From Methylococcales bacterium (lineage in GTDB: Bacteria; Pseudomonadota; Gammaproteobacteria; Methylococcales; Methylomonadaceae), in NCBI GenBank assembly GCA_026399075.1, contig JAPLRR010000030.1, positions 19,579 through 83,578 of the forward strand: 64,000 bases of DNA, given 5' to 3'. Positions 1-64,000 of this stretch are shown here, in pieces. Every line of letters starts with the position of its first letter. Within the stretch, counting starts at the first letter, position 1. The translations under genes and the position numbers were made by a program. Below the pieces are notes generated by a model, which worked only from the letters and a program-made list of their open reading frames with translations, made no database searches and had not been told where the DNA came from.

Positions 1-2
1 CT

Positions 3-1079
3 ACAGGCGCCGATGCACAACTGAACGTGTTTCGCTACGACCTATCTTCTATTACTGGCAATAATGGCGGGGGCAATGGCGGTGCCAGCGCAGGTGATGA
101 TATCTTGGTCAGTGGCCCTAGCGCGGAAACCTTTGATGGTCTGGGTGGCGTTGACACCATCAGCTACAGCACGGTGACCAGTGCGGTGAAAGTCGATTTA
201 AACACAGGCAATGCCAGCGGTGGCGGTGGCAAAGATAAGCTCAGCAATATCGAAAATATCACCGGGTCAAATTTTAATGATCAGCTCACGGGCAATAGCC
301 AAAACAATCTACTGGATGGTGGTGTCGGTAAGGATACCCTCAAAGGCGCAGCGGGCAACGATACCCTGAAGGGTGGCGAGGGTAACGATGTTTTACAAGG
401 AGATGCCGGCGAAGACATTTTGGACGGCGGAACTGGCATCGATAAAATGATCGGGGGTATGGACAGCGACACCTATTATGTCGATAGTACAAAAGACAGT
501 GTGGTGGAAACGACATCAGGCGGTACGGCGGATACCGCCATCATTTCGGTGGACAACTACCTGGCTGCTGCAAATGTGGAAAATTTGACCATTGCCAGTG
601 CTGCGGGTGCAATCGGCGTGACGGGTAATAAAAGCAACAACACCCTGTTAGGAAATGCGGCTGCCAACCGCCTTGACGGGAAAGAAGGTGCGGATTTGCT
701 GCATGGTGGCGGGGGCAATGATATTTTTGTGTTCAGCACAAAACTCGGTAGCCAAAATATCGACCGGATCGATGATTTTAGCCAAGGTGATTTACTTCAG
801 CTGAGTAAGAAAATTTTCACCAAAGCCGTCGTAGATACTAGTGATCTGGTGTTGCTGGATGGCCGCAACCTTGATGGCAGTGACTTGGTGGTTGGCGCCA
901 CGCTGGCGGCCGCCAAAAGCCTTAGAGTGGGTGAACAAGCGAACGCCCACTTTCTTTTCGATAGCAGTCAGCAAACACTTTACTATGATGCCGACGGTAG
1001 TGGCGCTAAAGAAGCAGTACAATTCGTCACTTTGGTCGGAGTGACGACACTAGAAGCCAATGAGTTGTTTATTTTTTGA
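3..1079 (+). CDS. RTX calcium-binding repeat protein, C-terminal part
   Basis: The reading frame is open to the left edge (T-G-A-D-A-Q-L-N before the GTG at 27), so this is the 3' end of a longer gene. About 355 residues are visible. They hold several glycine/aspartate-rich nonapeptide repeats of the GGxGxDxLx type (around residues 85-145 and 210-235 counted from the GTG), which bind calcium in a parallel beta-roll. The tail is rich in beta and hydrophobic residues and ends in LFIF, as expected for a type I secretion signal. RTX proteins leave the cell through an ABC exporter, membrane fusion protein and TolC channel; none of these lies nearby. The catalytic or adhesive part would be upstream of the window, so whether this is a protease, lipase, adhesin or S-layer-like protein cannot be told. 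Confidence 0.85.
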   Translation, partial: TGADAQLNVFRYDLSSITGNNGGGNGGASAGDDILVSGPSAETFDGLGGVDTISYSTVTSAVKVDLNTGNASGGGGKDKLSNIENITGSNFNDQLTGNSQNNLLDGGVGKDTLKGAAGNDTLKGGEGNDVLQGDAGEDILDGGTGIDKMIGGMDSDTYYVDSTKDSVVETTSGGTADTAIISVDNYLAAANVENLTIASAAGAIGVTGNKSNNTLLGNAAANRLDGKEGADLLHGGGGNDIFVFSTKLGSQNIDRIDDFSQGDLLQLSKKIFTKAVVDTSDLVLLDGRNLDGSDLVVGATLAAAKSLRVGEQANAHFLFDSSQQTLYYDADGSGAKEAVQFVTLVGVTTLEANELFIF

Positions 1080-1898
1080 GGTTTTGCTGCTGATTAATAG
1101 GCCAAATGCCGCGATCATTTTTTCGTTTTCGGCTGATTGGAACGCGCCTGCCATACTGAATACGCCTAGAAAAAAACGATTATATTAAGCGCCATCGGGT
1201 TAAAAAGTCATGATCCCCATTCAGTAAAAAGCTTAACGGGCATAGTTTTAAAGACCGTCATTTTTCGGGACAATTCGGCAACGGCATCGTCCCTTGCTTC
1301 ATTGCTCACTGACCGTTCGTATTTGTGATCTTTGCCAACGGTTTATTTGTGGTTCAGCGCTTTTGTCCTGTTCAGGAACCGCCACTAAACACTCACGATT
1401 TCCGTCAGCAGGTTGTTGTTTTGGCCTAATTGCCAAAGCGTTTTTTCTGTTTTGGCTTCAGCCACCACGTCATATTAGGCAATGGCCTTGCGCAGGATTT
1501 CCACTTTAGTGGTGCAGCCTGAATAGGCAAGTTGTTCTAGGCGCCCGTTAAGTTCTGGTGATTTTGTAGGTTCGCACAAGAACAAATCCTTAGGGCGTAC
1601 TTTTGCTTGATAGCCGGGAACAGTTGCTCACTTTTTTGGGTTAATACACCCAAAAACCAAATCATCCGTTATCCCAAGCCGAGTCGGCTAGATTTTGCCC
1701 ATAACGGGAACTGCTGGCTATTTTTTAATCAAGGGAAAACTGCCCGAAGTCTTGTTATAATAAACGATTAACTGAGCAGCCAACGATCTGGCTGATTATG
1801 CGGTGGCCCTAGAGCTTGCAATGATCTGGAAAACAGAGGGCTATGCCGCTCACAATGCGTGATTTACAGGGCATGTTGTTTCCAATTAGGATGAAACC
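1080..1898. other. 819-bp gap with gene debris
   Basis: No intact gene was found. On the minus strand there is a broken ribbon-helix-helix gene (listed separately). On the plus strand at about 1778-1862 a short stop-bounded stretch reads like coding sequence (starting A-A-N-D-L-A-D-Y), but it is too short to identify. A TATAAT-like box lies at 1756-1761 with no good -35. The stretch looks like decayed accessory DNA between the RTX gene and the TPR gene. Confidence 0.5.
1385..1582 (-). pseudogene. Decayed ribbon-helix-helix antitoxin-like gene
   Basis: Translating the minus strand gives a continuous RHH-like pattern. ELNGRLEQLAYSGCTTKVEI is followed by LRKAIA, an in-frame TAA at 1477-1475, then YDVVAEAK and finally NNNLLTEIVSV with a proper TAG stop at 1387-1385. 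RHH proteins of this kind normally read LERLA..TG.TK.EVLRRALALYD.., so the stop sits exactly where a leucine is expected. The frame is preserved on both sides of it. No convincing start codon or N-terminal beta strand is visible upstream. Homology is judged from the motif only. Confidence 0.6.
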
Positions 1899-2942
1899 AT
1901 GAATTTTTTACCTGAACTATGGAATTACATAAGAAATATTTTTCTTGCTGTATTGTTTACCGCTATTGTGGCGGCAGGCGGCTGGGCAACCTATCTCTAT
2001 GACAAATCAAAAAAACCCCAAATAACCGACAAACAATTAATCGTTGAAGCAGATAATGCCTTAAATATCGGCCATTATCCCGATGCTAAACGGATTTTTG
2101 AAACTGAGCTAAAAGCCCACCCCCAAAACCAGCAAGCCGCATGGGGCTTGAAAATAGCCACGGTCAAGGAAACTTTGGGGCGTTCTGGGTATAAAGCGGC
2201 ACTGGATGAGCTACAGCAACAAAATCCCAATGATGCCCATGTCAACCTGTTTTTGGGTGAATATTACGGGACAAATAACCAACCAGACATAGCGATCAAT
2301 TATTTTGAACAAGCTGCCGCACAAAATCCTAAATTGGCGGAAGCCCATATTGCCCTTGCGCTAGTTTATTTGCACAAAGGTAATTTTGAATCCGCTAAGG
2401 TTGAGTCCTTAAAAGCCGTCGACATCATCCCCATCCCCAAATACCGGAACAATCTGGGGACTGTCTACTTTAAACAAAAGCATTATGAAGAGGCCATCAA
2501 GGAGTTTGGAAGAAACAAAGAGTATCCGCTATCCGCATTGGAAAGTGGCAAGATTTATTGGCGGCTGGAATACCTAAGCCAAGCATCAAGCTACCAAAAA
2601 CAGGCGATAGAATGGTTGGAAGATAAGGACATTATGGCCAAGCCGGATAACCAGGAACCTTGGTTTTTTGAGAACCAGCCTGGGAAGTTCATTAGGCTCA
2701 TGAGCGTCGGCGAAAAAAAATGCTATGCTTATTATTCCTTATCGGTCAGCCTTTATTTACAAGGCGATATAGAAGGGGCCGATGTGGAAGTGCAGCGGTC
2801 AAAGTTCTTTAAGGTTACCTCCTTAAGGGACATACGGGCATTAGTCGCTGCCGATCTGGATGATTTGGTGTTGGCAAACCCTAGCTTTGCCGGGTCGGTT
2901 GCCTCCTATAAACAGCTATACCTAGGTGCGCAGTCAAAATAA
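1899..2942 (+). CDS. TPR-repeat membrane-anchored protein
   Basis: A protein of 347 residues with one N-terminal transmembrane helix (about residues 12-32) followed by a soluble helical region. Tetratricopeptide repeats are recognisable at about 45-85, 112-175 and 178-205, with the usual A/G/Y/F/P spacing. The topology suggests a protein anchored in the inner membrane whose repeats bind partner proteins. No enzymatic motif is present. It is followed after 33 bp by a sensor kinase in the same direction, so the two may be cotranscribed. A weak AGGA lies about 7 bases before the ATG. The specific role is unknown. Confidence 0.75.
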   Translation: MNFLPELWNYIRNIFLAVLFTAIVAAGGWATYLYDKSKKPQITDKQLIVEADNALNIGHYPDAKRIFETELKAHPQNQQAAWGLKIATVKETLGRSGYKAALDELQQQNPNDAHVNLFLGEYYGTNNQPDIAINYFEQAAAQNPKLAEAHIALALVYLHKGNFESAKVESLKAVDIIPIPKYRNNLGTVYFKQKHYEEAIKEFGRNKEYPLSALESGKIYWRLEYLSQASSYQKQAIEWLEDKDIMAKPDNQEPWFFENQPGKFIRLMSVGEKKCYAYYSLSVSLYLQGDIEGADVEVQRSKFFKVTSLRDIRALVAADLDDLVLANPSFAGSVASYKQLYLGAQSK

Positions 2943-2975
2943 TATCCTTAAGCTTAAGGCTTCAATGCTAGCCTC

Positions 2976-4472
2976 ATGACTTATCGGGGCAACACGCTTC
3001 CTTTTCTAGCCCCAGAAACAAATGCAATGACCCCCCTTTTTTACCGACCTGCAAAACTTCGCGCCTTGTCATTTTTAGGCTTATTGCTATTGGCATTAGC
3101 CATCTTAGGCGGGATGATCTGGCGCAATCTGCATCATTTTGAAACCGTACTATCCTATGTGGATTATTCCCATCGGATTCAAAATGTATCGGTGGGGTTA
3201 CAGCAATCTTTAATTGCCTATGTGACCGAAACCGTCCCCGATACCCAACCCGTGGTGTTGACCAAAACCCTAGGTGATATGCAGGCGCTGATGGCCGATA
3301 GCCGCTATTTGTCATCGTCCACCCGAAAAAGCCTGGAAACCGTTAGCGATCTGTTGGTAAATGTCAATAAACTGGATAGGCCAGAAAAAAATGTGCGATT
3401 GATACAGGCCTTGAAAGTGATGAGCCAAACGTTGGATGAGGAAGGCTTGCGGCGGGAAACCTTGTTGGAGGAGATTAACTTTGACACCCAAACCGAACTG
3501 TATATCGCCTTAGTCACCTTTACCCTAATTTTGCTGGGGGCGATGCTGTTTTTACACTACCGGATATTGCATCCGCTCAATGACCTCAGGCAATTGCTGG
3601 AGCGCCTGACCGAAGAAAACTACACGCCTATCACCATAGACCACTTAGACCCTTTGCTATTTCCGGTGTTTAACAGCTATAACGAAATGGTCATCCATCT
3701 TGCCGAATTGGAGTCCGCCAAATCGTTATATGCGCAATCCTTGCAACGGGAAGTCCGCTTAGCCACGCAAGCACTGCTAGAACAGCAAAATAGCTTGGCA
3801 AGGGCAGAGCGCTTGGCGGCGATAGGCGAAGTGGCGGCGGAACTGGCCCACGAAATCCGCAATCCGCTGGCAGGCATCCAAATGGCGTTTAACAATTTAC
3901 GCCGTGAAATTGATGACAAACAACAATGCGAAAGGCTGGAGCTGATAGACAGCGAACTCAAGCGCTTGGCACGCTTGCTTAACGATATGCTGGATCAAAG
4001 CCGTCATACCCCAGAAACCGCCAGCGACTTTGATATGGTCACTATGCTGAGGGATCTGTTTGCCTTAACCCGCTACCAAATTGCCGAAGCCATCGAATTA
4101 AAGCTAGACGCACCGGGTGATTTGCCCGTGCATTTACCTGAGGGCGGCATACGCCAAGCGCTGTTAAATTTGGTGCTGAATGCGGCTGATGCGCTGGAAG
4201 GCGGATCAGGCCAGATTTGCATCAGGGTGCGTGCAGAAGCCCAATACTTGCGGTTGGAAGTTTTTGATGATGGCACAGGTTTTTCCCAAGACTTGCTAAA
4301 CTATGGGATACGGCCTTTTCGCACCAGCCGTCAGCGTGGCACTGGTTTAGGTTTGGCGATGGTGCAGCGCTTTGTCAAAGACAGCGGCGGCATGGTTAAA
4401 CTCAGCAACCAACTACCACACGGCGCTTGTGTGACGGTATTGTTGCCTAAAGAATGTGTACTTGAAACCTAA
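2976..4472 (+). CDS. Membrane sensor histidine kinase
   Basis: 498 residues. Two transmembrane helices (about 28-49 and 170-195) flank a periplasmic sensor loop of about 120 residues without a recognised fold. A linker follows, then HisKA with the phospho-acceptor in AHEIRNPLAG (His292), an N box NLVLNAADAL, a G1 box VFDDGTGF and a G2 box GTGLGLAMVQRF. The kinase core looks complete. An internal ATG at 3027 would give a shorter N terminus starting just before the first membrane helix and is an equally good start; neither has a clear ribosome binding site. No response regulator gene is adjacent, so it is an orphan kinase in this window. The G box and HisKA types resemble the NtrB/ZraS group, which pair with sigma-54 activators; that pairing is inference. 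Confidence 0.88.
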   Translation: MTYRGNTLPFLAPETNAMTPLFYRPAKLRALSFLGLLLLALAILGGMIWRNLHHFETVLSYVDYSHRIQNVSVGLQQSLIAYVTETVPDTQPVVLTKTLGDMQALMADSRYLSSSTRKSLETVSDLLVNVNKLDRPEKNVRLIQALKVMSQTLDEEGLRRETLLEEINFDTQTELYIALVTFTLILLGAMLFLHYRILHPLNDLRQLLERLTEENYTPITIDHLDPLLFPVFNSYNEMVIHLAELESAKSLYAQSLQREVRLATQALLEQQNSLARAERLAAIGEVAAELAHEIRNPLAGIQMAFNNLRREIDDKQQCERLELIDSELKRLARLLNDMLDQSRHTPETASDFDMVTMLRDLFALTRYQIAEAIELKLDAPGDLPVHLPEGGIRQALLNLVLNAADALEGGSGQICIRVRAEAQYLRLEVFDDGTGFSQDLLNYGIRPFRTSRQRGTGLGLAMVQRFVKDSGGMVKLSNQLPHGACVTVLLPKECVLET

Positions 4473-4482
4473 CAAAGCCTTA

Positions 4483-4589
4483 GTATAGAGTACGAAGTTG
4501 GTAAGGCGACACAAGATTCCCTCTCCCTTTGGGAGAGGGTTAGGGTGAGGGTATTTCAAATGTCGCTTTACCAGCTTCGGCTCCTATAA
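4483..4589. repeat. MITE-like element, copy 1
   Basis: 107 bp identical to 5154-5260. The left end (TATAGAGTACGAAGTTGGTA) and the reverse complement of the right end (TATAGGAGCCGAAGCTGGTA) match with a few differences and continue to GCGACA, giving imperfect terminal inverted repeats of about 27 bp. The centre holds the CCCTCTCCCT/AGGGAGAGGG palindrome and a GGGTGAGGG tail seen dispersed in many proteobacterial genomes. There is no coding capacity. It lies 11 bp after the kinase stop codon and could act as a transcript end. Confidence 0.85.
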
Positions 4590-4710
4590 CATGGCCGTTT
4601 GGGTGCAAGTAGCAGCCGAACCAACGTCAAGCAACGTAAGCCCCCCTTATTTTGAAAATCGGGGGACTCTAAGTTACTTCCCTAAAGCTGACGGCATCAC
4701 CGTAACATCC

Positions 4711-5022
4711 TTAATTTTTAATGTTTTTATAGCTTTCTTCGCTTTCGCGCTGAATTTTTTGGCCTTCTTCAATTAGGCGGTTACCCTCATCAATTTGGTT
4801 TTGGCCTTGACGCACCAAGACATTGCCACGATCCACCAATTGCTTGCCTTTTTTCCATCTATCGCCCAAGCTGGCAATACCTTGGCTTTCCCTAAGCATT
4901 TGCTCACCAGACAGGATGGGCGCTGGCCCAGAAACAGGCACAGGATCCGCCGCACAACCGCCAAGGAGCAACACGAGGCAAGCGCTGGACAGTTTTAACC
5001 GGATACTGAAATAATTTTTCAT
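4711..5022 (-). CDS. Small helical lipoprotein
   Basis: 103 residues from the ATG at 5022, which is preceded by AAGAG nine bases upstream; an upstream TTG is less likely. The N terminus is a lipoprotein signal with lipobox LLGGC, so the mature protein would be lipid-anchored. The mature part has heptad-like repeats of the form D.GN.L..QGQ..I.EGN.LI.EG, predicting a long amphipathic helix or coiled coil. It resembles small envelope lipoproteins of unknown function. It sits between the two MITE copies. Confidence 0.75.
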   Translation of the reverse strand: MKNYFSIRLKLSSACLVLLLGGCAADPVPVSGPAPILSGEQMLRESQGIASLGDRWKKGKQLVDRGNVLVRQGQNQIDEGNRLIEEGQKIQRESEESYKNIKN

Positions 5023-5153
5023 AATCAATTACTCTTAATTTTGTGTAGGTATAAAGAACGTTAATTTTACAAAACCCTAAGCTGCTGACAATAAATTTTT
5101 TGCTTATGCTGTTGTTTTAAAGCGATGGCAAGCTCATAACAACTTGGGCTGAG

Positions 5154-5260
5154 GTATAGAGTACGAAGTTGGTAAGGCGACACAAGATTCCCTCTCCCTT
5201 TGGGAGAGGGTTAGGGTGAGGGTATTTCAAATGTCGCTTTACCAGCTTCGGCTCCTATAA
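5154..5260. repeat. MITE-like element, copy 2, inserted in a PIN toxin gene
   Basis: Identical over 107 bp to 4483-4589 and in the same orientation. Its right end lies inside the PIN-domain reading frame: the last six codons of that frame (YRSRSW) come from the element. To its left, on the minus strand, a stretch reading YELAIALKQQHK looks like the continuation of the interrupted PIN protein. No obvious long target-site duplication is seen; a TA duplication cannot be excluded because the ends are TATA. Confidence 0.85.
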
Positions 5261-5448
5261 ATAACCTCCAAGTTATTCAACAAATCGGTGAGAGCTTGTT
5301 TTTGAATGGCTTGTAAACGCGCAAAACCCAACACTTCAACGCGGCTAATGATTGAATAGCTAGGTTCATTATCAATAATCCACTCACGCAAATTTTTGTA
5401 TTCAGCTTGTACTGCGTAAATAATCAGGTTGCTGTCAATCAGCATCAT
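5239..5448 (-). pseudogene. VapC-like PIN-domain toxin, truncated by MITE
   Basis: The 69-residue frame begins MMLIDSNLIIYAVQ, the typical PIN start with the first catalytic aspartate (D5), and continues to LTDLLNNLEVI before running into the MITE. Full PIN toxins have about 130-145 residues and need acidic residues further on, so the product should be inactive. Beyond the element (about 5070-5153) a remnant with YELAIALKQQHK then goes out of register. The start overlaps the upstream antitoxin stop by 4 bp, the usual arrangement of DUF2281/PIN pairs. Confidence 0.75.
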
Positions 5449-5699
5449 TCGTCATAACCGATATTACGGTCTTGGCGTTGCTCATTTTGCCAAACCACGC
5501 CGTCTATATTGGCAAAAATGTCCAGCGCGACAGCTTTATCCAAAGCATTTTTTAATCGGTCTTTGCGTTGCTGTTGGTTATTTATCATTGTGTGTTGGGT
5601 CTGTTTTTGTTCTAAAAACAAAACAAAGTCAAACACTTCCGCTTGGTGTGCAGGAGATAAAGTTTTCGCGTGTTGTTGGATTATTTCATCTAAACGCAT
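5445..5699 (-). CDS. DUF2281/VapB-like antitoxin
   Basis: 84 residues beginning MRLDEIIQQHAKTLSPAHQA, with the helix FDFVLFLEQK. This is the pattern of DUF2281-type proteins that accompany PIN toxins. The C-terminal half is polar and probably wraps the toxin. The 4-bp overlap with the PIN frame shows translational coupling. Since the toxin is broken, this antitoxin is probably a survivor without a target. It lies 5 bp after the end of the Phd-like gene, in the train of genes that follows fhcA. Confidence 0.7.
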   Translation of the reverse strand: MRLDEIIQQHAKTLSPAHQAEVFDFVLFLEQKQTQHTMINNQQQRKDRLKNALDKAVALDIFANIDGVVWQNEQRQDRNIGYDE

Positions 5700-5704
5700 G
5701 GTTT

Positions 5705-5999
5705 TTACTCGTTCATCATTGAATGGTTAGCAATACTTAATTTTTGTTTTGCAAGCTCATCCCAAGCCACATTTATTTCCGGAAGAAGTTTTCTTGATTC
5801 CACAATAATAGCCAACTCAGCATCTTCGAACTTATCAAGCAGTAATTCATAAGCTTTAGCCGAAATGCCGTAAAAAGCAGGTTCATTATGGTTAAGAATC
5901 GCCGCCGGAAAACCTTCTCCTGAGGCTACAGTAGCCAAAGGGCTGTATTTTTAGTTCAGCAAGGCTGGCGGCGGTTTCTGCAAGGATGGTGGTTGTCAT
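5705..5999 (-). pseudogene. Phd/YefM-type antitoxin, frameshifted
   Basis: The ATG at 5999 opens MTTTILAETAASLAELK, a normal start for this family. The frame then runs out of register at CCCTTTGGC (about 5937-5945). Shifting by one base continues correctly as MATVASGEGFPAAILNH, then AFYGISAKAYELLLDKF and a C-terminal helix ending NVAWDELAKQ. One extra T therefore separates the two halves. The ATG overlaps the preceding gene stop by 4 bp (ATGA). The product would lack its DNA-binding N terminus unless frameshifting occurs or a downstream start at 5938 is used. No RelE/ParE toxin follows. Confidence 0.7.
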
Positions 6000-6406
6000 G
6001 CTATTTTTTCCCATTTTGAAAGATGTGGGGAAATTTCATCTTTAACTGTATAAATGCCTTTTGAGCTTTTAGATATGCCAAACTGTAAGCTAGAACCTTG
6101 TATATTAGTTACGTCATCTTTCGATAAAACATAAAATTCTTCTTGTTCGTCAATTACAACAAGAACCAAGAAGTCATAACCTGTTGTAATTTTGAAAGAA
6201 TTGTTAGTATTTTTGTTTTGTAAAAACGTGGTTTTCACTTGGATTCTTTTAACTTTGTCACCAGTTACTACCACTACAATATCCCAGCCAGACTGAGTTT
6301 TACTATTTGCAAGGTAAGCTTCTATGTTTCGTTTTAATAATTCACCCATTACTAGATGTTCACCAATAGCCCCTACTGCTTTCTTCGTCATTGCTGAAAT
6401 ACTCAT
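5996..6406 (-). CDS. PD-(D/E)XK nuclease-fold protein
   Basis: 136 residues. IGEHLVMGELLKRNIEAYLA leads to SGWDIVVV and then RIQVKTT. This is the E...D...(E/Q)xK core of PD-(D/E)XK nucleases, in the branch of small stand-alone proteins and homing-type nucleases. The catalytic set would be the E of GEH, the D of GWD and the Q-x-K. Its ATG overlaps the fhcA stop by 4 bp, so it is translated with fhcA, in the place where fhcD (formyltransferase) is found in related methanotrophs. The C-terminal half is beta-rich without a known motif. A biological function is not known. Confidence 0.65.
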   Translation of the reverse strand: MSISAMTKKAVGAIGEHLVMGELLKRNIEAYLANSKTQSGWDIVVVVTGDKVKRIQVKTTFLQNKNTNNSFKITTGYDFLVLVVIDEQEEFYVLSKDDVTNIQGSSLQFGISKSSKGIYTVKDEISPHLSKWEKIA

Positions 6407-8070
6407 ACTTGTTTTCCTTGTAACGGATGCACAGTAATACTCCCCCGCCCATCCTCAGTAATCTCATCATCGCTAATCTTAAAGTTACCCAGTTTCATGG
6501 TCAGGTAACGGTCGAAATAATCTTTCAAGCCTTTTTCGACGGATGGATCAAAATCAGGTCTGACCACATGCGTTGTCCCCCATTTAGTGGACACCACCTT
6601 GCCATCGACAACCACCAATTGACCGTCTTTAAACACATAATCGGGTTTTTCAAACATTTTTTGGCGGTCGCTATTGTCGGTGTAAACGGTAATGTCCGCC
6701 CAATTGCCCGCACTTAAGCCGCCACGGTCTTTCAAACCGATCAACTTGGCAGCCCCTGCGCGGGTCATGATGGCAATTTCTTGCAGGCTGTATTCGCGGT
6801 CTATTGAAGCCAGCGTGGTCATTTTTTGCGCTTCGGGGTGGATGGTGGCCAACACGTCGTTACGGAAGGTTCTATCCATCAGCAAGCGGATTAAATGCGG
6901 ATAGCTGGTGAATGGCGCACCGTTGGGGTGGTCGGTGGTTAAGAAAATGCGCCATGGATCGTCAACCAATAAGAAGGTTTCCAGCCCTATCGCCCATTGC
7001 AAGGCATTAACGAAGTTTTGGTCTTTGTATTTGAACGGCACTACGCCACAACCAGCATCGCATTCAATATCCATTGTCACCCATTTGTTGGGGCTGGCGT
7101 GTTTGTGGTTGGCGTGTTGGCGCATATTGTCGCCAGAAGCGGTGACGGTTTGCCCAAACAAAATCTGCCCGACATCGATGGTGATATTTTTGTTTTTGTT
7201 GACAGCTTCAGCGATTTGCGCCGCGCCTGATGAAAATTTAAAGTCACCTTCAGTGCCATAGCTGTGGAATTGGATATGCGTCAAGTGCATAGGCAAGCCG
7301 CCGATACCTTGGATAGTATCCAACGTGGTTTGCATATTGCCTGGCACACCCAAGTTACAACCGTGGACATGCAGCGGATGCGATACGCCCAGCTCTTTTA
7401 CGGCGGTCGCCAACACTTGCAAAATATCGCGCGGGGTTACGCCGTAGTGGACGTTTTGCTCGTCCAAATCCAACTTGCGTTGGTTGAACTTGAACGCATT
7501 AATGCCGCCGGGATTAACCACTTTTACGCCAATGGCTTTGGCGGAGTGCATCGTCCAGGCGACATAATCGTTAATGGCTTTTTGGTCTTTTTTCGCAGTG
7601 AGCATCCGCAGCAGATAATCGTCGCTGCCCAACATCACATAACCGCCTTTGTCCAAAATGGGGATGTCCGCCATTTCCATGTGTGCTTGGCGGGCGTTAA
7701 TTGGCAATACGGCGGGTTCAAACCCGGCGGTATAACCCATTTCCGCATAACGGTAGCCCGTCACAAAAGTGCTGGGCATGGCATGACCACAACCCGAACG
7801 GCAAATGTCGCTGCGATGCACAGGATCTTGGCGATGGTCTTCCGGCAATAAGGTCCGCGCAATATTGCCTTTGCCGCCGCCGATATGGGTGTGCATATCA
7901 ATTGCGCCGGACATGACCACTTTGCCGCGCAAATCGTAGTCTTTATCGACCAAAAAATCGCCGGATGGCTTATCAATAATGCGGCCATCTTGGATATAAA
8001 TATCCTGTTGTTGTCCGTCTATACCGCTGGCAGGGTCGTAGACTTTAGCGCCTGTGAGTTTAATTAACAT
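6403..8070 (-). CDS. fhcA: Formyltransferase/hydrolase complex subunit A (formylmethanofuran dehydrogenase A homologue)
   Basis: 555 residues of the amidohydrolase superfamily. It has the metal-binding HTHIGGGKG (His60, His62), later HVHGCNLGVPG and LTHIQFHSYG, and the aspartate motif TTDHPNGAPF. In methylotrophs this subunit hydrolyses the formyl group carried on the furan cofactor to formate, completing formaldehyde oxidation through tetrahydromethanopterin in the cytoplasm. Length and motifs are full, so the gene looks functional. Its normal partner fhcB lies upstream but is separated by about 1.1 kb of accessory genes, and fhcD and fhcC do not follow. Confidence 0.95.
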   Translation of the reverse strand: MLIKLTGAKVYDPASGIDGQQQDIYIQDGRIIDKPSGDFLVDKDYDLRGKVVMSGAIDMHTHIGGGKGNIARTLLPEDHRQDPVHRSDICRSGCGHAMPSTFVTGYRYAEMGYTAGFEPAVLPINARQAHMEMADIPILDKGGYVMLGSDDYLLRMLTAKKDQKAINDYVAWTMHSAKAIGVKVVNPGGINAFKFNQRKLDLDEQNVHYGVTPRDILQVLATAVKELGVSHPLHVHGCNLGVPGNMQTTLDTIQGIGGLPMHLTHIQFHSYGTEGDFKFSSGAAQIAEAVNKNKNITIDVGQILFGQTVTASGDNMRQHANHKHASPNKWVTMDIECDAGCGVVPFKYKDQNFVNALQWAIGLETFLLVDDPWRIFLTTDHPNGAPFTSYPHLIRLLMDRTFRNDVLATIHPEAQKMTTLASIDREYSLQEIAIMTRAGAAKLIGLKDRGGLSAGNWADITVYTDNSDRQKMFEKPDYVFKDGQLVVVDGKVVSTKWGTTHVVRPDFDPSVEKGLKDYFDRYLTMKLGNFKISDDEITEDGRGSITVHPLQGKQV

Positions 8071-8143
8071 GGTGGTTCCTTAAAACGGGTTTTTTAATTG
8101 GGTTTATCAGCTTGATATTTAGTTTAGTGTCCCACTCCATAAC

Positions 8144-8178
8144 TTTCTCGTTCCCAAACAGAGTTTGGGAACGAGAAA
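8144..8178. repeat. Perfect hairpin between accessory gene and fhcA
   Basis: A 16-bp perfect inverted repeat TTTCTCGTTCCCAAAC with a 3-base loop (AGA). A related CGTTCCCAAACTC element recurs at about 37304 and 37442. It lies 15 bp beyond the stop of the small gene at 8193-8405 and upstream of fhcA, so it could terminate or attenuate transcription coming from fhcB. The CGTTCCCA motif also begins the 141-bp units at 31926-32345, pointing to a family of dispersed palindromes. Confidence 0.65.
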
Positions 8179-8192
8179 TTAGCGGCATGGCC

Positions 8193-8405
8193 TTATTTCA
8201 AAACCTTACCGCGCAATGACTGCCAGACATTTTTATCAATTTCTTCTGCTAACTCATCGGCTTGCTGTTGCTGCAATTGGCTGTCTTGGTTAATCATCGT
8301 CAATTCAAAATAACCTAAGAAATGTGCCAACGCGTCTTGGCTCATGGGATTTTTTGGGAAACGGATAACAACGTCTTTTTCATCCAAACTAATTTGTGCT
8401 TGCAT
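8193..8405 (-). CDS. Small antitoxin-like protein beside Uma2 gene
   Basis: 70 residues from the ATG at 8405, chosen because AGGGG lies about seven bases upstream; a longer frame to 8468 runs back into the Uma2 gene. The sequence MQAQISLDEKDVVIRF is beta-like and is followed by a charged helical tail with QLQQQQADELAEEID. This beta-then-helix layout is like small VapB/DUF2281-type antitoxins. It follows the Uma2 gene by 31 bp and probably shares its transcript. Function not recognised. Confidence 0.65.
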   Translation of the reverse strand: MQAQISLDEKDVVIRFPKNPMSQDALAHFLGYFELTMINQDSQLQQQQADELAEEIDKNVWQSLRGKVLK

Positions 8406-8436
8406 TTTTTGACCCCTGTTTTCGGGTTGCCCGAAA

Positions 8437-9054
8437 TCAATCTTCCGCCCAAGTATCAAATATCTCATTCACACTCATTGCCAGTTCGGGGAATAAATGT
8501 GGTATTGCCGTATCATCATTGGTATACATGTGCTTCAATTCATATTTTTGCTCGGCATTCAATACGAATTGCTGGATGGTTTGATGTTCGGGGAACACTA
8601 GCCAATATTCCATCACGCCACTGTCTTGGTAAAGCTCATATTTGGTGTGAATTTCCCGTTTAGAATTCCCTTTAGAGAGAATTTCAATAATCCAATCAGG
8701 TGCGCCGTTGCAGCCTTGTTGATCGAGTTTTTCTTCTGGCGTGCAAATAACGCAAATGTCCGGCTGGACTACGGTATGTATCTGTTCGTTTTTTAAGAGC
8801 GATTTTTTGCGGTCATAAAGCCTGACATCAAACGGTGCGGCAAAGACGCGGCATTTTTTATGTTTAAAAAAAGCATGTAACAGCGCATGTAAGTTTCCAG
8901 AAATGCTTTGATGGGCAACATTCGGTGCAGGTGACATCAGCGTGATTTTGCCTTTGATAAGCTCCACGGCTTCTTTAAGCTGCCAAGTCAAATAATCGGC
9001 ATAGCTATAGTTTTGGTTTAAATCCAACTGGTCGAGATGAAGTATCTTGGACAT
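8437..9054 (-). CDS. Uma2 family endonuclease-fold protein (DUF820)
   Basis: 205 residues from the ATG at 9054 (MSKILHLDQLDLNQ). Family hallmarks are visible: YADYLTWQ, the helix around GKITLMSPAPNVAHQ, VVQPDICVIC with the catalytic D, then DWIIEILS with the E, and KYELYQDSGVMEYWLV with the lysine. These build a PD-(D/E)XK core. Uma2 proteins are very abundant in cyanobacteria and some methanotrophs and are thought to be mobile; their substrate is unsettled. It lies between fhcB and fhcA on the same strand, which is an insertion into a normally contiguous operon. An upstream TTG-type start at 9135 is possible but the family usually starts near the chosen ATG. Confidence 0.85.
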   Translation of the reverse strand: MSKILHLDQLDLNQNYSYADYLTWQLKEAVELIKGKITLMSPAPNVAHQSISGNLHALLHAFFKHKKCRVFAAPFDVRLYDRKKSLLKNEQIHTVVQPDICVICTPEEKLDQQGCNGAPDWIIEILSKGNSKREIHTKYELYQDSGVMEYWLVFPEHQTIQQFVLNAEQKYELKHMYTNDDTAIPHLFPELAMSVNEIFDTWAED

Positions 9055-9142
9055 CGCATATGCTCTGGCGTTAAAAGTTCGACAATCATAGGGGCTTAGG
9101 TAAACGCTTAGTAAGGCCTCAGTGCTTTTAGGCAATCGCGGC

Positions 9143-9175
9143 AGACCTGCGAGGTTTTATAAACCTCGCAGGTCT
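9143..9175. terminator. Perfect 15-bp palindrome after fhcB
   Basis: AGACCTGCGAGGTTT, a 3-base loop (TAT) and its exact complement form a strong GC-rich stem 28 bp beyond the fhcB stop. There is no U-run of full length. The same AGACCTGCGAGGTTT palindrome is a widespread dispersed repeat in bacteria, so it may be a repeat used as a transcript end and may mark the edge of the inserted Uma2 block. Confidence 0.6.
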
Positions 9176-9203
9176 TTATCTTGTCACTCATGAGCAGCCC
9201 AAG

Positions 9204-10463
9204 TTACAGGGCCTGCTCTATCGCGTTTAACACGTCAGCCGTACTAGGCAATCCGGCATCACGCAATTTTTTTAGGCGGATGGCAACGACATTGTCCATA
9301 CGGTAGGCATGGCCCGCATGATCGATGCCGGGTGTGCCTACGGGGATGAACACGTCGGGTTCTTTGCTAAAGTTCATGCCGGAACGCCCGACCACAATTG
9401 TCGGCAAGTCAGTAACAGGCGGAGTGGCGTTGGTGTTGAAGGCGTGTACCCACACCAAGGCATCGGCTTCGCCATCGGCAATCAGCTGTTTGCTGTCGTT
9501 TAAAAACGGATCGTATTCGGGGTAGCCACGGCTAAAGCGGGTGCGTGCCGGATAGCCCGTGGTCCAGCCGCATACTTGGTTGGCGGTTTGGTCGCCTTCT
9601 TTGCCAGCCAAAGGCAAGCCGGAACAGCGAGTGTTTTTGTCGTTAATGTCTTTAATCATTTCTGACAACGTTTGTACGGTCAATTCGGCTTGGGGGTAGG
9701 CCAACGCACCTGCCGCCCAAGTGACGACACCGTAGCGGGCGGCTTTAAGCTGTTCGGCGAGTGCCAACAAATCGGCGACGGCGATGCCACAGACCGTGGT
9801 GGCGCGTATTGGTTGGCCTTTGACCAAGGCGCGTAACACCGCGACAACCTCGGGCAAATCTTCGGTGGCGCAGGGCAAAACTTGGGCTTTTTTGCCGATA
9901 GACGAGGTGGACGCTACACCTGACGGGGCTTTGCCTAAATAGACGACGGTGCGTAGGCTGGTGTCAGCAACAAACATGGATTCTGGATTCCAGATATACC
10001 GTTCAAAAAAGCGCGGTGCGAAGGCTTCTAAATCCGTGCCGACCACCACTAATAAATCACAGCGGTTTTTGACTTCCGCCAAGGTGGTGTTCATCCAGCC
10101 GGAATCTTGCAAGGCCAAGAAGTTGTTGCGGGCGCCTGTAAAATTGATGTTGTCCACCACCGCACCAGTACGGTCTGCCAAGGCCAATAAGCCGCGCATA
10201 CCATTCACGTCGGTGGCACAGCCGCCAATCACGGGCAGGTGGGTGTCTTTTAACAGCGCAGCAGCGGCGGCCACGGCTTCCGCCAAACTGACTTGTTTGC
10301 CATTTACGCGTGGTTGGGTGTCAGTTACGGCTTGTTCAAACAGCGGCGTATTGACCGCACAGCCATTTTCTAGCACTTTTAGCGTTGTGCCTTCGACCCT
10401 GATGGTCAGGTCATCCGTGCCTATGCCACAAAAAGGACTTGGTACTTCAGTTATGTCAGTCAT
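9204..10463 (-). CDS. fhcB: Formyltransferase/hydrolase complex subunit B (formylmethanofuran dehydrogenase B homologue)
   Basis: 419 residues from the ATG at 10463, which has AAGG about eight bases upstream; a longer frame to 10571 is unlikely. The N terminus VPSPFCGIGTDDLTIRV aligns with the archaeal cluster-binding region but keeps only one of its cysteines, as in other bacterial FhcB. The family is a molybdopterin-enzyme relative that lost metal and Fe-S binding in methylotrophs and serves as a structural subunit of the Fhc complex. GGCATDVNGMRG and GRSGMNFSKEPDVFIPVGTP are typical stretches. It should be followed directly by fhcA; here an Uma2 gene, a small gene and two palindromes intervene. 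Confidence 0.93.
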   Translation of the reverse strand: MTDITEVPSPFCGIGTDDLTIRVEGTTLKVLENGCAVNTPLFEQAVTDTQPRVNGKQVSLAEAVAAAAALLKDTHLPVIGGCATDVNGMRGLLALADRTGAVVDNINFTGARNNFLALQDSGWMNTTLAEVKNRCDLLVVVGTDLEAFAPRFFERYIWNPESMFVADTSLRTVVYLGKAPSGVASTSSIGKKAQVLPCATEDLPEVVAVLRALVKGQPIRATTVCGIAVADLLALAEQLKAARYGVVTWAAGALAYPQAELTVQTLSEMIKDINDKNTRCSGLPLAGKEGDQTANQVCGWTTGYPARTRFSRGYPEYDPFLNDSKQLIADGEADALVWVHAFNTNATPPVTDLPTIVVGRSGMNFSKEPDVFIPVGTPGIDHAGHAYRMDNVVAIRLKKLRDAGLPSTADVLNAIEQAL

Positions 10464-10724
10464 TCGGCTACCTTTTGGTTTGTATGTTGTGCCTAGGGAT
10501 GGGTATTGCCCGCCACCCCTGATGTTGGGCGATATTCTAACTCTAATTTTGTGGGCTGTCGCTGTAAACACCGCCTTAGGGCAAGGATGGGGGTAAAGTC
10601 AGTTTCAGCCATGGAAAACGGGATGGCTAAGCCAACCCTTGTTGTGCCAAGATAAAGGTGTTTCGGTGTGGGGTGGGTCATAAAAAGCGGCGTTTTCCCA
10701 AATCGCAGACAGCCTATTTTGGGG

Positions 10725-11099
10725 CTAGCCTATAACCAAACCTAACTCGAACAAAAGCTTAACCGACACAAAAACCACCATCCCCATTGCCAACAGATAC
10801 GCTAAATACCGTAGCGGATGGTCTACTAGAATTTGCCAACTTGATTTTAGTTGCCCTGAGTTTTTTGCCAGCAAATACTGTTCGCGGGCATTGATAAAGC
10901 GCTGGTGTTGATAGTCGTTAAGCAATTGCCGCGCTTTTTCAAGCTGGCTAGCATCCCTAAGCCATAGCGCAGGCATGGACATCCCCCAATTCCCTGCCGA
11001 CGTTTCGTAATAATCGATAGCTTCTTGCGCTAATAAATCCCGCACATCATCCGCTTCATCCTCAGGTACACCGCGTAATGAAAATAATAAAGTTGTCAT
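10725..11099 (-). CDS. DUF6164 family membrane protein
   Basis: 124 residues from the ATG at 11099 (MTTLLFSLRGVPEDEADDVR), the conserved start of this family. The soluble N-terminal half resembles small signal-transducing PII-like ferredoxin folds (DUF2007-like), and one membrane helix near the C terminus (about 98-120) anchors it in the inner membrane. DUF6164 occurs widely in gammaproteobacteria and has no established role. The 261-bp gap between it and fhcB has no evident promoter. Confidence 0.75.
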   Translation of the reverse strand: MTTLLFSLRGVPEDEADDVRDLLAQEAIDYYETSAGNWGMSMPALWLRDASQLEKARQLLNDYQHQRFINAREQYLLAKNSGQLKSSWQILVDHPLRYLAYLLAMGMVVFVSVKLLFELGLVIG

Positions 11100-11233
11100 G
11101 ATGGTTTTGATGATGGTGTTGTTAGACCGCTTATTATAACGGTAACAAAGTAGGGTATGCCGGACAATCGCACCATGTTGCGTAAGCTGTTTGCTGCCTT
11201 GCAACAGGCTAGTTGCACATTTTTCTTATCACA

Positions 11234-11274
11234 AATAAGAATCGTTTGTATCTTGATACCCATTCGCTTACAAT
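11234..11274 (+). promoter_or_regulatory. Promoter with Fur-like box
   Basis: TTGTAT (11246-11251) and TACAAT (11269-11274) are separated by exactly 17 bp, 28 bp before the porin ATG. Overlapping the -35, 11234-11252 (AATAAGAATCGTTTGTATC) matches the 19-bp Fur consensus at 11 of 19 positions, which is borderline. GTATCTTGATAC at 11249-11260 is a second perfect small palindrome. Iron control of the downstream redox set is therefore possible but not shown. Confidence 0.45.
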
Positions 11275-11301
11275 AAATTAACTTTTAGTAAGGGGATACC
11301 A

Positions 11302-12759
11302 ATGAAAAACAATCGTAAATCATTAATAAACGGGGCTATTTTGACAGCGCTTGTGGTTTCTAGTATGCCAGCGGGTGCACTGGACAAACCAAAAACAATG
11401 GAAGACATGTGGAAAATTATCCAAGCCCAGCAAAAACAAATCGACGATATGAAAGCCAAGATGGGGTCTGCACCGCCAACAGCAGCAGTGTTACCAAATA
11501 CCGGAACCCAAACGGCAGTCAATACGGCGCAAAATACGGGTGGGAATGTTGCAAACAGCACCAATGTTAAAAACCTTGAGCGTAAAACCGATATTTTGAG
11601 CCAAGAAGTTGAGAAATTGCGTACCAACCTCGCCATTCCAGAAGAGGCGAAATACAAAAGCGCTTATGGTTTGGGGCCAGCGGCTTCCAAGGTTTATGCG
11701 GTCGGCAAGGGCTTGTCGATAGGTGGCTATGGTGAAGGCAGCTATCAGGACATAGTCGGAGATAAAGGTGACAGCAATGATAGCGCTGACTTGGAGCGCA
11801 TGGTTTTATATGTGGGTTATAAGTTTACAGACCGCATCCTGTTTAACAGTGAAATAGAGTTTGAACATGCCACCACGGGTGAAGGTTCAGAAGAAAAAGG
11901 TGAGGTTTCGGTTGAATTTGCAGCGTTGGATTTTTTTATTGATCCGATGGCCAATGTGCGTGCTGGCTTGGTGTTGATGCCGATGGGATTTATCAACCTG
12001 ATCCATGAGCCATTGTTTTACTTCGGCAACCAACGGCCTGTGGTTGAGCAGCGTATTATTCCCACTACCTGGCGGGAATTTGGCGTAGGTGTATTTGGGG
12101 CGATCACCCCTAACTTTACTTATACCGCTTATGTGGTGAATGGCTTGGATGCCCAAGGGTTTACATCAGATGGGATTAGGGAAGGCCGTGGCGGTGGCAG
12201 CAATGCCAAAGCGGAAGACTTTGGTTATGTGGCGCGTATGGATTATGTGCCTGATGCATTGCCTGGTACGACTGTTGGTGCTTCAGCCTATGTGGGCAAT
12301 TCCGGACAAAACCAAGTTTATGCCGGACAAAAGGCAGATGCGTTTACCCAACTTTATGAGGCCCATGTGCAATGGAAATACCGTGGTTTTGAGTTCCGCA
12401 CCCTGGGTTCTTGGGGGCATATCAACAATGCCAATTTGCTTAGCGCCTCAATCGGCGAAGTGGTGGGTTCTCAAAATTATGGTTGGTATACTGAAGCGGG
12501 TTACGATGTCTTACCGTTAATCTTGCCGGACACAACCCAGTATCTCGCGCCATTTTTCCGCTATGAAAAAGTGGATACGGTTGCCAAAGCACCGTCCGGC
12601 TGGGCTGATGACTTGACTAAAGACTGGCAAATTTATCAAGTCGGTTTGCAATATAAACCTATCCCTAATGTTGTGATTAAAGCCGATTATCGGAATTTTG
12701 TGGCCAAAGAAGGGACTCATCCTGATGATTTCAACTTAGGACTAGGCTTTATTTTCTAA
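11302..12759 (+). CDS. Outer-membrane porin with N-terminal coiled coil
   Basis: 485 residues. A signal peptide (cut after SSMPAGA, about residue 27) is followed by short coiled-coil stretches (MWKIIQAQQKQIDDMKAKMG, then about 88-110) and a long alternating beta region ending in LGLGFIF, with the terminal aromatic of outer-membrane barrels. This layout fits the phosphate-selective (OprO/P-like) or related trimeric porins with an N-terminal coiled coil. AAGGGGA lies 5-6 bases before the ATG. It is the first gene after the putative Fur-type promoter and is followed by di-heme and flavin proteins, so transport of a metal or metal complex is a reasonable guess. Confidence 0.8.
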   Translation: MKNNRKSLINGAILTALVVSSMPAGALDKPKTMEDMWKIIQAQQKQIDDMKAKMGSAPPTAAVLPNTGTQTAVNTAQNTGGNVANSTNVKNLERKTDILSQEVEKLRTNLAIPEEAKYKSAYGLGPAASKVYAVGKGLSIGGYGEGSYQDIVGDKGDSNDSADLERMVLYVGYKFTDRILFNSEIEFEHATTGEGSEEKGEVSVEFAALDFFIDPMANVRAGLVLMPMGFINLIHEPLFYFGNQRPVVEQRIIPTTWREFGVGVFGAITPNFTYTAYVVNGLDAQGFTSDGIREGRGGGSNAKAEDFGYVARMDYVPDALPGTTVGASAYVGNSGQNQVYAGQKADAFTQLYEAHVQWKYRGFEFRTLGSWGHINNANLLSASIGEVVGSQNYGWYTEAGYDVLPLILPDTTQYLAPFFRYEKVDTVAKAPSGWADDLTKDWQIYQVGLQYKPIPNVVIKADYRNFVAKEGTHPDDFNLGLGFIF

Positions 12760-13026
12760 GTTGGGACCTGCGTTCAACTTTATTGTGGCACAAGGCTGAA
12801 CTGAATCAAAAAAATCAATGCCTTATTCCATTGATTCCCCCATACCCAACCGCCTTCTGGAGAGGGGGCGATTGGAAAGATAGCCCCGTGTCGTAATCAA
12901 GACGGCTTTTTGCTAAGGATTCATTTCATTGGTTAGCAATAGCTTGGTGGTCCCTAAATTAAATAGCCGTCGTTAGGCCAGTTTGATTGGCCGCTAATTT
13001 TTATCTGATTTTTTGCAAAGGTTACG

Positions 13027-14229
13027 ATGATATTTTTTCTGTACAAGTCTCGCTGGGGGAGTTGGCATAGCCGGATAGCTGCATTGTCCTTAGGCTTATG
13101 TTGTTGCTTGGCCCAGGCGGATATACCCCGACTCCCTGGGGACAATAGGCTTAGCCTAAAAGCCCAACTGGGCAAGCAATTGTTTTTTGATGACAAGCTT
13201 TCTTCCCCGCCCGGCCAATCTTGTGCCAGTTGTCATGACCCTAAAGCTTTTTTTGTGGATCCTGATAAAGATTCGCCAACTTCTGTGGGTGCATTGCCTG
13301 AGCTCAAAGGTTCCCGTAATACGCCAACTTTATTGTATGCAGCCTATAGCAATGCCTTTCATTATGATAAGAAGGACGGTTTGTTTATCGGTGGATTTTT
13401 TCTTGATGGCAGGGCGGAAACTTTGTCCAAACAAGCCAAAGGGCCGTTTTTGAATCCCTTGGAGATGGCCAATCCTGATTTATTTAGTGTGGTGGACCAA
13501 GTTCGCACATCCGATTACGCGCCCTTATTTACCCGCGTGTATGGTCGTAATGCCTTTGCTGATTACCGCAAGACCTTTAACTATATCGCAGATGCCATTG
13601 CCACATTTGAGCGCTCAGCTGTGTTTAGGCCGTTTACCTCCAAGTATGATTATTATTTGACAGGGAGGGCAACGCTAACTTCCCAAGAAATGCGTGGAAG
13701 ACGGCTATTTGAAAACCCCAAAAAAGGCAATTGTGCTGCCTGTCATCCCAGTAGGCCAGCGAGAGATGGAACACCACCTTTATTTACTGACTTTAGTTAT
13801 GATAATTTAGGTGTGCCCAGAAACGTAGATAATCCAGTTTATCAATTGGCCGACAAGTTCAATCCGGTTGGGTGGGATTTTGTCGATAATGGTTTGGGGG
13901 GCAGCCTGGGTGATGCCGCCGAAAATGGTAAATTTAAAGTTCCCAGCTTACGGAATATTGCCAAAACTGCGCCTTATATGCACAACGGTTATTTCAAAAC
14001 ACTGCGTGGGGTGTTGGCATTTTATAGTACCCGGGATGCGTTACCCGTTTGTAATAATCAGTGGGCAAGAGAAGCCGCTGCGATTAAAAGTCATTGTTGG
14101 CCAGCCCCGGAAGTGAAAAAAAATGTCAATGTCGATGAGTTGGGTGAGCTTATTTTAAGCGAATCAGAAATTGATGATATTTTGGCTTTTTTACAAACGT
14201 TGACGGATGGTTTCCAGCCGCAACCCTAA
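13027..14229 (+). CDS. Di-heme MauG / cytochrome c peroxidase family protein
   Basis: 400 residues with a signal peptide (about 1-31) and two c-type heme motifs, CASCH (66-70) and CAACH (236-240). Family stretches GSRNTPTLLYAAY, FFLDGRAETL, PFLNPLEMA, KVPSLRNIAKTAPYMHNG are all present. These proteins act in the periplasm, reducing peroxide or performing MauG-type oxidation of protein side chains; in methanotrophs, relatives accompany copper-binding proteins. The gene follows the porin and precedes an FMN-binding protein, which suggests a redox pathway. Extra cysteines near the end (VCNNQW, SHCW) could form a disulfide. Confidence 0.88.
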   Translation: MIFFLYKSRWGSWHSRIAALSLGLCCCLAQADIPRLPGDNRLSLKAQLGKQLFFDDKLSSPPGQSCASCHDPKAFFVDPDKDSPTSVGALPELKGSRNTPTLLYAAYSNAFHYDKKDGLFIGGFFLDGRAETLSKQAKGPFLNPLEMANPDLFSVVDQVRTSDYAPLFTRVYGRNAFADYRKTFNYIADAIATFERSAVFRPFTSKYDYYLTGRATLTSQEMRGRRLFENPKKGNCAACHPSRPARDGTPPLFTDFSYDNLGVPRNVDNPVYQLADKFNPVGWDFVDNGLGGSLGDAAENGKFKVPSLRNIAKTAPYMHNGYFKTLRGVLAFYSTRDALPVCNNQWAREAAAIKSHCWPAPEVKKNVNVDELGELILSESEIDDILAFLQTLTDGFQPQP

Positions 14230-14417
14230 GCAGTCTTTGGTCGCAAAGATAGATAGGTGGCAAACTCCTTTTATGGCCTTGTTGCTTGGCAATAGGCTGT
14301 TAATTGGCTAAGTGAATAGTGGGGGCGATTAAACTGGACAAATATCTGGTCAGCGCATTGTGATGTTAAACTAGTCGGTTATTTCCACTTAGATGTAATC
14401 AATTCATGGGATGTACT

Positions 14418-14972
14418 ATGAAAAAATTTAGCTTAGGGCTGGTCGTTGTGCTCTTTTTATTACTACAGGCGGTTGCAAGCCCAAGCTTTGCCACAATTTT
14501 TTACAGCAAAGACGAGGCGATGGAACTGGCTTTTGGCAAGGGCACAACGGTCGGGCAACTGTCATTATTTCCTGATGACCAGCAGACTGTGCAAATCCAG
14601 CAACTTGCCAAAGTGAAATTGGAATCCGGCATGTTTACCTTTTATGTGGGTAAAGACCACGATAAGGTTTTGGGGTATGCGGCTATTGAAACCATCACTG
14701 TCAGGACGAAACCCGAAACCTTGATGATAGTCTTAACCCCCGACGGTGAACTACGCAATGTCTATACACTTGCTTTTCATGAGCCCCCCGAATATCAGCC
14801 ACCTGAGCGTTGGTTTGAGCAGCTGGTTAAACGGCCACTAGCTGACATGGATTTTAACAAAGGCGTGGATGGCATTAGTGGCGCAACGCTCAGCACCCGT
14901 GCGGCACTTAGCAGCATCCGTAAAGTGATGGCGATCTACCAGATTATGGTACAAAACAAGAGTGCAAACTGA
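14418..14972 (+). CDS. FMN-binding domain protein with ApbE flavinylation motif
   Basis: 184 residues from the ATG at 14418, which has GGGAT upstream; an ATG at 14406 is less suitable. The signal peptide reaches SPSFA. Near the end is DGISGAT, a full match to Dxx(S/T)GAT, the site where ApbE attaches FMN to the last threonine (Thr157). Such one-domain FMN-bind proteins pass electrons outside the cytoplasmic membrane (compare NqrC, RnfG). The stop overlaps the next start by one base, so the small membrane protein is translated with it. No apbE is in the window. Confidence 0.85.
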   Translation: MKKFSLGLVVVLFLLLQAVASPSFATIFYSKDEAMELAFGKGTTVGQLSLFPDDQQTVQIQQLAKVKLESGMFTFYVGKDHDKVLGYAAIETITVRTKPETLMIVLTPDGELRNVYTLAFHEPPEYQPPERWFEQLVKRPLADMDFNKGVDGISGATLSTRAALSSIRKVMAIYQIMVQNKSAN

Positions 14973-15475
14973 TGCGTTATTTTGTCACCGGTGAGCAACA
15001 GCGCAAGTCTTTGCTAAACGCGTTGGTATTGATGTTTTTGGGTTATATTGTTTTGCTGTGGGTCAGCAATGGCATGATGTATTTCCATCACATGGATTTG
15101 ACACCCAGCTCGGTGGTTGCTTATTACTTGGGTTCTGAAGAGCAATTTACCCAAGCCAGAAGCTATCAAGGTATGTTGGAGGTTTCACATTTCCATTTAT
15201 TTTCGATGGGCATGTTGATAGTTACATTAACCCATTTAATGCTGATGACCGATTTTTCGGTGCGCTTAAAAATTTGGTTGAGTAGTCTGACCTATGTGTC
15301 GGCCTTGGCGGATGAGCTAGGCGGCTGGCTAGTCCGGTTTGTTGATCCGCTTTTTGCCTGGTTTAAAATTGCGGCTTTTTTGTTGCTGGAATTTTCCTTA
15401 GCGGCGCTATTGGTGGTTGTGGTTTATTCACTGATACGCGCACGGCTTCAGTTAAACCAAAACAACCCAGCGTAA
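14972..15475 (+). CDS. Small four-helix membrane protein, probable redox partner
   Basis: 167 residues with four hydrophobic helices (about 16-36, 72-92, 98-118, 130-154). Histidines sit at membrane borders in MMYFHH and EVSHFHLFSMG, positions that could ligate heme b, but there is no recognised cytochrome b signature. Gene coupling to the flavinylated protein makes it a likely membrane electron donor or acceptor for that protein. That assignment is inference; the family is not recognised. Confidence 0.65.
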   Translation: MRYFVTGEQQRKSLLNALVLMFLGYIVLLWVSNGMMYFHHMDLTPSSVVAYYLGSEEQFTQARSYQGMLEVSHFHLFSMGMLIVTLTHLMLMTDFSVRLKIWLSSLTYVSALADELGGWLVRFVDPLFAWFKIAAFLLLEFSLAALLVVVVYSLIRARLQLNQNNPA

Positions 15476-15487
15476 ATTTAAGGCTAT

Positions 15488-16048
15488 CTATCGGCGGGGT
15501 GGTGGATAATAGCCACCCCAAAAAAATGGACTGCCATAGTTGCCGTAATAAGGGTAGCCATAGCCAAATCCCGCAGTGCCATAATAATACGGGTAGCCAT
15601 AGAAATTGCTTGGTGCATAAACAGGCCACAGATAGATAACGCTGGACTGGAGTAGCGGCAATTGTAGCGTTTTGTTACCGACATTACGTTCTTGCAGGCC
15701 TTTAAGTGTGCCTGCAACGGTAATTTCCGCGTCTTTGGTGTAAATGGCCGGATCCAAAAATTCCGGGCTTTCGACAAGGAAACGCCCCACATAGGGTTTA
15801 TCCAATCTTGGGCGGCCATAACTGTTAAGCGGATAGGATAATATTTGGATTCGGCTGAAGGTTTGTTCGTTTTGCACATCAATGATAACGCCGCCCCACC
15901 GCACAGGCGCATTTTTATGATGGGCGCTGTCCCCTTGTGCCTGGCTATAGGAAATGTCCAACGGTGGCGGGTCTTGAATGGCGGGAGGTAAGTTAGAGCA
16001 GCCCACCAAAAATGAAAATACGCTTACCAATATCAGCCGTTTCATCAT
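15488..16048 (-). CDS. slp: Slp family outer-membrane lipoprotein
   Basis: 186 residues with lipobox FLVGC at residue 16 and the Slp pattern VRWGGVIIDVQNEQTFSRIQ followed by PYVGRFLVESPEFLDPAIY and an OB-like beta region. Slp proteins are starvation- or acid-induced lipoproteins on the inner face of the outer membrane. The C-terminal 50 residues are unusually rich in Tyr, Gly and Pro (repeats such as YGYPYYYG and FWGGYYPPP), a surface-type low-complexity tail. It stands alone on the minus strand, converging with the flavin gene set. Confidence 0.85.
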   Translation of the reverse strand: MMKRLILVSVFSFLVGCSNLPPAIQDPPPLDISYSQAQGDSAHHKNAPVRWGGVIIDVQNEQTFSRIQILSYPLNSYGRPRLDKPYVGRFLVESPEFLDPAIYTKDAEITVAGTLKGLQERNVGNKTLQLPLLQSSVIYLWPVYAPSNFYGYPYYYGTAGFGYGYPYYGNYGSPFFWGGYYPPPRR

Positions 16049-16126
16049 AGGTTCCTATCGGAAGTACACACAGTAAGATTGGTTTTTAGGCCCCAAAATA
16101 AGCAAACTCTACAGGCCAAGTATCAG

Positions 16127-17595
<1,469 letters not shown>

Positions 17596-17603
17596 GACTG
17601 GGC

Positions 17604-17846
17604 TTATAATTGGCTGTTCAATAATTCTTCAATATTGGGCAGCTCTTTGTCCACTTTGCAGCGTTTTTTATACAAATCAACAAATTCCATAAAGGCTTGT
17701 TCAAGGTCAGCCAGAATTTCTTCTTCGTTGTCGCGTTCATCATCAGGAACCTCATCGGATTCCAAATAGTCGCGCTGTAATTCCACTTCGCTGTTGAGGG
17801 CTAAAGTGGCGTAAATCATCGCGTTGTTTGATATTTTTTCGTTCAT
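17604..17846 (-). CDS. Small acidic conserved protein
   Basis: 80 residues, acidic centre (SDEVPDDERDNEEEILADL) followed by a basic stretch LYKKRCKVDKELP. A GAGG motif precedes the ATG. No domain recognised. It lies between yffB and the DUF1456 gene, in the block that interrupts the dap cluster. Confidence 0.6.
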   Translation of the reverse strand: MNEKISNNAMIYATLALNSEVELQRDYLESDEVPDDERDNEEEILADLEQAFMEFVDLYKKRCKVDKELPNIEELLNSQL

Positions 17847-17887
17847 GGTAAAGGCCTCATACGTTAGTGGTGGGTGGTTAGTAAGCC

Positions 17888-18361
17888 TTATATATCTTGG
17901 CTTCTAAAATGGATGGTCAGACCTTGTAAAAAATTTCTTAAGATTTGGTCGCCGCATTCGCGGTGGTGCTTATGGCCTTTTTGTCTAAAAAAAGCGCTGA
18001 GCTCGCCTTTAGACAATTCAAAATCGGCCAACTTTAAAGTGTTGAGCATATCCTCTTCTTTAAACTCCAAAGCAATCCGTAGTTTTTTAAGGATAATGTT
18101 ATTACTTAGCGGCTCGGCTTTTTTCACGACTTGCGGCGGATTTTCCTGTTTACCGCGCCGGAAAATAATCAGGCCATCTAAAAATTGCGCCAAGCGTTTG
18201 TCGCCAAGGTTGACAAAATCGGGTTCATTATCTTTTTTCAGCCAGTGCAATAGTTCTTCCCTCGTCACCACCACATCGCTTAATGCGAAAATATCCAGCA
18301 TGGTTTGGTCTTTAAGGGCTAAGGCGAAACGCACTCGGCGTAGTACATCGTTGTTAATCAT
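17888..18361 (-). CDS. DUF1456 family protein (YehS-like)
   Basis: 157 residues with two copies of the DUF1456 unit: NDVLRRVRFALALKDQTMLD at the start and NIILKKLRIALEFKEEDMLN about 85 residues later, each followed by a helical LS..EL..F/WL.K segment and a C-terminal L..FL.GL. The proteins are small, cytoplasmic and of unknown function (E. coli YehS). It precedes yffB-dapE in the same direction. Confidence 0.85.
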   Translation of the reverse strand: MINNDVLRRVRFALALKDQTMLDIFALSDVVVTREELLHWLKKDNEPDFVNLGDKRLAQFLDGLIIFRRGKQENPPQVVKKAEPLSNNIILKKLRIALEFKEEDMLNTLKLADFELSKGELSAFFRQKGHKHHRECGDQILRNFLQGLTIHFRSQDI

Positions 18362-18442
18362 TAATTAGTTCTATGGTTGCTAGCATTTTGTCACACCTAG
18401 GAAGGGTTGATTAACTTTTCCTAGCTACAATACCAAATACTT

Positions 18443-19093
18443 TTACAAAGCTTTGGCAATTTTTTGAAAAGGAACGACATTTGCCTGCGAATGATTTGGA
18501 TAGGTATCCCAGTCGGGGGTATAGTCCGCTGCTTGATTACCCCAAACAAACCAATCTTCCCTTGGGCCACGTGCAAATAATTCAATGCGTGGGCCAGGGC
18601 TACAGGCTTCGATCAACGCATACTGTTCATCAGGTTTACGGCTGTGTTCGCGTTTTCTGGATGAAATGATATTTTCTTGGCTGCGGCCAGGTTGCAATGT
18701 ACGGGCATTTTTGCCGCGCACCCCAAATAAAACCATTTCGGTCACATTCCTAAAGTAAAAACCAACACCCCGCCTGTCCGGCCCGCCATCCTTACGTATT
18801 TTATACCAGATTAAATTGGTTTTATAAGTAAAGCCCCAATGCGCCATCACTTGCATGCCTTCTGCCAGCAACGCGTTAGGAACCCATAAATAAAGATGTG
18901 CCGTATCAGCTGCAATGGCTTCAACGGGAAGATCCTTGATCTCTTGTAGTGACATAGTCGGATAGCGTTGCAAGCGTTTATGCTCAGGTGCCATTTTTCC
19001 GGTTCTATTTTGAAATTGCCACGGTGGATCAGCCAGCACAGTGGCGAATTTTTTACTGCCGACAGCTTTCAAAAGATCATCTGATGCGTTCAT
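18443..19093 (-). CDS. MT-A70 family adenine methyltransferase
   Basis: 216 residues. The catalytic DPPW (Asp22-Trp25) follows a short beta strand, with the later family stretches LYLWVPNALL, GFTYKTNLIWYK, FYFRNVTEMVLFGVRG and SRKREHSRKPDEQYALIE. MT-A70 enzymes transfer a methyl group from SAM to N6 of adenine. The gene starts within the last four bases of a BglII-like restriction endonuclease gene, so it is most likely the modification half of a type II system. Confidence 0.9.
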   Translation of the reverse strand: MNASDDLLKAVGSKKFATVLADPPWQFQNRTGKMAPEHKRLQRYPTMSLQEIKDLPVEAIAADTAHLYLWVPNALLAEGMQVMAHWGFTYKTNLIWYKIRKDGGPDRRGVGFYFRNVTEMVLFGVRGKNARTLQPGRSQENIISSRKREHSRKPDEQYALIEACSPGPRIELFARGPREDWFVWGNQAADYTPDWDTYPNHSQANVVPFQKIAKAL

Positions 19094-19686
19094 GATTGGT
19101 CATCTTCACTATAGAGTTTTTTGGATATACCGATAACCAACAATGGGCAGCCTGCCCCACTGCCGCCTTCAATTCGTGGAAGAAGCTTACTCATATGGGT
19201 AGTTGATGCGCCATAAGACGACCCTCGGCCTAGCGCTTTAAATATGTCTTGCAGTTCATCACAGCGCGTAATGATCACGCCCACACTAATAGCCCGGAGG
19301 TCAAAAAGTAAGCGGAAGTTATTTAAGTCCCTATCAAAGAATGGATCTTTATTATTCCATTCAATTTCAACAGCGACCCTGTTTCTAAAGCAATCAACTT
19401 TATGGGTAGGGGTGTCCATTGTATGATCATCAACGACAACTTGGGTCGTAAATTCCTTTTCTATCCACCCGCGCCGATAAAGATATGAATCAAGAAACTC
19501 AGATACTTGGGATTTTCTTCCGCCTGGGTTGGTGATCCAGCTCTTTTGTAGCCGAAATTCGTGTAAAACGGAAATGATGTCTTGCCATTCTTCTGGAAAA
19601 TCTTCTTTCAATATAGCGCATGAGTGTTTCCACTCATGCACTTCATAATTGTTGCGGATGAATTCTGGCAGCAATTCAATACCCAT
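19090..19686 (-). CDS. BglII/BstYI-like type II restriction endonuclease
   Basis: 198 residues. THKVDCFRNRVAVEIEWNN contains the D...ExE core (Asp98, Glu107, Glu109) arranged as in the BglII/BstYI fold. An N-terminal helical region and a C-terminal strand VGVIITR fit. Enzymes of this family cut AGATCT or RGATCY. Translational coupling with the MT-A70 gene supports a complete restriction-modification pair. An AGATCT site is present at 21352-21357 in this same window, which would have to be methylated if that is the target. Confidence 0.8.
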   Translation of the reverse strand: MGIELLPEFIRNNYEVHEWKHSCAILKEDFPEEWQDIISVLHEFRLQKSWITNPGGRKSQVSEFLDSYLYRRGWIEKEFTTQVVVDDHTMDTPTHKVDCFRNRVAVEIEWNNKDPFFDRDLNNFRLLFDLRAISVGVIITRCDELQDIFKALGRGSSYGASTTHMSKLLPRIEGGSGAGCPLLVIGISKKLYSEDDQS

Positions 19687-19716
19687 AAACTTCCCGATTC
19701 AGTCCCCTATGCACAA

Positions 19717-20535
19717 TTAATCCCTTAACAACTCATTAATCCCAGTCTTGCTCCGTGTACGCTCATCCACTTGTTTGATGATCACTGCACAATACAAGCT
19801 ATAGCTACCATCAGCCGAAGGCAAATTGCCGGATACAACCACTGAACCGGCCGGAATCCGGCCATAGCTGACTTCGCCAGTCATGCGGTTGAAGATTTTG
19901 GTGCTTTGGCCGATATAAACGCCCATGGAAATAACGCAGCCGTCTTCAACGATAACGCCTTCGACGATTTCAGAACGCGCACCGATAAAGCAATTGTCGC
20001 CGATAATGGTTGGGCCGGCCTGTAAAGGCTCTAATACGCCACCGATGCCAACACCGCCGGACAAATGCACGTTTTTACCAATTTGTGCGCAAGAACCAAC
20101 AGTTACCCAGGTGTCCACCATTGTGCCGCTGTCCACATACGCACCGATATTGACATAAGACGGCATTAAAATGGCACCAGGTGCGATATAAGAACCATGC
20201 CGCGCGACCGCATTGGGGACAACGCGCACGCCTGCCTTGGCAAAATCGGCTTCGGAATAGTTGGCAAATTTGCATTCCACTTTGTCGTAATAGCGGGTGT
20301 TACCGCCATCCATCAAGCGGTTTTCGTTAATCCTGAATGACAATAGCACGGCTTTTTTCAGCCATTGGTTAGTGACCCATTCGCCGTCAATTTTTTGGGC
20401 AACGCGTAATGTACCTTGGTCTAACAAGTTTAAGGTTTCGGTGACGGCTGCCCGAATTTCAGCGGAAACATTGGCTGGGGTGATGTCGGCGCGTTGTTCA
20501 AAAGCTTCGTTAATGATGATTTCTAGTTGTGACAT
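19717..20535 (-). CDS. dapD: Tetrahydrodipicolinate N-succinyltransferase
   Basis: 272 residues. A helical N-terminal domain precedes a left-handed beta helix built from hexapeptide repeats, with [20 protein letters not shown] and [20 protein letters not shown]. It uses succinyl-CoA to succinylate tetrahydrodipicolinate, giving the substrate of DapC. dapC lies 7 bp upstream, so both are one transcript. Full length. Confidence 0.97.
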
Positions 20536-20542
20536 AGTCTTA

Positions 20543-21742
20543 TTATTTTAAGGTGTTAAGGAAATGTTTAATGCGCAAGGCGGCCTCCACACATTCGGCA
20601 AGCGGCGCGACCAAGGCGATTCTAACGTGGTTATTGCCAGGGTTTTGCCCGTGGCAGTCACGCGATAAAAAACTGCCGGGCAAAACGGTGACGTTTTCTT
20701 TGGCAAACAGTTGCTGTGCAAAATCGGTATCGGCTATGGGTGTTTTTAGCCAGATATAAAATCCTGCGGGTGGTTTTTGGATGCTGCACACTTCCGCCAA
20801 CACGGCAATGACAGCGGCAAATTTCTCACGGTATAAGCGTCGGTTTTCAATGACATGGGGTTCATCTTGCCAAGCTTTGATGCTGGCATATTGGGTCGGC
20901 ACTGGCATCGCACAGCCTTGGTAAGTACGGTATTGAAAATATCCACGCAATATTTCCGCATCGCCCGCGACAAAACCAGAACGCAAGCCTGGTGCATTAG
21001 AGCGTTTTGATAAGCTGTGGAATACGACGCAACGTTTAAAGTCCGTATTGCCCCTATTATAGGCGCTTTGCAGCAAACCGACAGGCGGCTGGCTTTCGTC
21101 GTCGTAGAGCTCGCTATAGCATTCATCCGAAGCAATGACAAAATCATAGTGTTCGGCCCGTTCAATCAGTTGCCTGTGGACTTCTGAACTAATGACCGCA
21201 CCACAGGGGTTGCCGGGCGAACAAATATACAGCAAACCACAGCGTTGCCAAACAGATTCGGGTACGCTGTCAAAATCAGGCAAATAGCCGTTGGCTTCAG
21301 GGGTGGGCAAAAAATAGGGCTCTGCGCCCGCCAATAAAGCTGCGCCTTCATAGATCTGGTAAAACGGGTTAGGCATGATGACTATCGGCTTAACACGCGG
21401 ATCTACTACGCATTGGGCAAAGGAAAACAAGGCCTCGCGTGTGCCGCTGACGGGCAGGATTTGAGTTTCGGCATTCAGCATTGCCCTAGGGATTTGATAG
21501 CGCTGGCTGAGCCAATCAGCAATGGCTACGCGTAATTCAGGGATGCCTTTGGTCGTTGGGTATTGGGACAAACCGGCACTGTGCGCCTGCAATGCTTCGC
21601 CAATAAACGGCGGCGTGGCGTGCTTGGGTTCGCCGATAGATAACATGATTGGGGTTTTGTCCGCAGGCGGTGTAATGCCAGCCTTAAGCTGTGCCAGCCG
21701 TTCAAACGGATAAGCTTGTAAGTTTTTTAAATGCGGGGTCAT
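20543..21742 (-). CDS. dapC: Succinyldiaminopimelate aminotransferase
   Basis: 399 residues of the class I/II aminotransferase fold. The N terminus [15 protein letters not shown] and ISLGEPKH-type signature ([13 protein letters not shown]) mark the DapC branch. The PLP lysine is in [14 protein letters not shown]. It converts N-succinyl-2-amino-6-ketopimelate to N-succinyl-LL-diaminopimelate with glutamate. It begins 3 bp after the M48 peptidase stop, so it may be read from that gene's promoter. Confidence 0.95.
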
Positions 21743-21745
21743 GGT

Positions 21746-22528
21746 CTATTGGCAGTGCGGTTGTTTGCCTGCGGCTTGGGCTTGTTGGTATAAAGCCATG
21801 GCTTGCGGCATGTGTTGTTGCAGATTTTGTATGCGCGTGGCATGGGCAGGATGTGTGGACAAAAACTCAACGGGCTGTTGGCCTTGGGATGCCTGATCCA
21901 TTTTTTGCCACAGCACGATGCTTTGTCTAGGGTCAAAGCCTGCCCTGGCCATTAAATCCACACCAATAATATCGGCCTCGCTTTCCTGTACACGGCTAAA
22001 AGGCATTAAAATGCCATATTCGGCCCCAACCCCCAGTAAACCAAAGGCTGTTTGCCCCAATGCGGATTGGGGTGCGCCCATCGCTTGGATTAAAGAGATA
22101 CCTTGGTTGACGGCCATTTCTTGCGATGCCCGTTCGTTGCTGTGTTGGGCGCGTACGTGCCCGACTTCATGGCCAACCACGGCAGCCAGTTGGTCTTGCG
22201 TATCAACCAGTGTGAGCATACCAGTATGGATGCCGATTTTATTGCCTGGCAAAGCAAATGCGTTGGGTGATTTATCTTCAAAGACCACCACTTCCCAGTT
22301 GCCGCCTGTCTCCCTGATAATCGCTTGGGCAATACAGTTGGCAACTTGCGTGTATTTGCCATTGGTGCTGACGGGTTTTTGTTTTTTTAAGGTGTCAAAC
22401 GCCCGCAAGCCCATTTGGTTGATTTGCGCATCGGGCATGGCGATAAATTGGCTTCTTCCTGTAGGGCTAGTAATACAGGCGGTTAGCAGGCCGGAAACTA
22501 GTAAGACAGGAAATATTTTGTTGGACAT
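21746..22528 (-). CDS. M48 family lipoprotein metallopeptidase
   Basis: 260 residues with lipobox LLTAC (Cys18) and the zinc motif HEVGH (His120-His124), followed by the third ligand region QESEADIIGVDLMARAGFDP. Resembles periplasmic quality-control peptidases LoiP/YcaL that degrade misfolded outer-membrane proteins. It is the first gene of the run into dapC and dapD (3-bp and 7-bp gaps). Confidence 0.92.
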   Translation of the reverse strand: MSNKIFPVLLVSGLLTACITSPTGRSQFIAMPDAQINQMGLRAFDTLKKQKPVSTNGKYTQVANCIAQAIIRETGGNWEVVVFEDKSPNAFALPGNKIGIHTGMLTLVDTQDQLAAVVGHEVGHVRAQHSNERASQEMAVNQGISLIQAMGAPQSALGQTAFGLLGVGAEYGILMPFSRVQESEADIIGVDLMARAGFDPRQSIVLWQKMDQASQGQQPVEFLSTHPAHATRIQNLQQHMPQAMALYQQAQAAGKQPHCQ

Positions 22529-22687
22529 ACAGCAAACACCACTCGTTTCTTAAAACAACGCCCATTTTAACGTAAGTTTATATCTGGGGCTGAAAAATCC
22601 ACGCAAAACAAAGGCGGGATGGAAAATGCAGCGAAGGGGGTGGTACGCCAATAAATTTATAAATACTTGGTGCTGCCTGTCTTTTTC

Positions 22688-24061
22688 CTAGAACTGGGTA
22701 ATATCATAGCAGTTGCGCCCTTTTTGCTTGGCTACGTACAAGGCTTTATCCGCCTGGTCGATCAGAAACTCCAAAGACAGGTTGTGGTCTGGGATAACAC
22801 AACTAATGCCAATGCTCACGGTGACGTAGTGGTTTACGGTAGAAGCGGGGTGTAAAATTTCTAAGGTTTGGATGGAGTTGTGTATGGCTTGGGCAATAAC
22901 GACAGCACCGTCCTGGCTGGTTTCGGGCAACACAATGACAAACTCTTCACCGCCGTAACGGGCAACAATATCCACCGGACGGGAAACCGTTTTTTGGAGG
23001 ATATCGGCGATTTGGATGAGGCAGTCATCGCCCCGTTGATGCCCAAAATAATCGTTATAAGATTTAAAATAATCGACATCTAACAAAAGCAAGGAGATGG
23101 GTTGGGAAGATCGGCATAGCCGCCGCCATTCCCGCGCCAAAAATTCATCAAAACAGCGGCGGTTAGCAATTTTTGTCAGCCCGTCCATGTGCGCCAGCAA
23201 TTGTAATTCCCGATTGGCGGCTTGCAGTTCAAGCTCCATTTTTTTGCGCAAGGTAATGTCGCGTACGGTAATGGCAAATCCATCACCCAATTTTACCGCG
23301 ACAAAGTGATACCAGGACGAATCCCCCCACGGGTAGTAAAAATCCGCCTCAACGGGTTCACCGGTTTCAACGACTGAAATGATGCGGTCAAAAAATTCCG
23401 GGTTGATACGGTAAATAAATTTTTTAAATACCCGCTTACCAATCAGCTCTTCACGGCTTTTTTCAAAAACTTTGGCAATCACGGGATTGACGACCAAGCA
23501 GCGAAAATCTTCAATTTCGCCTGTTTGTAAATTGCGGATGGTTTGCAGGGCGGCAATGCCATCCAGCGCGGTGTTCAAGACACTGGACAATAGCGCCCGT
23601 GATTGGTAAAGCACTTCTTCGGCTTCTTGCCGTTTCTTGACTTCTTGCAGCAACACAAATTTTTGGCGTTGGATAGTGAGTTGGTTTTCCAAGCGGGCAA
23701 CAACTTCCTCAATCTGAAAAGGCTTGGTAATGTAATCAACCCCCCCACAAGCAAATGCCTTTACTTTATCAAAGGCATCATCTAATGCACTGATAAAAAT
23801 AACGGGGATATCGCGTAGGCTTTCATTCGCCTTGATGGCTGCACAGACTTGATAGCCATCCATTTCCGGCATTTTGATGTCCAACAATATCAAATCTGGG
23901 CGTTTGACATTGAGGGTTTTCATGGCCATCCGCCCATTGGTGACACTGCGGATGTTATAGCCGAGCTGGGTCAGCAACTCGCTGAGAAGTTGTAAATTTT
24001 CCGGTATATCATCGACTAGGAGAATATTACCACGGGAGTTGGTTGGCTCGGTTATTGTCAT
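22688..24061 (-). CDS. Response regulator-PAS-GGDEF diguanylate cyclase
   Basis: 457 residues from the ATG at 24061. An N-terminal receiver domain (ILLVDDIPENL, phospho-site in LILLDIKMPEMDGY, K in ITKPFQ), a coiled linker, a PAS-like domain and a C-terminal GGDEF domain follow in order. The active site reads ARYGGEEFVIVLP and an RxxD allosteric I-site (RPVD) sits five residues before it, so cyclic di-GMP synthesis with product inhibition is expected. The cognate kinase is not adjacent. Confidence 0.93.
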   Translation of the reverse strand: MTITEPTNSRGNILLVDDIPENLQLLSELLTQLGYNIRSVTNGRMAMKTLNVKRPDLILLDIKMPEMDGYQVCAAIKANESLRDIPVIFISALDDAFDKVKAFACGGVDYITKPFQIEEVVARLENQLTIQRQKFVLLQEVKKRQEAEEVLYQSRALLSSVLNTALDGIAALQTIRNLQTGEIEDFRCLVVNPVIAKVFEKSREELIGKRVFKKFIYRINPEFFDRIISVVETGEPVEADFYYPWGDSSWYHFVAVKLGDGFAITVRDITLRKKMELELQAANRELQLLAHMDGLTKIANRRCFDEFLAREWRRLCRSSQPISLLLLDVDYFKSYNDYFGHQRGDDCLIQIADILQKTVSRPVDIVARYGGEEFVIVLPETSQDGAVVIAQAIHNSIQTLEILHPASTVNHYVTVSIGISCVIPDHNLSLEFLIDQADKALYVAKQKGRNCYDITQF

Positions 24062-24558
24062 AAAATAGCTGTCAGTGAACGGTAGCAGGCGCGATCCAGC
24101 GTAAAAAGCCAAAGGCCACGCAGCTTAAAGCATCCGGCCTTTATCTTTAAAACTTGGATTATTATCGCCTATTTGCAGGGCAACTAAAGCAATAAATATG
24201 TCAATATAAATTATCTCACACAATGGACAAGGCAATTAACGAATAATCCCCAGTTAGAAGATAATTCGATAGCTAAAAATTTCTTAATTGCATTGCAAAG
24301 CACATAAATGGGCTTATGGAAAAATTCAGGGAATGTTTTGGAAACAACGTTGTGCTGTTTAAGAGCCCCTAAGCGGCCTGCAAGCTATTTACACGAGTCA
24401 GATAGCTCCTTCTCCCTCACGGAGAAGGTTGGGATGAGGGGATTTAACTAATTGATTTAATGCCCCTCACCCCAACCCTCTACCACAGGGGGCGGCTAGG
24501 CTTGGGGCTACATCAGGATGGTTTGGGTGCTAGCCGCAAAGATAAGGCAAACAAGCCT
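24062..24558. other. About 500-bp gap with CCCTCACCCC-type repeat
   Basis: No gene seen. At about 24411-24495 an imperfect inverted repeat joins CTCCTTCTCCCTCACGGAGA with a following GGATGAGGGG and, after an AT-rich loop, CCCCTCACCCCAACCCTC. It belongs to the same broad class as the centre of the MITE copies at 4483 and 5154 but lacks their ends. The AT-rich part at 24190-24310 shows no clear promoter. Confidence 0.5.
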
Positions 24559-25122
24559 TTATTGCATAGGTGAATTTAAATTACTTTTATCGCCGATGAC
24601 CAAGGTGTTTTGCCAAGATTTTGACCACCCGCCTTGCTCTTTAAAGTACCGTATCGAAACGATGGTAGGGTTATTGGGCATGCTATACAGCGTATGTTTG
24701 CCGCCACTTTGGGTGGTGGTGGTTGTCGCCGTCCACGCTGAGCCTAGGCAACTTTTTATGGCATCTTCACCAGTCTGATAATTATTGGCAGCCTGGGCTT
24801 CATCACTACCGGTAGACCAGTCGCATACATAGTTATAAAGTCCCGTGCTCCATTCCCAAACTTGGCAGGTTTTGGCGGTAGGGAACAATTTGGTCGCTGA
24901 CCAGATATTTAAACGATTGTGGGTAGCCATCTTTTTTTTGTATTGGCTAAATTGCTTAGGGTGATCCGCAATTAAGCTGTTTAGATTTTCGCAAAATTTG
25001 GCATCTGACAATTTTTCGGGTTTTGCGCCTAGCCCTGAGCAAGCGCTGAGCGTTAAACCTGCCGCGCAGATGGAAACCAGCAATAAGCAGTTAAGTGGCT
25101 TAGTAGAGTGTGTGTTGTTCAT
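24559..25122 (-). CDS. Lipoprotein of unknown function
   Basis: 187 residues with a lipobox LTLSAC near residue 28. The mature part has two or three cysteine pairs (CENL, TCQVW, VCDWST, SCLGS) that could form disulfides in the periplasm. No known domain is apparent. It stands alone, with a loose terminator-like AT-rich tail on each side. Composition and codon use agree with the neighbours. Confidence 0.7.
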   Translation of the reverse strand: MNNTHSTKPLNCLLLVSICAAGLTLSACSGLGAKPEKLSDAKFCENLNSLIADHPKQFSQYKKKMATHNRLNIWSATKLFPTAKTCQVWEWSTGLYNYVCDWSTGSDEAQAANNYQTGEDAIKSCLGSAWTATTTTTQSGGKHTLYSMPNNPTIVSIRYFKEQGGWSKSWQNTLVIGDKSNLNSPMQ

Positions 25123-25224
25123 GATTTTTTCCGAATAGGGCAGAAAGGTTATTTAAATTTTTATAAAAATAGCGTAGGAATGCGCATAACACAATTAAAA
25201 AATGGTGCTGGGGTGAAAGCTAGC

Positions 25225-26430
25225 CTAATATAACAAAAATGCAGAGCGCTCTTCTTGCCAAGCTTGTTCATCCAATTGTGTCATCAATTCCAAGTCTTGC
25301 GGCGTAGAATGCGCATCATCCACCCATTCCCGTAACAGGGAAGAGCCATTGATAACATCGATGGCCAAGCGGTCAAGTTCATATTCATAAGGGAAATCGC
25401 GCCACAGCGGATAATCTGGCTGCTGTAGGCGTAAGGCCTTAAAGGCTAAAGCCTGCAAGCGCCAAGGCCGGAACGCGTCATGCCCGTAAGCGGCATCTTC
25501 GACGTGGATTTGTATGCCTGCACAAAGTTTTCCCGCATGTTTGTGGAAAGTCGGTTCAAACCAGCATTCGCGTAAACGACAACCCGCCAGCCATTCAGGT
25601 GCCAGCGTGTTCATAGATTTAATTAACGCCCCTGCGGCCACGTCGGGCGCACCAAACAATTCCAGTGGGCGGGTGGTGCCACGGCCCTCAGAAAGCGTAG
25701 TGCCTTCCAATAACACTGTGCCAGCGTAGCAGCGGGCCATCCAGAGGTTTGGGGCATTTGGGCTAGGGTTGATCCAGGTGCGATCACCCAAGGGCCAACC
25801 GTAACCGGGGGCGGCCTCAGGTTGCCATCCTTGTAGCGTAATGATTTGGCAATCCACATCCAGCGCCAAAGTTTTAATAAACCAAAGCGCCAGTTCGCCC
25901 ATGGTCATGCCATGACGCATGGGCATCGCACCTGCCCCAACAAAACTTTCCCAGCCTGCCCTTAGGGTCAAACCTTCAATGGGGCGACCCACCGGATTGG
26001 GGCGCTCCAGTATCCACACCGATTTTTTGTGCTGGGCAGCGGCTTCTAATAGATAGCGCAAAGTGGTAATGAAGGTGTAAATCCGACAACCCAAATCTTG
26101 TAAATCAACCAGCAGCACGTCAAAGGTGGCCATCATGGCATCGGTAGGGCGGCGCACCTCCCCATAAAGGCTAAATATGGGAATGCCAAGAGCGGGATCG
26201 ATAAAATCCGGCGATTCCATCATATTGTCTTGCTTGTCGCCACGCAAACCATGTTGGGGGCCAAAGGCTGCACTGAGGGTAATGTCAGGCAAACTGGCCA
26301 AAGCATCCAAGGTATGGGTCAAATTCTTTGTAACGGATGCAGGGTGGGCCAGCAATGCTACGCGTTTACCCACCAGCGGCCTGCGCAAAGCGGCCTCATC
26401 GAGTAAACGGTCAATACCAAAATTCATCAT
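25225..26430 (-). CDS. namZ: DUF1343 / NamZ-type exo-N-acetylmuramidase
   Basis: 401 residues of the DUF1343 family: GIDRLLDEAALRRPLVGKRV, then FGPQHGLRGDKQDN, IFSLYGE, LLVDLQDLGCRIYTF, WILERPNPVGRP and LSEGRGTTRPLE, the last with the catalytic glutamate region. NamZ proteins remove terminal N-acetylmuramic acid from peptidoglycan fragments. No signal peptide is visible, so it probably acts in the cytoplasm or on recycled fragments. Its start overlaps the DOMON-like gene by 4 bp, so it is the last gene of a four-gene operon. Confidence 0.85.
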   Translation of the reverse strand: MMNFGIDRLLDEAALRRPLVGKRVALLAHPASVTKNLTHTLDALASLPDITLSAAFGPQHGLRGDKQDNMMESPDFIDPALGIPIFSLYGEVRRPTDAMMATFDVLLVDLQDLGCRIYTFITTLRYLLEAAAQHKKSVWILERPNPVGRPIEGLTLRAGWESFVGAGAMPMRHGMTMGELALWFIKTLALDVDCQIITLQGWQPEAAPGYGWPLGDRTWINPSPNAPNLWMARCYAGTVLLEGTTLSEGRGTTRPLELFGAPDVAAGALIKSMNTLAPEWLAGCRLRECWFEPTFHKHAGKLCAGIQIHVEDAAYGHDAFRPWRLQALAFKALRLQQPDYPLWRDFPYEYELDRLAIDVINGSSLLREWVDDAHSTPQDLELMTQLDEQAWQEERSAFLLY

Positions 26431-26990
26431 TCTAGGGGATAGGGGTTAAGAGACAAAATAAAACCAGCGCGCTGGTGAAAATCGGGCTGCGCTTCAGGGT
26501 GATGCAAAGCCCAATAAGAACGGCTGCCATCAACCTGCTCAACGACAGCGGTCAAACCCAACTGTAGCATAAAATCGCCGGTGTTTTTTGGCAAATCAGC
26601 CGTCGCGATTTGTGCGTCCATCCGTAATTGCCCATCAAGCTGGTTCACACGAATAGCAGGTGGCTGGCTGGCCGCCCATGCACTACGCTGACGGTAGCCG
26701 GAAAACCCATATGCGGCCCATTGGCCTGACGGTGAAAAATTAAACTCATGGTAGGTATCGTCACCTTCCACGCCAACAAACACCTCAAAACACGTGTGTT
26801 CCCACAAGCCATCCACTGCCGTGGGTGCTTGCGGGATAGGGATGCGCAATTGCGCCAGTTTGCCCGTGAGTTCATAACGCAGGAGTAGCTGGCCTTGCGG
26901 CTGAAACTGGGCGCTGACTTGCAAAGCCACAACAGCAGTCGATGGTGTATCAGGGTGACAAACTAAGGCGTGTTTTATCGGCAATAACAA
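26427..26990 (-). CDS. DOMON-like domain protein
   Basis: 187 residues with the beta-sandwich pattern of DOMON-like proteins: VDGLWEHTCFEVFVG and YHEFNFSPSGQWAAY, then a C-terminal YWALHHP and DFH. Such folds bind heme or sugars. No signal peptide is visible. Starts one base after the nfeD stop and overlaps namZ by 4 bp; the pairing with a muramic acid hydrolase suggests cell-wall or sugar work. Confidence 0.75.
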   Translation of the reverse strand: MLLPIKHALVCHPDTPSTAVVALQVSAQFQPQGQLLLRYELTGKLAQLRIPIPQAPTAVDGLWEHTCFEVFVGVEGDDTYHEFNFSPSGQWAAYGFSGYRQRSAWAASQPPAIRVNQLDGQLRMDAQIATADLPKNTGDFMLQLGLTAVVEQVDGSRSYWALHHPEAQPDFHQRAGFILSLNPYPLE

Positions 26991-27434
26991 CTAATTAACC
27001 CTTTCCACATCAAACACAGTGCCACGGCTGGCAATCACCCGTACTTTCGTATTAATTGGGCAATCTTCGCCATGAACTTTCCATATAGAATCATCGACTT
27101 TAATTTTTCCTTGGCCATTTTCTATGGCTTCATGCAAATTGAAAACCCGGCCTATATATTGTGCGCCGCGTTTATTCAATAAGGGTTGGTCTGTTTTCAG
27201 CGGATGTTTTTTGCCATACAAGCGCCATGCGGTGATAGTGATGACCGATAAGATGGAAAATACAAAAATCTGCACATCCATGCTAACTGTAGGCATGATC
27301 CAGACCATTAAGCCGGTAACCAAGCCAGAAACGGCCATCCATAAAAAGAAAAACCCCGGTGTCAGAATTTCCACCACCAAAAAAACCAAGGCAATTACCC
27401 ACCAATACCAAAAAACAAAACTTAGCTCAGCCAT
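26991..27434 (-). CDS. NfeD family membrane protein
   Basis: 147 residues: N-terminal membrane helices (about 5-65) followed by a C-terminal OB-fold with RGAQYIGRVFNL, DDSIWKVHGEDCP and KVRVIASRGTVFDVE. NfeD short forms work with stomatin-like proteins to organise membrane microdomains. The gene lies 3 bp after the SPFH gene, the standard pairing. Confidence 0.88.
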   Translation of the reverse strand: MAELSFVFWYWWVIALVFLVVEILTPGFFFLWMAVSGLVTGLMVWIMPTVSMDVQIFVFSILSVITITAWRLYGKKHPLKTDQPLLNKRGAQYIGRVFNLHEAIENGQGKIKVDDSIWKVHGEDCPINTKVRVIASRGTVFDVERVN

Positions 27435-27437
27435 ACA

Positions 27438-28358
27438 TTAACCTTTAGGGGCCATAGCGGCTTTCGCCAACTCGGTAATACCCCCAAGTGCGCCAATCAC
27501 ACTGGACGATTCCAATGGCATAAAAATCAGTTTGCTATTTTCAGAAGTGGCTATGCCTTTTAGGGACTCTATATATTTTTGGGCAACGAAATAATTAATG
27601 GCTTGGATGTCGCCTTTGTCAATAGCTTCCGACACCATTAACACTGCCCTTGCTTCAGCTTGCGCCAAGCGTTCACGGGCATCAGCATCCCGATAAGACG
27701 CTTCTTTACGGCCTTCGGCTTCCAAAATGGCCGCTTGTTGAGCACCTTCTGCACGTAAAATTTCCGATTGCCGCAAACCTTCGGCCTCTAAGATAGATGC
27801 CCGTTTTAAACGCTCAGCCTTCATTTGTCTGCCCATGGCTTCAACCAAATCTTTGGGTGGCGCAATGTCTTTGATTTCAATACGGGTCGCTTTAATGCCC
27901 CAAGGCGTGGTGGCATCGTCCACAACCGTCAGCAACCGGGCATTGATGTCATCCCGGCGTGACAACAACTCATCAAGATCCATAGAACCCATCACGGTAC
28001 GGATATTGGTCATCACCAGATTTAAAATCGCCCAATCCAGCTTGCTGACTTCATAAGCGGCTTTGGCGGCATCCATAACTTGGTAAAAAACCACGCCATC
28101 CACCGTCACCATCGCATTGTCTTTGGTGATGACTTCCTGCGACGGCACATCCATCACCTGTTCCATCATAATCATTTTTCTGCCAACCCGGTCGATAATC
28201 GGCATAATGATGTTCAGCCCCGGCGTCAGCGTATTGGTGTATTTGCCAAAACGCTCGACGGTATATTCCATGCCTTGGGGCACAGACTTGACGCTCATAA
28301 ACACCAATAAAATAGCGAAAACCAGCAATACTAAAACAAATGTACCAAAGCCGCCCAT
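27438..28358 (-). CDS. SPFH/stomatin (paraslipin, QmcA-like) protein
   Basis: 306 residues with one N-terminal membrane helix and an SPFH/band-7 domain (VPQGMEYTVERFGKYTNTL, MIMMEQVMDVPSQEVITKDN, TVDGVVFYQV), ending in an alanine-rich coiled coil with AEGAQQAAILEAEGRKEA-type repeats. Forms oligomeric cages at the membrane and scaffolds proteases or NfeD. AGGAGG lies five bases before the ATG. First gene of the operon that runs to namZ. Confidence 0.9.
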   Translation of the reverse strand: MGGFGTFVLVLLVFAILLVFMSVKSVPQGMEYTVERFGKYTNTLTPGLNIIMPIIDRVGRKMIMMEQVMDVPSQEVITKDNAMVTVDGVVFYQVMDAAKAAYEVSKLDWAILNLVMTNIRTVMGSMDLDELLSRRDDINARLLTVVDDATTPWGIKATRIEIKDIAPPKDLVEAMGRQMKAERLKRASILEAEGLRQSEILRAEGAQQAAILEAEGRKEASYRDADARERLAQAEARAVLMVSEAIDKGDIQAINYFVAQKYIESLKGIATSENSKLIFMPLESSSVIGALGGITELAKAAMAPKG

Positions 28359-28599
28359 AGAGCCTCCTGATGAGTAATGACAAAAAGCCCAAAGGCTTTT
28401 ATGTTGGCACGGGATGCGCCAATAAAGTAAAACACCGTTTCCTAATGCCCCATATTGTGCAAGTTAAGTTAAGAAATCAACACAAACAATTCGGACTGAT
28501 AAAATAAAACCGTTAAAATGACTTTACAGGACGCTGTAAAAATGTACAGTTGACAATAATGTAACCCCATTCAAATAAAAATTAAACAGGTAAAATAGA

Positions 28600-28878
28600 A
28601 TGATAACCGGCGCTATAAATTTAGGAATATGGACAATACTTTTTTTTGTTATCGGCATGTACAGGCCACGGTGGCCTTTGTTCTTCATGAAAGAACCCAG
28701 CCGATTCATTATTGTCTTGGTGGCCACCGTTTTATTTATGGTCACAGCAACCCTCTATGGTGAAGGCCTGCGCCGGGAAAAACTGGAAAAAGCCGTTAAA
28801 GAAAAAGCTACCCAAACCATCGCTCCAGTGCCTGTCCCCGTCCCTGTTCCTGCACCCGAAAAACCAGCGGCTAAGTAA
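28600..28878 (+). CDS. Small membrane protein with proline-rich tail
   Basis: 92 residues with two membrane helices (about 5-20 and 35-52) and a charged stretch followed by a V-P repeat tail (VPVPVPVPAPEKPAAK). A TTGACA lies at 28550-28555, but the -10 is poor. No family recognised. It is divergent from the SPFH operon. Confidence 0.6.
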   Translation: MITGAINLGIWTILFFVIGMYRPRWPLFFMKEPSRFIIVLVATVLFMVTATLYGEGLRREKLEKAVKEKATQTIAPVPVPVPVPAPEKPAAK

Positions 28879-28908
28879 GCGTAGGCCTCCAAGCCCATCC
28901 GCCGCTTG

Positions 28909-30222
28909 TTAAATTTCTTTTAACAAGCGGTTATGCCCCGATGCTTCCATCAACTCCCTAAATTGCGTGACGGCATCCATAAACAGCGGTTCTTGGCCTA
29001 TATCCGGCAGCTGGTTTTGCCCGCAGTTATCTAGCGCATTAATGACATAAGCCACAGTCAGTTGATTGATGTCCACTGCGGGTTGGTAAACCTCATCCTC
29101 CTGCTCAAGGGTTTTAAACTCAACAAGAATATGGCCAGCTAGTAATTTATCCAAAACGGGTTGGATAATCGCAATGGGAATCAACAGCCGACTGGCTATT
29201 TCGGTGGCGGTCAAAGGCTGCCCTAAAGCCATAAAATCTTTGATGATCAAATGGGTAATTTGCAGGGCAATGACTTTTTTTAAGGAGAAGCTTAAATCCG
29301 CATAGCGGTTATTGTTCCGGTAAATTTCATAATTTTGGATAAAAAAAGCCAGTTCGCAACCCAATAAGACGATCATCCAACCTATTTGCAACCACACCAC
29401 AAATAACGGTAGGGCGGCAAAACTGCCATAAATGGCATTATAGCTGGACGCGCCTATCTGCAAGCTCAGGTAAGCCGATTGCGACAAATGATACAAAATC
29501 CCCGTGACAACACCAGCAATAATACCTGCCCTATAACTAATCTTATGGTTAGGCATAAAAATAAACGTAAACGCAAACAGCGCAATCATCAGCACCAAAG
29601 GCAACAAGCCCAATAGCTTGAGCACTAGCCACGTACCCGCTGCTGGCAAATGGATTAGCGTTATTAACCAGGTTATTTGCGAATTCAAAAACACGGAAAT
29701 ACTGCTGGAAGCAATCAATAACACTGGGGCCAACAACATCAACGACAAATAATCGCTAAATTTACGGCTGATGGGGCGGCCTTTGGCTATCTTCCATATC
29801 GCGTTAAACGATTCCTCAATATTGCCTATCACATTAATTATCGTCCAAAACAACACCACTACACCAATGCCCGCAACTACCCCGCCTTTGGTGTTATTCA
29901 ACAGGTTTTGGGCAAAACTGATCAGCTGTATCACCAGGCTGTCTTGTTCCGGCCCTTGGGATAATAGGCGTTGCTCCAACATGGTTTCAAAGCCAAACCC
30001 CTTGGCGATGCCAAACAACATGGCAATCACCGGCACTATCGACAAAATGCTGTACAAGGTTAAGGCCGAAGCCCTTAGCGGGCAAAAATCGCGGGTAAAA
30101 CCTTGGACGGATAAGGCCGCAATTTTTAACGAGCGGATCAACAGCCCTTCAAGTGGCGGCATTTTTTGCTCATGGAGCAGCCAAATATCTTCATTAATAA
30201 AACGGACTAGATTTAATTTCAT
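28909..30222 (-). CDS. YihY/BrkB family membrane protein
   Basis: 437 residues: about six membrane helices in residues 40-290, with family stretches CPLRASALTLYSILSIVPV, FWTIINVIGNIEESFNAIW and ASSYNAIYGSFAALPLFVVW. A cytoplasmic C-terminal winged-helix-like tail (about 320-430, with PLTATEIASRLLIP) is longer than in E. coli YihY. The family was once called ribonuclease BN; that annotation is obsolete and its function is unknown, perhaps transport or envelope stress. Confidence 0.9.
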   Translation of the reverse strand: MKLNLVRFINEDIWLLHEQKMPPLEGLLIRSLKIAALSVQGFTRDFCPLRASALTLYSILSIVPVIAMLFGIAKGFGFETMLEQRLLSQGPEQDSLVIQLISFAQNLLNNTKGGVVAGIGVVVLFWTIINVIGNIEESFNAIWKIAKGRPISRKFSDYLSLMLLAPVLLIASSSISVFLNSQITWLITLIHLPAAGTWLVLKLLGLLPLVLMIALFAFTFIFMPNHKISYRAGIIAGVVTGILYHLSQSAYLSLQIGASSYNAIYGSFAALPLFVVWLQIGWMIVLLGCELAFFIQNYEIYRNNNRYADLSFSLKKVIALQITHLIIKDFMALGQPLTATEIASRLLIPIAIIQPVLDKLLAGHILVEFKTLEQEDEVYQPAVDINQLTVAYVINALDNCGQNQLPDIGQEPLFMDAVTQFRELMEASGHNRLLKEI

Positions 30223-30420
30223 TGCTTGGTCTTATGCTTTTATTAAAGGATGCGGTTTATCAAGCCTGTGGGCAAGTCCTATCTAAAATAGCATTATCCC
30301 GATAATTAAACCACTTGGCCGTAATGGATTTACAGCGCCGAAAAAATTACAAATCCATATCAAGGAATGAATGCTAAAATCAGCGCCATTACTGACTTGA
30401 TGCGCTAACGGGCAAACCCT

Positions 30421-31881
30421 ATGGCATACCTCAAAAACTTCCAACACGATGTGTTTATCAGCTACGCCCATAATGACAACAGTGGCGGCTGGGTAAAAGC
30501 ATTTAAAAATCAGCTCAATGATGTGCTTATTGAACATCTGGGCAGCAAAGACGTGAAGATTTTTTTCGATGACCAACTACAATCCAACCATCCCTTAGAC
30601 AGATTTGTTAAAGCTGCCGGACAATCAGCCTTATTTCTCGCCCTTGCCTCACCATCTTATGTCAACAGCGCCGCCACGAAAGCAGAATACCAAGCGTTTG
30701 TTACCAGCAATGTGACAGAAGACTGTTTATTTACCATCGAATTGCTGCCTCTGTCAGACGACGACTTCACAAGCTACCCCAAAATAGCCCAACAAATTCG
30801 CACCCGCTTTTACCAGCCCATTGCGCATGAAGTCGCACAAAAGCTACCAGCCAACACTGAGGCGATTAACAAGCAGATAAACATCCTTGCTGCACATATT
30901 TGCCAACAGCTAAAAGCCATGGCTAAGCCCGTGTCTAAGCCCGTGTCTAAGCCCACAAGCAACACCACTTATGTCCCCAACTGCCAGTATGATGTGGTGA
31001 TTAGCCATACGGCGGAAGATGCCGCATGGGCCCAGCAACTGCTGGCAGACCTCAGCAAGCAACTCACCCAAAAACTAGGCACGATAGACGGCTTTCGGCT
31101 GCTAGCCACTGCCGACACCGATCCGCTTAAAGAAGCTGCCAGCCTAGTCATAGTCGGCTCGCCGCCTAGCTTTAACGATAGCGACTATGTGGAAAAAATC
31201 GCCCACCATAAAGACCAGCCGCTGTTTTTAGCCTTAAGCACAGACGGCGCATTGCCAGCACCCTTATTAGGCTTAAAAAATTTAACACGCATACGGTTTT
31301 GGGATTACAACCAAACCGGCCAGCCAGACTTATTAAGGGATGATGCTTATTTTGCCGCCACCGAAAAATTAGCCACCGCGCTAAGCAGCCAGTTAAAAGA
31401 CATCAAACTACAACAAGAACACTGGCTTAAACAGGAACAAGAGCGCCTAAAACAACAGCAAACACGCAGCCAGCCTAGTGTGGATGCCTTTGTGTTCTTG
31501 CACAGTGCGCAAGAAGACATTCCGCTACGCCTTGAAATAGTCGCCTTATTACAGCAACAAGCCATCGACTACATCTTGCCCATAGAACATAACCCGCACA
31601 TCACCCCTAGCGACATCCGCCTAGATGTAGAAAACAACATCGTAAACTGTGATGCCATCTTACTGATTTATGAACAAAGCAACCCCGTTTGGGTGCGCGA
31701 ACAACTGTCCATTTGCCGCCGCATACAACGTAAACGCGAAACCCCGCTAAAAATAATCGCCGTCCATAAAGCCCACGATAAACCCAGCCTGGACGTGCAG
31801 CTTAGCAACCTGACCATTTATGATTGTCCGCCGGAGCATATCGACAGCTATCTACAAAAATTTATTGCGGCCTTGGTCTGA
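30421..31881 (+). CDS. Triple TIR-domain protein
   Basis: 486 residues containing three TIR or TIR-like units. TIR 1 (about 1-150) opens HDVFISYAHNDN and has SPSYVNSAATKAEY, where Glu89 is at the place of the NAD-hydrolysing glutamate. Unit 2 (about 188-320) opens YDVVISHTAEDAAW and has VGSPPSF. Unit 3 (about 353-486) opens DAFVFLHSAQEDIPLRLEI and has NPVWVREQLSICRRI. A linker with the repeat KPVSKPVSKPTS joins units 1 and 2, and a Gln/Lys-rich coiled stretch joins 2 and 3. Bacterial TIRs degrade NAD or make cyclic ADP-ribose signals in antiphage defence. It is followed, after a repeat array, by a giant nSTAND gene in the same direction. Confidence 0.85.
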   Translation: MAYLKNFQHDVFISYAHNDNSGGWVKAFKNQLNDVLIEHLGSKDVKIFFDDQLQSNHPLDRFVKAAGQSALFLALASPSYVNSAATKAEYQAFVTSNVTEDCLFTIELLPLSDDDFTSYPKIAQQIRTRFYQPIAHEVAQKLPANTEAINKQINILAAHICQQLKAMAKPVSKPVSKPTSNTTYVPNCQYDVVISHTAEDAAWAQQLLADLSKQLTQKLGTIDGFRLLATADTDPLKEAASLVIVGSPPSFNDSDYVEKIAHHKDQPLFLALSTDGALPAPLLGLKNLTRIRFWDYNQTGQPDLLRDDAYFAATEKLATALSSQLKDIKLQQEHWLKQEQERLKQQQTRSQPSVDAFVFLHSAQEDIPLRLEIVALLQQQAIDYILPIEHNPHITPSDIRLDVENNIVNCDAILLIYEQSNPVWVREQLSICRRIQRKRETPLKIIAVHKAHDKPSLDVQLSNLTIYDCPPEHIDSYLQKFIAALV

Positions 31882-31925
31882 TGCCGATGTTTTGCGTTAC
31901 TGCCCAAAGCATAGCGGAGTAAAAA

Positions 31926-32345
31926 ATTGTCATCGTTCCCATGCTCTGCGTGGGAATGCAGCAACAGACGCTCCAGCGTCTTCTTGGCGTTTGTGTTGCG
32001 CATCAGTTCCGCAACGCAGGAGCGTTGCGGGATGAATTCCCACGCGGAGCGAGGGAACTATAGAAAATTGTCATCGTTCCCACGCTCTGCGTGGGAATGC
32101 AGCAACAGACGCTCCAGCGTCTTCTTGGCGTTTGTGTTGCGCATCAGCGCCGCAACGCAGGAGTGTTGCGGGATGAATTCCCACGCGGAGCGTGGGGACT
32201 ATAGAAAATTGTCATCGTTCCCACGCTCTGCGTGGGAATGCAGGCAACAGACGCTCCAGCGTCTTCTTGGCGTTCGTGTTGCGCATCAACACCGCAACGC
32301 AGGAGCGTTGCAGGATGAATTCCCACGCGGAGCGTGGGAACTATA
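31926..32345. repeat. Three tandem 141-bp palindromic repeats
   Basis: Three copies start at 31926, 32067 and 32208. Each opens ATTGTCATCGTTCCCA and closes with TTCCCACGCGGAGCG(T/A)GGGAAC. The CCCACGC...GCGTGGG stem lies at both ends, and inner palindromes (GACGCT-CCAGCGTC, CCGCAACGC-GCGTTGCGG) nest inside. Copies differ by a few bases, including one inserted base in copy 3. No spacers are present, so it is not a CRISPR. It fills the gap between the TIR and nSTAND genes. Confidence 0.9.
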
Positions 32346-32432
32346 AAAAACTATAAAGGGAAGGGTCTTAACTCTGCCCACACGGCGACAAACCAACAAA
32401 CCAAAAACATAGCAACACTAAACCGGGTCACC

Positions 32433-35400
32433 ATGAACACCACCCCCTACATAGGCTTACGTCCGTTTGAACGCCACGAAACCGAACTGTTTTTTGGCCG
32501 CGAACAACACAGCGATGAACTGATAGCCCGCTTGGGTAGCCATCGGTTTTTGGCGGTTATCGGCAATTCCGGTTGCGGCAAATCGTCTTTAGTAAAAACA
32601 GGCTTAATAGCGGGTTTGGAAGCGGGCTTTTTAGCCACGCCTAGCAGCTATTGGCGCATTGTCGAAATGCGCCCCGGCAACCATCCGTTCAAAGCCTTGG
32701 CAGAACAACTACTCAGCGTGTTGCAGCCCGAACTTGCCCAACACCACACTGCCGCCAGCCTAGAGCAACGCCTACGCCTAGGCTCGCTCAGCTTGCACGA
32801 ATTGCTCGCCGAATACCCGCCCGCCAACAACGCCCAATTGCTGATTGTTTGCGACCAATTTGAAGAAGTGTTCCGCTATGCCGAACAAGGCGCAGCCTTA
32901 GAAGCGGCCTTGTTTGTGGGCTTATTGCTCGCCAGCAGCACGGCCTATCCGCTGGCTGCTGAACACATCTCAGACCGCATTTATGTGGTCATCACCATGC
33001 GTTCGGATTTTTTAGGCGATTGCGCCCAATTTGCAGGTTTAGCCGAAGCCATCAACCAAGGGCTATACCTCACCCCGCGCCTGAACAGCCAACAACTGCG
33101 CGCTGCGATAGAAGAACCTGCTTTTGTGTGCGACGGCGACATAGAACCCGCACTGGTTAGCCAATTGTTGGACGATGCCGACACCAACCCCGACCAACTG
33201 CCCTTGCTGCAACACAGCCTGATGCGCTTATGGAATTTGGCTAATCCCACCAATCCAACACCTTCGCCAATGGGAGAGGGCAGGGAGAGGGTTCCCCAAC
33301 TCACCCTAGCCCATTACCACCAACTCGCTAACGCCCACGAATCTAAACACGAAACCGACGGCCTTAACTTCCTTAGCCTCATCTTATCCAACCATGCCGA
33401 CGAAGTTTACAACGCCCTAAGCCCACGCCAACAAACCCTAGCCGAACACCTGTTCCGCCTACTGACCGCACAAGACCTAGAAAAACGCGATACCCGCCGC
33501 CCGCAAACCTTGGCAAAACTGGTCCATAGCAGCCAAAGGCCGTACCTAGAAGTCATCGCCGTGCTTGATGCGTTCCGGCAACCCGGCTGCGGCTTTTTGC
33601 TGCCGCCCAGCCAACAAGCCTTAAGCGAAAACCAGCCCGACACGATTATCGACATCAGCCACGAAAGCCTGATTAGGCATTGGCAACGCTTACAAAAATG
33701 GATAGCAGACGAAGCCGAACAACTGAAAAAATACCAACGCTGGCTAGATGAAGCCACGCGCCGCCAATACCAAGACGGCTTTACTAACTTATTAGAATCC
33801 CCCGAATTGGAACCCGCTGAAGCTTGGCTAAGCCAATTTAAACCCACAGCAATCTGGGCGGCCCGTTACACCCAAAACACCGTCGAAAGCACACTCCCCG
33901 AACACCAAGCCGCTGACGACATCCGTCTGTTAGAACACTACATCAGCCTCAGCCGCACAGCCAAAGACCAACAACTCGCCGAGCAACAACACGCCCAACA
34001 ACAAAAATTAAGGCTAGCGCGGCGGATTAACCTAGGTGCAGGCTGTGGCTTGCTGATAGCCGCAGGGCTGACCTATTGGGCCATGCAAGAACGCCAACAC
34101 GCTGAAGATGCAGAACAGCAACGCACGACCGAACTCTATCAAGCCCAGCTCACCCACGCCGCCTTATTGGCAAAAGGCGAAGATTACGCCGGGGCAAAAA
34201 CCATCTTAGCCAAAACCTACGCACTCGATAAAACCATCCCCGCCAGCAAACAACACCAACGCAATTTGCTGGCAAGCTTTAGCTCGCTTAAAGGCGGGGC
34301 TGCCGAACAAGTGTATGAGGGCGCGGGTTATCCTTTGTACACGGTTGCCGTCAGCCCCGATGGGCAAACGCTGGCGGCAGCCGGCGAACACGGTACTCTG
34401 GTGATTTTTGAGGTGGCGACGGGTAAGTTATTACAGCGTTTGGTTGGACATGCGACGGAGGGGACGGGGACTGGCACTGATAGCATCAGCAGCATTGCCT
34501 ACACCCCCAACGGTACACAACTCATCAGCGCAGGTGAAGATAAAAAAATCATCGTTTGGCAACTAGATGCCCACCACCAGTTTAGCCAACTAACGGCTTG
34601 GCAAGCCCCCGATAAAGTATGGGCTATCGCGATCAGCCCCGATGGCCTGACGCTTGCCAGTGGCGGCGATGATAACAACATCAGCTTATGGGAGTTAACA
34701 ACCGGCAAACTCAAAAACACCTTAAAAAAACATAGCAAGACGATTGCTATGCATGGGCTTAGCTTTAACGCGACTGGCGAGTTACTGGCGAGTGCCTCTT
34801 ATGACGATACGGCGATAATTTGGCAAGTGTCTACAGGCCAGCCACGCCAGGTTTTACAAAGCCATACGGGTGATGTAAATGCCGTTGCCTTTAGCCCCGA
34901 CAGTCAAACTGTGCTGACAGGCAGCGAGGATAAAAGCTTGCGCTTATGGTCGGTAGTCACAGGCAAAGCGTCAGCTATAGTTTTAAACGGGCATAACAAC
35001 AACGTGTTTGCCGCCCAATTTTTAGGCAAAGGCGATTATCTGCTGTCAGGCAGTGATGACCGGACACTCCGGCTTTGGGATACCCGCAGTGGCGTTAGCT
35101 TACGGCTATGGCAAGGCCATACGTCTGGCATAGGCCAATTGGCGACCTATGCCAACCAACTGTTTTCCGCCAGTAAAGATGGCACTGTGCGGCGTTGGGA
35201 TTTGGCCTTGCCTTATCAACAAAACCTAGTATTAGCTAATGAAGCTGATAGCGCGGCGATCAGCCCCGACTTAAGCACGGTTGCGGTCGGTTTTGCCAAT
35301 GGCGGCTTATCGCTCTATAACCCTGACACGGGGCTGGAGCTTGCGCAGCAAACCTCAGCCCATGAAAATGTGATACAACGGCTGGTGTTTAATTCCACAG

Positions 35401-37259
35401 GCGAGTTATTGGCATCTGGCAGTTTTGACTATATCGCCAAAATCTGGCGGCTTAAGGCGGCTAAGTCAGCATGGGGCTTACAAGAGCAAGCGACTCTTAC
35501 AGGACATACCGATGCTATCCACGGCCTAGCCTTTGCCCCCGATAGCCTCAGCCTAGCCACTGCCAGTTATGATGGCCAGATAGGTTTGTATAACTTAAGC
35601 CAGCCAAACCAACCCCAGTTGTTTAAAGCCCATGAAGGACGAGTTGCCAGCGTCGTATTCAATAACAGCGGCACCCAGCTATTAAGCAGCGGTATAGATG
35701 ATAGGACCAGCAAATGGTGGGATATAACAACCCAGCCCGCCACTTTACTCAGCGAACTGCCTAAAGCTAAGGATGGCATAATGTGGGCCAGCCTAAGCCC
35801 CGACCAGCAATGGATTAGCCGGGTAGGCCGTGGCTCGAATGTTAGCCTGTTCAACACCCAAACCCAGCAGTCCCTCGCCTTAGTCGGGCATGAGCGTACT
35901 GTTTGGAAAGCCCTATTTAGCCCCGACAGCAGCACATTGGCTACGGTAAGCAGCGATGCCACGGTTAAATTTTGGACTACTGATGTAGGCAGTGAGTTGT
36001 TTAGTTTGAGGTTGCCGACTAACGTCGGCTTTCCGGTTTCGCTATGGGATTTTGATTTCCGTTGCCTAAATGTGTGCCGCGTGGCAGTGCCGCTAACAGC
36101 AGGGCGTTTGCTGTTATACCAATTTGCCTATCAAGATGCTTTGGATTTTAACCACGACCTTAACGAACAAAAACGCACACGCTTAGTGTTATGGCAAGAT
36201 TATTTGGCTAAAACCAGCACCTTGCTACAACAAAATGCCTTAGCCGCCGCACAACAAGCCTACCGCGAAGCCGACACCTTAGGCCAGCCTTTGCTTAAGC
36301 AATACCCTGATGACGTGCAAATCCAAGAAGCCGCGCAACTAAGTTATCAACTTCAAGAAATATTACAAGAACCGCCAGGCAAGCGCTCTGCCGCCATATC
36401 CGCCTATCAGCTGGCCTTGGCTAATGCAGAAAAAGCACTAAACAATAGTGCGGACAAATCAGCGGCCTTAAGTGATTTACTAACAGTGGCTGACGCTTAC
36501 AGCAGCGCATTAAGAACCCAAAACCCAAAAGCTGATCTGAATGCCTTGCAACAAAAGGTGTTGGCCTTGCCTTTGCCTAAGGCCAGTTTGCTGGTCGCCC
36601 GAGCGAAATGGGCCAACCGCTTACAGCTACAAGCCGCTGTGGATAAGGATTTGTTGCAAGCCGCTAGCCTAGCCGACCGCACCAATGCCGATGAATTAAA
36701 CAGCGTAGGTTATGACCTTGCGACCTTAAGCAAGCACTATGCAGCCGCTTATCCCTTGCTGAAACAGGCTTATGCCTTAGATCCCAATAATGCCTTTGTG
36801 ATGGACAGTGTGGCTTGGGTGCTGCATAACTTAGGCCACAGCCCATTGGCCTGGTCATATTTACAAGCCGCGACCTGCCGGGAAGACCAGTTATCCGCAT
36901 CAGCCAAAACCGAAGTGATTGACCATAAACGTGCGGTGTTATCGGCATTAGGCAAATCAAAACCAGCACCGTCCGCCTGTGAGCAAGTGCAAGTCCAAAA
37001 CGTGCTGGCGGCTAGCCAAGCCGAGGCTTTAGGCATTTTAGCGGGTGATGTGTTGCTTAGTTACAATGGCAAAGCCATTCTTAATAAGGATGAATTTATT
37101 AAAAGCCGCGAACCAGAAAAACCCAATACCGCACCGAAAAAACTTATCGTGCAACGGCAAGGCAAGCCCTTAAGCTTTGCGGTTAAAGCGGGTAAAATCG
37201 GGGTAGATTTAAAAGACGTGCCGATAACCCCACCGCCCTTGCCAGAACACTTGGAGTAA
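32433..37259 (+). CDS. nSTAND ATPase with 14 WD40 repeats and PDZ-like tail
   Basis: 1608 residues from the ATG at 32433 (GGGT upstream); an upstream start at 32334 would run back into the repeat array. The order is: a conserved nSTAND1 opening YIGLRPFERHETELFFGRE; Walker A GNSGCGKSS (44-52); Walker B with DQFEE (141-145); a winged-helix-like stretch to about 500; one membrane helix (about 533-552); 14 WD40 blades (about 625-1233), enough for two seven-bladed propellers; a helical, TPR-like region (about 1240-1510); and a PDZ-like domain (about 1515-1600, with LGILAGDVLLSYNGK). STAND proteins are ATP-dependent switches that oligomerise on sensing a trigger. The membrane helix implies that the ATPase and propellers face opposite sides, which is unusual. 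Neighbours are TIR and SLOG genes. Confidence 0.85.
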   Translation: MNTTPYIGLRPFERHETELFFGREQHSDELIARLGSHRFLAVIGNSGCGKSSLVKTGLIAGLEAGFLATPSSYWRIVEMRPGNHPFKALAEQLLSVLQPELAQHHTAASLEQRLRLGSLSLHELLAEYPPANNAQLLIVCDQFEEVFRYAEQGAALEAALFVGLLLASSTAYPLAAEHISDRIYVVITMRSDFLGDCAQFAGLAEAINQGLYLTPRLNSQQLRAAIEEPAFVCDGDIEPALVSQLLDDADTNPDQLPLLQHSLMRLWNLANPTNPTPSPMGEGRERVPQLTLAHYHQLANAHESKHETDGLNFLSLILSNHADEVYNALSPRQQTLAEHLFRLLTAQDLEKRDTRRPQTLAKLVHSSQRPYLEVIAVLDAFRQPGCGFLLPPSQQALSENQPDTIIDISHESLIRHWQRLQKWIADEAEQLKKYQRWLDEATRRQYQDGFTNLLESPELEPAEAWLSQFKPTAIWAARYTQNTVESTLPEHQAADDIRLLEHYISLSRTAKDQQLAEQQHAQQQKLRLARRINLGAGCGLLIAAGLTYWAMQERQHAEDAEQQRTTELYQAQLTHAALLAKGEDYAGAKTILAKTYALDKTIPASKQHQRNLLASFSSLKGGAAEQVYEGAGYPLYTVAVSPDGQTLAAAGEHGTLVIFEVATGKLLQRLVGHATEGTGTGTDSISSIAYTPNGTQLISAGEDKKIIVWQLDAHHQFSQLTAWQAPDKVWAIAISPDGLTLASGGDDNNISLWELTTGKLKNTLKKHSKTIAMHGLSFNATGELLASASYDDTAIIWQVSTGQPRQVLQSHTGDVNAVAFSPDSQTVLTGSEDKSLRLWSVVTGKASAIVLNGHNNNVFAAQFLGKGDYLLSGSDDRTLRLWDTRSGVSLRLWQGHTSGIGQLATYANQLFSASKDGTVRRWDLALPYQQNLVLANEADSAAISPDLSTVAVGFANGGLSLYNPDTGLELAQQTSAHENVIQRLVFNSTGELLASGSFDYIAKIWRLKAAKSAWGLQEQATLTGHTDAIHGLAFAPDSLSLATASYDGQIGLYNLSQPNQPQLFKAHEGRVASVVFNNSGTQLLSSGIDDRTSKWWDITTQPATLLSELPKAKDGIMWASLSPDQQWISRVGRGSNVSLFNTQTQQSLALVGHERTVWKALFSPDSSTLATVSSDATVKFWTTDVGSELFSLRLPTNVGFPVSLWDFDFRCLNVCRVAVPLTAGRLLLYQFAYQDALDFNHDLNEQKRTRLVLWQDYLAKTSTLLQQNALAAAQQAYREADTLGQPLLKQYPDDVQIQEAAQLSYQLQEILQEPPGKRSAAISAYQLALANAEKALNNSADKSAALSDLLTVADAYSSALRTQNPKADLNALQQKVLALPLPKASLLVARAKWANRLQLQAAVDKDLLQAASLADRTNADELNSVGYDLATLSKHYAAAYPLLKQAYALDPNNAFVMDSVAWVLHNLGHSPLAWSYLQAATCREDQLSASAKTEVIDHKRAVLSALGKSKPAPSACEQVQVQNVLAASQAEALGILAGDVLLSYNGKAILNKDEFIKSREPEKPNTAPKKLIVQRQGKPLSFAVKAGKIGVDLKDVPITPPPLPEHLE

Positions 37260-37338
37260 AACGGCTTTAGACGTTTTACGAGGCAGCACGGCAATTTTTT
37301 TCGTTCCCAAACTCTGCTTGGGAACAAGGCAGACTGTA

Positions 37339-37433
37339 GAGACGCGATTTATCGCGTCTCCAATAGCGACCCAATTGCTGACGGAAACGCGAATATTACA
37401 GACGTGATAATCCAGACGCGATAAATCGCGTCT
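37339..37433. repeat. GACGCGAT palindromes
   Basis: Two perfect palindromes, GAGACGCGATTTATCGCGTC (37339-37358, extending to 37360) and AGACGCGATAAATCGCGTCT (37414-37433), lie 54 bp apart and are themselves inverted relative to each other. A CGTTCCCAAACTC hairpin precedes them at about 37304. They stand between the nSTAND stop codon and the 131-bp tandem array. Confidence 0.75.
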
Positions 37434-37535
37434 CTACGGTGTTCGTTCCCAAACTCCAGCGCGGCACCCACGTTATGCCGGAAACGCCGCCTTTCGCTTA
37501 CGCTCAAAACGGCTTATTCCGGCCTACAACCAGAT

Positions 37536-37999
37536 TTGGAGTAAAACGGCTTTAGACGTTTTACGCGGCGGCACGGCAATGTCTAAAGCCATTGCACTCC
37601 AGCAAGTTGTGCGTATGAAACGCACATGGGTAGCTACCCATGTTTTATCCGAGTTGTAGGTTAGGCTTGGAGTAAAACGGCTTTAGACGTTTTACGAGGC
37701 AGCACGGCAATGTCTAAAGCCATTGCACTCCAGCAAGATGCGCGTATGAAATGCACATGGGTAGCTACCCATGCTTTACCCGAACTGTAGGTTAGGCTTG
37801 GAGTAAAACGGCTTTAGACGTTTTACGGGGCGGCACGGCAATGTCTAAAGCCATTGCACTCCAGCAAGTTGTGCGTATGAAACCCACATGGGTAGCTACC
37901 CATGTTTTACCCGAGCTGTAGGTTAGGCTTGGAGTAAAACGGCTTTAGACGTTTTACGGGGCAGCACGGCAATGTCTAAAGCCATTGCACTCCAGCAAG
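37536..37999. repeat. Tandem 131-bp palindromic array (3.5 copies)
   Basis: Copies start at 37536, 37667, 37798 and 37929; the last stops after 71 bp. Each unit has two hairpins: TGGAGT(AAAAC)GGCTTTAGAC pairing with GTCTAAAGCC(ATTGC)ACTCCA, and a perfect ATGGGTAGCTACCCAT. A fifth, partial copy begins at 37251, and the nSTAND stop codon lies inside it. Copies diverge slightly, most in the linker. There are no spacers. Confidence 0.9.
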
Positions 38000-38086
38000 A
38001 CGCGCGCACCCTGCGTTGATACCTGCGCCTAAGCCAACGCTTGAACCGTATGCGACAATTTGCCAACACAACCAGAGCAAACCATT

Positions 38087-39958
38087 ATGTCAAACAAAAC
38101 CCAAACCATCGATTACCGCCCGCGTTTAGCCTTGCAAATCGGCGTGACCGGACACCGTGAACTTAATTTGGATGAAGCTGGCGAAGCGGCTTTGCTGGCA
38201 AGTATCAGCTCTGTGCTGAAACGCCTCAACGACGCTTATCAGGCACTTGCCCAAACTACCGAAGCGAAGGCGCAATTTAGCCCGCAAGCACCCTTGCCAC
38301 CGCGTTTATTGTCGCCCTTGGCAAAAGGGGCGGATAGTTTGGCGGCACGTGCGGCCTTGGTTAATCAGTTTGAACTGCATTGCCCTTTGCCATTTCCCCG
38401 TGCAGTGTATGAAGCTGATTTTGATGAGGCCAGCTTGCCCGTGTTTACCGAGTTATGGGGCAAAGCCAAACGCAGGCTAGAGTTGGACGGGGTGCGGGAA
38501 CTGGAAGAGCAAGCTTACCGTTATTTGGGGCGTTTTGTGTTGCGCCATGCGGATATTTTATTGGCCGTATGGGATGAAATAGATCATAAAAATACGATTG
38601 ATATGTCGCCAGGGACGGAAGGCGTGGTGGCTGAGGCCTTACGTGTGGGTTTGCCGGTTATTTTGATTAACCCTAGCCACCCCACCATCATTAAATACCA
38701 TGACCCGCGTATAGAAGAACAAGTCTGGCAAGTGTGCGACGATAGCAAAACCGAGGATTTATTGCGCTGGCGTTTGTTGCAGACTGAATCCGCAGCGACA
38801 AAAACGAGCCGCTGGGAACGGTTATTGGGTGTCGAAAACCATTTTTGCTTAGCCTATTTTAATCATAAAGAACCTGGCAGAACCCTGATGGGCAGCGTCT
38901 ATCGGACGCTATTTGCATGGGTGGGCAAGCACGATTTCTATCCCCGCAGCATGATAGGCAAGCGCTACGACCAAGATGCCAATGAGCAATGGCATGAACT
39001 TGCTGATGCGGCTAAGGCTAAGCTACCAGTGAGCGACACTACCGGACAGCACTTTATCCATGCGGACAGTTTGGCCAGCCATTACGCCGACCGTTATCGA
39101 GGTACCTTTGTGACCACGTTTACTTTAGGTGCAGTGGCGGTGTTGCTGGCGCTGTTGGTTGCGCCTTTTAAAGATTTTCATGGACCTGAATGCCTATTTT
39201 TAACGGAAACGGATTGGTTGGCAAAGTTGGTCTCCTTGCTATTAACCTGGGGTGAGCTGGGTATTATCTTATTCATTGCCTTGCTGGTTTTAAATGGTCG
39301 GGTTTATAACTTTCACCAACGCTGGGTGGATTTTCGGCTCTTGGCAGAACGCTTGCGCCATTATGCGTTTTTGACACCGATTGGTGGCGTGTCACATACC
39401 GCGCAATCGGTGTTTGATGAGGATGATGACCAGGCTTTTAGCTTGGTGGATTGGCTGGCTCGTGCGCTCAGCCGTGCCGAAGGCATCCCCAACGTCAGTT
39501 TTAATGCGGATTACCGTAAAGCTTACCAAGACTTTTTAAAAGCCGTCATTAACGACCAAGCCCAATATCATAAAAACAACCACACGCGTAACCACCGTAT
39601 CGCGCAAACCTTGCATGGTTTGAATGTTGTGCTGTTATTTATTATTGGGCTGGCTTGTGTGGCGCACATTTATTTTCACCATTTGGCGGTTTATTCAACC
39701 ATCATCGCCGCTGTGCTACCTGCTGTCGGCGCGGCCGTTGCTGGCGTGTTGAGCCAAGGCGAGTTTGAACGGGTCGCCAAACGTTCTAAGGGCATGCACA
39801 AACATCTGGAACGCATTATTGGGCAACTGGACAAAAATCGCGATGCAACGGTTTTAGAACTCGCCGAACAAGCCCAACGCGCCATAGACACCATGAGCCA
39901 AGAGCTTTACGACTGGCGGGTGATTTTTCGTGGCAAACCCTTGGAACAACACGCATGA
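38087..39958 (+). CDS. SLOG-domain protein fused to a four-helix membrane (SLATT-like) region
   Basis: 623 residues from the ATG at 38087. The N-terminal Rossmann-like domain has GVTGHRE (19-25), SPLAKGADSLAA (76-87), DILLAVWDE (156-164) and GTEGVV (176-181), the nucleotide-binding motifs of SLOG (LOG/DprA-type) proteins. Residues 338-555 hold four membrane helices (about 340-362, 381-403, 509-530, 535-555), and the end is a charged helix (SQGEFERVAKRSKGM onwards). This matches SLOG plus a SLATT-like 2TM effector arrangement in conflict systems, where a bound nucleotide signal is thought to drive membrane disruption. The start is weakly supported (GAGC upstream). Its stop overlaps the RyR gene start. 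Confidence 0.75.
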   Translation: MSNKTQTIDYRPRLALQIGVTGHRELNLDEAGEAALLASISSVLKRLNDAYQALAQTTEAKAQFSPQAPLPPRLLSPLAKGADSLAARAALVNQFELHCPLPFPRAVYEADFDEASLPVFTELWGKAKRRLELDGVRELEEQAYRYLGRFVLRHADILLAVWDEIDHKNTIDMSPGTEGVVAEALRVGLPVILINPSHPTIIKYHDPRIEEQVWQVCDDSKTEDLLRWRLLQTESAATKTSRWERLLGVENHFCLAYFNHKEPGRTLMGSVYRTLFAWVGKHDFYPRSMIGKRYDQDANEQWHELADAAKAKLPVSDTTGQHFIHADSLASHYADRYRGTFVTTFTLGAVAVLLALLVAPFKDFHGPECLFLTETDWLAKLVSLLLTWGELGIILFIALLVLNGRVYNFHQRWVDFRLLAERLRHYAFLTPIGGVSHTAQSVFDEDDDQAFSLVDWLARALSRAEGIPNVSFNADYRKAYQDFLKAVINDQAQYHKNNHTRNHRIAQTLHGLNVVLLFIIGLACVAHIYFHHLAVYSTIIAAVLPAVGAAVAGVLSQGEFERVAKRSKGMHKHLERIIGQLDKNRDATVLELAEQAQRAIDTMSQELYDWRVIFRGKPLEQHA

Positions 39959-40251
39959 GCGCTTATCTACCCCAGCCGATAGACACCTCGGCTGTCAGCC
40001 TAAGCCCCGATATTTTGCAACTGACCGAACAGCTCGCCGAAAACGCCCATAACCAATGGGCGCAACAACGTTTGCAATCGGGTTGGCGCTATGGTGTTAC
40101 GCGTGATGATGCCCATAAAACCCACCCTTGCCTAATCTCTTATGATCAATTGCCCGAATCCGAAAAAGACTATGACCGCAACACGGCTATGGAATCGTTA
40201 AAAGCGATAGTGGCTTTGGGTTATCGGATTATTAAGGAACCTAGTGTTTAG
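39955..40251 (+). CDS. RyR-domain protein
   Basis: 98 residues almost wholly made of an RyR (ryanodine receptor repeat) domain: LSPDILQLTEQLAENAHNQW, then WRYGVTRDD and SYDQLPESEKDYDRNT with MESLKAIVALGYRI at the end. RyR domains in bacteria and phages are small helical modules predicted to bind ligands or modified nucleotides. Its ATG lies within the last four bases of the SLOG gene (ATGA), so the two are translationally coupled. The N-terminal tail of about 15 residues is not conserved in any pattern I know. Confidence 0.85.
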   Translation: MSAYLPQPIDTSAVSLSPDILQLTEQLAENAHNQWAQQRLQSGWRYGVTRDDAHKTHPCLISYDQLPESEKDYDRNTAMESLKAIVALGYRIIKEPSV

Positions 40252-40337
40252 GGTGAAATTCCTTCCACATCACCTTCTTTATTCCCGATTAAGGCCGGAC
40301 AAAAATTTCAGCCTAGCGCTTGCCATGCCATCCGGCT

Positions 40338-40365
40338 TTGTTGATTTGCTGTTTGCGCGTATAAT
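40338..40365 (+). promoter_or_regulatory. Putative promoter of RND operon
   Basis: TTGTTG at 40338-40343 and TATAAT at 40360-40365, 16 bp apart, 61 bp before the ATG at 40427. The -10 is perfect and the -35 weak (three of six). No clear metal-responsive operator is visible around it. Confidence 0.4.
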
Positions 40366-40426
40366 TTGGCAATCTAGCCTGAATGTTTTGGGTTTGTTGG
40401 TAAATTTTAATAAAGCCGCTCTTACT

Positions 40427-40840
40427 ATGTTTTCAGCACTTCGCCTTTCCATAGTCATTTTTCTGACGCTGTTGCAATTTATTGCACCGTTGGTACATGC
40501 CCATGCGAACGGGCCTGTGGCAAAACAGGGCTTGCATGTGCCAGGATTGGAAAATTTCAGCGCCCAACAGCACACCGCCCAGGCATTGCCCTTGGATTTG
40601 GGGGTAAACGGCGTAATGGTGGTTGTTGATAGCGGCATTAAACAACAACGGACAGCTTTAAACACCGCCGATCAAACCCCTTATTTCCTGCTTCCGCAGA
40701 CCTTATCCTTTAGTTCAGCTACTGCCCGACAACAAGACACCAACTTTTCCCCGCATCAGCAGGCGGCTGTCCACCACGTTTTTAGCACCGCAAACTCCCC
40801 GCGCGCACCACCAACCCATCAAGTACCCGAGTTTTTTTAG
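40427..40840 (+). CDS. Small secreted protein before the RND genes
   Basis: 137 residues from the ATG at 40427 (no good ribosome site; an upstream frame to 40244 gives no secretion signal). The N terminus MFSALRLSIVIFLTLLQFIA is a signal peptide ending HAHA. The mature part contains scattered histidines (LVHAHAN, LHVPG, QQHTAQ, PHQQAAVHHVF) and no cysteine. Comparable small proteins sit at the head of HME-RND operons, but no family is recognised. Low-confidence metal-binding role. Confidence 0.55.
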   Translation: MFSALRLSIVIFLTLLQFIAPLVHAHANGPVAKQGLHVPGLENFSAQQHTAQALPLDLGVNGVMVVVDSGIKQQRTALNTADQTPYFLLPQTLSFSSATARQQDTNFSPHQQAAVHHVFSTANSPRAPPTHQVPEFF

Positions 40841-40930
40841 ACGCGTGGGACGCGTCTGTTTTACAGTACGCCTACCAGCCACCACGTGTGTCTTCACCTA
40901 AATAGCGGCCACCGCCGCAATGGGAGTTCT

Positions 40931-42238
40931 ATGTCTTTTTTTATTTTTTTCAAAAAATACAGCGCCAAGCGACGGCTTTGGCCTGTTGTTTTTTTATCGG
41001 CATTCTTGGGTAGCCTACCAGCCGCCAGTGCCGATATGCCTGCTCTTGCCACCACTACCCCACCCTTGGCGGTAGACCATTTGGATCCTGTAATCGTTGA
41101 CCCCACCCTGTCCTTGTCCAAAGTGATTAATTTAACAATGGAAAAATACCCGGACACAGCTTGGCTAGATTCCTTGGAACAAGAGGCGGCGGCGATTGAC
41201 CAGCGTAGCCAAAGTTGGACGGCTGGCGCCTCACAAGCCAGCATCGGCTACCAATCCATCGCGTCATTCCGCTTAAATTATGCAACTGCCGCCGTGCAAG
41301 TGCCCTTATGGAATTTAGGCCAACGCGATGCGCAACACAAATTGGCAAATCAAGCGGAAAGCAGTGCTGAAGCGCAAGCGGCTGACACCAAATTACGGGT
41401 TGCCGGTTTGGTCAGGGGCGCTTTGTGGGATATGGCGTTGATGAAACTGCGTTATGAACAAGCGAAGAGTGAATTGGACATCTATCAACAATTGTTGGAC
41501 ACCATTAAACACCGCGTAGAACTAGGCGACCTGCCCCGTGCTGACGAACTGTTGGCGCAAACGGAGTTATTGCAAAAACGTTCGGCGTTTACCTTAGCAG
41601 AAGCCGAACTGATGCACTCGCGTAAACGCTATATGTCCATCACCCAAACCAATAAGGTGCCTGAAAATTTTGAAGAGAATCTGGTGGCCTTAAAAGAAAT
41701 CCAGCAAAACCACCCTAGCCTCGTTGCCATCAATAGCCAAATTGAACGCAAACAAGCAGAGATAAATACCCTTAAAGCGGTAGGCTCAGGCCAAACCACT
41801 GTAGTCGCGGGCATTTTAAGCGATGAAGGGATAGACCAGCGCAGCAATAAAGCCGAATTTTTCAATGTCGGCGTGTCCGTCCCTTTTGGTGGCAGTGACC
41901 ACACCGCGCCGCAAATTGCGGCGGTTAATGTGGACTTAAACCGCTTGGTTGCTGACCGCGAACAACTGGTCCGTGATTTGGAGCAAGCCCACCACGAAGC
42001 CGAACACAATTTAGAAGTCAACCAAGTGGAATTGGGCACGGCCAATGAACAAAAAACCGTGTCTGAAGAATTGTCCACGATGACCAAAATGGCTTTTTCG
42101 CTAGGTGAAATTGATTTGATGGATTTATTAAAAATCCAGTCCCGAACCCAGCAAGCCATACTCAATGCCAAAGAACGCGCGGTAATGTTGCAACGCGATA
42201 AAGCGCTTTATAACCAAGCTGTAGGAATCATGCCATGA
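40931..42238 (+). CDS. TolC-family outer-membrane efflux protein (CzcC-like)
   Basis: 435 residues from the ATG at 40931, with GGGAG five bases upstream. The signal peptide ends about ASA. The helical OEP pattern appears twice, with YPDTAWLDSLEQEAAAID near the start and FSLGEIDLMDLLKIQSRTQQ near the end. Forms the outer-membrane channel of a tripartite metal efflux pump. Overlaps the adaptor gene by 4 bp. Confidence 0.9.
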   Translation: MSFFIFFKKYSAKRRLWPVVFLSAFLGSLPAASADMPALATTTPPLAVDHLDPVIVDPTLSLSKVINLTMEKYPDTAWLDSLEQEAAAIDQRSQSWTAGASQASIGYQSIASFRLNYATAAVQVPLWNLGQRDAQHKLANQAESSAEAQAADTKLRVAGLVRGALWDMALMKLRYEQAKSELDIYQQLLDTIKHRVELGDLPRADELLAQTELLQKRSAFTLAEAELMHSRKRYMSITQTNKVPENFEENLVALKEIQQNHPSLVAINSQIERKQAEINTLKAVGSGQTTVVAGILSDEGIDQRSNKAEFFNVGVSVPFGGSDHTAPQIAAVNVDLNRLVADREQLVRDLEQAHHEAEHNLEVNQVELGTANEQKTVSEELSTMTKMAFSLGEIDLMDLLKIQSRTQQAILNAKERAVMLQRDKALYNQAVGIMP

Positions 42239-43368
42239 AAAAATCTCTATTGACCAAATGCTCAGGGTTTGGCCTCTTCTTGGCTGCTTTGGTGCTGTTT
42301 GTTCCTGCGGTACAGGCGGACAATTCAATCAAGATCGCGCAAGACCATTTTACTAACTTGGGTGTCACGCTGGGTAAAATGCAGTCTGTCCAGCATATCC
42401 CCTTGTTGTCCGCGCCCGCTAAAGTGGTGATTCCTGCCGCGCATGAATTTATCGTCAGCGCTTCACAAGCTGGATTGATCACCAAACTCAATGCCTCAAT
42501 TGGCGATACAGTCAAAAAAGGCGCTTTATTGGCCGAACTCAACAGCCCTGATTTACTGTCCATGCAACGCCTTTATCTTAAGGCGCTAAGTGAAATGCAA
42601 TTAGGTTTTTTATCTTTTCAACGCGATAAAAAATTACTGGATGACGGCGTTATTGCTGAGCGCCGTTGGCAGGAAACCCGCAGCCAATATAACGCCTTTG
42701 TTTCAGAAGTTAGTGAACATCGGCAATTGCTGGAAATTTATGGGATGACTGGCCGCGACATTGATGCCTTGGCCAAAACCCACCATTTGAGCAGCCAACT
42801 TAATGTGGTCGCACCGATCTCTGGCGTAGTGATGGAACGCATGGCAGCCGCTGGGGAACGCATTGCCATGTTGGCGCCGATTTACCGCATTGCTAATTTG
42901 GATGTGTTGTGGCTGGAAATCAATATTCCCCACGAGCGCATCGGCAGCATCAAAATCGGCGACCAAGTGCTGGTTGATAACAGCGAAATTACCGCCAAAA
43001 TTACGCTGTTAGGCCAAAGTGTCAACCCTGAAAACCAAACACTGATGGCGCGGGCGGTGATTGATAAACACGTTTCAGCAGAAGGCGTGTTAGCCGTCCG
43101 CGTAGGGCAAACCCTGAACACCCAAATTATCCAAGCCACTGAAACTGCGGCTTTTAAAGTGCCCAACACGGCCATCGCCCAAAATGAAGGCAAATCGTTC
43201 ATTTTTATCCGCAACCCGGAAGGCTTTAAAGTCAGCCCCATCACAGTGATTGGTAAGCAAGGGGCGGAGTCTACCATCAGCGGGGATTTTTCCGGTGACG
43301 AGGACATTGCCATTAATGGCGCTGTCGCCCTTAAAGCTAACTGGTTGGGTCTGGGGAGTGCTGAGTAA
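42235..43368 (+). CDS. RND periplasmic adaptor protein (CzcB-like)
   Basis: 377 residues with a signal peptide (about 1-28), an HlyD-like hybrid domain (VVIPAAHEFIVSASQAG, ITKLNASIGDTVKKGALLAE), a short hairpin (about 100-150) and a beta-barrel domain (WLEINIPHERIGSIKIGD). It connects the inner pump to the outer channel. Stop overlaps the RND start by one base (TAATG). Confidence 0.9.
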   Translation: MKKSLLTKCSGFGLFLAALVLFVPAVQADNSIKIAQDHFTNLGVTLGKMQSVQHIPLLSAPAKVVIPAAHEFIVSASQAGLITKLNASIGDTVKKGALLAELNSPDLLSMQRLYLKALSEMQLGFLSFQRDKKLLDDGVIAERRWQETRSQYNAFVSEVSEHRQLLEIYGMTGRDIDALAKTHHLSSQLNVVAPISGVVMERMAAAGERIAMLAPIYRIANLDVLWLEINIPHERIGSIKIGDQVLVDNSEITAKITLLGQSVNPENQTLMARAVIDKHVSAEGVLAVRVGQTLNTQIIQATETAAFKVPNTAIAQNEGKSFIFIRNPEGFKVSPITVIGKQGAESTISGDFSGDEDIAINGAVALKANWLGLGSAE

Positions 43369-46300
43369 TGTCTAACCTAATCCGCTTTGCATTAAGTCAG
43401 CGGCTGTTAATGATGATCGTGGTGCTGCTGTTATCTGGCGGCGGCTATTATGCGTTTAAAAACATCCCCATTGACGCGTTCCCTGAAGTTTCACCCACGC
43501 AAGTAAAAATTATTGTCAAAGCCCCCGGCATGACCCCTGAAGAAGTGGAAGCCCGGATCACTGCACCCATCGAAGTTGAGCTATTGGGCATCCCGCATCA
43601 AACCATGCTGCGTTCTGTCGCCAAATATGCGCTGACTGATATTACTGTTGATTTTGCCGAAGGCACGGATATTTTTTGGGCCCGCCAACAAATTGCCGAA
43701 CGCCTTAACACGCTATGGGGCAATTTGCCTGTGGGTGTCCAAGGCGGTATTGCGCCAATGACCACGCCGCTAGGCGAAATGTTTATGTTTACCGTGGAAG
43801 GCGGCGATTTAAGCCTGATGGAACGCCGGGATTTGTTGGACTGGGTGATACGCCCAGCCTTGCGTACTGTGCCCGGTGTCGCGGATGTCAATTCTTTGGG
43901 TGGTATGGTCAGAAGTTTTGAAGTGATACCCGATAATACCAGGCTTTCCGCCCGTGGCATCAGCATGGAAAAACTGGTGCAAGCCCTACAAAACAATAAC
44001 CGCAATGACGGTGCTGGACGTATGACCGACGGCGAAGAAGCCTTGATAGTCCGGGCTGAAGGCCGTATCAAAACCTTGGCGGATGTCAGCACGATCGTTG
44101 TAGACAATAAAAACGGCGCACCCATTACCGTCAGCGATGTCGCGGAAGTCAAAATCGGTGCCCTAACCCGCTATGGCGCAGTCAGCAAAAACGGCGAAGG
44201 CGAGGCGGTGACAGGCTTGGTGCTTAGTTTACGTGGCGCTAATGCCAGACAAACCATCGTCGGTATTGAAGAAAAATTGGCGCAAATCAGCCCGGGATTT
44301 CCTAAAGGCGTTGAGGCTAAAGTATTTTACAACCGGGGCAATCTGGTGGATAAAGCCGTGGAAACGGTGCTGCACGCTTTGCTGGAAGCAATAGCCCTAG
44401 TCGTGGTGCTGCTGTTGCTGTTTTTAGGCAATTTACGCGCGGCTTTGGTGGTGGCTTTGGCCTTACCTTTGGCGGCTTTGTTCACTTTTATACTGATGAA
44501 CTACATGGGCATGTCAGCAAACCTGATGAGTTTGGGCGGTTTGGCGATTGCGATTGGTATGCTGGTTGATGCGGCAGTGGTGGTGGTTGAAAACCTGATT
44601 ACCCACATGGCGCACGTCGAAACCGCCAAGCGCTTGCCCAAGCTGCATGTGATCTACCGGGCAACCTGCGAAGTTGCAGGCCCTGTCACCTCAGGCATTT
44701 TAATCATCATTATTGTATTTTTGCCGTTGCTGACCTTACAAGGGCTGGAAGGCAAATTATTTACGCCTGTCGCCTTGACCATTGTGTTTGCCTTGAGCGG
44801 CTCGTTGGTGTTGTCATTATCCATCATCCCAGTTATTGCCTCTTATTTGCTCAAAGAAGTCTCACACGAAGAACCTTGGTTACCTAGACAACTGCAAAAG
44901 GCTTACCAGCCCGCCTTATTATGGTGTTTGGCGAACAGCAAAAAAGTTTTTGTCGGTGCCGGGGGCTTATTGGCCGTGACCATCGTGGTTTTTACCCAAA
45001 TCGGTAGCACTTTTATGCCGACAATGGATGAAGGCGATATTATTATCCAATTGGAAAAATTGCCGTCTATCACTTTAGAACAATCAGTCGCGCTGGACGG
45101 CCAAGTGCAAAAAAACTTGCTTAAAAACTTCCCCGAAATTGCCACGATAGTGTCCCGTGTCGGCTCAGATGAGTTGGGTTTGGATCCTATGGGGCTAAAT
45201 GAAACCGATACGTTTTTGGTGCTAAAACCGAAAGATAAATGGCGTATGCAAAGCAAAGAGGCCTTGATTGAGGAAATACGCAAAGTGATGGCGCAAACGC
45301 CGGGTATTGCCTTTGGTTTTACCCAACCCATAGAAATGCGGGTTTCAGAAATGTTGACGGGGACACGCGGCGATGTGGCGGTTAAATTATTTGGCGCTGA
45401 TTTGGCGGTTTTAGATGAAAAAGGCAATGAAATCGCCGAACTGTTAAAACACATTGCCGGTTCTAGCGATGTCTTTGCCAAGCAAAATAATGGCATGCAA
45501 TTTTTACAACTGACCATCAATAAACTGGCGGCAGGCCGCTTGGGGCTGGACAGCGACAGCATAGAATCCTTATTGCGTGCGCAAATTGAAGGCTTAAATT
45601 TAGGTATCGTCCAAGAAGGCATCAAACGCACACCGTTGATCTTGCGTGGCAGCAGCAACACCGCTAATTTTGACAACTTGCAAATCACCTTGCCTAATGG
45701 CGGCCATGTGCCGGTAACTGCCATTGCCAAAATTGAAAAAGTCGAAGGTGTGGTGTCTGTGGGCAGGGAACGGGGACAACGTTTTGTGGTCATCCGCAGC
45801 AATGTCCAAGACCGCGACTTGGTGGGTTTTGTTGATGAAGCACGAAAAGCCGTCGCTGAAAAAGTGAAACTGCCAACTGGCTACACGATTGAATTCGGCG
45901 GTCAGTTTGAAAACCAACAACGCGCTGCCGCAACCTTGTCATTGGTCGTCCCCGTGTCTTTGGGGCTGATATTCTTGCTGCTGTTTTCAACCTTTGGTTC
46001 TGTGCGCCAAGCGGTATTGGTGTTATCGAATATCCCGTTGGCGATGGTCGGCGGCGTATTCGCCCTGTGGCTTTCAGGGGAATATTTGTCCGTGCCAGCA
46101 TCCGTCGGCTTTATCGCCTTGCTGGGGATTGCGGTACTCAATGGCGTGGTGATGGTCAGTTATTTCAACCAACTGAAAGCCACGGGTATGGATTTGCTTA
46201 AAGTGGTGACCTTAGGCTCTTCAAGACGGTTGCGGCCGGTAATGATGACCGCCAGTATTGCCGCATTTGGCTTAATACCCTTGTTGTTTGCCACTGGCCC

Positions 46301-46430
46301 CGGCTCTGAAATCCAACGGCCTTTAGCCATTGTGGTGATAGGCGGCTTGGTTTCATCCACGTTTTTAACCTTATTTTTATTGCCGATATTGTTCAAACTA
46401 TTCGGTATAGCCAAGGAGCCTGAACAATGA
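43368..46430 (+). CDS. HME-family RND heavy-metal efflux pump
   Basis: 1020 residues, 12 membrane helices and two periplasmic loops. Opens FALSQRLLMMIVVLLLSGGG, with the porter motif PIDAFPEVSPTQVKI. The fourth helix reads AIGMLVDAAVVVVEN, close to the copper/silver class (AIGxxVDAA...EN) of HME pumps, whereas the porter loop (PIEMRVSEMLTGTRGDVAVK) looks CzcA-like. The substrate is therefore uncertain. It drives proton-coupled export of metal ions from the periplasm or cytoplasm. DUF3240 follows, overlapping by 4 bp. Confidence 0.93.
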   Translation: MSNLIRFALSQRLLMMIVVLLLSGGGYYAFKNIPIDAFPEVSPTQVKIIVKAPGMTPEEVEARITAPIEVELLGIPHQTMLRSVAKYALTDITVDFAEGTDIFWARQQIAERLNTLWGNLPVGVQGGIAPMTTPLGEMFMFTVEGGDLSLMERRDLLDWVIRPALRTVPGVADVNSLGGMVRSFEVIPDNTRLSARGISMEKLVQALQNNNRNDGAGRMTDGEEALIVRAEGRIKTLADVSTIVVDNKNGAPITVSDVAEVKIGALTRYGAVSKNGEGEAVTGLVLSLRGANARQTIVGIEEKLAQISPGFPKGVEAKVFYNRGNLVDKAVETVLHALLEAIALVVVLLLLFLGNLRAALVVALALPLAALFTFILMNYMGMSANLMSLGGLAIAIGMLVDAAVVVVENLITHMAHVETAKRLPKLHVIYRATCEVAGPVTSGILIIIIVFLPLLTLQGLEGKLFTPVALTIVFALSGSLVLSLSIIPVIASYLLKEVSHEEPWLPRQLQKAYQPALLWCLANSKKVFVGAGGLLAVTIVVFTQIGSTFMPTMDEGDIIIQLEKLPSITLEQSVALDGQVQKNLLKNFPEIATIVSRVGSDELGLDPMGLNETDTFLVLKPKDKWRMQSKEALIEEIRKVMAQTPGIAFGFTQPIEMRVSEMLTGTRGDVAVKLFGADLAVLDEKGNEIAELLKHIAGSSDVFAKQNNGMQFLQLTINKLAAGRLGLDSDSIESLLRAQIEGLNLGIVQEGIKRTPLILRGSSNTANFDNLQITLPNGGHVPVTAIAKIEKVEGVVSVGRERGQRFVVIRSNVQDRDLVGFVDEARKAVAEKVKLPTGYTIEFGGQFENQQRAAATLSLVVPVSLGLIFLLLFSTFGSVRQAVLVLSNIPLAMVGGVFALWLSGEYLSVPASVGFIALLGIAVLNGVVMVSYFNQLKATGMDLLKVVTLGSSRRLRPVMMTASIAAFGLIPLLFATGPGSEIQRPLAIVVIGGLVSSTFLTLFLLPILFKLFGIAKEPEQ

Positions 46431-46732
46431 CCAGCAACGAGTATTTAGTAACGCTCAACATCCCGCCCAGCCTTGAGGAAATGATGGTTGACAGCCTATT
46501 GCTGCTGGAAGCCGAACACGGTTTTAGCAGCTTCCAGGTCAACGCCCACCATCATGAAAACCAAGGCTTATCATTGGCAGAACAAGTCACAGGCCGCCAA
46601 AAACGCATCCGCTTCCAAATGTATGTGCCAGCGGATGAGCTGCCGTCATTATTGACGCAATTACGTAAGGATTTCACTGGTTCAGGCATCCAATATTGGG
46701 TGTTGCCCGTGATTGAGAATGGGGTTATTTAG
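46427..46732 (+). CDS. DUF3240 family small protein
   Basis: 101 residues with the DUF3240 pattern YLVTLNIPPSLEEMMVDSLL, EAEHGFSSFQVNAHHHE and LAEQVTGRQKRIRFQMYV. This is a ferredoxin-like, PII-type fold found at the end of HME-RND operons and thought to sense metal or modulate the pump. The HAHHHE-type histidine cluster near residue 40 is a possible metal site. Last gene of the operon. Confidence 0.88.
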   Translation: MTSNEYLVTLNIPPSLEEMMVDSLLLLEAEHGFSSFQVNAHHHENQGLSLAEQVTGRQKRIRFQMYVPADELPSLLTQLRKDFTGSGIQYWVLPVIENGVI

Positions 46733-46792
46733 GGGGCTGTTAAAGCCTAGGGGCTATGTTTAAATAAAGGTAAGGTGGATAAAATCCCCCGC

Positions 46793-48076
46793 TTACACCC
46801 TATAACCCCGCCAACCATAATAAGCAATGTAACAATAACCGATAGCCGGAATAAAAAAGGCTAACTGGATGCCGATTTGGTCAGCAAAAAACCCTTGTAA
46901 TAAAGGCAGGATAGCGCCGCCGACGATGGCGGCGCATAAAATACCGGAACCTTGTCCGGTGTGCGGCCCTAGGTGGTTTAGTGCCAGTGAAAAAATAGTC
47001 GGGAACATAATCGAATTAAACAAGCCGACAGCAAGGATAGTCCACATGGCGACCACACCGCCGCCCATGATAGTCGCCAACACTAATGTCGCAGCTGCTA
47101 ACGCGTTAAACGCCAAGACTTTGTTGGCGGCAATTTTTTGCATGATGGCCGCTCCGGCAAACCGCCCGACCATTGCGCCGCCCCAGTAAAAAGTCACATA
47201 TTTACCGGCTTCTTGTTCGGTCAATCCGGCTATGGCTGGCTCATGGAGAAAATTGATCAAAAAGCTGCCGATGCACACTTCACTGCCGACATAAACAAAA
47301 ATGGCGACAGCGCCTAAGACCAGATGTTTATAGCCCCAAGCGCTGGCATGGGGTGTTTCGGATGGGGTGTCCAACCGTTGTTCGGGCGCTGCGTTAGATT
47401 CGATTGCCGGTAATTTGATGATGGCAAAAATAACCGCAATAAAAAACAAGACGGCGGCAAGGATCAAATAAGGCGTTTGCACGGCGGCGGCTTGAGCGGA
47501 TTGGTAGGCGGACAATTCCTCAGTGCTTAGCGCGGCAATTTCAGGGGCCGTTTTGACGGCGGTGGCAAGGATCAACAAGGCGCCAAAATAGGGGGCGACT
47601 GTGGTGCCTAAGGCATTGAAGGCTTGGGTTAAGTTTAAGCGGCTAGAAGCGGTTTGGGCAGGGCCTAGGAGGGTGACATAAGGGTTTGCAGCCACTTGTA
47701 ACAGGCAAATACCCGAGGCCAAGACAAAAAATGCCGCCAAAAACAGGGGGTATGATTGCAGCCCTGCGGCGGGATAAAATAATAGGCAACCAAAGCCTGC
47801 GATAGCAAGCCCTGCAATAATCCCGCCTTGGTAATTGATTTTTTCCACCAGATAACCGCATGGCACGGAGGCGACAAAATACGCGGTAAAAAAACAAAAC
47901 TGCACCAGCATTGCCTGCGTGTAATTCAGGGTGAACAGGGATTTTAAGTGGGGAATCAAGATGTCATTTAAGCAGGTGATAAAACCCCACATAAAAAATA
48001 GCGACGTCAAAATGGCCAATGAACCCAAATAAGGGTTGGCGCCATCATTGTTTAATGCAGCCTTTGTATTAGCCAT
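46793..48076 (-). CDS. FucP/GluP-type sugar:proton symporter
   Basis: 427 residues, 12 membrane helices, with the family motifs [20 protein letters not shown] and [13 protein letters not shown]. Transports glucose, galactose, fucose or similar. It starts 22 bp after the glycosyltransferase stop on the same strand, so a carbohydrate cluster with the family 3 glycosidase is likely. Confidence 0.88.
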
Positions 48077-48098
48077 GTTTACCTCGCGAGTGAATCAA

Positions 48099-49700
48099 TT
48101 ACGGTGACAGCAGCGTAGTGTCCGCTTGGCGGGATATTATCAGGTTTTCTTTGTCGTTGCGTTCTATTTGCCAACCTAATGCTTGCAATTTTTGTACACT
48201 GCTAGCCGTGAGGGGAAACTCATTATGCTGATCATCCATATCAGGGAATAAGGAGACTACGATGCCATGCTTTGCCCCTAGCCTTGCCCACTCTGGTAAA
48301 GATTCATCAAAATAGCGGTTTTGCCCAAATGCGGGATAGATATGCCTAACGGGCGCCGCACACACTATCCGATAAACAAAGGCGTAATTTGAAACCGCAA
48401 AACGCCCATCAAGGTGGCTGCACAGCACATCCGGGTTATGCTTTAGGTGTTTGGCCGCCGAGATAATTGTCTGGTCGCGTTGCTTATAGCCATAGAGTTT
48501 TGGCAATTCAACGGCACGGGTTACGAGCAAGATGATGGCAAAACCCAAGCCCCAATAGCGGATAGGGATAGTGGCACTGGTATTTTTAACAACTATCACC
48601 AAAGCCACCAAAATAAAACCTAAATAGGGTAAGGCATAACGGGCATGGATTAACTCTCCCCATTCATATTTTGTCCTGGCAGCAATGACTATTGCAGCGC
48701 CTAGAATGGTATACACTACGGCGATAAAAAAGACTTGTTGTTCAATCTTTTGCCAGTGTCGCCAGGTCATCAGCACCTGCTGTATTATCAATAGCAACAC
48801 ACTAAGCAATAATAAGTTGCCGCCAAGATTATTGGCCAGAAATTTGTCCACCTCACTGAGCGCCAATAAGGTATCCAACTGGGCTTTGAGGTAATCATGG
48901 CAATTATCGCCTAGGCTAACCGTACTGGGCCTCATCCAATAGGGCTGCAATTTGCCAAATTGCAGCCAATTACGGACTAGCCATGGAACAACGATGACTG
49001 CGTTTCCCGCTAGCCAAACGAATCCATTATTAATATGGGCCTTACGGTTTTCAGGTTCGGCAATCACGCGCCAAAACAACAAGAGGCTGATAGTCAGCAA
49101 AAGGCCAAGATTGGCATTTCTCAGCAGATATGAAAACCCTGTCAACAAACCTAAATAAAACCAGTCTACGAATTTATTTTCTGCCACCAGTAAGCGATGC
49201 ACAGAATAGATCACCAATACCAAGGATAGGGTGTCAGTAAATGCAATATAGCCGTGCCTAATCGCCGTCGGGGTAAACACGACCACTATACCGATGGCTA
49301 AGGCGGGTAATAAGCCTATAACCCGACGGAAGCAAACGACGATAGTCAGCGGTAATAATAGCAGTGCGGCTAGGCTTATGTAGGGGGCAAGCTGCTCCAC
49401 GGGCAGTTGTAAAACGAAGCTACTGATGACAAGAAGTAGCGGGAATCCGGGTGGAAATATCGCATCGGGGATAGAAACAGTATCAGTAGGCCAAATATTG
49501 AAGGGGGTTTTTTCAAAAACACCCCGGGCCATTACATTTCTTGCTTGGTCAATATAGCTGGCGCTGTCTTCCCCATAAGGAAAAAATGGCGCAAAAAAAG
49601 CAATTGTCGCGGCTACCATACCTACCAATAACGCCACACCATAAACCAAGGTTATGGCTGGGGAAAAAAGCGTGTCAGCCTGTTGAGCCTTGCCCGCCAT
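48099..49700 (-). CDS. Membrane glycosyltransferase (GT39/GT83-like)
   Basis: 533 residues with about 11 membrane helices and a periplasmic first loop carrying FPYGEDSASYIDQARNV and DAIFPPGFPLLL, the acidic motif of GT-C enzymes. A soluble C-terminal part (about 400-533) contains no known fold. GT-C enzymes move sugars from lipid carriers to envelope acceptors. The gene starts 2 bp after the GH3 stop codon. Confidence 0.8.
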   Translation of the reverse strand: MAGKAQQADTLFSPAITLVYGVALLVGMVAATIAFFAPFFPYGEDSASYIDQARNVMARGVFEKTPFNIWPTDTVSIPDAIFPPGFPLLLVISSFVLQLPVEQLAPYISLAALLLLPLTIVVCFRRVIGLLPALAIGIVVVFTPTAIRHGYIAFTDTLSLVLVIYSVHRLLVAENKFVDWFYLGLLTGFSYLLRNANLGLLLTISLLLFWRVIAEPENRKAHINNGFVWLAGNAVIVVPWLVRNWLQFGKLQPYWMRPSTVSLGDNCHDYLKAQLDTLLALSEVDKFLANNLGGNLLLLSVLLLIIQQVLMTWRHWQKIEQQVFFIAVVYTILGAAIVIAARTKYEWGELIHARYALPYLGFILVALVIVVKNTSATIPIRYWGLGFAIILLVTRAVELPKLYGYKQRDQTIISAAKHLKHNPDVLCSHLDGRFAVSNYAFVYRIVCAAPVRHIYPAFGQNRYFDESLPEWARLGAKHGIVVSLFPDMDDQHNEFPLTASSVQKLQALGWQIERNDKENLIISRQADTTLLSP

Positions 49701-49702
49701 AT

Positions 49703-51949
49703 TTACTCTGTTACAGTCAGTAAAACGGTTTCATTACCGACCATGACTTTAAAATCACCCGGCTCAACTTCGCGGTTGAGGTCTACACCGATAAATGACA
49801 AATCGTGCGGACTTAAGGTAAAGCTTACAAGTTCTGTTTGCCCCGGCTCAAGCAAAACTTTCTTAAAAGCTTTGAGTTGTTTGCCGGGCCGAGTGACGGA
49901 TGCCGCCACATCATTGAGGTATAACAACACGGTTTCTTTGCCTTTTAATGGGCCGACATTTTTGACGTTGACACTAACGTTAATGTTTTCATTGTTGTGG
50001 ATTTGGTTTTTTTCCAACTTTAAACCACTGCTTTGAAACTGCGTATAACTTAAGCCATGCCCAAACGGATACAGCGGGTTATAGGCATTAAGCTCAAACG
50101 CTTCGCTGGGTTTATGGTCATATAACACAATGTCGTTGGTGTCCCTAGGGTAGGAGACTGGCAGTTTGGCATCTGGGTTGTAGTCGCCATATAAAATATC
50201 GGCAATCGCCGCACCGCCTTCCATGCCCGGCAAAAAGCCCAAAATAACCCCAGCCGCTTGGTCGGCAATCTCTGTTATGATGCGCGGGCGGCCACCTACG
50301 GTCAGTAAAATGACCGGCTTACCCGTGGCAATCATGGCTTTGGCAAGCTCTGTCTGGGCGGCGGGCAGATTTAATGAGCCAATATTGCCAGCAGTTTCGG
50401 TATAGGTGTTTTCCCCTAGGCACAACACGATCACATCATGGTTTTGGGCTTCCTGAACCGCTTTTGCCACATCAATCACATCGTTAAAAGCCGTGCCGCC
50501 AACATGGGTCACCCTGCCCATGGCCTTTTGTTGTATGGCATTTAAAACGGTCAATTTATCTTTGGGATAAGCTTGTTCGTCATTGCCCTGCCAAGTGATT
50601 GTCCAGCCACCATTGAGCACACTCAATAAATTGGCGGTGGGGCCGGTCACTAAGATGTTAGCCTCTTTTTTTAAGGGTAAAATGTTATTGCTATTTTTGG
50701 CCAAGACGATTGACTCCCGCGCCGCTTGGCGATTAACCGCCTGGGCCTCTGGGGTGGCAAAATTCCCGGCAACGTCTATTGGGGTTTGCGTGGCATTAAA
50801 CAGCCCAGCCTGATACTTTACGGTCAGTATCCTGGACACGGCTTCATCGATACGTGCCACGGGGACTTCGCCAGATTTGACCAACTCTAGCAGTAAATCA
50901 TAAAAAGAAAAATCCAAAGGAACCATGCTCATATCGATGCCCGCCATCACGGCAATTTTTACCGCGTCTTTTTCACTGGCAGCCAATTTGTCCCGCTTAT
51001 AAAGGCTTTTGATGTCAGCCCAGTCGGATACGGTAAAGCCCTTGAAGCCCAGTTCATCACGTAAAATGGTGGTTAAATAATGGTAGTTTGCGTGTCCGGG
51101 AATACCGTCCACTTCTGCCGAATTAACCATGACCGTTGCCGCCCCAGCTTTTATGCCCGCTTCAAAGGGGGGCAAAAAATATTCGCGTAGCATCCTCTCG
51201 CCTATCCACGCAGGCGTGCGGTCTTTGCCGTTGATGGGGAAACTGTAACCTACATAATGTTTTAAACAGGTCAGCACCTTGGTGGGTGCCGAAAAATCAT
51301 CCCCTTGCTGGCCTTTTATGAACGCGCTACCCAACACGGAAGTTAAGTGCACATCTTCGCCATACGTCTCCCACAAGCGCGGCCACAAAGGTTGGCGGCC
51401 CACATCCAGCACCGGTGAAAAATTCCATTGCAAGCCAGAAGCGCGTAGCTCCCTAGCGGTAATTTCACCTTCTTTGAAGCTTAGGTCGGGGTTAAATGTG
51501 GCGGCCATATTAATGGCTTGCGGGAACAACACGGCGTTTTCTGTGTAAGTCGCACCATGGATGGCATCAATCCCATATAAGACAGGGATTTTTAGGCGTG
51601 ATTTTGTCACCACCGCTTGGATGTCCTGCATCATCTTGCGCCAAGTCCCCGTTGTTTGGGCTTTGCTGTGCGGCGCTGATGGGGCGTTTAGAATAGACCC
51701 CACATGGTGTGTCAACACGGCATTTTCCAATTTGTACAAGTCAATTGGATTGTCAGTGTTGCCATGCTCTGGACGGGTAATGACAGAGACATCAATCTGA
51801 GTCATCTGGCCAATTTTTTCTTCCAAGGTCATTTGGGACAGCAATTTTTTGACCTGCTTACTAATCTCTGTATTGGTTTGTCCCTTATTCACTGTACACC
51901 CCAGCATGACCATCAGTGGAAAAATTAAAACACGCGTTCTTACTTGCAA
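49703..51949 (-). CDS. bglX: Family 3 beta-glucosidase, lipoprotein
   Basis: 748 residues with lipobox MVMLGC near residue 18. The GH3 domains are complete: MTLEEKIGQMTQIDVS near the start, the nucleophile in GFTVSDWADI, a second alpha/beta domain (LTVGGRPRIITE, LPGMEGGAAIADIL) and a C-terminal fibronectin-like domain. Cleaves beta-linked glucose from oligosaccharides in the periplasm. First gene of the run GH3, glycosyltransferase, sugar permease. Confidence 0.92.
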   Translation of the reverse strand: MQVRTRVLIFPLMVMLGCTVNKGQTNTEISKQVKKLLSQMTLEEKIGQMTQIDVSVITRPEHGNTDNPIDLYKLENAVLTHHVGSILNAPSAPHSKAQTTGTWRKMMQDIQAVVTKSRLKIPVLYGIDAIHGATYTENAVLFPQAINMAATFNPDLSFKEGEITARELRASGLQWNFSPVLDVGRQPLWPRLWETYGEDVHLTSVLGSAFIKGQQGDDFSAPTKVLTCLKHYVGYSFPINGKDRTPAWIGERMLREYFLPPFEAGIKAGAATVMVNSAEVDGIPGHANYHYLTTILRDELGFKGFTVSDWADIKSLYKRDKLAASEKDAVKIAVMAGIDMSMVPLDFSFYDLLLELVKSGEVPVARIDEAVSRILTVKYQAGLFNATQTPIDVAGNFATPEAQAVNRQAARESIVLAKNSNNILPLKKEANILVTGPTANLLSVLNGGWTITWQGNDEQAYPKDKLTVLNAIQQKAMGRVTHVGGTAFNDVIDVAKAVQEAQNHDVIVLCLGENTYTETAGNIGSLNLPAAQTELAKAMIATGKPVILLTVGGRPRIITEIADQAAGVILGFLPGMEGGAAIADILYGDYNPDAKLPVSYPRDTNDIVLYDHKPSEAFELNAYNPLYPFGHGLSYTQFQSSGLKLEKNQIHNNENINVSVNVKNVGPLKGKETVLLYLNDVAASVTRPGKQLKAFKKVLLEPGQTELVSFTLSPHDLSFIGVDLNREVEPGDFKVMVGNETVLLTVTE

Positions 51950-52020
51950 TTGTCTTCTCTAGTTATGGTGTTGCCTATTATCGTTTTCCGGTTAATTGGG
52001 CATGGGTATTAAAGCATCTA

Positions 52021-52058
52021 GTTTTTACACCCTTCACAACGGCGAGGGTGTAAAAACT
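52021..52058. terminator. Bidirectional terminator-like hairpin after pyrG
   Basis: TTTTTACACCCT and AGGGTGTAAAAA pair around a 12-base loop, 16 bp beyond the pyrG stop codon. The A/T ends supply a U-run in either direction, so it should also insulate the GH3 gene promoter. Confidence 0.7.
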
Positions 52059-52073
52059 GCAATCTTTGGTGGT

Positions 52074-53870
<1,797 letters not shown>

Positions 53871-53982
53871 TTAATCGACAATGGGGGTAGTCGTCATTGT
53901 CTTTATTGGGGTTTGATGGCGATGTGCTTGGTAGCCAGCTAAAAACCAAGGGAAATGATGGTTTTTAGCGGCTTAATCGGGT

Positions 53983-55296
53983 TTAGTGCAAAGTAAAACT
54001 CACACAGCCGTCGACTGATTCACAATAAAAATCTGCGCTAATCCACAAATCACCAACGGCAGCCAATTGACCGTCCATATAAATTAAAGGCATGGCAAGC
54101 CGTTGCCACGGCGGTATATCCGCCTCTTGGAATAATTTTTTGAGGGCGTGATGGCCGTGGCGCTTAGGCAGCCTGATCGTTTCACCGCCTGTACGCGGTT
54201 TGACAGTGACCTCCGCCTGTTGCCATTGGCTACGAAGTAGCCCTGCTGATGACGGTACATACGCCAGTTGCACGCCAGGAGCCAGACGCAATACCGGCTG
54301 ATTGGCCGGCCAGACTATGGCTTTGAAAGTACCCTGGCTGGATTGCAAACAATATAATTTATCCCGATAACGGCGGATGCTATAGGCCGGGCAGGCCAAC
54401 ACAGGGTCACTATCAGGCCTTGCGCCTAAAATCTCCGCTTGCAAACGGCCAATAAACGCTAGTGCGGGCATTTTTAAGCCTAGCAATTGCAGCCATTGCC
54501 GGATGATCAAGGCTTGTTGCTTGGCATCATGCGAGAGCAGCCGACTGATACATAAGGTTTGGTCAGCGGGGTTGTAAAGCGGCAGCAACAACTGTTCTGC
54601 CAGTTTTGAAATAAGTTGTTGCCCGTCTGCACAATGTTGGGCAGACCGTGCGACGGTCTTGTCACACTGCGGCCAGCGTTGCTTTAATAATGGCACTACG
54701 CTATTGCGTAAGAAATTACGGTCATAATCATCGCAAAGATTAGTGGGGTCATGGACCCAGTCCAAGGCGTGTGTTTGGGCGTAACTGTCTATTGCCGATT
54801 TGGCGGTATTGAGCAAAGGCCTTAACAAGATGCCGTCACCAAACGCCGTCATTTCTGGCATGGCCGACAACCCTTTTAAACCACTGCCACGGAGTAATTG
54901 CAATAACACGGTTTCCAGTTGGTCTTCCCGATGTTGTGCCACCATCAACACATCGCCCGTACCCATTAGCGACTTAAAGGCGGCGTAACGGGCATTTCTG
55001 GCCGCCTCTTCAGGGCTTTCACCCTGTATTGGCTGGGCATTGACGCGCAGCAATTTAAACTTAACCCCCAAAGCTTTGGCAGTGGCTGCGCAATGTTCCG
55101 CCCATGATTCCGCGACAGCCTGCAAGCCATGATGCACATAGACAGCCGTGATCCTGTCCTTAATTTCCGTTGTCGCTGCCAAATGCAATAACACATGGGA
55201 GTCAACGCCGCCGCTATAGCCGATATAAATAGTGGCGGGTTGATGGCATAGGCGCAACGCAGATGCGATGGTTTCTGCACAAAGAGTATGGGACAT
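53983..55296 (-). CDS. tilS: tRNA(Ile)-lysidine synthase
   Basis: 437 residues with the PP-loop SGGVDS (28-33), the catalytic region WVHDPTNLCDDYDRNFLRN and a C-terminal domain. It attaches lysine to C34 of the AUA-reading isoleucine tRNA. The gene upstream in the same direction is the membrane cytochrome gene, whose stop lies 147 bp away across a hairpin. Confidence 0.95.
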   Translation of the reverse strand: MSHTLCAETIASALRLCHQPATIYIGYSGGVDSHVLLHLAATTEIKDRITAVYVHHGLQAVAESWAEHCAATAKALGVKFKLLRVNAQPIQGESPEEAARNARYAAFKSLMGTGDVLMVAQHREDQLETVLLQLLRGSGLKGLSAMPEMTAFGDGILLRPLLNTAKSAIDSYAQTHALDWVHDPTNLCDDYDRNFLRNSVVPLLKQRWPQCDKTVARSAQHCADGQQLISKLAEQLLLPLYNPADQTLCISRLLSHDAKQQALIIRQWLQLLGLKMPALAFIGRLQAEILGARPDSDPVLACPAYSIRRYRDKLYCLQSSQGTFKAIVWPANQPVLRLAPGVQLAYVPSSAGLLRSQWQQAEVTVKPRTGGETIRLPKRHGHHALKKLFQEADIPPWQRLAMPLIYMDGQLAAVGDLWISADFYCESVDGCVSFTLH

Positions 55297-55388
55297 GAAG
55301 GCCAGCTAGAGTTAGTGCGTGATGGATTATTATAGGCGATAGGGTTGCCTATCATCTAGGTTGGCTTTGGCTATTGGAGGCGCGGGAT

Positions 55389-55414
55389 GGTGCGGATTTG
55401 TAAAAATCCGCACC
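55389..55414. repeat. Perfect hairpin between cytochrome gene and tilS
   Basis: GGTGCGGATTT, loop GTAA, and its exact complement (11-bp stem). It lies 29 bp beyond the cytochrome gene stop on the minus strand. The U-run is poor, so it may be only a weak terminator. Confidence 0.6.
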
Positions 55415-55443
55415 ACAGGTATGGCAATAGTGGGGAAGGGCGG

Positions 55444-56349
55444 CTATTTTTTCAACAAACCCTGAATGACTGGCCACGCATGTTTAAGCCATAGATCCTT
55501 TACAAATCCGGCGGCAGGTTTGATTTGGCCGGACAGGGTTTTAGCCACTACCCATACCCGATCGGCAATAGAGGCTTCGGGGCTGTCGCGCCATTGTAAA
55601 TAGCGTGAGCCAAAACCGTTGATGAACACCGGCTTAAACAACCACATTTCCAGAATGGACGTGACCCACATAAACATGAAAGAAATTCCCATGCCCATAC
55701 CGGCAAAAATAACCAACCAAGCAAACCAAGGATGGATTTTAGTCAGCCACCAAGACATGATGTCGGCAATCAGGAACATATAAGGCATCCCTATGGCGAT
55801 ACATTTATATTGCGTGGTGGTGGTTTCGGCAAAGCTAAAAATCAGCCCGACAAACATAAAAATAAAGCTGATGCCGAACAAATGGATATGCGAAATACGC
55901 GTTAGCGATGCGAAAGTAGCGCCAGTATCTTGGGCGGTGTAAGGTTTTAAGCCTTCAAAATCGACAAAACTGGGGATGCCGGACGCTTCTTTGTTATGGC
56001 ACATCACGCAACGGGTTTCGACAATTTTTTCGATGCCGTCATCTTGATACGCCTCAGCATCCGCTCCGGCCCGCACCCATTCCATCATTTTGAAACGCTC
56101 CAATTCAGGCGCGTTGTCTTTCATGGAGCCGTTAAGTTTTTGCTCCAGCACCGTCCCTGAACGGTTGCCGTAATAACTGTACACAATATCATCAACAGAC
56201 AAACCGAATTTGCCGTCTGCCATGCCGTGGGTGAACAATATTTGGATTAACGCAAACAGATAGCCTATGCCTACGGTACACAGATAACCGGTAAACAGCA
56301 CTTTGATAGGCGTATCATGATCTTTTAAGGGAGTGAATTTTGGAATCAT
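55444..56349 (-). CDS. Membrane-bound cytochrome c domain protein
   Basis: 301 residues with a first membrane helix at about 16-41, a periplasmic part carrying one c-type heme motif CVMCH (114-118), then four or five more membrane helices (about 145-255). This combination of one heme c and several helices is not a standard respiratory subunit. Similar proteins occur in methanotrophs without a known role. No partner is adjacent; the upstream gene is a PDC sensor protein. Confidence 0.7.
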   Translation of the reverse strand: MIPKFTPLKDHDTPIKVLFTGYLCTVGIGYLFALIQILFTHGMADGKFGLSVDDIVYSYYGNRSGTVLEQKLNGSMKDNAPELERFKMMEWVRAGADAEAYQDDGIEKIVETRCVMCHNKEASGIPSFVDFEGLKPYTAQDTGATFASLTRISHIHLFGISFIFMFVGLIFSFAETTTTQYKCIAIGMPYMFLIADIMSWWLTKIHPWFAWLVIFAGMGMGISFMFMWVTSILEMWLFKPVFINGFGSRYLQWRDSPEASIADRVWVVAKTLSGQIKPAAGFVKDLWLKHAWPVIQGLLKK

Positions 56350-56489
56350 AGTTTTGTATAATTTAAATGTGCGCTGGACTCAATGTGAACCCAGGAGTTT
56401 AGGAGTAGCGCCCAGCAAAATTCATGGTCATGAATCCTGAATGTTAGCACTAAGTTATATTATAACCCGCTTTGATGACGTAATTATTG

Positions 56490-57488
56490 CTAGTGTTTAT
56501 TAATTTCTACCCCCTTGTCGTGGCGTTTTTTTGAGTTACCGTTGTTTTTCAGCAGCATACCTTCGGCTTTGCTGCCCAAATACACATAAACCCCCAAAGA
56601 CACCAACAACAATGCCGCCGCGATAATGATCCACACGGCCTCGATAATATGTTCGCCACCGCCATTCAAGGCGAATTTGAAAATCATCAGCAAGGCTTCT
56701 ATGGACACTGCGATAATGATCACTGCAATAAAACGGGTGATGGTGCGCCGGGTAGAGCTGTGCCGTAGTATGTCCTTATATAACAACACTTCTTCTTCCA
56801 GTGTAGTTTTACCTAAATCAAAAATAGCTAAGGCCAAGGTGAGGTAAATGACCACCCCAAAAGGGATTTCCATCACTTGTTCGGGTGATGTCAACGAACG
56901 CACCACTTTCAAACACTCCAAGCCTGCCGCATAAAGCAACACTAGCGCGACAGAAAACAAACCCAACACAATCAGCGAGTAAATGGCCTTAAAATATGGC
57001 TCGAAATGGATGCGGCGGCTATCCCCGGTCAGAAATGACAAGGTTGCGCTGACATCAATGTCCAAGACAATATAACCTTTGGTGCTGCCATCCTCGTGAT
57101 CGACCTTTATGCAGGTTGACAGGCATAATTCACGCCTGACGCTGGACAAATAAGGCTCAGTCACTACCACCCCCGTGGTTTTTTTAGCCAACAGAAAATA
57201 AGGCCGGTTGCTACGGTCAACGCCCAAGCCAATTTTGGGGTGGTTTTTAAAATGGCTGCCGGGCACGTTTTGGCAAATCTGTTTGCCGTCGGCATCAAGT
57301 AAGTAAAGCAGGCTCACAAAGGGATAGTAAGAACACAATGAATCGACAACCTTGGCCAACTCAGTTTGGTTTTGCTCAAACATTTTTTCGTCGGCAAAAC
57401 AGCCTAGGATTGATGAGAGTAGATTTTGGATGGCAACACGGTGCTCCTCATATTTCTCAATGACATTGATATGGCTCATTTTAGACAT
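56490..57488 (-). CDS. PDC (Cache-like) sensor domain membrane protein
   Basis: 332 residues from the ATG at 57488, with AAGGAG eight bases upstream; an earlier start is unlikely. The first 160 residues form a PDC-like sensor (SLLYLLDADGKQICQN and VDRSNRPYFLLAKKTTGVVVTEPY). Five or so membrane helices follow (about 175-205, 210-235, 255-280, 285-315). There is no kinase, GGDEF or methyl-accepting domain, so the signal output is unclear. Probably detects a small periplasmic molecule. Confidence 0.75.
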   Translation of the reverse strand: MSKMSHINVIEKYEEHRVAIQNLLSSILGCFADEKMFEQNQTELAKVVDSLCSYYPFVSLLYLLDADGKQICQNVPGSHFKNHPKIGLGVDRSNRPYFLLAKKTTGVVVTEPYLSSVRRELCLSTCIKVDHEDGSTKGYIVLDIDVSATLSFLTGDSRRIHFEPYFKAIYSLIVLGLFSVALVLLYAAGLECLKVVRSLTSPEQVMEIPFGVVIYLTLALAIFDLGKTTLEEEVLLYKDILRHSSTRRTITRFIAVIIIAVSIEALLMIFKFALNGGGEHIIEAVWIIIAAALLLVSLGVYVYLGSKAEGMLLKNNGNSKKRHDKGVEINKH

Positions 57489-57905
57489 GGCATAAGCTCC
57501 TTGCAGTAATACAAGGTAACAAGCAACTACCACACCAACTAGCGGGGTTTGATTAAAATAAAAGGCGAAGCAATTGGGTTAGGCCTGATGGCAATCAAGA
57601 AAACTTGATAAATTTCATTATCTATTTGAAAAATAAGTAAATGGAAAAGCGTTGTGGATTTTGGCAGCAACAGCCGAAACCTAAATGAACATTAAAGGTT
57701 CCCGCTATAGTTGAAACGGTGGTAGCCATAGCCCAAGCTAAATTGGTGCAATGTGTCAGCAATTGCACAATATTGATGGCTACGCTACAAACTGGCTAGC
57801 CTCAGGCAAGGGTTTTGGGATGCCCAGCAATGCCCAAAGCCGTTGCAACTTGGGCAATACGCCTTAAAAAATGCCCAAATGCACGGTTTGGGCACCCTAA
57901 AATAG
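57489..57905. other. 417-bp gap with TTGCCCAA-type short repeats
   Basis: No gene found. Several TGCCCA/TGGGCA hexamers occur at 57818-57895 (TGCCCAGCAATGCCCAAAGC, then TTGGGCAATACGC, AATGCCCAAATGC and TTTGGGCACCC). A small inverted repeat CAATTGCACAATATTG surrounds 57763-57777. The region separates divergent or unrelated genes, so it should hold at least one promoter, which I could not assign. Confidence 0.5.
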
Positions 57906-58676
57906 CTAGGTTTTGGGCTTTTGGAAATATAAGAACATCCCCAATTCCCCGCCATGGTCGGTAAACTCAAGATGCAGCTTGTGTATGCCAGCGGATTGGA
58001 TCAAAAACAGCAGTTCATTCGTGTTGTAAGCGTTCATTTGCATTTCAGGGTCACGCCGATTGGCTTTGGGGTCTGGAACGGGAAACCAACGCTTGGTCTG
58101 TTTATGCACTTTTTTGAGGGATTTTTTAATGGGTGGCTCCAGCCCATAACTGTCCTTAAACCTAGCCTTGGCATAGGTGAGTTGAATGGCACAAACACCA
58201 CCCTCCTCGAGATGCTCCAGAAGCTTGGAAAAAATTAGCCGACCCCGCTCAACCGGGATGTGCTGGAAGACAATAATGGACACGATAAAATCAAATTGAC
58301 CCACCAAAGCAGACAGATTGTCATCAGATTTTAAAAAGCTGACATTTGCCAAGGCGTGTTCATCACAATTTTTTATCGCCTCCTTGAGCATCGAATCAGA
58401 CACGTCAACCCCCAAAACATGGCCGCCCAATTCGGCAAGTGGTATAACCAGCCTGCCCGTCCCACAACCAAAATCCAGCATTTTTTTGGGGGTAAAATCA
58501 GCGGCCAGATGTTGCCTTATTACCGCTAACATATACTGTAGTTGCCCCCGTCCAGTGTCAAAAAATGCGGTTTTTACCTCATCGGTAAGATTGTGGCTAC
58601 GAAATTTTTCATCGCGTAACACACCATAATAAGAGTCCCTTTCACCCCATTTTTCCCATTCTGCATCGGTATCCAT
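57906..58676 (-). CDS. Class I SAM-dependent methyltransferase
   Basis: 256 residues with motif I MLDFGCGTGRLVIPL (66-80) and HVLGVDVSDSMLKEA after it, then FIVSIIVFQHIPVERG. The C-terminal part shows no substrate-specific motif. It could be involved in surface glycan, lipid or natural-product methylation. It stands alone. Confidence 0.88.
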   Translation of the reverse strand: MDTDAEWEKWGERDSYYGVLRDEKFRSHNLTDEVKTAFFDTGRGQLQYMLAVIRQHLAADFTPKKMLDFGCGTGRLVIPLAELGGHVLGVDVSDSMLKEAIKNCDEHALANVSFLKSDDNLSALVGQFDFIVSIIVFQHIPVERGRLIFSKLLEHLEEGGVCAIQLTYAKARFKDSYGLEPPIKKSLKKVHKQTKRWFPVPDPKANRRDPEMQMNAYNTNELLFLIQSAGIHKLHLEFTDHGGELGMFLYFQKPKT

Positions 58677-58890
58677 AGATTTTATTTTTCCCCTCAGGTA
58701 ACAGTTGGCAATGCTCTAAATTATAAGAATTCAGTCCCCTCTTTGGAAAGGCCGAGTTTGGGAAGGTTTGATTAGATAAATCCCGTGGGGATGCTATTAT
58801 CTTGGCTAACCTTTAAAAATATACGGCTCGGAAGCTACTAGGCCAGCGAACTTGAATGCCTCGCCAGCAAAAGTTACCTACCTAGAGCAG

Positions 58891-59331
58891 ATGAAACAAA
58901 AGTCACCATACCATAAGCCCATGATTAATTTAATTGGTATCGCACCTGCCTTCACTTTTATTTTGAATAAAGGTTTTGTACCAGGAGAATGTGAATATAA
59001 TCCTCAAGAATTTGGTAATGCAGTATTGGTAATGATAGGTAGCCAATTTTCTCTTCGCTTTGTGCGTGATCGTGGACAAGTTTTTATTGATGCAGGCGAT
59101 AATAAAGTGGGGTGGTACCAGCTCGAATATGTTCTTGAGTTCGTGGACAGCATGATTACTCAAGCGCAGCTTGGCGAACCCCCGGAACCAAAGCACTTAG
59201 CAGCCCTACTTCAGGAGTTTTGGGAAAAAGTGATAGCTTTGTTCAGTACCCCAGAGGAAACATCGCAATTACACGTATTCTCAAAACAGAAATCTACAGC
59301 TTTGCTAGATAAGATATTCCACAAACTTTGA
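58891..59331 (+). CDS. Unknown small protein
   Basis: 146 residues from the ATG at 58891, with AGAG shortly before it; a TTG at 58852 is possible. GNAVLVMIGSQFSLRFVRDR and QVFIDAGDNKVGWYQLEYVL suggest a mixed alpha/beta fold seen in small proteins of immunity or toxin-associated type, but I cannot name a family. No signal peptide. Upstream of a small frame on the other strand. Confidence 0.55.
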   Translation: MKQKSPYHKPMINLIGIAPAFTFILNKGFVPGECEYNPQEFGNAVLVMIGSQFSLRFVRDRGQVFIDAGDNKVGWYQLEYVLEFVDSMITQAQLGEPPEPKHLAALLQEFWEKVIALFSTPEETSQLHVFSKQKSTALLDKIFHKL

Positions 59332-59351
59332 TGTCCACCCTTTACCGATGG

Positions 59352-59636
59352 CTACCTCGAAATACCACCAAAATAATTTGCCCCTTTAGCCGATGTAATT
59401 AAAGCGGCACGAAAGTAGCCTAGGTTAAAGGTATGGACGATGCAAGCCATTTCCTTTTTGGCCAACCCATTGTTATCCAGAAAATCGGCTAAAAAATCCC
59501 CCATAGCCTGTCCGCCAGACTGGCCAAAGGCGCTAAAAATCTGGGCTAAAGCACAATCAAAAGTATAGTTTAAACATAAGCTTCTAATGGTAAACAAACT
59601 ATTTACATTTTTTATTGAAACTGTTGGCTTAATCAC
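59352..59636 (-). CDS. Possible small protein, uncertain
   Basis: 94 codons with even amino acid use (FSAFGQSGGQAMGDFLADFL, then LAKKEMACIVHTFNLGYFRA), convergent with the 58891 gene and divergent from pntA. No family recognised, no clear ribosome site, so it may be chance. Confidence 0.35.
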   Translation of the reverse strand: MIKPTVSIKNVNSLFTIRSLCLNYTFDCALAQIFSAFGQSGGQAMGDFLADFLDNNGLAKKEMACIVHTFNLGYFRAALITSAKGANYFGGISR

Positions 59637-59717
59637 CTATGCTCCACGGTTAAGGTTTTCAGCGGCAAGCTAAAATCTGCACTCATAACGCCCTAAATCA
59701 CACCAACAGGAGACTGT

Positions 59718-61274
59718 ATGAAGATAGGTATACCCAAAGAAATTCACCCCGGTGAAAAGCGAGTTGCCACGACGCCAGAAGCGGCGGCACTCATTATAAA
59801 ACTGGGCTTTGCTGTCAGCATCGAAAGCGGAGCCGGCCTTAACGCCAATATTTCCGATGAAGCTTATCAAGCCGCAGGCGTTGATGTCGTCGCGGACACC
59901 CAAACGCTATGGCAGCAATCCGACATCGTCATGAAAGTGCGCGCGCCTGAGCAAAACCTGCAACTAGGCATGGACGAAGCCGATTTGTTGTCGCCGGGTG
60001 CCTGTTTAATCAGCTTTATTTGGCCTGCGCAAAATGAAGCCTTAATGCAGAAACTAGCAGCCAAACAAGTTACCGTTTTGGCGATGGACAGCGTACCGCG
60101 CATGTCCAGGGCGCAAAAACTGGATGCCTTAAGCTCCATGGCGAATATCGCCGGTTATCGAGCCATTGTTGAAGCGGCCCAACATTTTGGCCGCTTTTTT
60201 ACCGGACAAATTACTGCCGCTGGTAAAATTCCACCCGCCAAAGTGTTGGTCATTGGTGCGGGTGTTGCCGGTTTAGCCGCAATAGGTACGGCAAAAGGCA
60301 TGGGCGCCATCGTCAGGTCATTTGACACCCGCCCCGAAGTCAAAGAACAAATTGAAAGTATGGATGCGGAATTTTTGATGTTGGACTTTAAGGAAGAAGG
60401 TTCAGGAACAGGCGGCTATGCTAAAACCATGTCCAAGGAATTTATTGAAGCCGAAATGGCCTTGTTTGCCCAACAAGCCAAAGAAGTGGACATTATCGTC
60501 ACCACGGCACTGATTCCGGGCAAACCCGCCCCCAAACTCATCACCGCTGAAATGGTCGCCTCCATGAAGCCGGGCAGCGTGATCGTCGATTTGGCTGCCG
60601 AACAAGGCGGTAACTGCGAATTGACCGCAAAAAATGAAGTCGTTGTCGAGCACGATGTGACCATTATCGGTTACACCAACTTGCCTAGCCGTTTGGCCAA
60701 CCAGTCCAGCCAGCTTTATGCCACCAATTTACGGCATTTGCTGACCGAATTGACACCCGAAAAGAATGGCGTCATTAACGTCAATATGGACGATGAAGTG
60801 ATACGCGGCACCACCGTGATAAAAGAAGGCAAAATCACCTGGCCACCACCACCGCCCAAATTATCCGCCGCGCCTGCTGCGGCAAAAGCTGCAAGCCCAG
60901 AAACAACCGCGCCAGTGGCCGCCGCAAAAGCTTCGCCAATAAAACAATTACTGCCGATAGTGGTAGCAGGCCTGATTTTGTTTGGCATAGGCGCAGTCGC
61001 CCCTGAATCGTTCATGACCCATTTCACGGTATTTGTGTTGGCGTGTTTTGTCGGTTATCAGGTCATTTGGAATGTCTCGCATTCGTTGCATACGCCGCTG
61101 ATGAGCGTCACCAATGCCATCAGCAGCATTATTGTCATCGGTGCCTTGGTGCAGATTTCCACCCTTAACCTGACCGTCACCATCCTTGCAGGTTTAGCCA
61201 TATTACTCGCATCTATCAATATCGTTGGCGGCTTTTTAGTCACCCGCCGTATGTTAGAAATGTTCAGAAAATAA
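59718..61274 (+). CDS. pntA: NAD(P) transhydrogenase subunit alpha
   Basis: 518 residues: an alanine dehydrogenase-like NAD(H)-binding part ([38 protein letters not shown]) followed by a Pro/Ala-rich linker and four membrane helices (about 410-500), so the alpha subunit is complete and not split. It pumps protons while moving hydride between NADH and NADP. AGGAGA lies before the ATG. pntB follows 12 bp later. Confidence 0.96.
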
Positions 61275-61286
61275 CAGGAGTTCAAC

Positions 61287-62681
61287 ATGTCCCACAGTTT
61301 AGTTACGATGTCTTACATCGTTGCCGCCATTCTGTTCATTCTTAGCCTAAGCGGTTTAAGCAACCAAGAAACAGCCCGCAAAGGCAATTATTACGGCATG
61401 TTAGGGATGGCGATCGCCATTATCGCCACCACCTTAAGCGGCGCAGTAACCGTTTATTGGATATTAATTGTCGCCTTAATCGTCGGTGGAGCCATAGGGG
61501 CCAGGGCCGCCTTAAAGGTGGAAATGACCCAAATGCCCGAACTGGTCGCCATCATGCACAGTTTAGTTGGTATGGCGGCAGTTTTTGTCGGTTATGCCAA
61601 TTTTATGGACAGCACCATTGCCATCACCGGAGTGGAAAAAACCATCCATGAAATGGAAATTTATATCGGCATCCTGATCGGTGCGGTGACTTTTTCAGGG
61701 TCAGTGATTGCCTTTGGCAAACTCAGCGAAAAAATTAGCGGCAAACCCTTGTTATTGCCAGGCCGCCATTGGTTCAATCTGGGCTTATTGGTTGCTGTTA
61801 TTGTGCTGGGCGGAATGTTTTTACAACAAACCGAAAGCGGCGGCGATGCCATTATCCCCTTAGCCATCATGACCGCAATTGCCTTGGTGTTTGGTGTGCA
61901 CATGGTGATGGCGATAGGTGGCGCTGATATGCCGGTGGTCATTTCCATGCTCAACAGCTATTCCGGTTGGGCGGCAGCGGCAACGGGCTTTATGTTAAGC
62001 AATGACTTATTGATCGTGACAGGCGCATTGGTCGGCAGCAGCGGCGCCATTTTGAGTTACATCATGTGCCGCGCCATGAACCGCCACTTCTTAAGCGTGA
62101 TTGCAGGCGGATTTGGCACCGCTTCTGGCGGCGAAGCGGCTGCGATTGAAGGCGAAGTGCAACCCATCGATGCCGAAGACACCGCAAAGCTGTTGTTGGA
62201 AGCAAAAAACATCATGATTATCCCCGGCTACGGCATGGCCGTCGCCCAAGCCCAACACACCGTCAACGAAATCACCAAGTTATTACGCGACAAAGGCAAA
62301 AAAGTCCGCTTCGGTATCCATCCCGTTGCAGGCCGTATGCCTGGCCACATGAACGTGTTACTGGCCGAAGCCAAAGTCCCTTACGACATCGTGTTTGAAA
62401 TGGACGAAATCAATGATGACTTTAGCAATGTGGATGTATCGATTGTCATTGGCGCAAATGACATCGTCAACCCATCCGCCCTCAACGACCCCAACAGCCC
62501 AATAGCCGGTATGCCAGTATTGGAATGCTGGAAAGGCGAAACCACCATCGTGCTAAAACGCAGTATGGCCTCGGGTTATGCAGGCGTGGGCAATCCTTTG
62601 TTCGTCCTTGAAAACACGCGCATGTTGTTTGGTGATGCCAATGCGACCATGCAGGCGGTTTTGAAGGCGTTGAAGGGGTAG
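61287..62681 (+). CDS. pntB: NAD(P) transhydrogenase subunit beta
   Basis: 464 residues with nine or so membrane helices and a C-terminal NADP(H)-binding domain ([52 protein letters not shown]). Full length. Paired with pntA, it supplies NADPH, which methylotrophs need for assimilation. Confidence 0.97.
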
Positions 62682-62686
62682 ATTGT

Positions 62687-62769
62687 GTAGGGCGTAATAG
62701 CGATAGCGTATTGCGCCATAGCGGAACCCAACATCCGGCGCAATACGGCTATCGCCTATTGCGCCCTAC
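62687..62769. terminator. Imperfect long inverted repeat after pntB
   Basis: GTAGGGCGTAATAGCGATAG and, 83 bp later, CTATCGCCTATTGCGCCCTAC mirror each other imperfectly, with a second pair GTATTGCGCC/GGCGCAATAC inside. It begins 6 bp after the stop and could end the pnt transcript. The GTAGGGCGCAATA sequence is also a common dispersed bacterial repeat. Confidence 0.6.
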
Positions 62770-62800
62770 GAATTGCGTCTTACGCGTTGCGTAACATCAG

Positions 62801-63046
62801 TTACCTAACGTATCCGAGGAAGAACATTGCATCATTTAGACCTTTAAGCATTCTTTTTGCTTGGTCTTTGTTAAGAATTGAACGTGATTCATTCCCTTCT
62901 CCGTCTATATGCTTAAGATAAAGTTCATGGTCATTCGAAAATGAACTAATATAAATTTCTACTAAATTCGTTGGTTTATTCTTATCCGCTTTACCAATAT
63001 CATTAACGGTTGGAATTTCTCCTTCAAAATATGAAGTTGTTGCCAT
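62801..63046 (-). CDS. Small protein of the RAMA-gene pair
   Basis: 81 residues with an AGGAG leader eight bases before the ATG. IYISSFSNDHELYLKHIDGE and QAKRMLKGLNDAMFFL suggest an alpha/beta protein. No family recognised. It follows the RHH-RAMA gene by 87 bp on the same strand and has the same ATAGGAGAAA-type leader. Confidence 0.6.
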   Translation of the reverse strand: MATTSYFEGEIPTVNDIGKADKNKPTNLVEIYISSFSNDHELYLKHIDGEGNESRSILNKDQAKRMLKGLNDAMFFLGYVR

Positions 63047-63133
63047 TATCTTTTCTCCTATTGTTTACGTGGTTGTTCGTATTATCTTAAATGTCTTCTT
63101 AAATATAGAGCTGCACCATTAAACTCTCCAGCA

Positions 63134-63532
63134 TTACTTTCGGAGATGTATGATCGTTTTCCATTTAGTAGCTCCGGGCAATAAGCATTCCCAAAACATC
63201 CATCCGTTTACGGAACTGCCAGTAATTTCAATTGCAGCGGGAGATGGGGATGAAAAACGCTTGCCCTTAAAAACTAAAGCACCATTCTGAACAATCCCTG
63301 TATACATCTGTCCTTTATAAGTAGCTCGAAACTCTGTCCCATGGGGAAAATTGACACCTTTTGAAATCCATGGCGAGCCCATGCTACTTGAGGGGGTCAC
63401 AGTTTTAGAGATATTTTCTGGCTCAGAAAGGCCAAGAAGTTCACGAATAACTTCGTTTTCGGTCATCGTTTCCGAACGACGCCGAACAGTTAGCTCTTTA
63501 AAAACATCAAAATCCACATCAATTGAAGGCAT
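63134..63532 (-). CDS. RHH-RAMA domain protein
   Basis: 132 residues. The N terminus MPSIDVDFDVFKELTVRRR with MTENEVIRELLGL is a ribbon-helix-helix-type DNA-binding start like SeqA or Arc. The C terminus has GTEFRATYKGQMYTGIVQNG, SPSPAAIEITGSSVNGWMFW: the RAMA (restriction enzyme adenine methylase-associated) fold, predicted to read modified DNA or bind at DNA ends. AGGAG lies before the ATG. Confidence 0.75.
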   Translation of the reverse strand: MPSIDVDFDVFKELTVRRRSETMTENEVIRELLGLSEPENISKTVTPSSSMGSPWISKGVNFPHGTEFRATYKGQMYTGIVQNGALVFKGKRFSSPSPAAIEITGSSVNGWMFWECLLPGATKWKTIIHLRK

Positions 63533-63957
63533 TGCTATTTCTCCTATTTATATAATAGTAGATATAGTAGCAAAAATAGTTTTTTGTGTCAACTTATCGT
63601 TAAGATGCCTATTTTAATAAACACGTAAGGCGGATTCGCGCTAGCAATCCGCCATAAACGGAGCCTGGAGCCTGACCCCCGCCCGGATTTTTCCAAGCGG
63701 TTTTTTTATGTTCGATTGTTTTTGATGTTGTGCGTTGATTGGCGGTTTGCTGTCGCGAAACCGCCCCAGGCGGGACGGGGTTTATAACCCCGTCCCGAAC
63801 GTTTTGATGCTCCCTCTATCTTTGAACCATATGAGAAACCCTGCGGACGGGGTAACATACCCTTACACGTGTAGGTTTTTAATAAAAAGTATGACGAGAC
63901 AGTGCGTTGAGGTAAATTGATGAGAGTCATCAACATCTATTTACCGAAGGTACCGCC
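63533..63957. other. Palindrome-rich gap at right end
   Basis: No gene. Hairpins: GGCGGTTT/AAACCGCC at 63741-63765, CGGGACGGGG/CCCCGTCCCG at 63771-63797, and an imperfect GGTAAAT-TGATGA-GAG-TCATCA...ATTTACC at 63911-63945, which ends 12 bp before the last start codon. The last could be the end of an insertion sequence; the start of the element is not visible. Confidence 0.6.
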
Positions 63958-64000
63958 ATGTCTCGCCACCCAGAACTATACCAATGGATCGACACCGTTG
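63958..64000 (+). CDS. Start of a probable transposase, cut by the window
   Basis: Only MSRHPELYQWIDTV is visible. AAGG lies eight bases before the ATG. The beginning is like some transposase N termini, and the palindrome just upstream fits an insertion sequence, but 14 residues are not enough to be sure. Confidence 0.35.
   Translation, partial: MSRHPELYQWIDTV

Follow-up and report, generated by a model that had tools for sequence, protein, structure and literature searches.

A bacterial locus combining TIR, nSTAND1-WD40, SLOG-SLATT and RyR genes as a variant within the TIR/STAND/SLOG conflict network

Here we describe four neighbouring genes of a Methylococcales bacterium, a locus that is a new variant within the known TIR/STAND/SLOG conflict network. 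The reading that we prefer, to which we assign a probability of roughly 0.43, is that the four genes constitute one anti-phage alarm, in which the nSTAND1-WD40 protein senses, TIR1 signals, the SLOG-SLATT protein is the membrane effector and RyR is a ligand-binding partner. The unity of all four genes is not obligatory. No published description of the combination TIR/nSTAND1-WD40/SLOG-SLATT/RyR was found in our search, and earlier work outside that search may contain one.

Results

The window is the whole stretch of DNA that was analysed, 64,000 nucleotides long. Its positions 30421-40251 contain four genes, all on the plus strand, for a TIR with two TIR-like domains, an nSTAND1-WD40 protein, a SLOG protein with four hydrophobic segments, and RyR. 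This set of domains, which had been proposed in an earlier note on the same DNA, is confirmed by domain matches; the 4-bp coupling of SLOG and RyR described there also holds, with the last 4 bp of the SLOG gene shared by the start of RyR. The features are as follows.

30421..31881, plus strand: TIR gene, 486 aa, TIR1 followed by two TIR-like domains
30421-30924, plus strand: TIR1, with the codon of the catalytic E89 at 30685-30687
about 30982-31458 and 31483-31878, plus strand: the two TIR-like domains
31940..32350, no strand: 141-bp repeat in three tandem copies, separating the TIR and nSTAND genes
32433..37259, plus strand: nSTAND1-WD40 gene; the ORF opens at GTG 32334, and ATG 32433 is preferred
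about 32445-33761, plus strand: nSTAND1 ATPase domain (Pfam nSTAND1, 1.4e-88)
about 34476-36053, plus strand: WD40 propellers (Pfam WD40, 6e-78)
about 36993-37187, plus strand: PDZ, with weak HtrA/DegQ PDZ matches
37260..38060, no strand: intergenic stretch between nSTAND and SLOG, with an array of about 3.5 copies of a 131-bp unit at 37541-37999
38087..39958, plus strand: SLOG-SLATT gene; alternative start TTG 38060
about 38126-38692, plus strand: SLOG domain
about 39107-39751, plus strand: SLATT/DUF4231-type membrane region, four hydrophobic segments
39955..40251, plus strand: stand-alone RyR (R12 type), 98 aa (Pfam RyR, 1.5e-35)

The 141-bp repeat has 14 matches in its own genome, and the same family also lies between TIR and nSTAND in another genome, G001. 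An ORF at 31927-32346 sits on this dispersed repeat and was therefore rejected as a gene and presumed to be spurious. The 131-bp unit has 64 matches in its own genome, and in G001 its family flanks nSTAND on the downstream side and SLOG on the upstream side.

The TIR gene likely encodes one catalytic TIR and two TIR-like domains, the latter probably being adaptors. TIR1 matches Pfam TIR_2 (2.7e-15), and the predicted model of the gene product (pLDDT 83) has three alpha/beta units, with the plant TIR-NLR RPP1 and TIR domains as its best PDB matches. Thus, the three TIR or TIR-like units claimed earlier are present, with the qualification that at this locus the catalytic glutamate is kept in TIR1 only, the other two being TIR-like; E89 is conserved in 10/10 TIR-bearing rows. 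The gene matches the PADLOC candidate model PDC-S66 (4e-8), whereas ThsB models match it weakly (E 0.005-0.04), and none of the ThsA models in the curated Thoeris set is matched by any of the four proteins. A search of plasmids gave no match to the TIR gene at 1e-5. A weak TIR match was seen in G084. In the second protein, both hallmarks of a STAND ATPase are found, a Walker A motif (GNSGCGKS, at residue 77) and a C-terminal repeat sensor, and homology begins at residues 23-38. An N-terminally fused effector is missing from it, the enzyme being encoded on a separate gene; such a fusion exists in the relative L110.

The third protein has a SLOG Rossmann fold. Its SLATT region scores 43.6 bits against NCBIfam SLATT_1, above the cut-off of 41, but falls short by Pfam, both for SLATT_1 (25.8 under 26.3) and for DUF4231 (23.1 under 24.7). 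LOG phosphoribohydrolases carry a GTxxE motif with a catalytic Glu; here, the Glu is found in 0/34 rows of that column. Alignments A1 and A2 comprised 34 of 44 and 16 of 20 proteins, respectively. No SIR2, macro, CD-NTase or nucleotide cyclase match was found in the four proteins, and no ThsA SLOG stood among the 50 entries listed, beyond which further entries may include one. A prophage or phage origin was considered and set aside; the SLOG relatives on viral contigs are weak (16 relatives; 23-33% identity in the best segments).

The RyR domain scores above the PF02026 cut-off (121.8 bits against 27.4), and its PDB relatives are ryanodine receptors and 3nrt, a one-domain putative ryanodine receptor. 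Residues H32, W35, H57 and D74 correspond to H75, W78, H100 and D117 of the phage protein RyDEP, with identical spacing (3/22/17). This tetrad is intact in 7/7 distinct stand-alone domains aligned and broken in the longer RyR proteins beside SLOG in L015, L016 and L115, as well as in L099. As animal ryanodine receptors also keep it, the tetrad indicates the binding of an adenine ligand at most. In addition, a RyR with 55% identity on a Priestia plasmid comes after a gene for an adenylate/guanylate cyclase; both belong to a run of same-strand genes that also includes a Pycsar-type effector, so that RyR domains may read other nucleotides.

Housekeeping and efflux genes surround the locus. No match at 1e-3 was obtained when ten flanking proteins were scanned with PADLOC, a scan outside which lie the ORFs 28600-28878 and 40244-40840; thus, no larger defence island is seen in the near flanks. 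G001 carries BrkB and the RND efflux operon on one contig without the island. However, their order differs there, so that a simple empty site, and with it a clean insertion site, is not demonstrable from this genome. The ORF 40244-40840 is likely a part of the RND operon by sequence comparison, since a 45% identical homologue adjoins OEP in G001.

Evidence that the genes belong together comes from other genomes. In a sample of 80 of 257 SLOG relatives (four of the 80 loci being without a called SLOG gene), a custom TIR profile, iterated on the same loci and with ten calls checked by Pfam, all TIR_2 over the cut-off, identified 43 TIR genes in the 612 kb that lie up to 5 kb from SLOG-SLATT, versus 2 in the 486 kb lying 5-10 kb away. 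Within these listed loci, TIR density is thus about 17 times higher in the inner zone, which argues that the grouping is not due to chance. The corresponding counts are 8 versus 0 for RyR and 4 versus 0 for nSTAND, L064 being scored as lacking RyR here and in the tetrad and tree counts because the gene caller missed the RyR ORF beside its SLOG. No TIR lies within 5 kb in 35/76 SLOG-SLATT loci, some of which are on short contigs. TIR, nSTAND and SLOG-SLATT are neighbours in five other lineages (L014, L067, L015, L018 and L146, with nSTAND called in L018, as in G523, by a custom profile and not by Pfam), and in one of these, the Caballeronia locus L146, they are carried on a plasmid as a compact block in the order SLOG-TIR-nSTAND. 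Homologues always more than 20 kb apart were named earlier as evidence against a common system; instead, the families are found together, and all four domain types are present in L015. In another family of the order (L100), nSTAND1, SLOG and RyR are collinear, and in L110 (G574) TIR, nSTAND1 and WD40 form a single protein one gene away from RyR. Starting from RyR, TIR, nSTAND or SLOG-SLATT was present on the fetched stretch in seven of the ten non-window genomes. In a SLOG tree built without 5 of the 88 loci, the seven rows with nSTAND require seven changes and fall in six separate clades; L101, nearest in the tree, was scored as lacking nSTAND because its contig ends.

The earlier proposal of one system of four genes is therefore upheld in part: joint neighbourhoods recur, but parts of the locus also occur separately. 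nSTAND lies downstream of the TIR gene in 6/6 fetched relatives. Conversely, 6/6 related-genome stretches with a TIR/CHAT-nSTAND pair are without SLOG or RyR (three of them being contigs of 6.6-8.2 kb), and five of these six genomes have no SLOG match anywhere. Likewise, SLOG-RyR in L013 (Methylovulum) has no TIR or nSTAND and has a DUF4062-TPR-PDZ gene nearby instead. G001 contains all four, on three contigs and with one in-frame stop in the C-terminal piece of nSTAND.

Discussion

Based on these data, a sequence of events can be proposed for our preferred reading. By analogy with STAND biology, the nSTAND1 protein would detect a phage product through its WD40/PDZ part, upon which the ATPase would oligomerise; the two TIR-like domains, which in relatives persist with either TIR or CHAT as N-terminal enzyme, may then dock on nSTAND1 as adaptors and gather copies of TIR1, which is predicted to convert NAD+ via Glu89 into a cADPR-like product. 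The SLOG domain, a type that binds 3'cADPR in ThsA (PMC11204291), would gate the four-segment SLATT region, a fold that has been predicted to be a nucleotide-responsive pore (PMC7159879, PMC9503650). RyR is predicted to be a ligand-binding regulatory subunit of this membrane effector; its gene overlaps that of SLOG, and it retains the residues by which phage RyR domains bind 2'/3'cADPR. The resulting membrane breach would abort infection.

The separate occurrence of the two halves also fits two independent conflict systems that are merely neighbours: TIR-nSTAND1 as an abortive-infection pair, and SLOG-SLATT-RyR as a membrane unit responding to a trigger of its own. We regard this explanation as somewhat unlikely. 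Each pair is indeed found alone, and nSTAND and SLOG are separated by about 800 bp, mostly repeats, whereas SLOG and RyR overlap. On the other hand, the first three families meet in five other lineages, the ten scanned flanking proteins match nothing in PADLOC, and SLOG and RyR domains elsewhere are reported to read TIR products (PMC13232231, PMC11204291). It is also conceivable, but improbable, that TIR1 clustered by nSTAND1 kills through NAD+ depletion, with no signal that matters and with SLOG-SLATT as a mere neighbour. In relatives, the N-terminal enzyme is either a TIR or the CHAT protease, a direct-acting effector, while the TIR-like adaptor pair stays, and SLOG is missing from the three CHAT and the three TIR stretches alike; moreover, L129 and L131 have the TIR-nSTAND pair alone, in genomes without a SLOG match. 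The strong concentration of SLOG-SLATT beside TIR genes of several architectures argues against this explanation.

RyR could be a brake instead of a reader, sequestering or hydrolysing the TIR product to limit leaky TIR killing, in other words a host-owned RyDEP. A report of May 2026 describes phage proteins with a RyR domain that act against the cADPR made by TIR, binding or cleaving 2'/3'cADPR as sponge or glycosidase (PMC13232231), and the window RyR keeps both catalytic residues of RyDEP (H75/D117 = H32/D74) and two binding residues. Yet the eight phage homologues tested in that report gave no hydrolysis despite high sequence conservation (PMC13232231). Furthermore, L015, L016, L071 and L072 have, beside SLOG-SLATT, a TrkA_N-RyR fusion that follows a single hydrophobic segment, as would suit a gating domain, and we consider a brake unlikely. 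These same TrkA_N-RyR proteins resemble ion-channel regulation and, together with the housekeeping and efflux genes around the locus, might indicate housekeeping nucleotide signalling in the control of membrane potential or ions, with no role against phages. This explanation is highly improbable given the patchy distribution (among 35 genomes of the genus, close SLOG matches of at least 77% in 2 and any SLOG match in 6), the plasmid carriage, the TIR/CHAT swapping, and a TIR that diverges fast beside a conserved nSTAND (43% versus 94% identity).

If the four genes do act as one alarm, the locus suggests that a separate STAND sensor can drive TIR-SLOG signalling that ends in membrane breach and not in NAD+ loss. 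A bolder view, which we find doubtful, is that bacterial RyR domains are host-side receptors of TIR-made cyclic ADP-ribose. RyR and SLOG, the two modules linked to ADP-ribose in animal ryanodine receptors and TRPM2, would then jointly breach the membrane on binding a ligand, set off by a TIR that a STAND protein has activated. Such a system would be a prokaryotic precursor of channel signalling gated by ADP-ribose, and phage RyDEPs would be stolen copies of the reader. The bacterial RyR genes described here adjoin TIR, STAND and SLOG-SLATT, and at this locus RyR overlaps a putative effector gene; therefore, a role for RyR as reader of an ADP-ribose signal becomes directly testable.

Several known systems share parts of this locus. 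Like type I Thoeris (ThsB TIR plus ThsA SIR2-SLOG), it has a TIR with the catalytic Glu and a SLOG in the putative effector, but a ThsA effector, whether SIR2-SLOG or TM-macro, is absent: the locus lacks a SIR2 NADase, its SLOG is joined to four membrane segments, it encodes in addition a separate nSTAND1-WD40 protein and RyR, and ThsB models match only weakly. Burroughs et al. in 2015 reportedly described a nucleotide-centred conflict network of SLOG, SLATT and TIR with shared neighbourhoods and SLATT as a predicted pore, to which the locus adds nSTAND1-WD40 and RyR. TRPM2 is an animal, SLOG-containing, ADP-ribose-gated protein; unlike in TRPM2 and the animal ryanodine receptors, SLOG and RyR reside here on separate small proteins. 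Thoeris with a TM-macro ThsA likewise has a membrane effector, which a derivative of ADP-ribose made by TIR is proposed to open (PMC11204291), whereas the reader here would be SLOG (and RyR), with no macro domain. The nSTAND1 ATPase with its C-terminal repeat sensor recalls antiviral STAND or bacterial NLR-like proteins, as does the TIR-nSTAND1-WD40 fusion in L110, and reported STAND conflict systems employ adaptor domains as well as effectors of the peptidase or TIR kind (PMC10907252); in contrast, the enzyme here is encoded separately, together with two TIR-like domains, and has a membrane SLOG and RyR as neighbours. Finally, the phage anti-Thoeris protein RyDEP shares with the window RyR the PF02026 domain and the identically spaced H-W-H-D ligand residues (PMC13232231). 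However, the window RyR is a bacterial gene that overlaps a membrane SLOG gene near a TIR, and likely serves in defence, not in evasion.

The four-gene neighbourhood and its recurring parts

The window corresponds to G000:C35:19579-83578, within a genome assembly of 4.08 Mb in 111 contigs, and the island it contains is laid out as follows.

30421..31881, plus strand: TIR gene (TIR1 and two C-terminal TIR-like domains)
31940-32350, intergenic: repeat array, 141-bp unit; 14 unit relatives dispersed through the genome
32433..37259, plus strand: nSTAND1-WD40 gene
37260-38060, intergenic: repeat array, 131-bp unit; 64 unit relatives dispersed through the genome
38087..39958, plus strand: SLOG-SLATT gene
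39955..40251, plus strand: RyR gene

A 139-aa ORF at 31927-32346 was rejected as a gene because it sits on a repeat. The closest SLOG relatives among named records come from a Methylococcaceae bacterium (77%) and Methylovulum (56%). Among 101 relatives, seven have a SLOG match, which is strong only in G000 itself, G001 (same genus) and G084 (another family of the same order). RyR is rare: counting the own genome, it was found in 4 of 369 class genomes and 8 of 398 phylum genomes.

We called genes in the best 80 of 257 SLOG-SLATT loci and scanned them with profiles for TIR, nSTAND, RyR and WD40. A SLOG gene was called in 76 of the loci, and distances were counted on these. TIR genes numbered 43 within 5 kb of SLOG-SLATT (612 kb) versus two at 5-10 kb (486 kb), and the corresponding counts were eight versus none for RyR and four versus none for nSTAND. 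A TIR gene lay within 5 kb at 41 of the 76 loci but not at the other 35, some of the contigs being short; the window's own TIR gene, 6.2 kb from SLOG, falls beyond this bin. The RyR counts are slightly low, since where the SLOG gene ends in L064, a Chloroflexia contig, an overlapping RyR ORF (2379-2723) was missed by the later gene calling.

Because 32 of the 80 loci are Sphingomonadales by title, the associations were also assessed phylogenetically, by counting changes on a tree built from 83 SLOG proteins, among them the window's and those of hand-added loci. For TIR (43 rows) the tree needs 17 changes, where shuffling gives a mean of 27.8; for RyR (12 rows) the figures are seven and 11.4. 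For nSTAND (7 rows) they are seven and 6.8, so that nSTAND is scattered; it is held by six clades, as the window and L100 fall in one. In that clade (window, L101, L013 and L100), RyR accompanies all four rows. In a Marinicaulis/Parvularculaceae clade (L024, L029-L032, L055, L062, L066), no TIR, nSTAND or RyR was called within 5 kb.

Individual loci with recurring partners

L014, uncultured proteobacterium: TIR next to nSTAND1-WD40, both on the same strand; SLOG-SLATT divergent
L067, Bradyrhizobium stylosanthis: as L014, with TIR and nSTAND1 (weak TPR) adjoining; SLOG-SLATT divergent
L146, Caballeronia sp. SBC2 plasmid pSBC2-4: SLOG-SLATT, TIR and nSTAND1 (weak WD40), consecutive on one strand
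L018, Acidobacteria: SLOG, SIR2-TIR, nSTAND (the latter by a profile built in this analysis)
L015, Gammaproteobacteria: SIR2-TIR, nSTAND1, unknown gene, SLOG, TIR-PDZ, TrkA_N-RyR, on a single strand
L100, G084: nSTAND1-TPR, SLOG and RyR, collinear
L110, G574: TIR-nSTAND1-WD40 fused (1614 aa); RyR protein one gene away on the opposite strand

An IS3 transposase lies 1.5 kb beyond the L146 block. In strain SBC1 (L168, 5972-7591) the TIR gene is annotated as two ORFs, being a single ORF in SBC2, and its SLOG and WD40 neighbours bear identical protein accessions in both strains.

On the fetched stretches of the 10 non-window genomes with RyR from the class and phylum searches, TIR, nSTAND or SLOG-SLATT was present in seven: TIR in G174 and G326, TIR-nSTAND1 in G574, SLOG-SLATT in G513, G468 and G718, and nSTAND, by the profile built here, in G523. 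The fetched stretches of G497, G633 and G450 (the last a 3.5-kb contig) had none of the three. In L112 (7551-12924), a patatin-like phospholipase gene stands between RyR and SLOG-SLATT in one gene run; L113 (3330-8742) has a similar run with the RyR protein and SLOG-SLATT, the phospholipase being identified in L112 only.

In G001, the four genes are spread over three contigs bearing repeats of the window's intergenic arrays; their collinearity is inferred. Identity to the window is 77% for SLOG, and RyR is present. The nSTAND protein is 94% identical in its N-terminal and 85% in its C-terminal part, and the adjacent TIR protein (L126) 43%, a pattern that independent replacement or diversification of the TIR gene would produce. 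Relatives of both repeat units also flank the corresponding genes. One in-frame stop lies in the nSTAND C-terminal part (L132, G001:C218), and this copy may be inactive or misassembled.

One unit or two

The earlier note had proposed that all four genes form one system. Seven genomes beyond the own had a TIR-gene match, and six relatives were fetched, leaving out G084 (weak match). nSTAND lies downstream of the TIR gene on the same strand in all six, with a 302-aa ORF between them in L127. Neither SLOG nor RyR occurs on these six stretches, three of which are contigs 6.6-8.2 kb long; five of the six genomes lack a SLOG match genome-wide, the RyR search being limited to the stretches. Conversely, in L013 SLOG-RyR is accompanied by a DUF4062-TPR-PDZ gene instead of TIR-nSTAND. 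Since the pairs stand separately in relatives, TIR-nSTAND and SLOG-RyR each form a coherent pair, and the two pairs join repeatedly but not obligatorily. The proposal of a single system is partly supported: the association recurs, but the set of four is not fixed. The association is real and recurrent within the TIR/STAND/SLOG conflict network, in which RyR is an unusual partner. No description of the combination turned up in the literature searched, directly relevant works lying outside that search.

The TIR gene

The note had also listed three TIR or TIR-like units. In an alignment of 16 homologues, the catalytic E89 of TIR1 is kept in all 10 TIR-bearing rows, the window's included, whereas the N-terminal part of the remaining six is not alignable as TIR. 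Precomputed annotation places a CHAT domain in three of these six (P0052, P0054, P0057), and Pfam detects this domain in another three related genes (L127, L128, L130). CHAT, a protease domain, thus takes TIR1's place in these six proteins. The two C-terminal TIR-like domains are retained where TIR1 is missing (P0051-P0054, P0056, P0057, L127, L128, L130). Their retention while the N-terminal part changes suggests that they are adaptors. Of the three units, only TIR1, the likely catalytic TIR, has the catalytic Glu; the other two are better described as TIR-like.

Proposed mechanism

The order of the genes and their domains, the residues conserved in them, the recurring neighbourhoods and the TIR/CHAT swap were observed directly; the working scheme proposed here goes beyond them. 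nSTAND1-WD40 would be the sensor. SLOG is likely a binder, as the alignment column that we take to hold the LOG catalytic Glu has no Glu in any of 34 SLOG rows. TIR1 is predicted to make an ADP-ribose product, since it retains the Glu that ThsB is reported to require (PMC10022894), and SLOG would bind this product, by analogy with the ThsA SLOG, reported to bind such a product (PMC11204291). SLATT is predicted to breach the membrane, as proposed for this domain (PMC7159879, PMC9503650). RyR would be a ligand-binding partner of SLOG-SLATT, given the 4-bp gene overlap and the TrkA_N-RyR fusions, preceded by one hydrophobic segment, that lie beside SLOG in four loci (L015, L016, L071, L072), although two of these have lost residues of the ligand tetrad.

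According to a 2026 preprint, 2'/3'cADPR is bound by RyR-domain proteins of phages and hydrolysed by one of them; the pocket residues given for RyDEP, the phage protein, are H75, W78, H100 and D117, and among eight phage homologues assayed there, six are reported to bind and none to cleave (PMC13232231). The window's RyR has H32, W35, H57 and D74 at identical spacing. The full tetrad is present in all seven distinct stand-alone domains aligned (window, L002, L071, L082, L013, L003, L097) and, in the better repeat, in the fused or longer proteins of L071, L072, L098 and L109-L114; those of L015, L016, L099 and L115 lack it. Animal RyRs are reported to retain the tetrad likewise (PMC13232231), which speaks for an adenine-type ligand and not cADPR alone. 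A Priestia aryabhattai plasmid (L165) carries a stand-alone RyR (5995-6279) that is 55% identical to the window's and comes immediately after a gene for an adenylate/guanylate cyclase; a Pycsar-type effector belongs to the same run of co-oriented genes, and a TIR gene lies 1.4 kb further along. The ligands of RyR domains may thus include more than one nucleotide. RyR relatives also occur in 112 phage records, including Pseudomonas (39) and Arthrobacter (24) phages (for example L148, 2836-3708); in Pseudomonas phage Baskent_P6 the gene stands among structural genes.

Comparison with known systems

RyR belongs to its family by score, and SLATT passes one of two curated cut-offs. The predicted scheme, from TIR to SLOG, resembles that of Thoeris. 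However, the SIR2-SLOG or TM-macro effector of Thoeris, tested for in the island, was not found there, and the PADLOC ThsB models match its TIR weakly; we therefore do not file the island as Thoeris. The fused effector of antiviral STAND proteins is missing, but the island has in common with them an ATPase joined to a repeat sensor.
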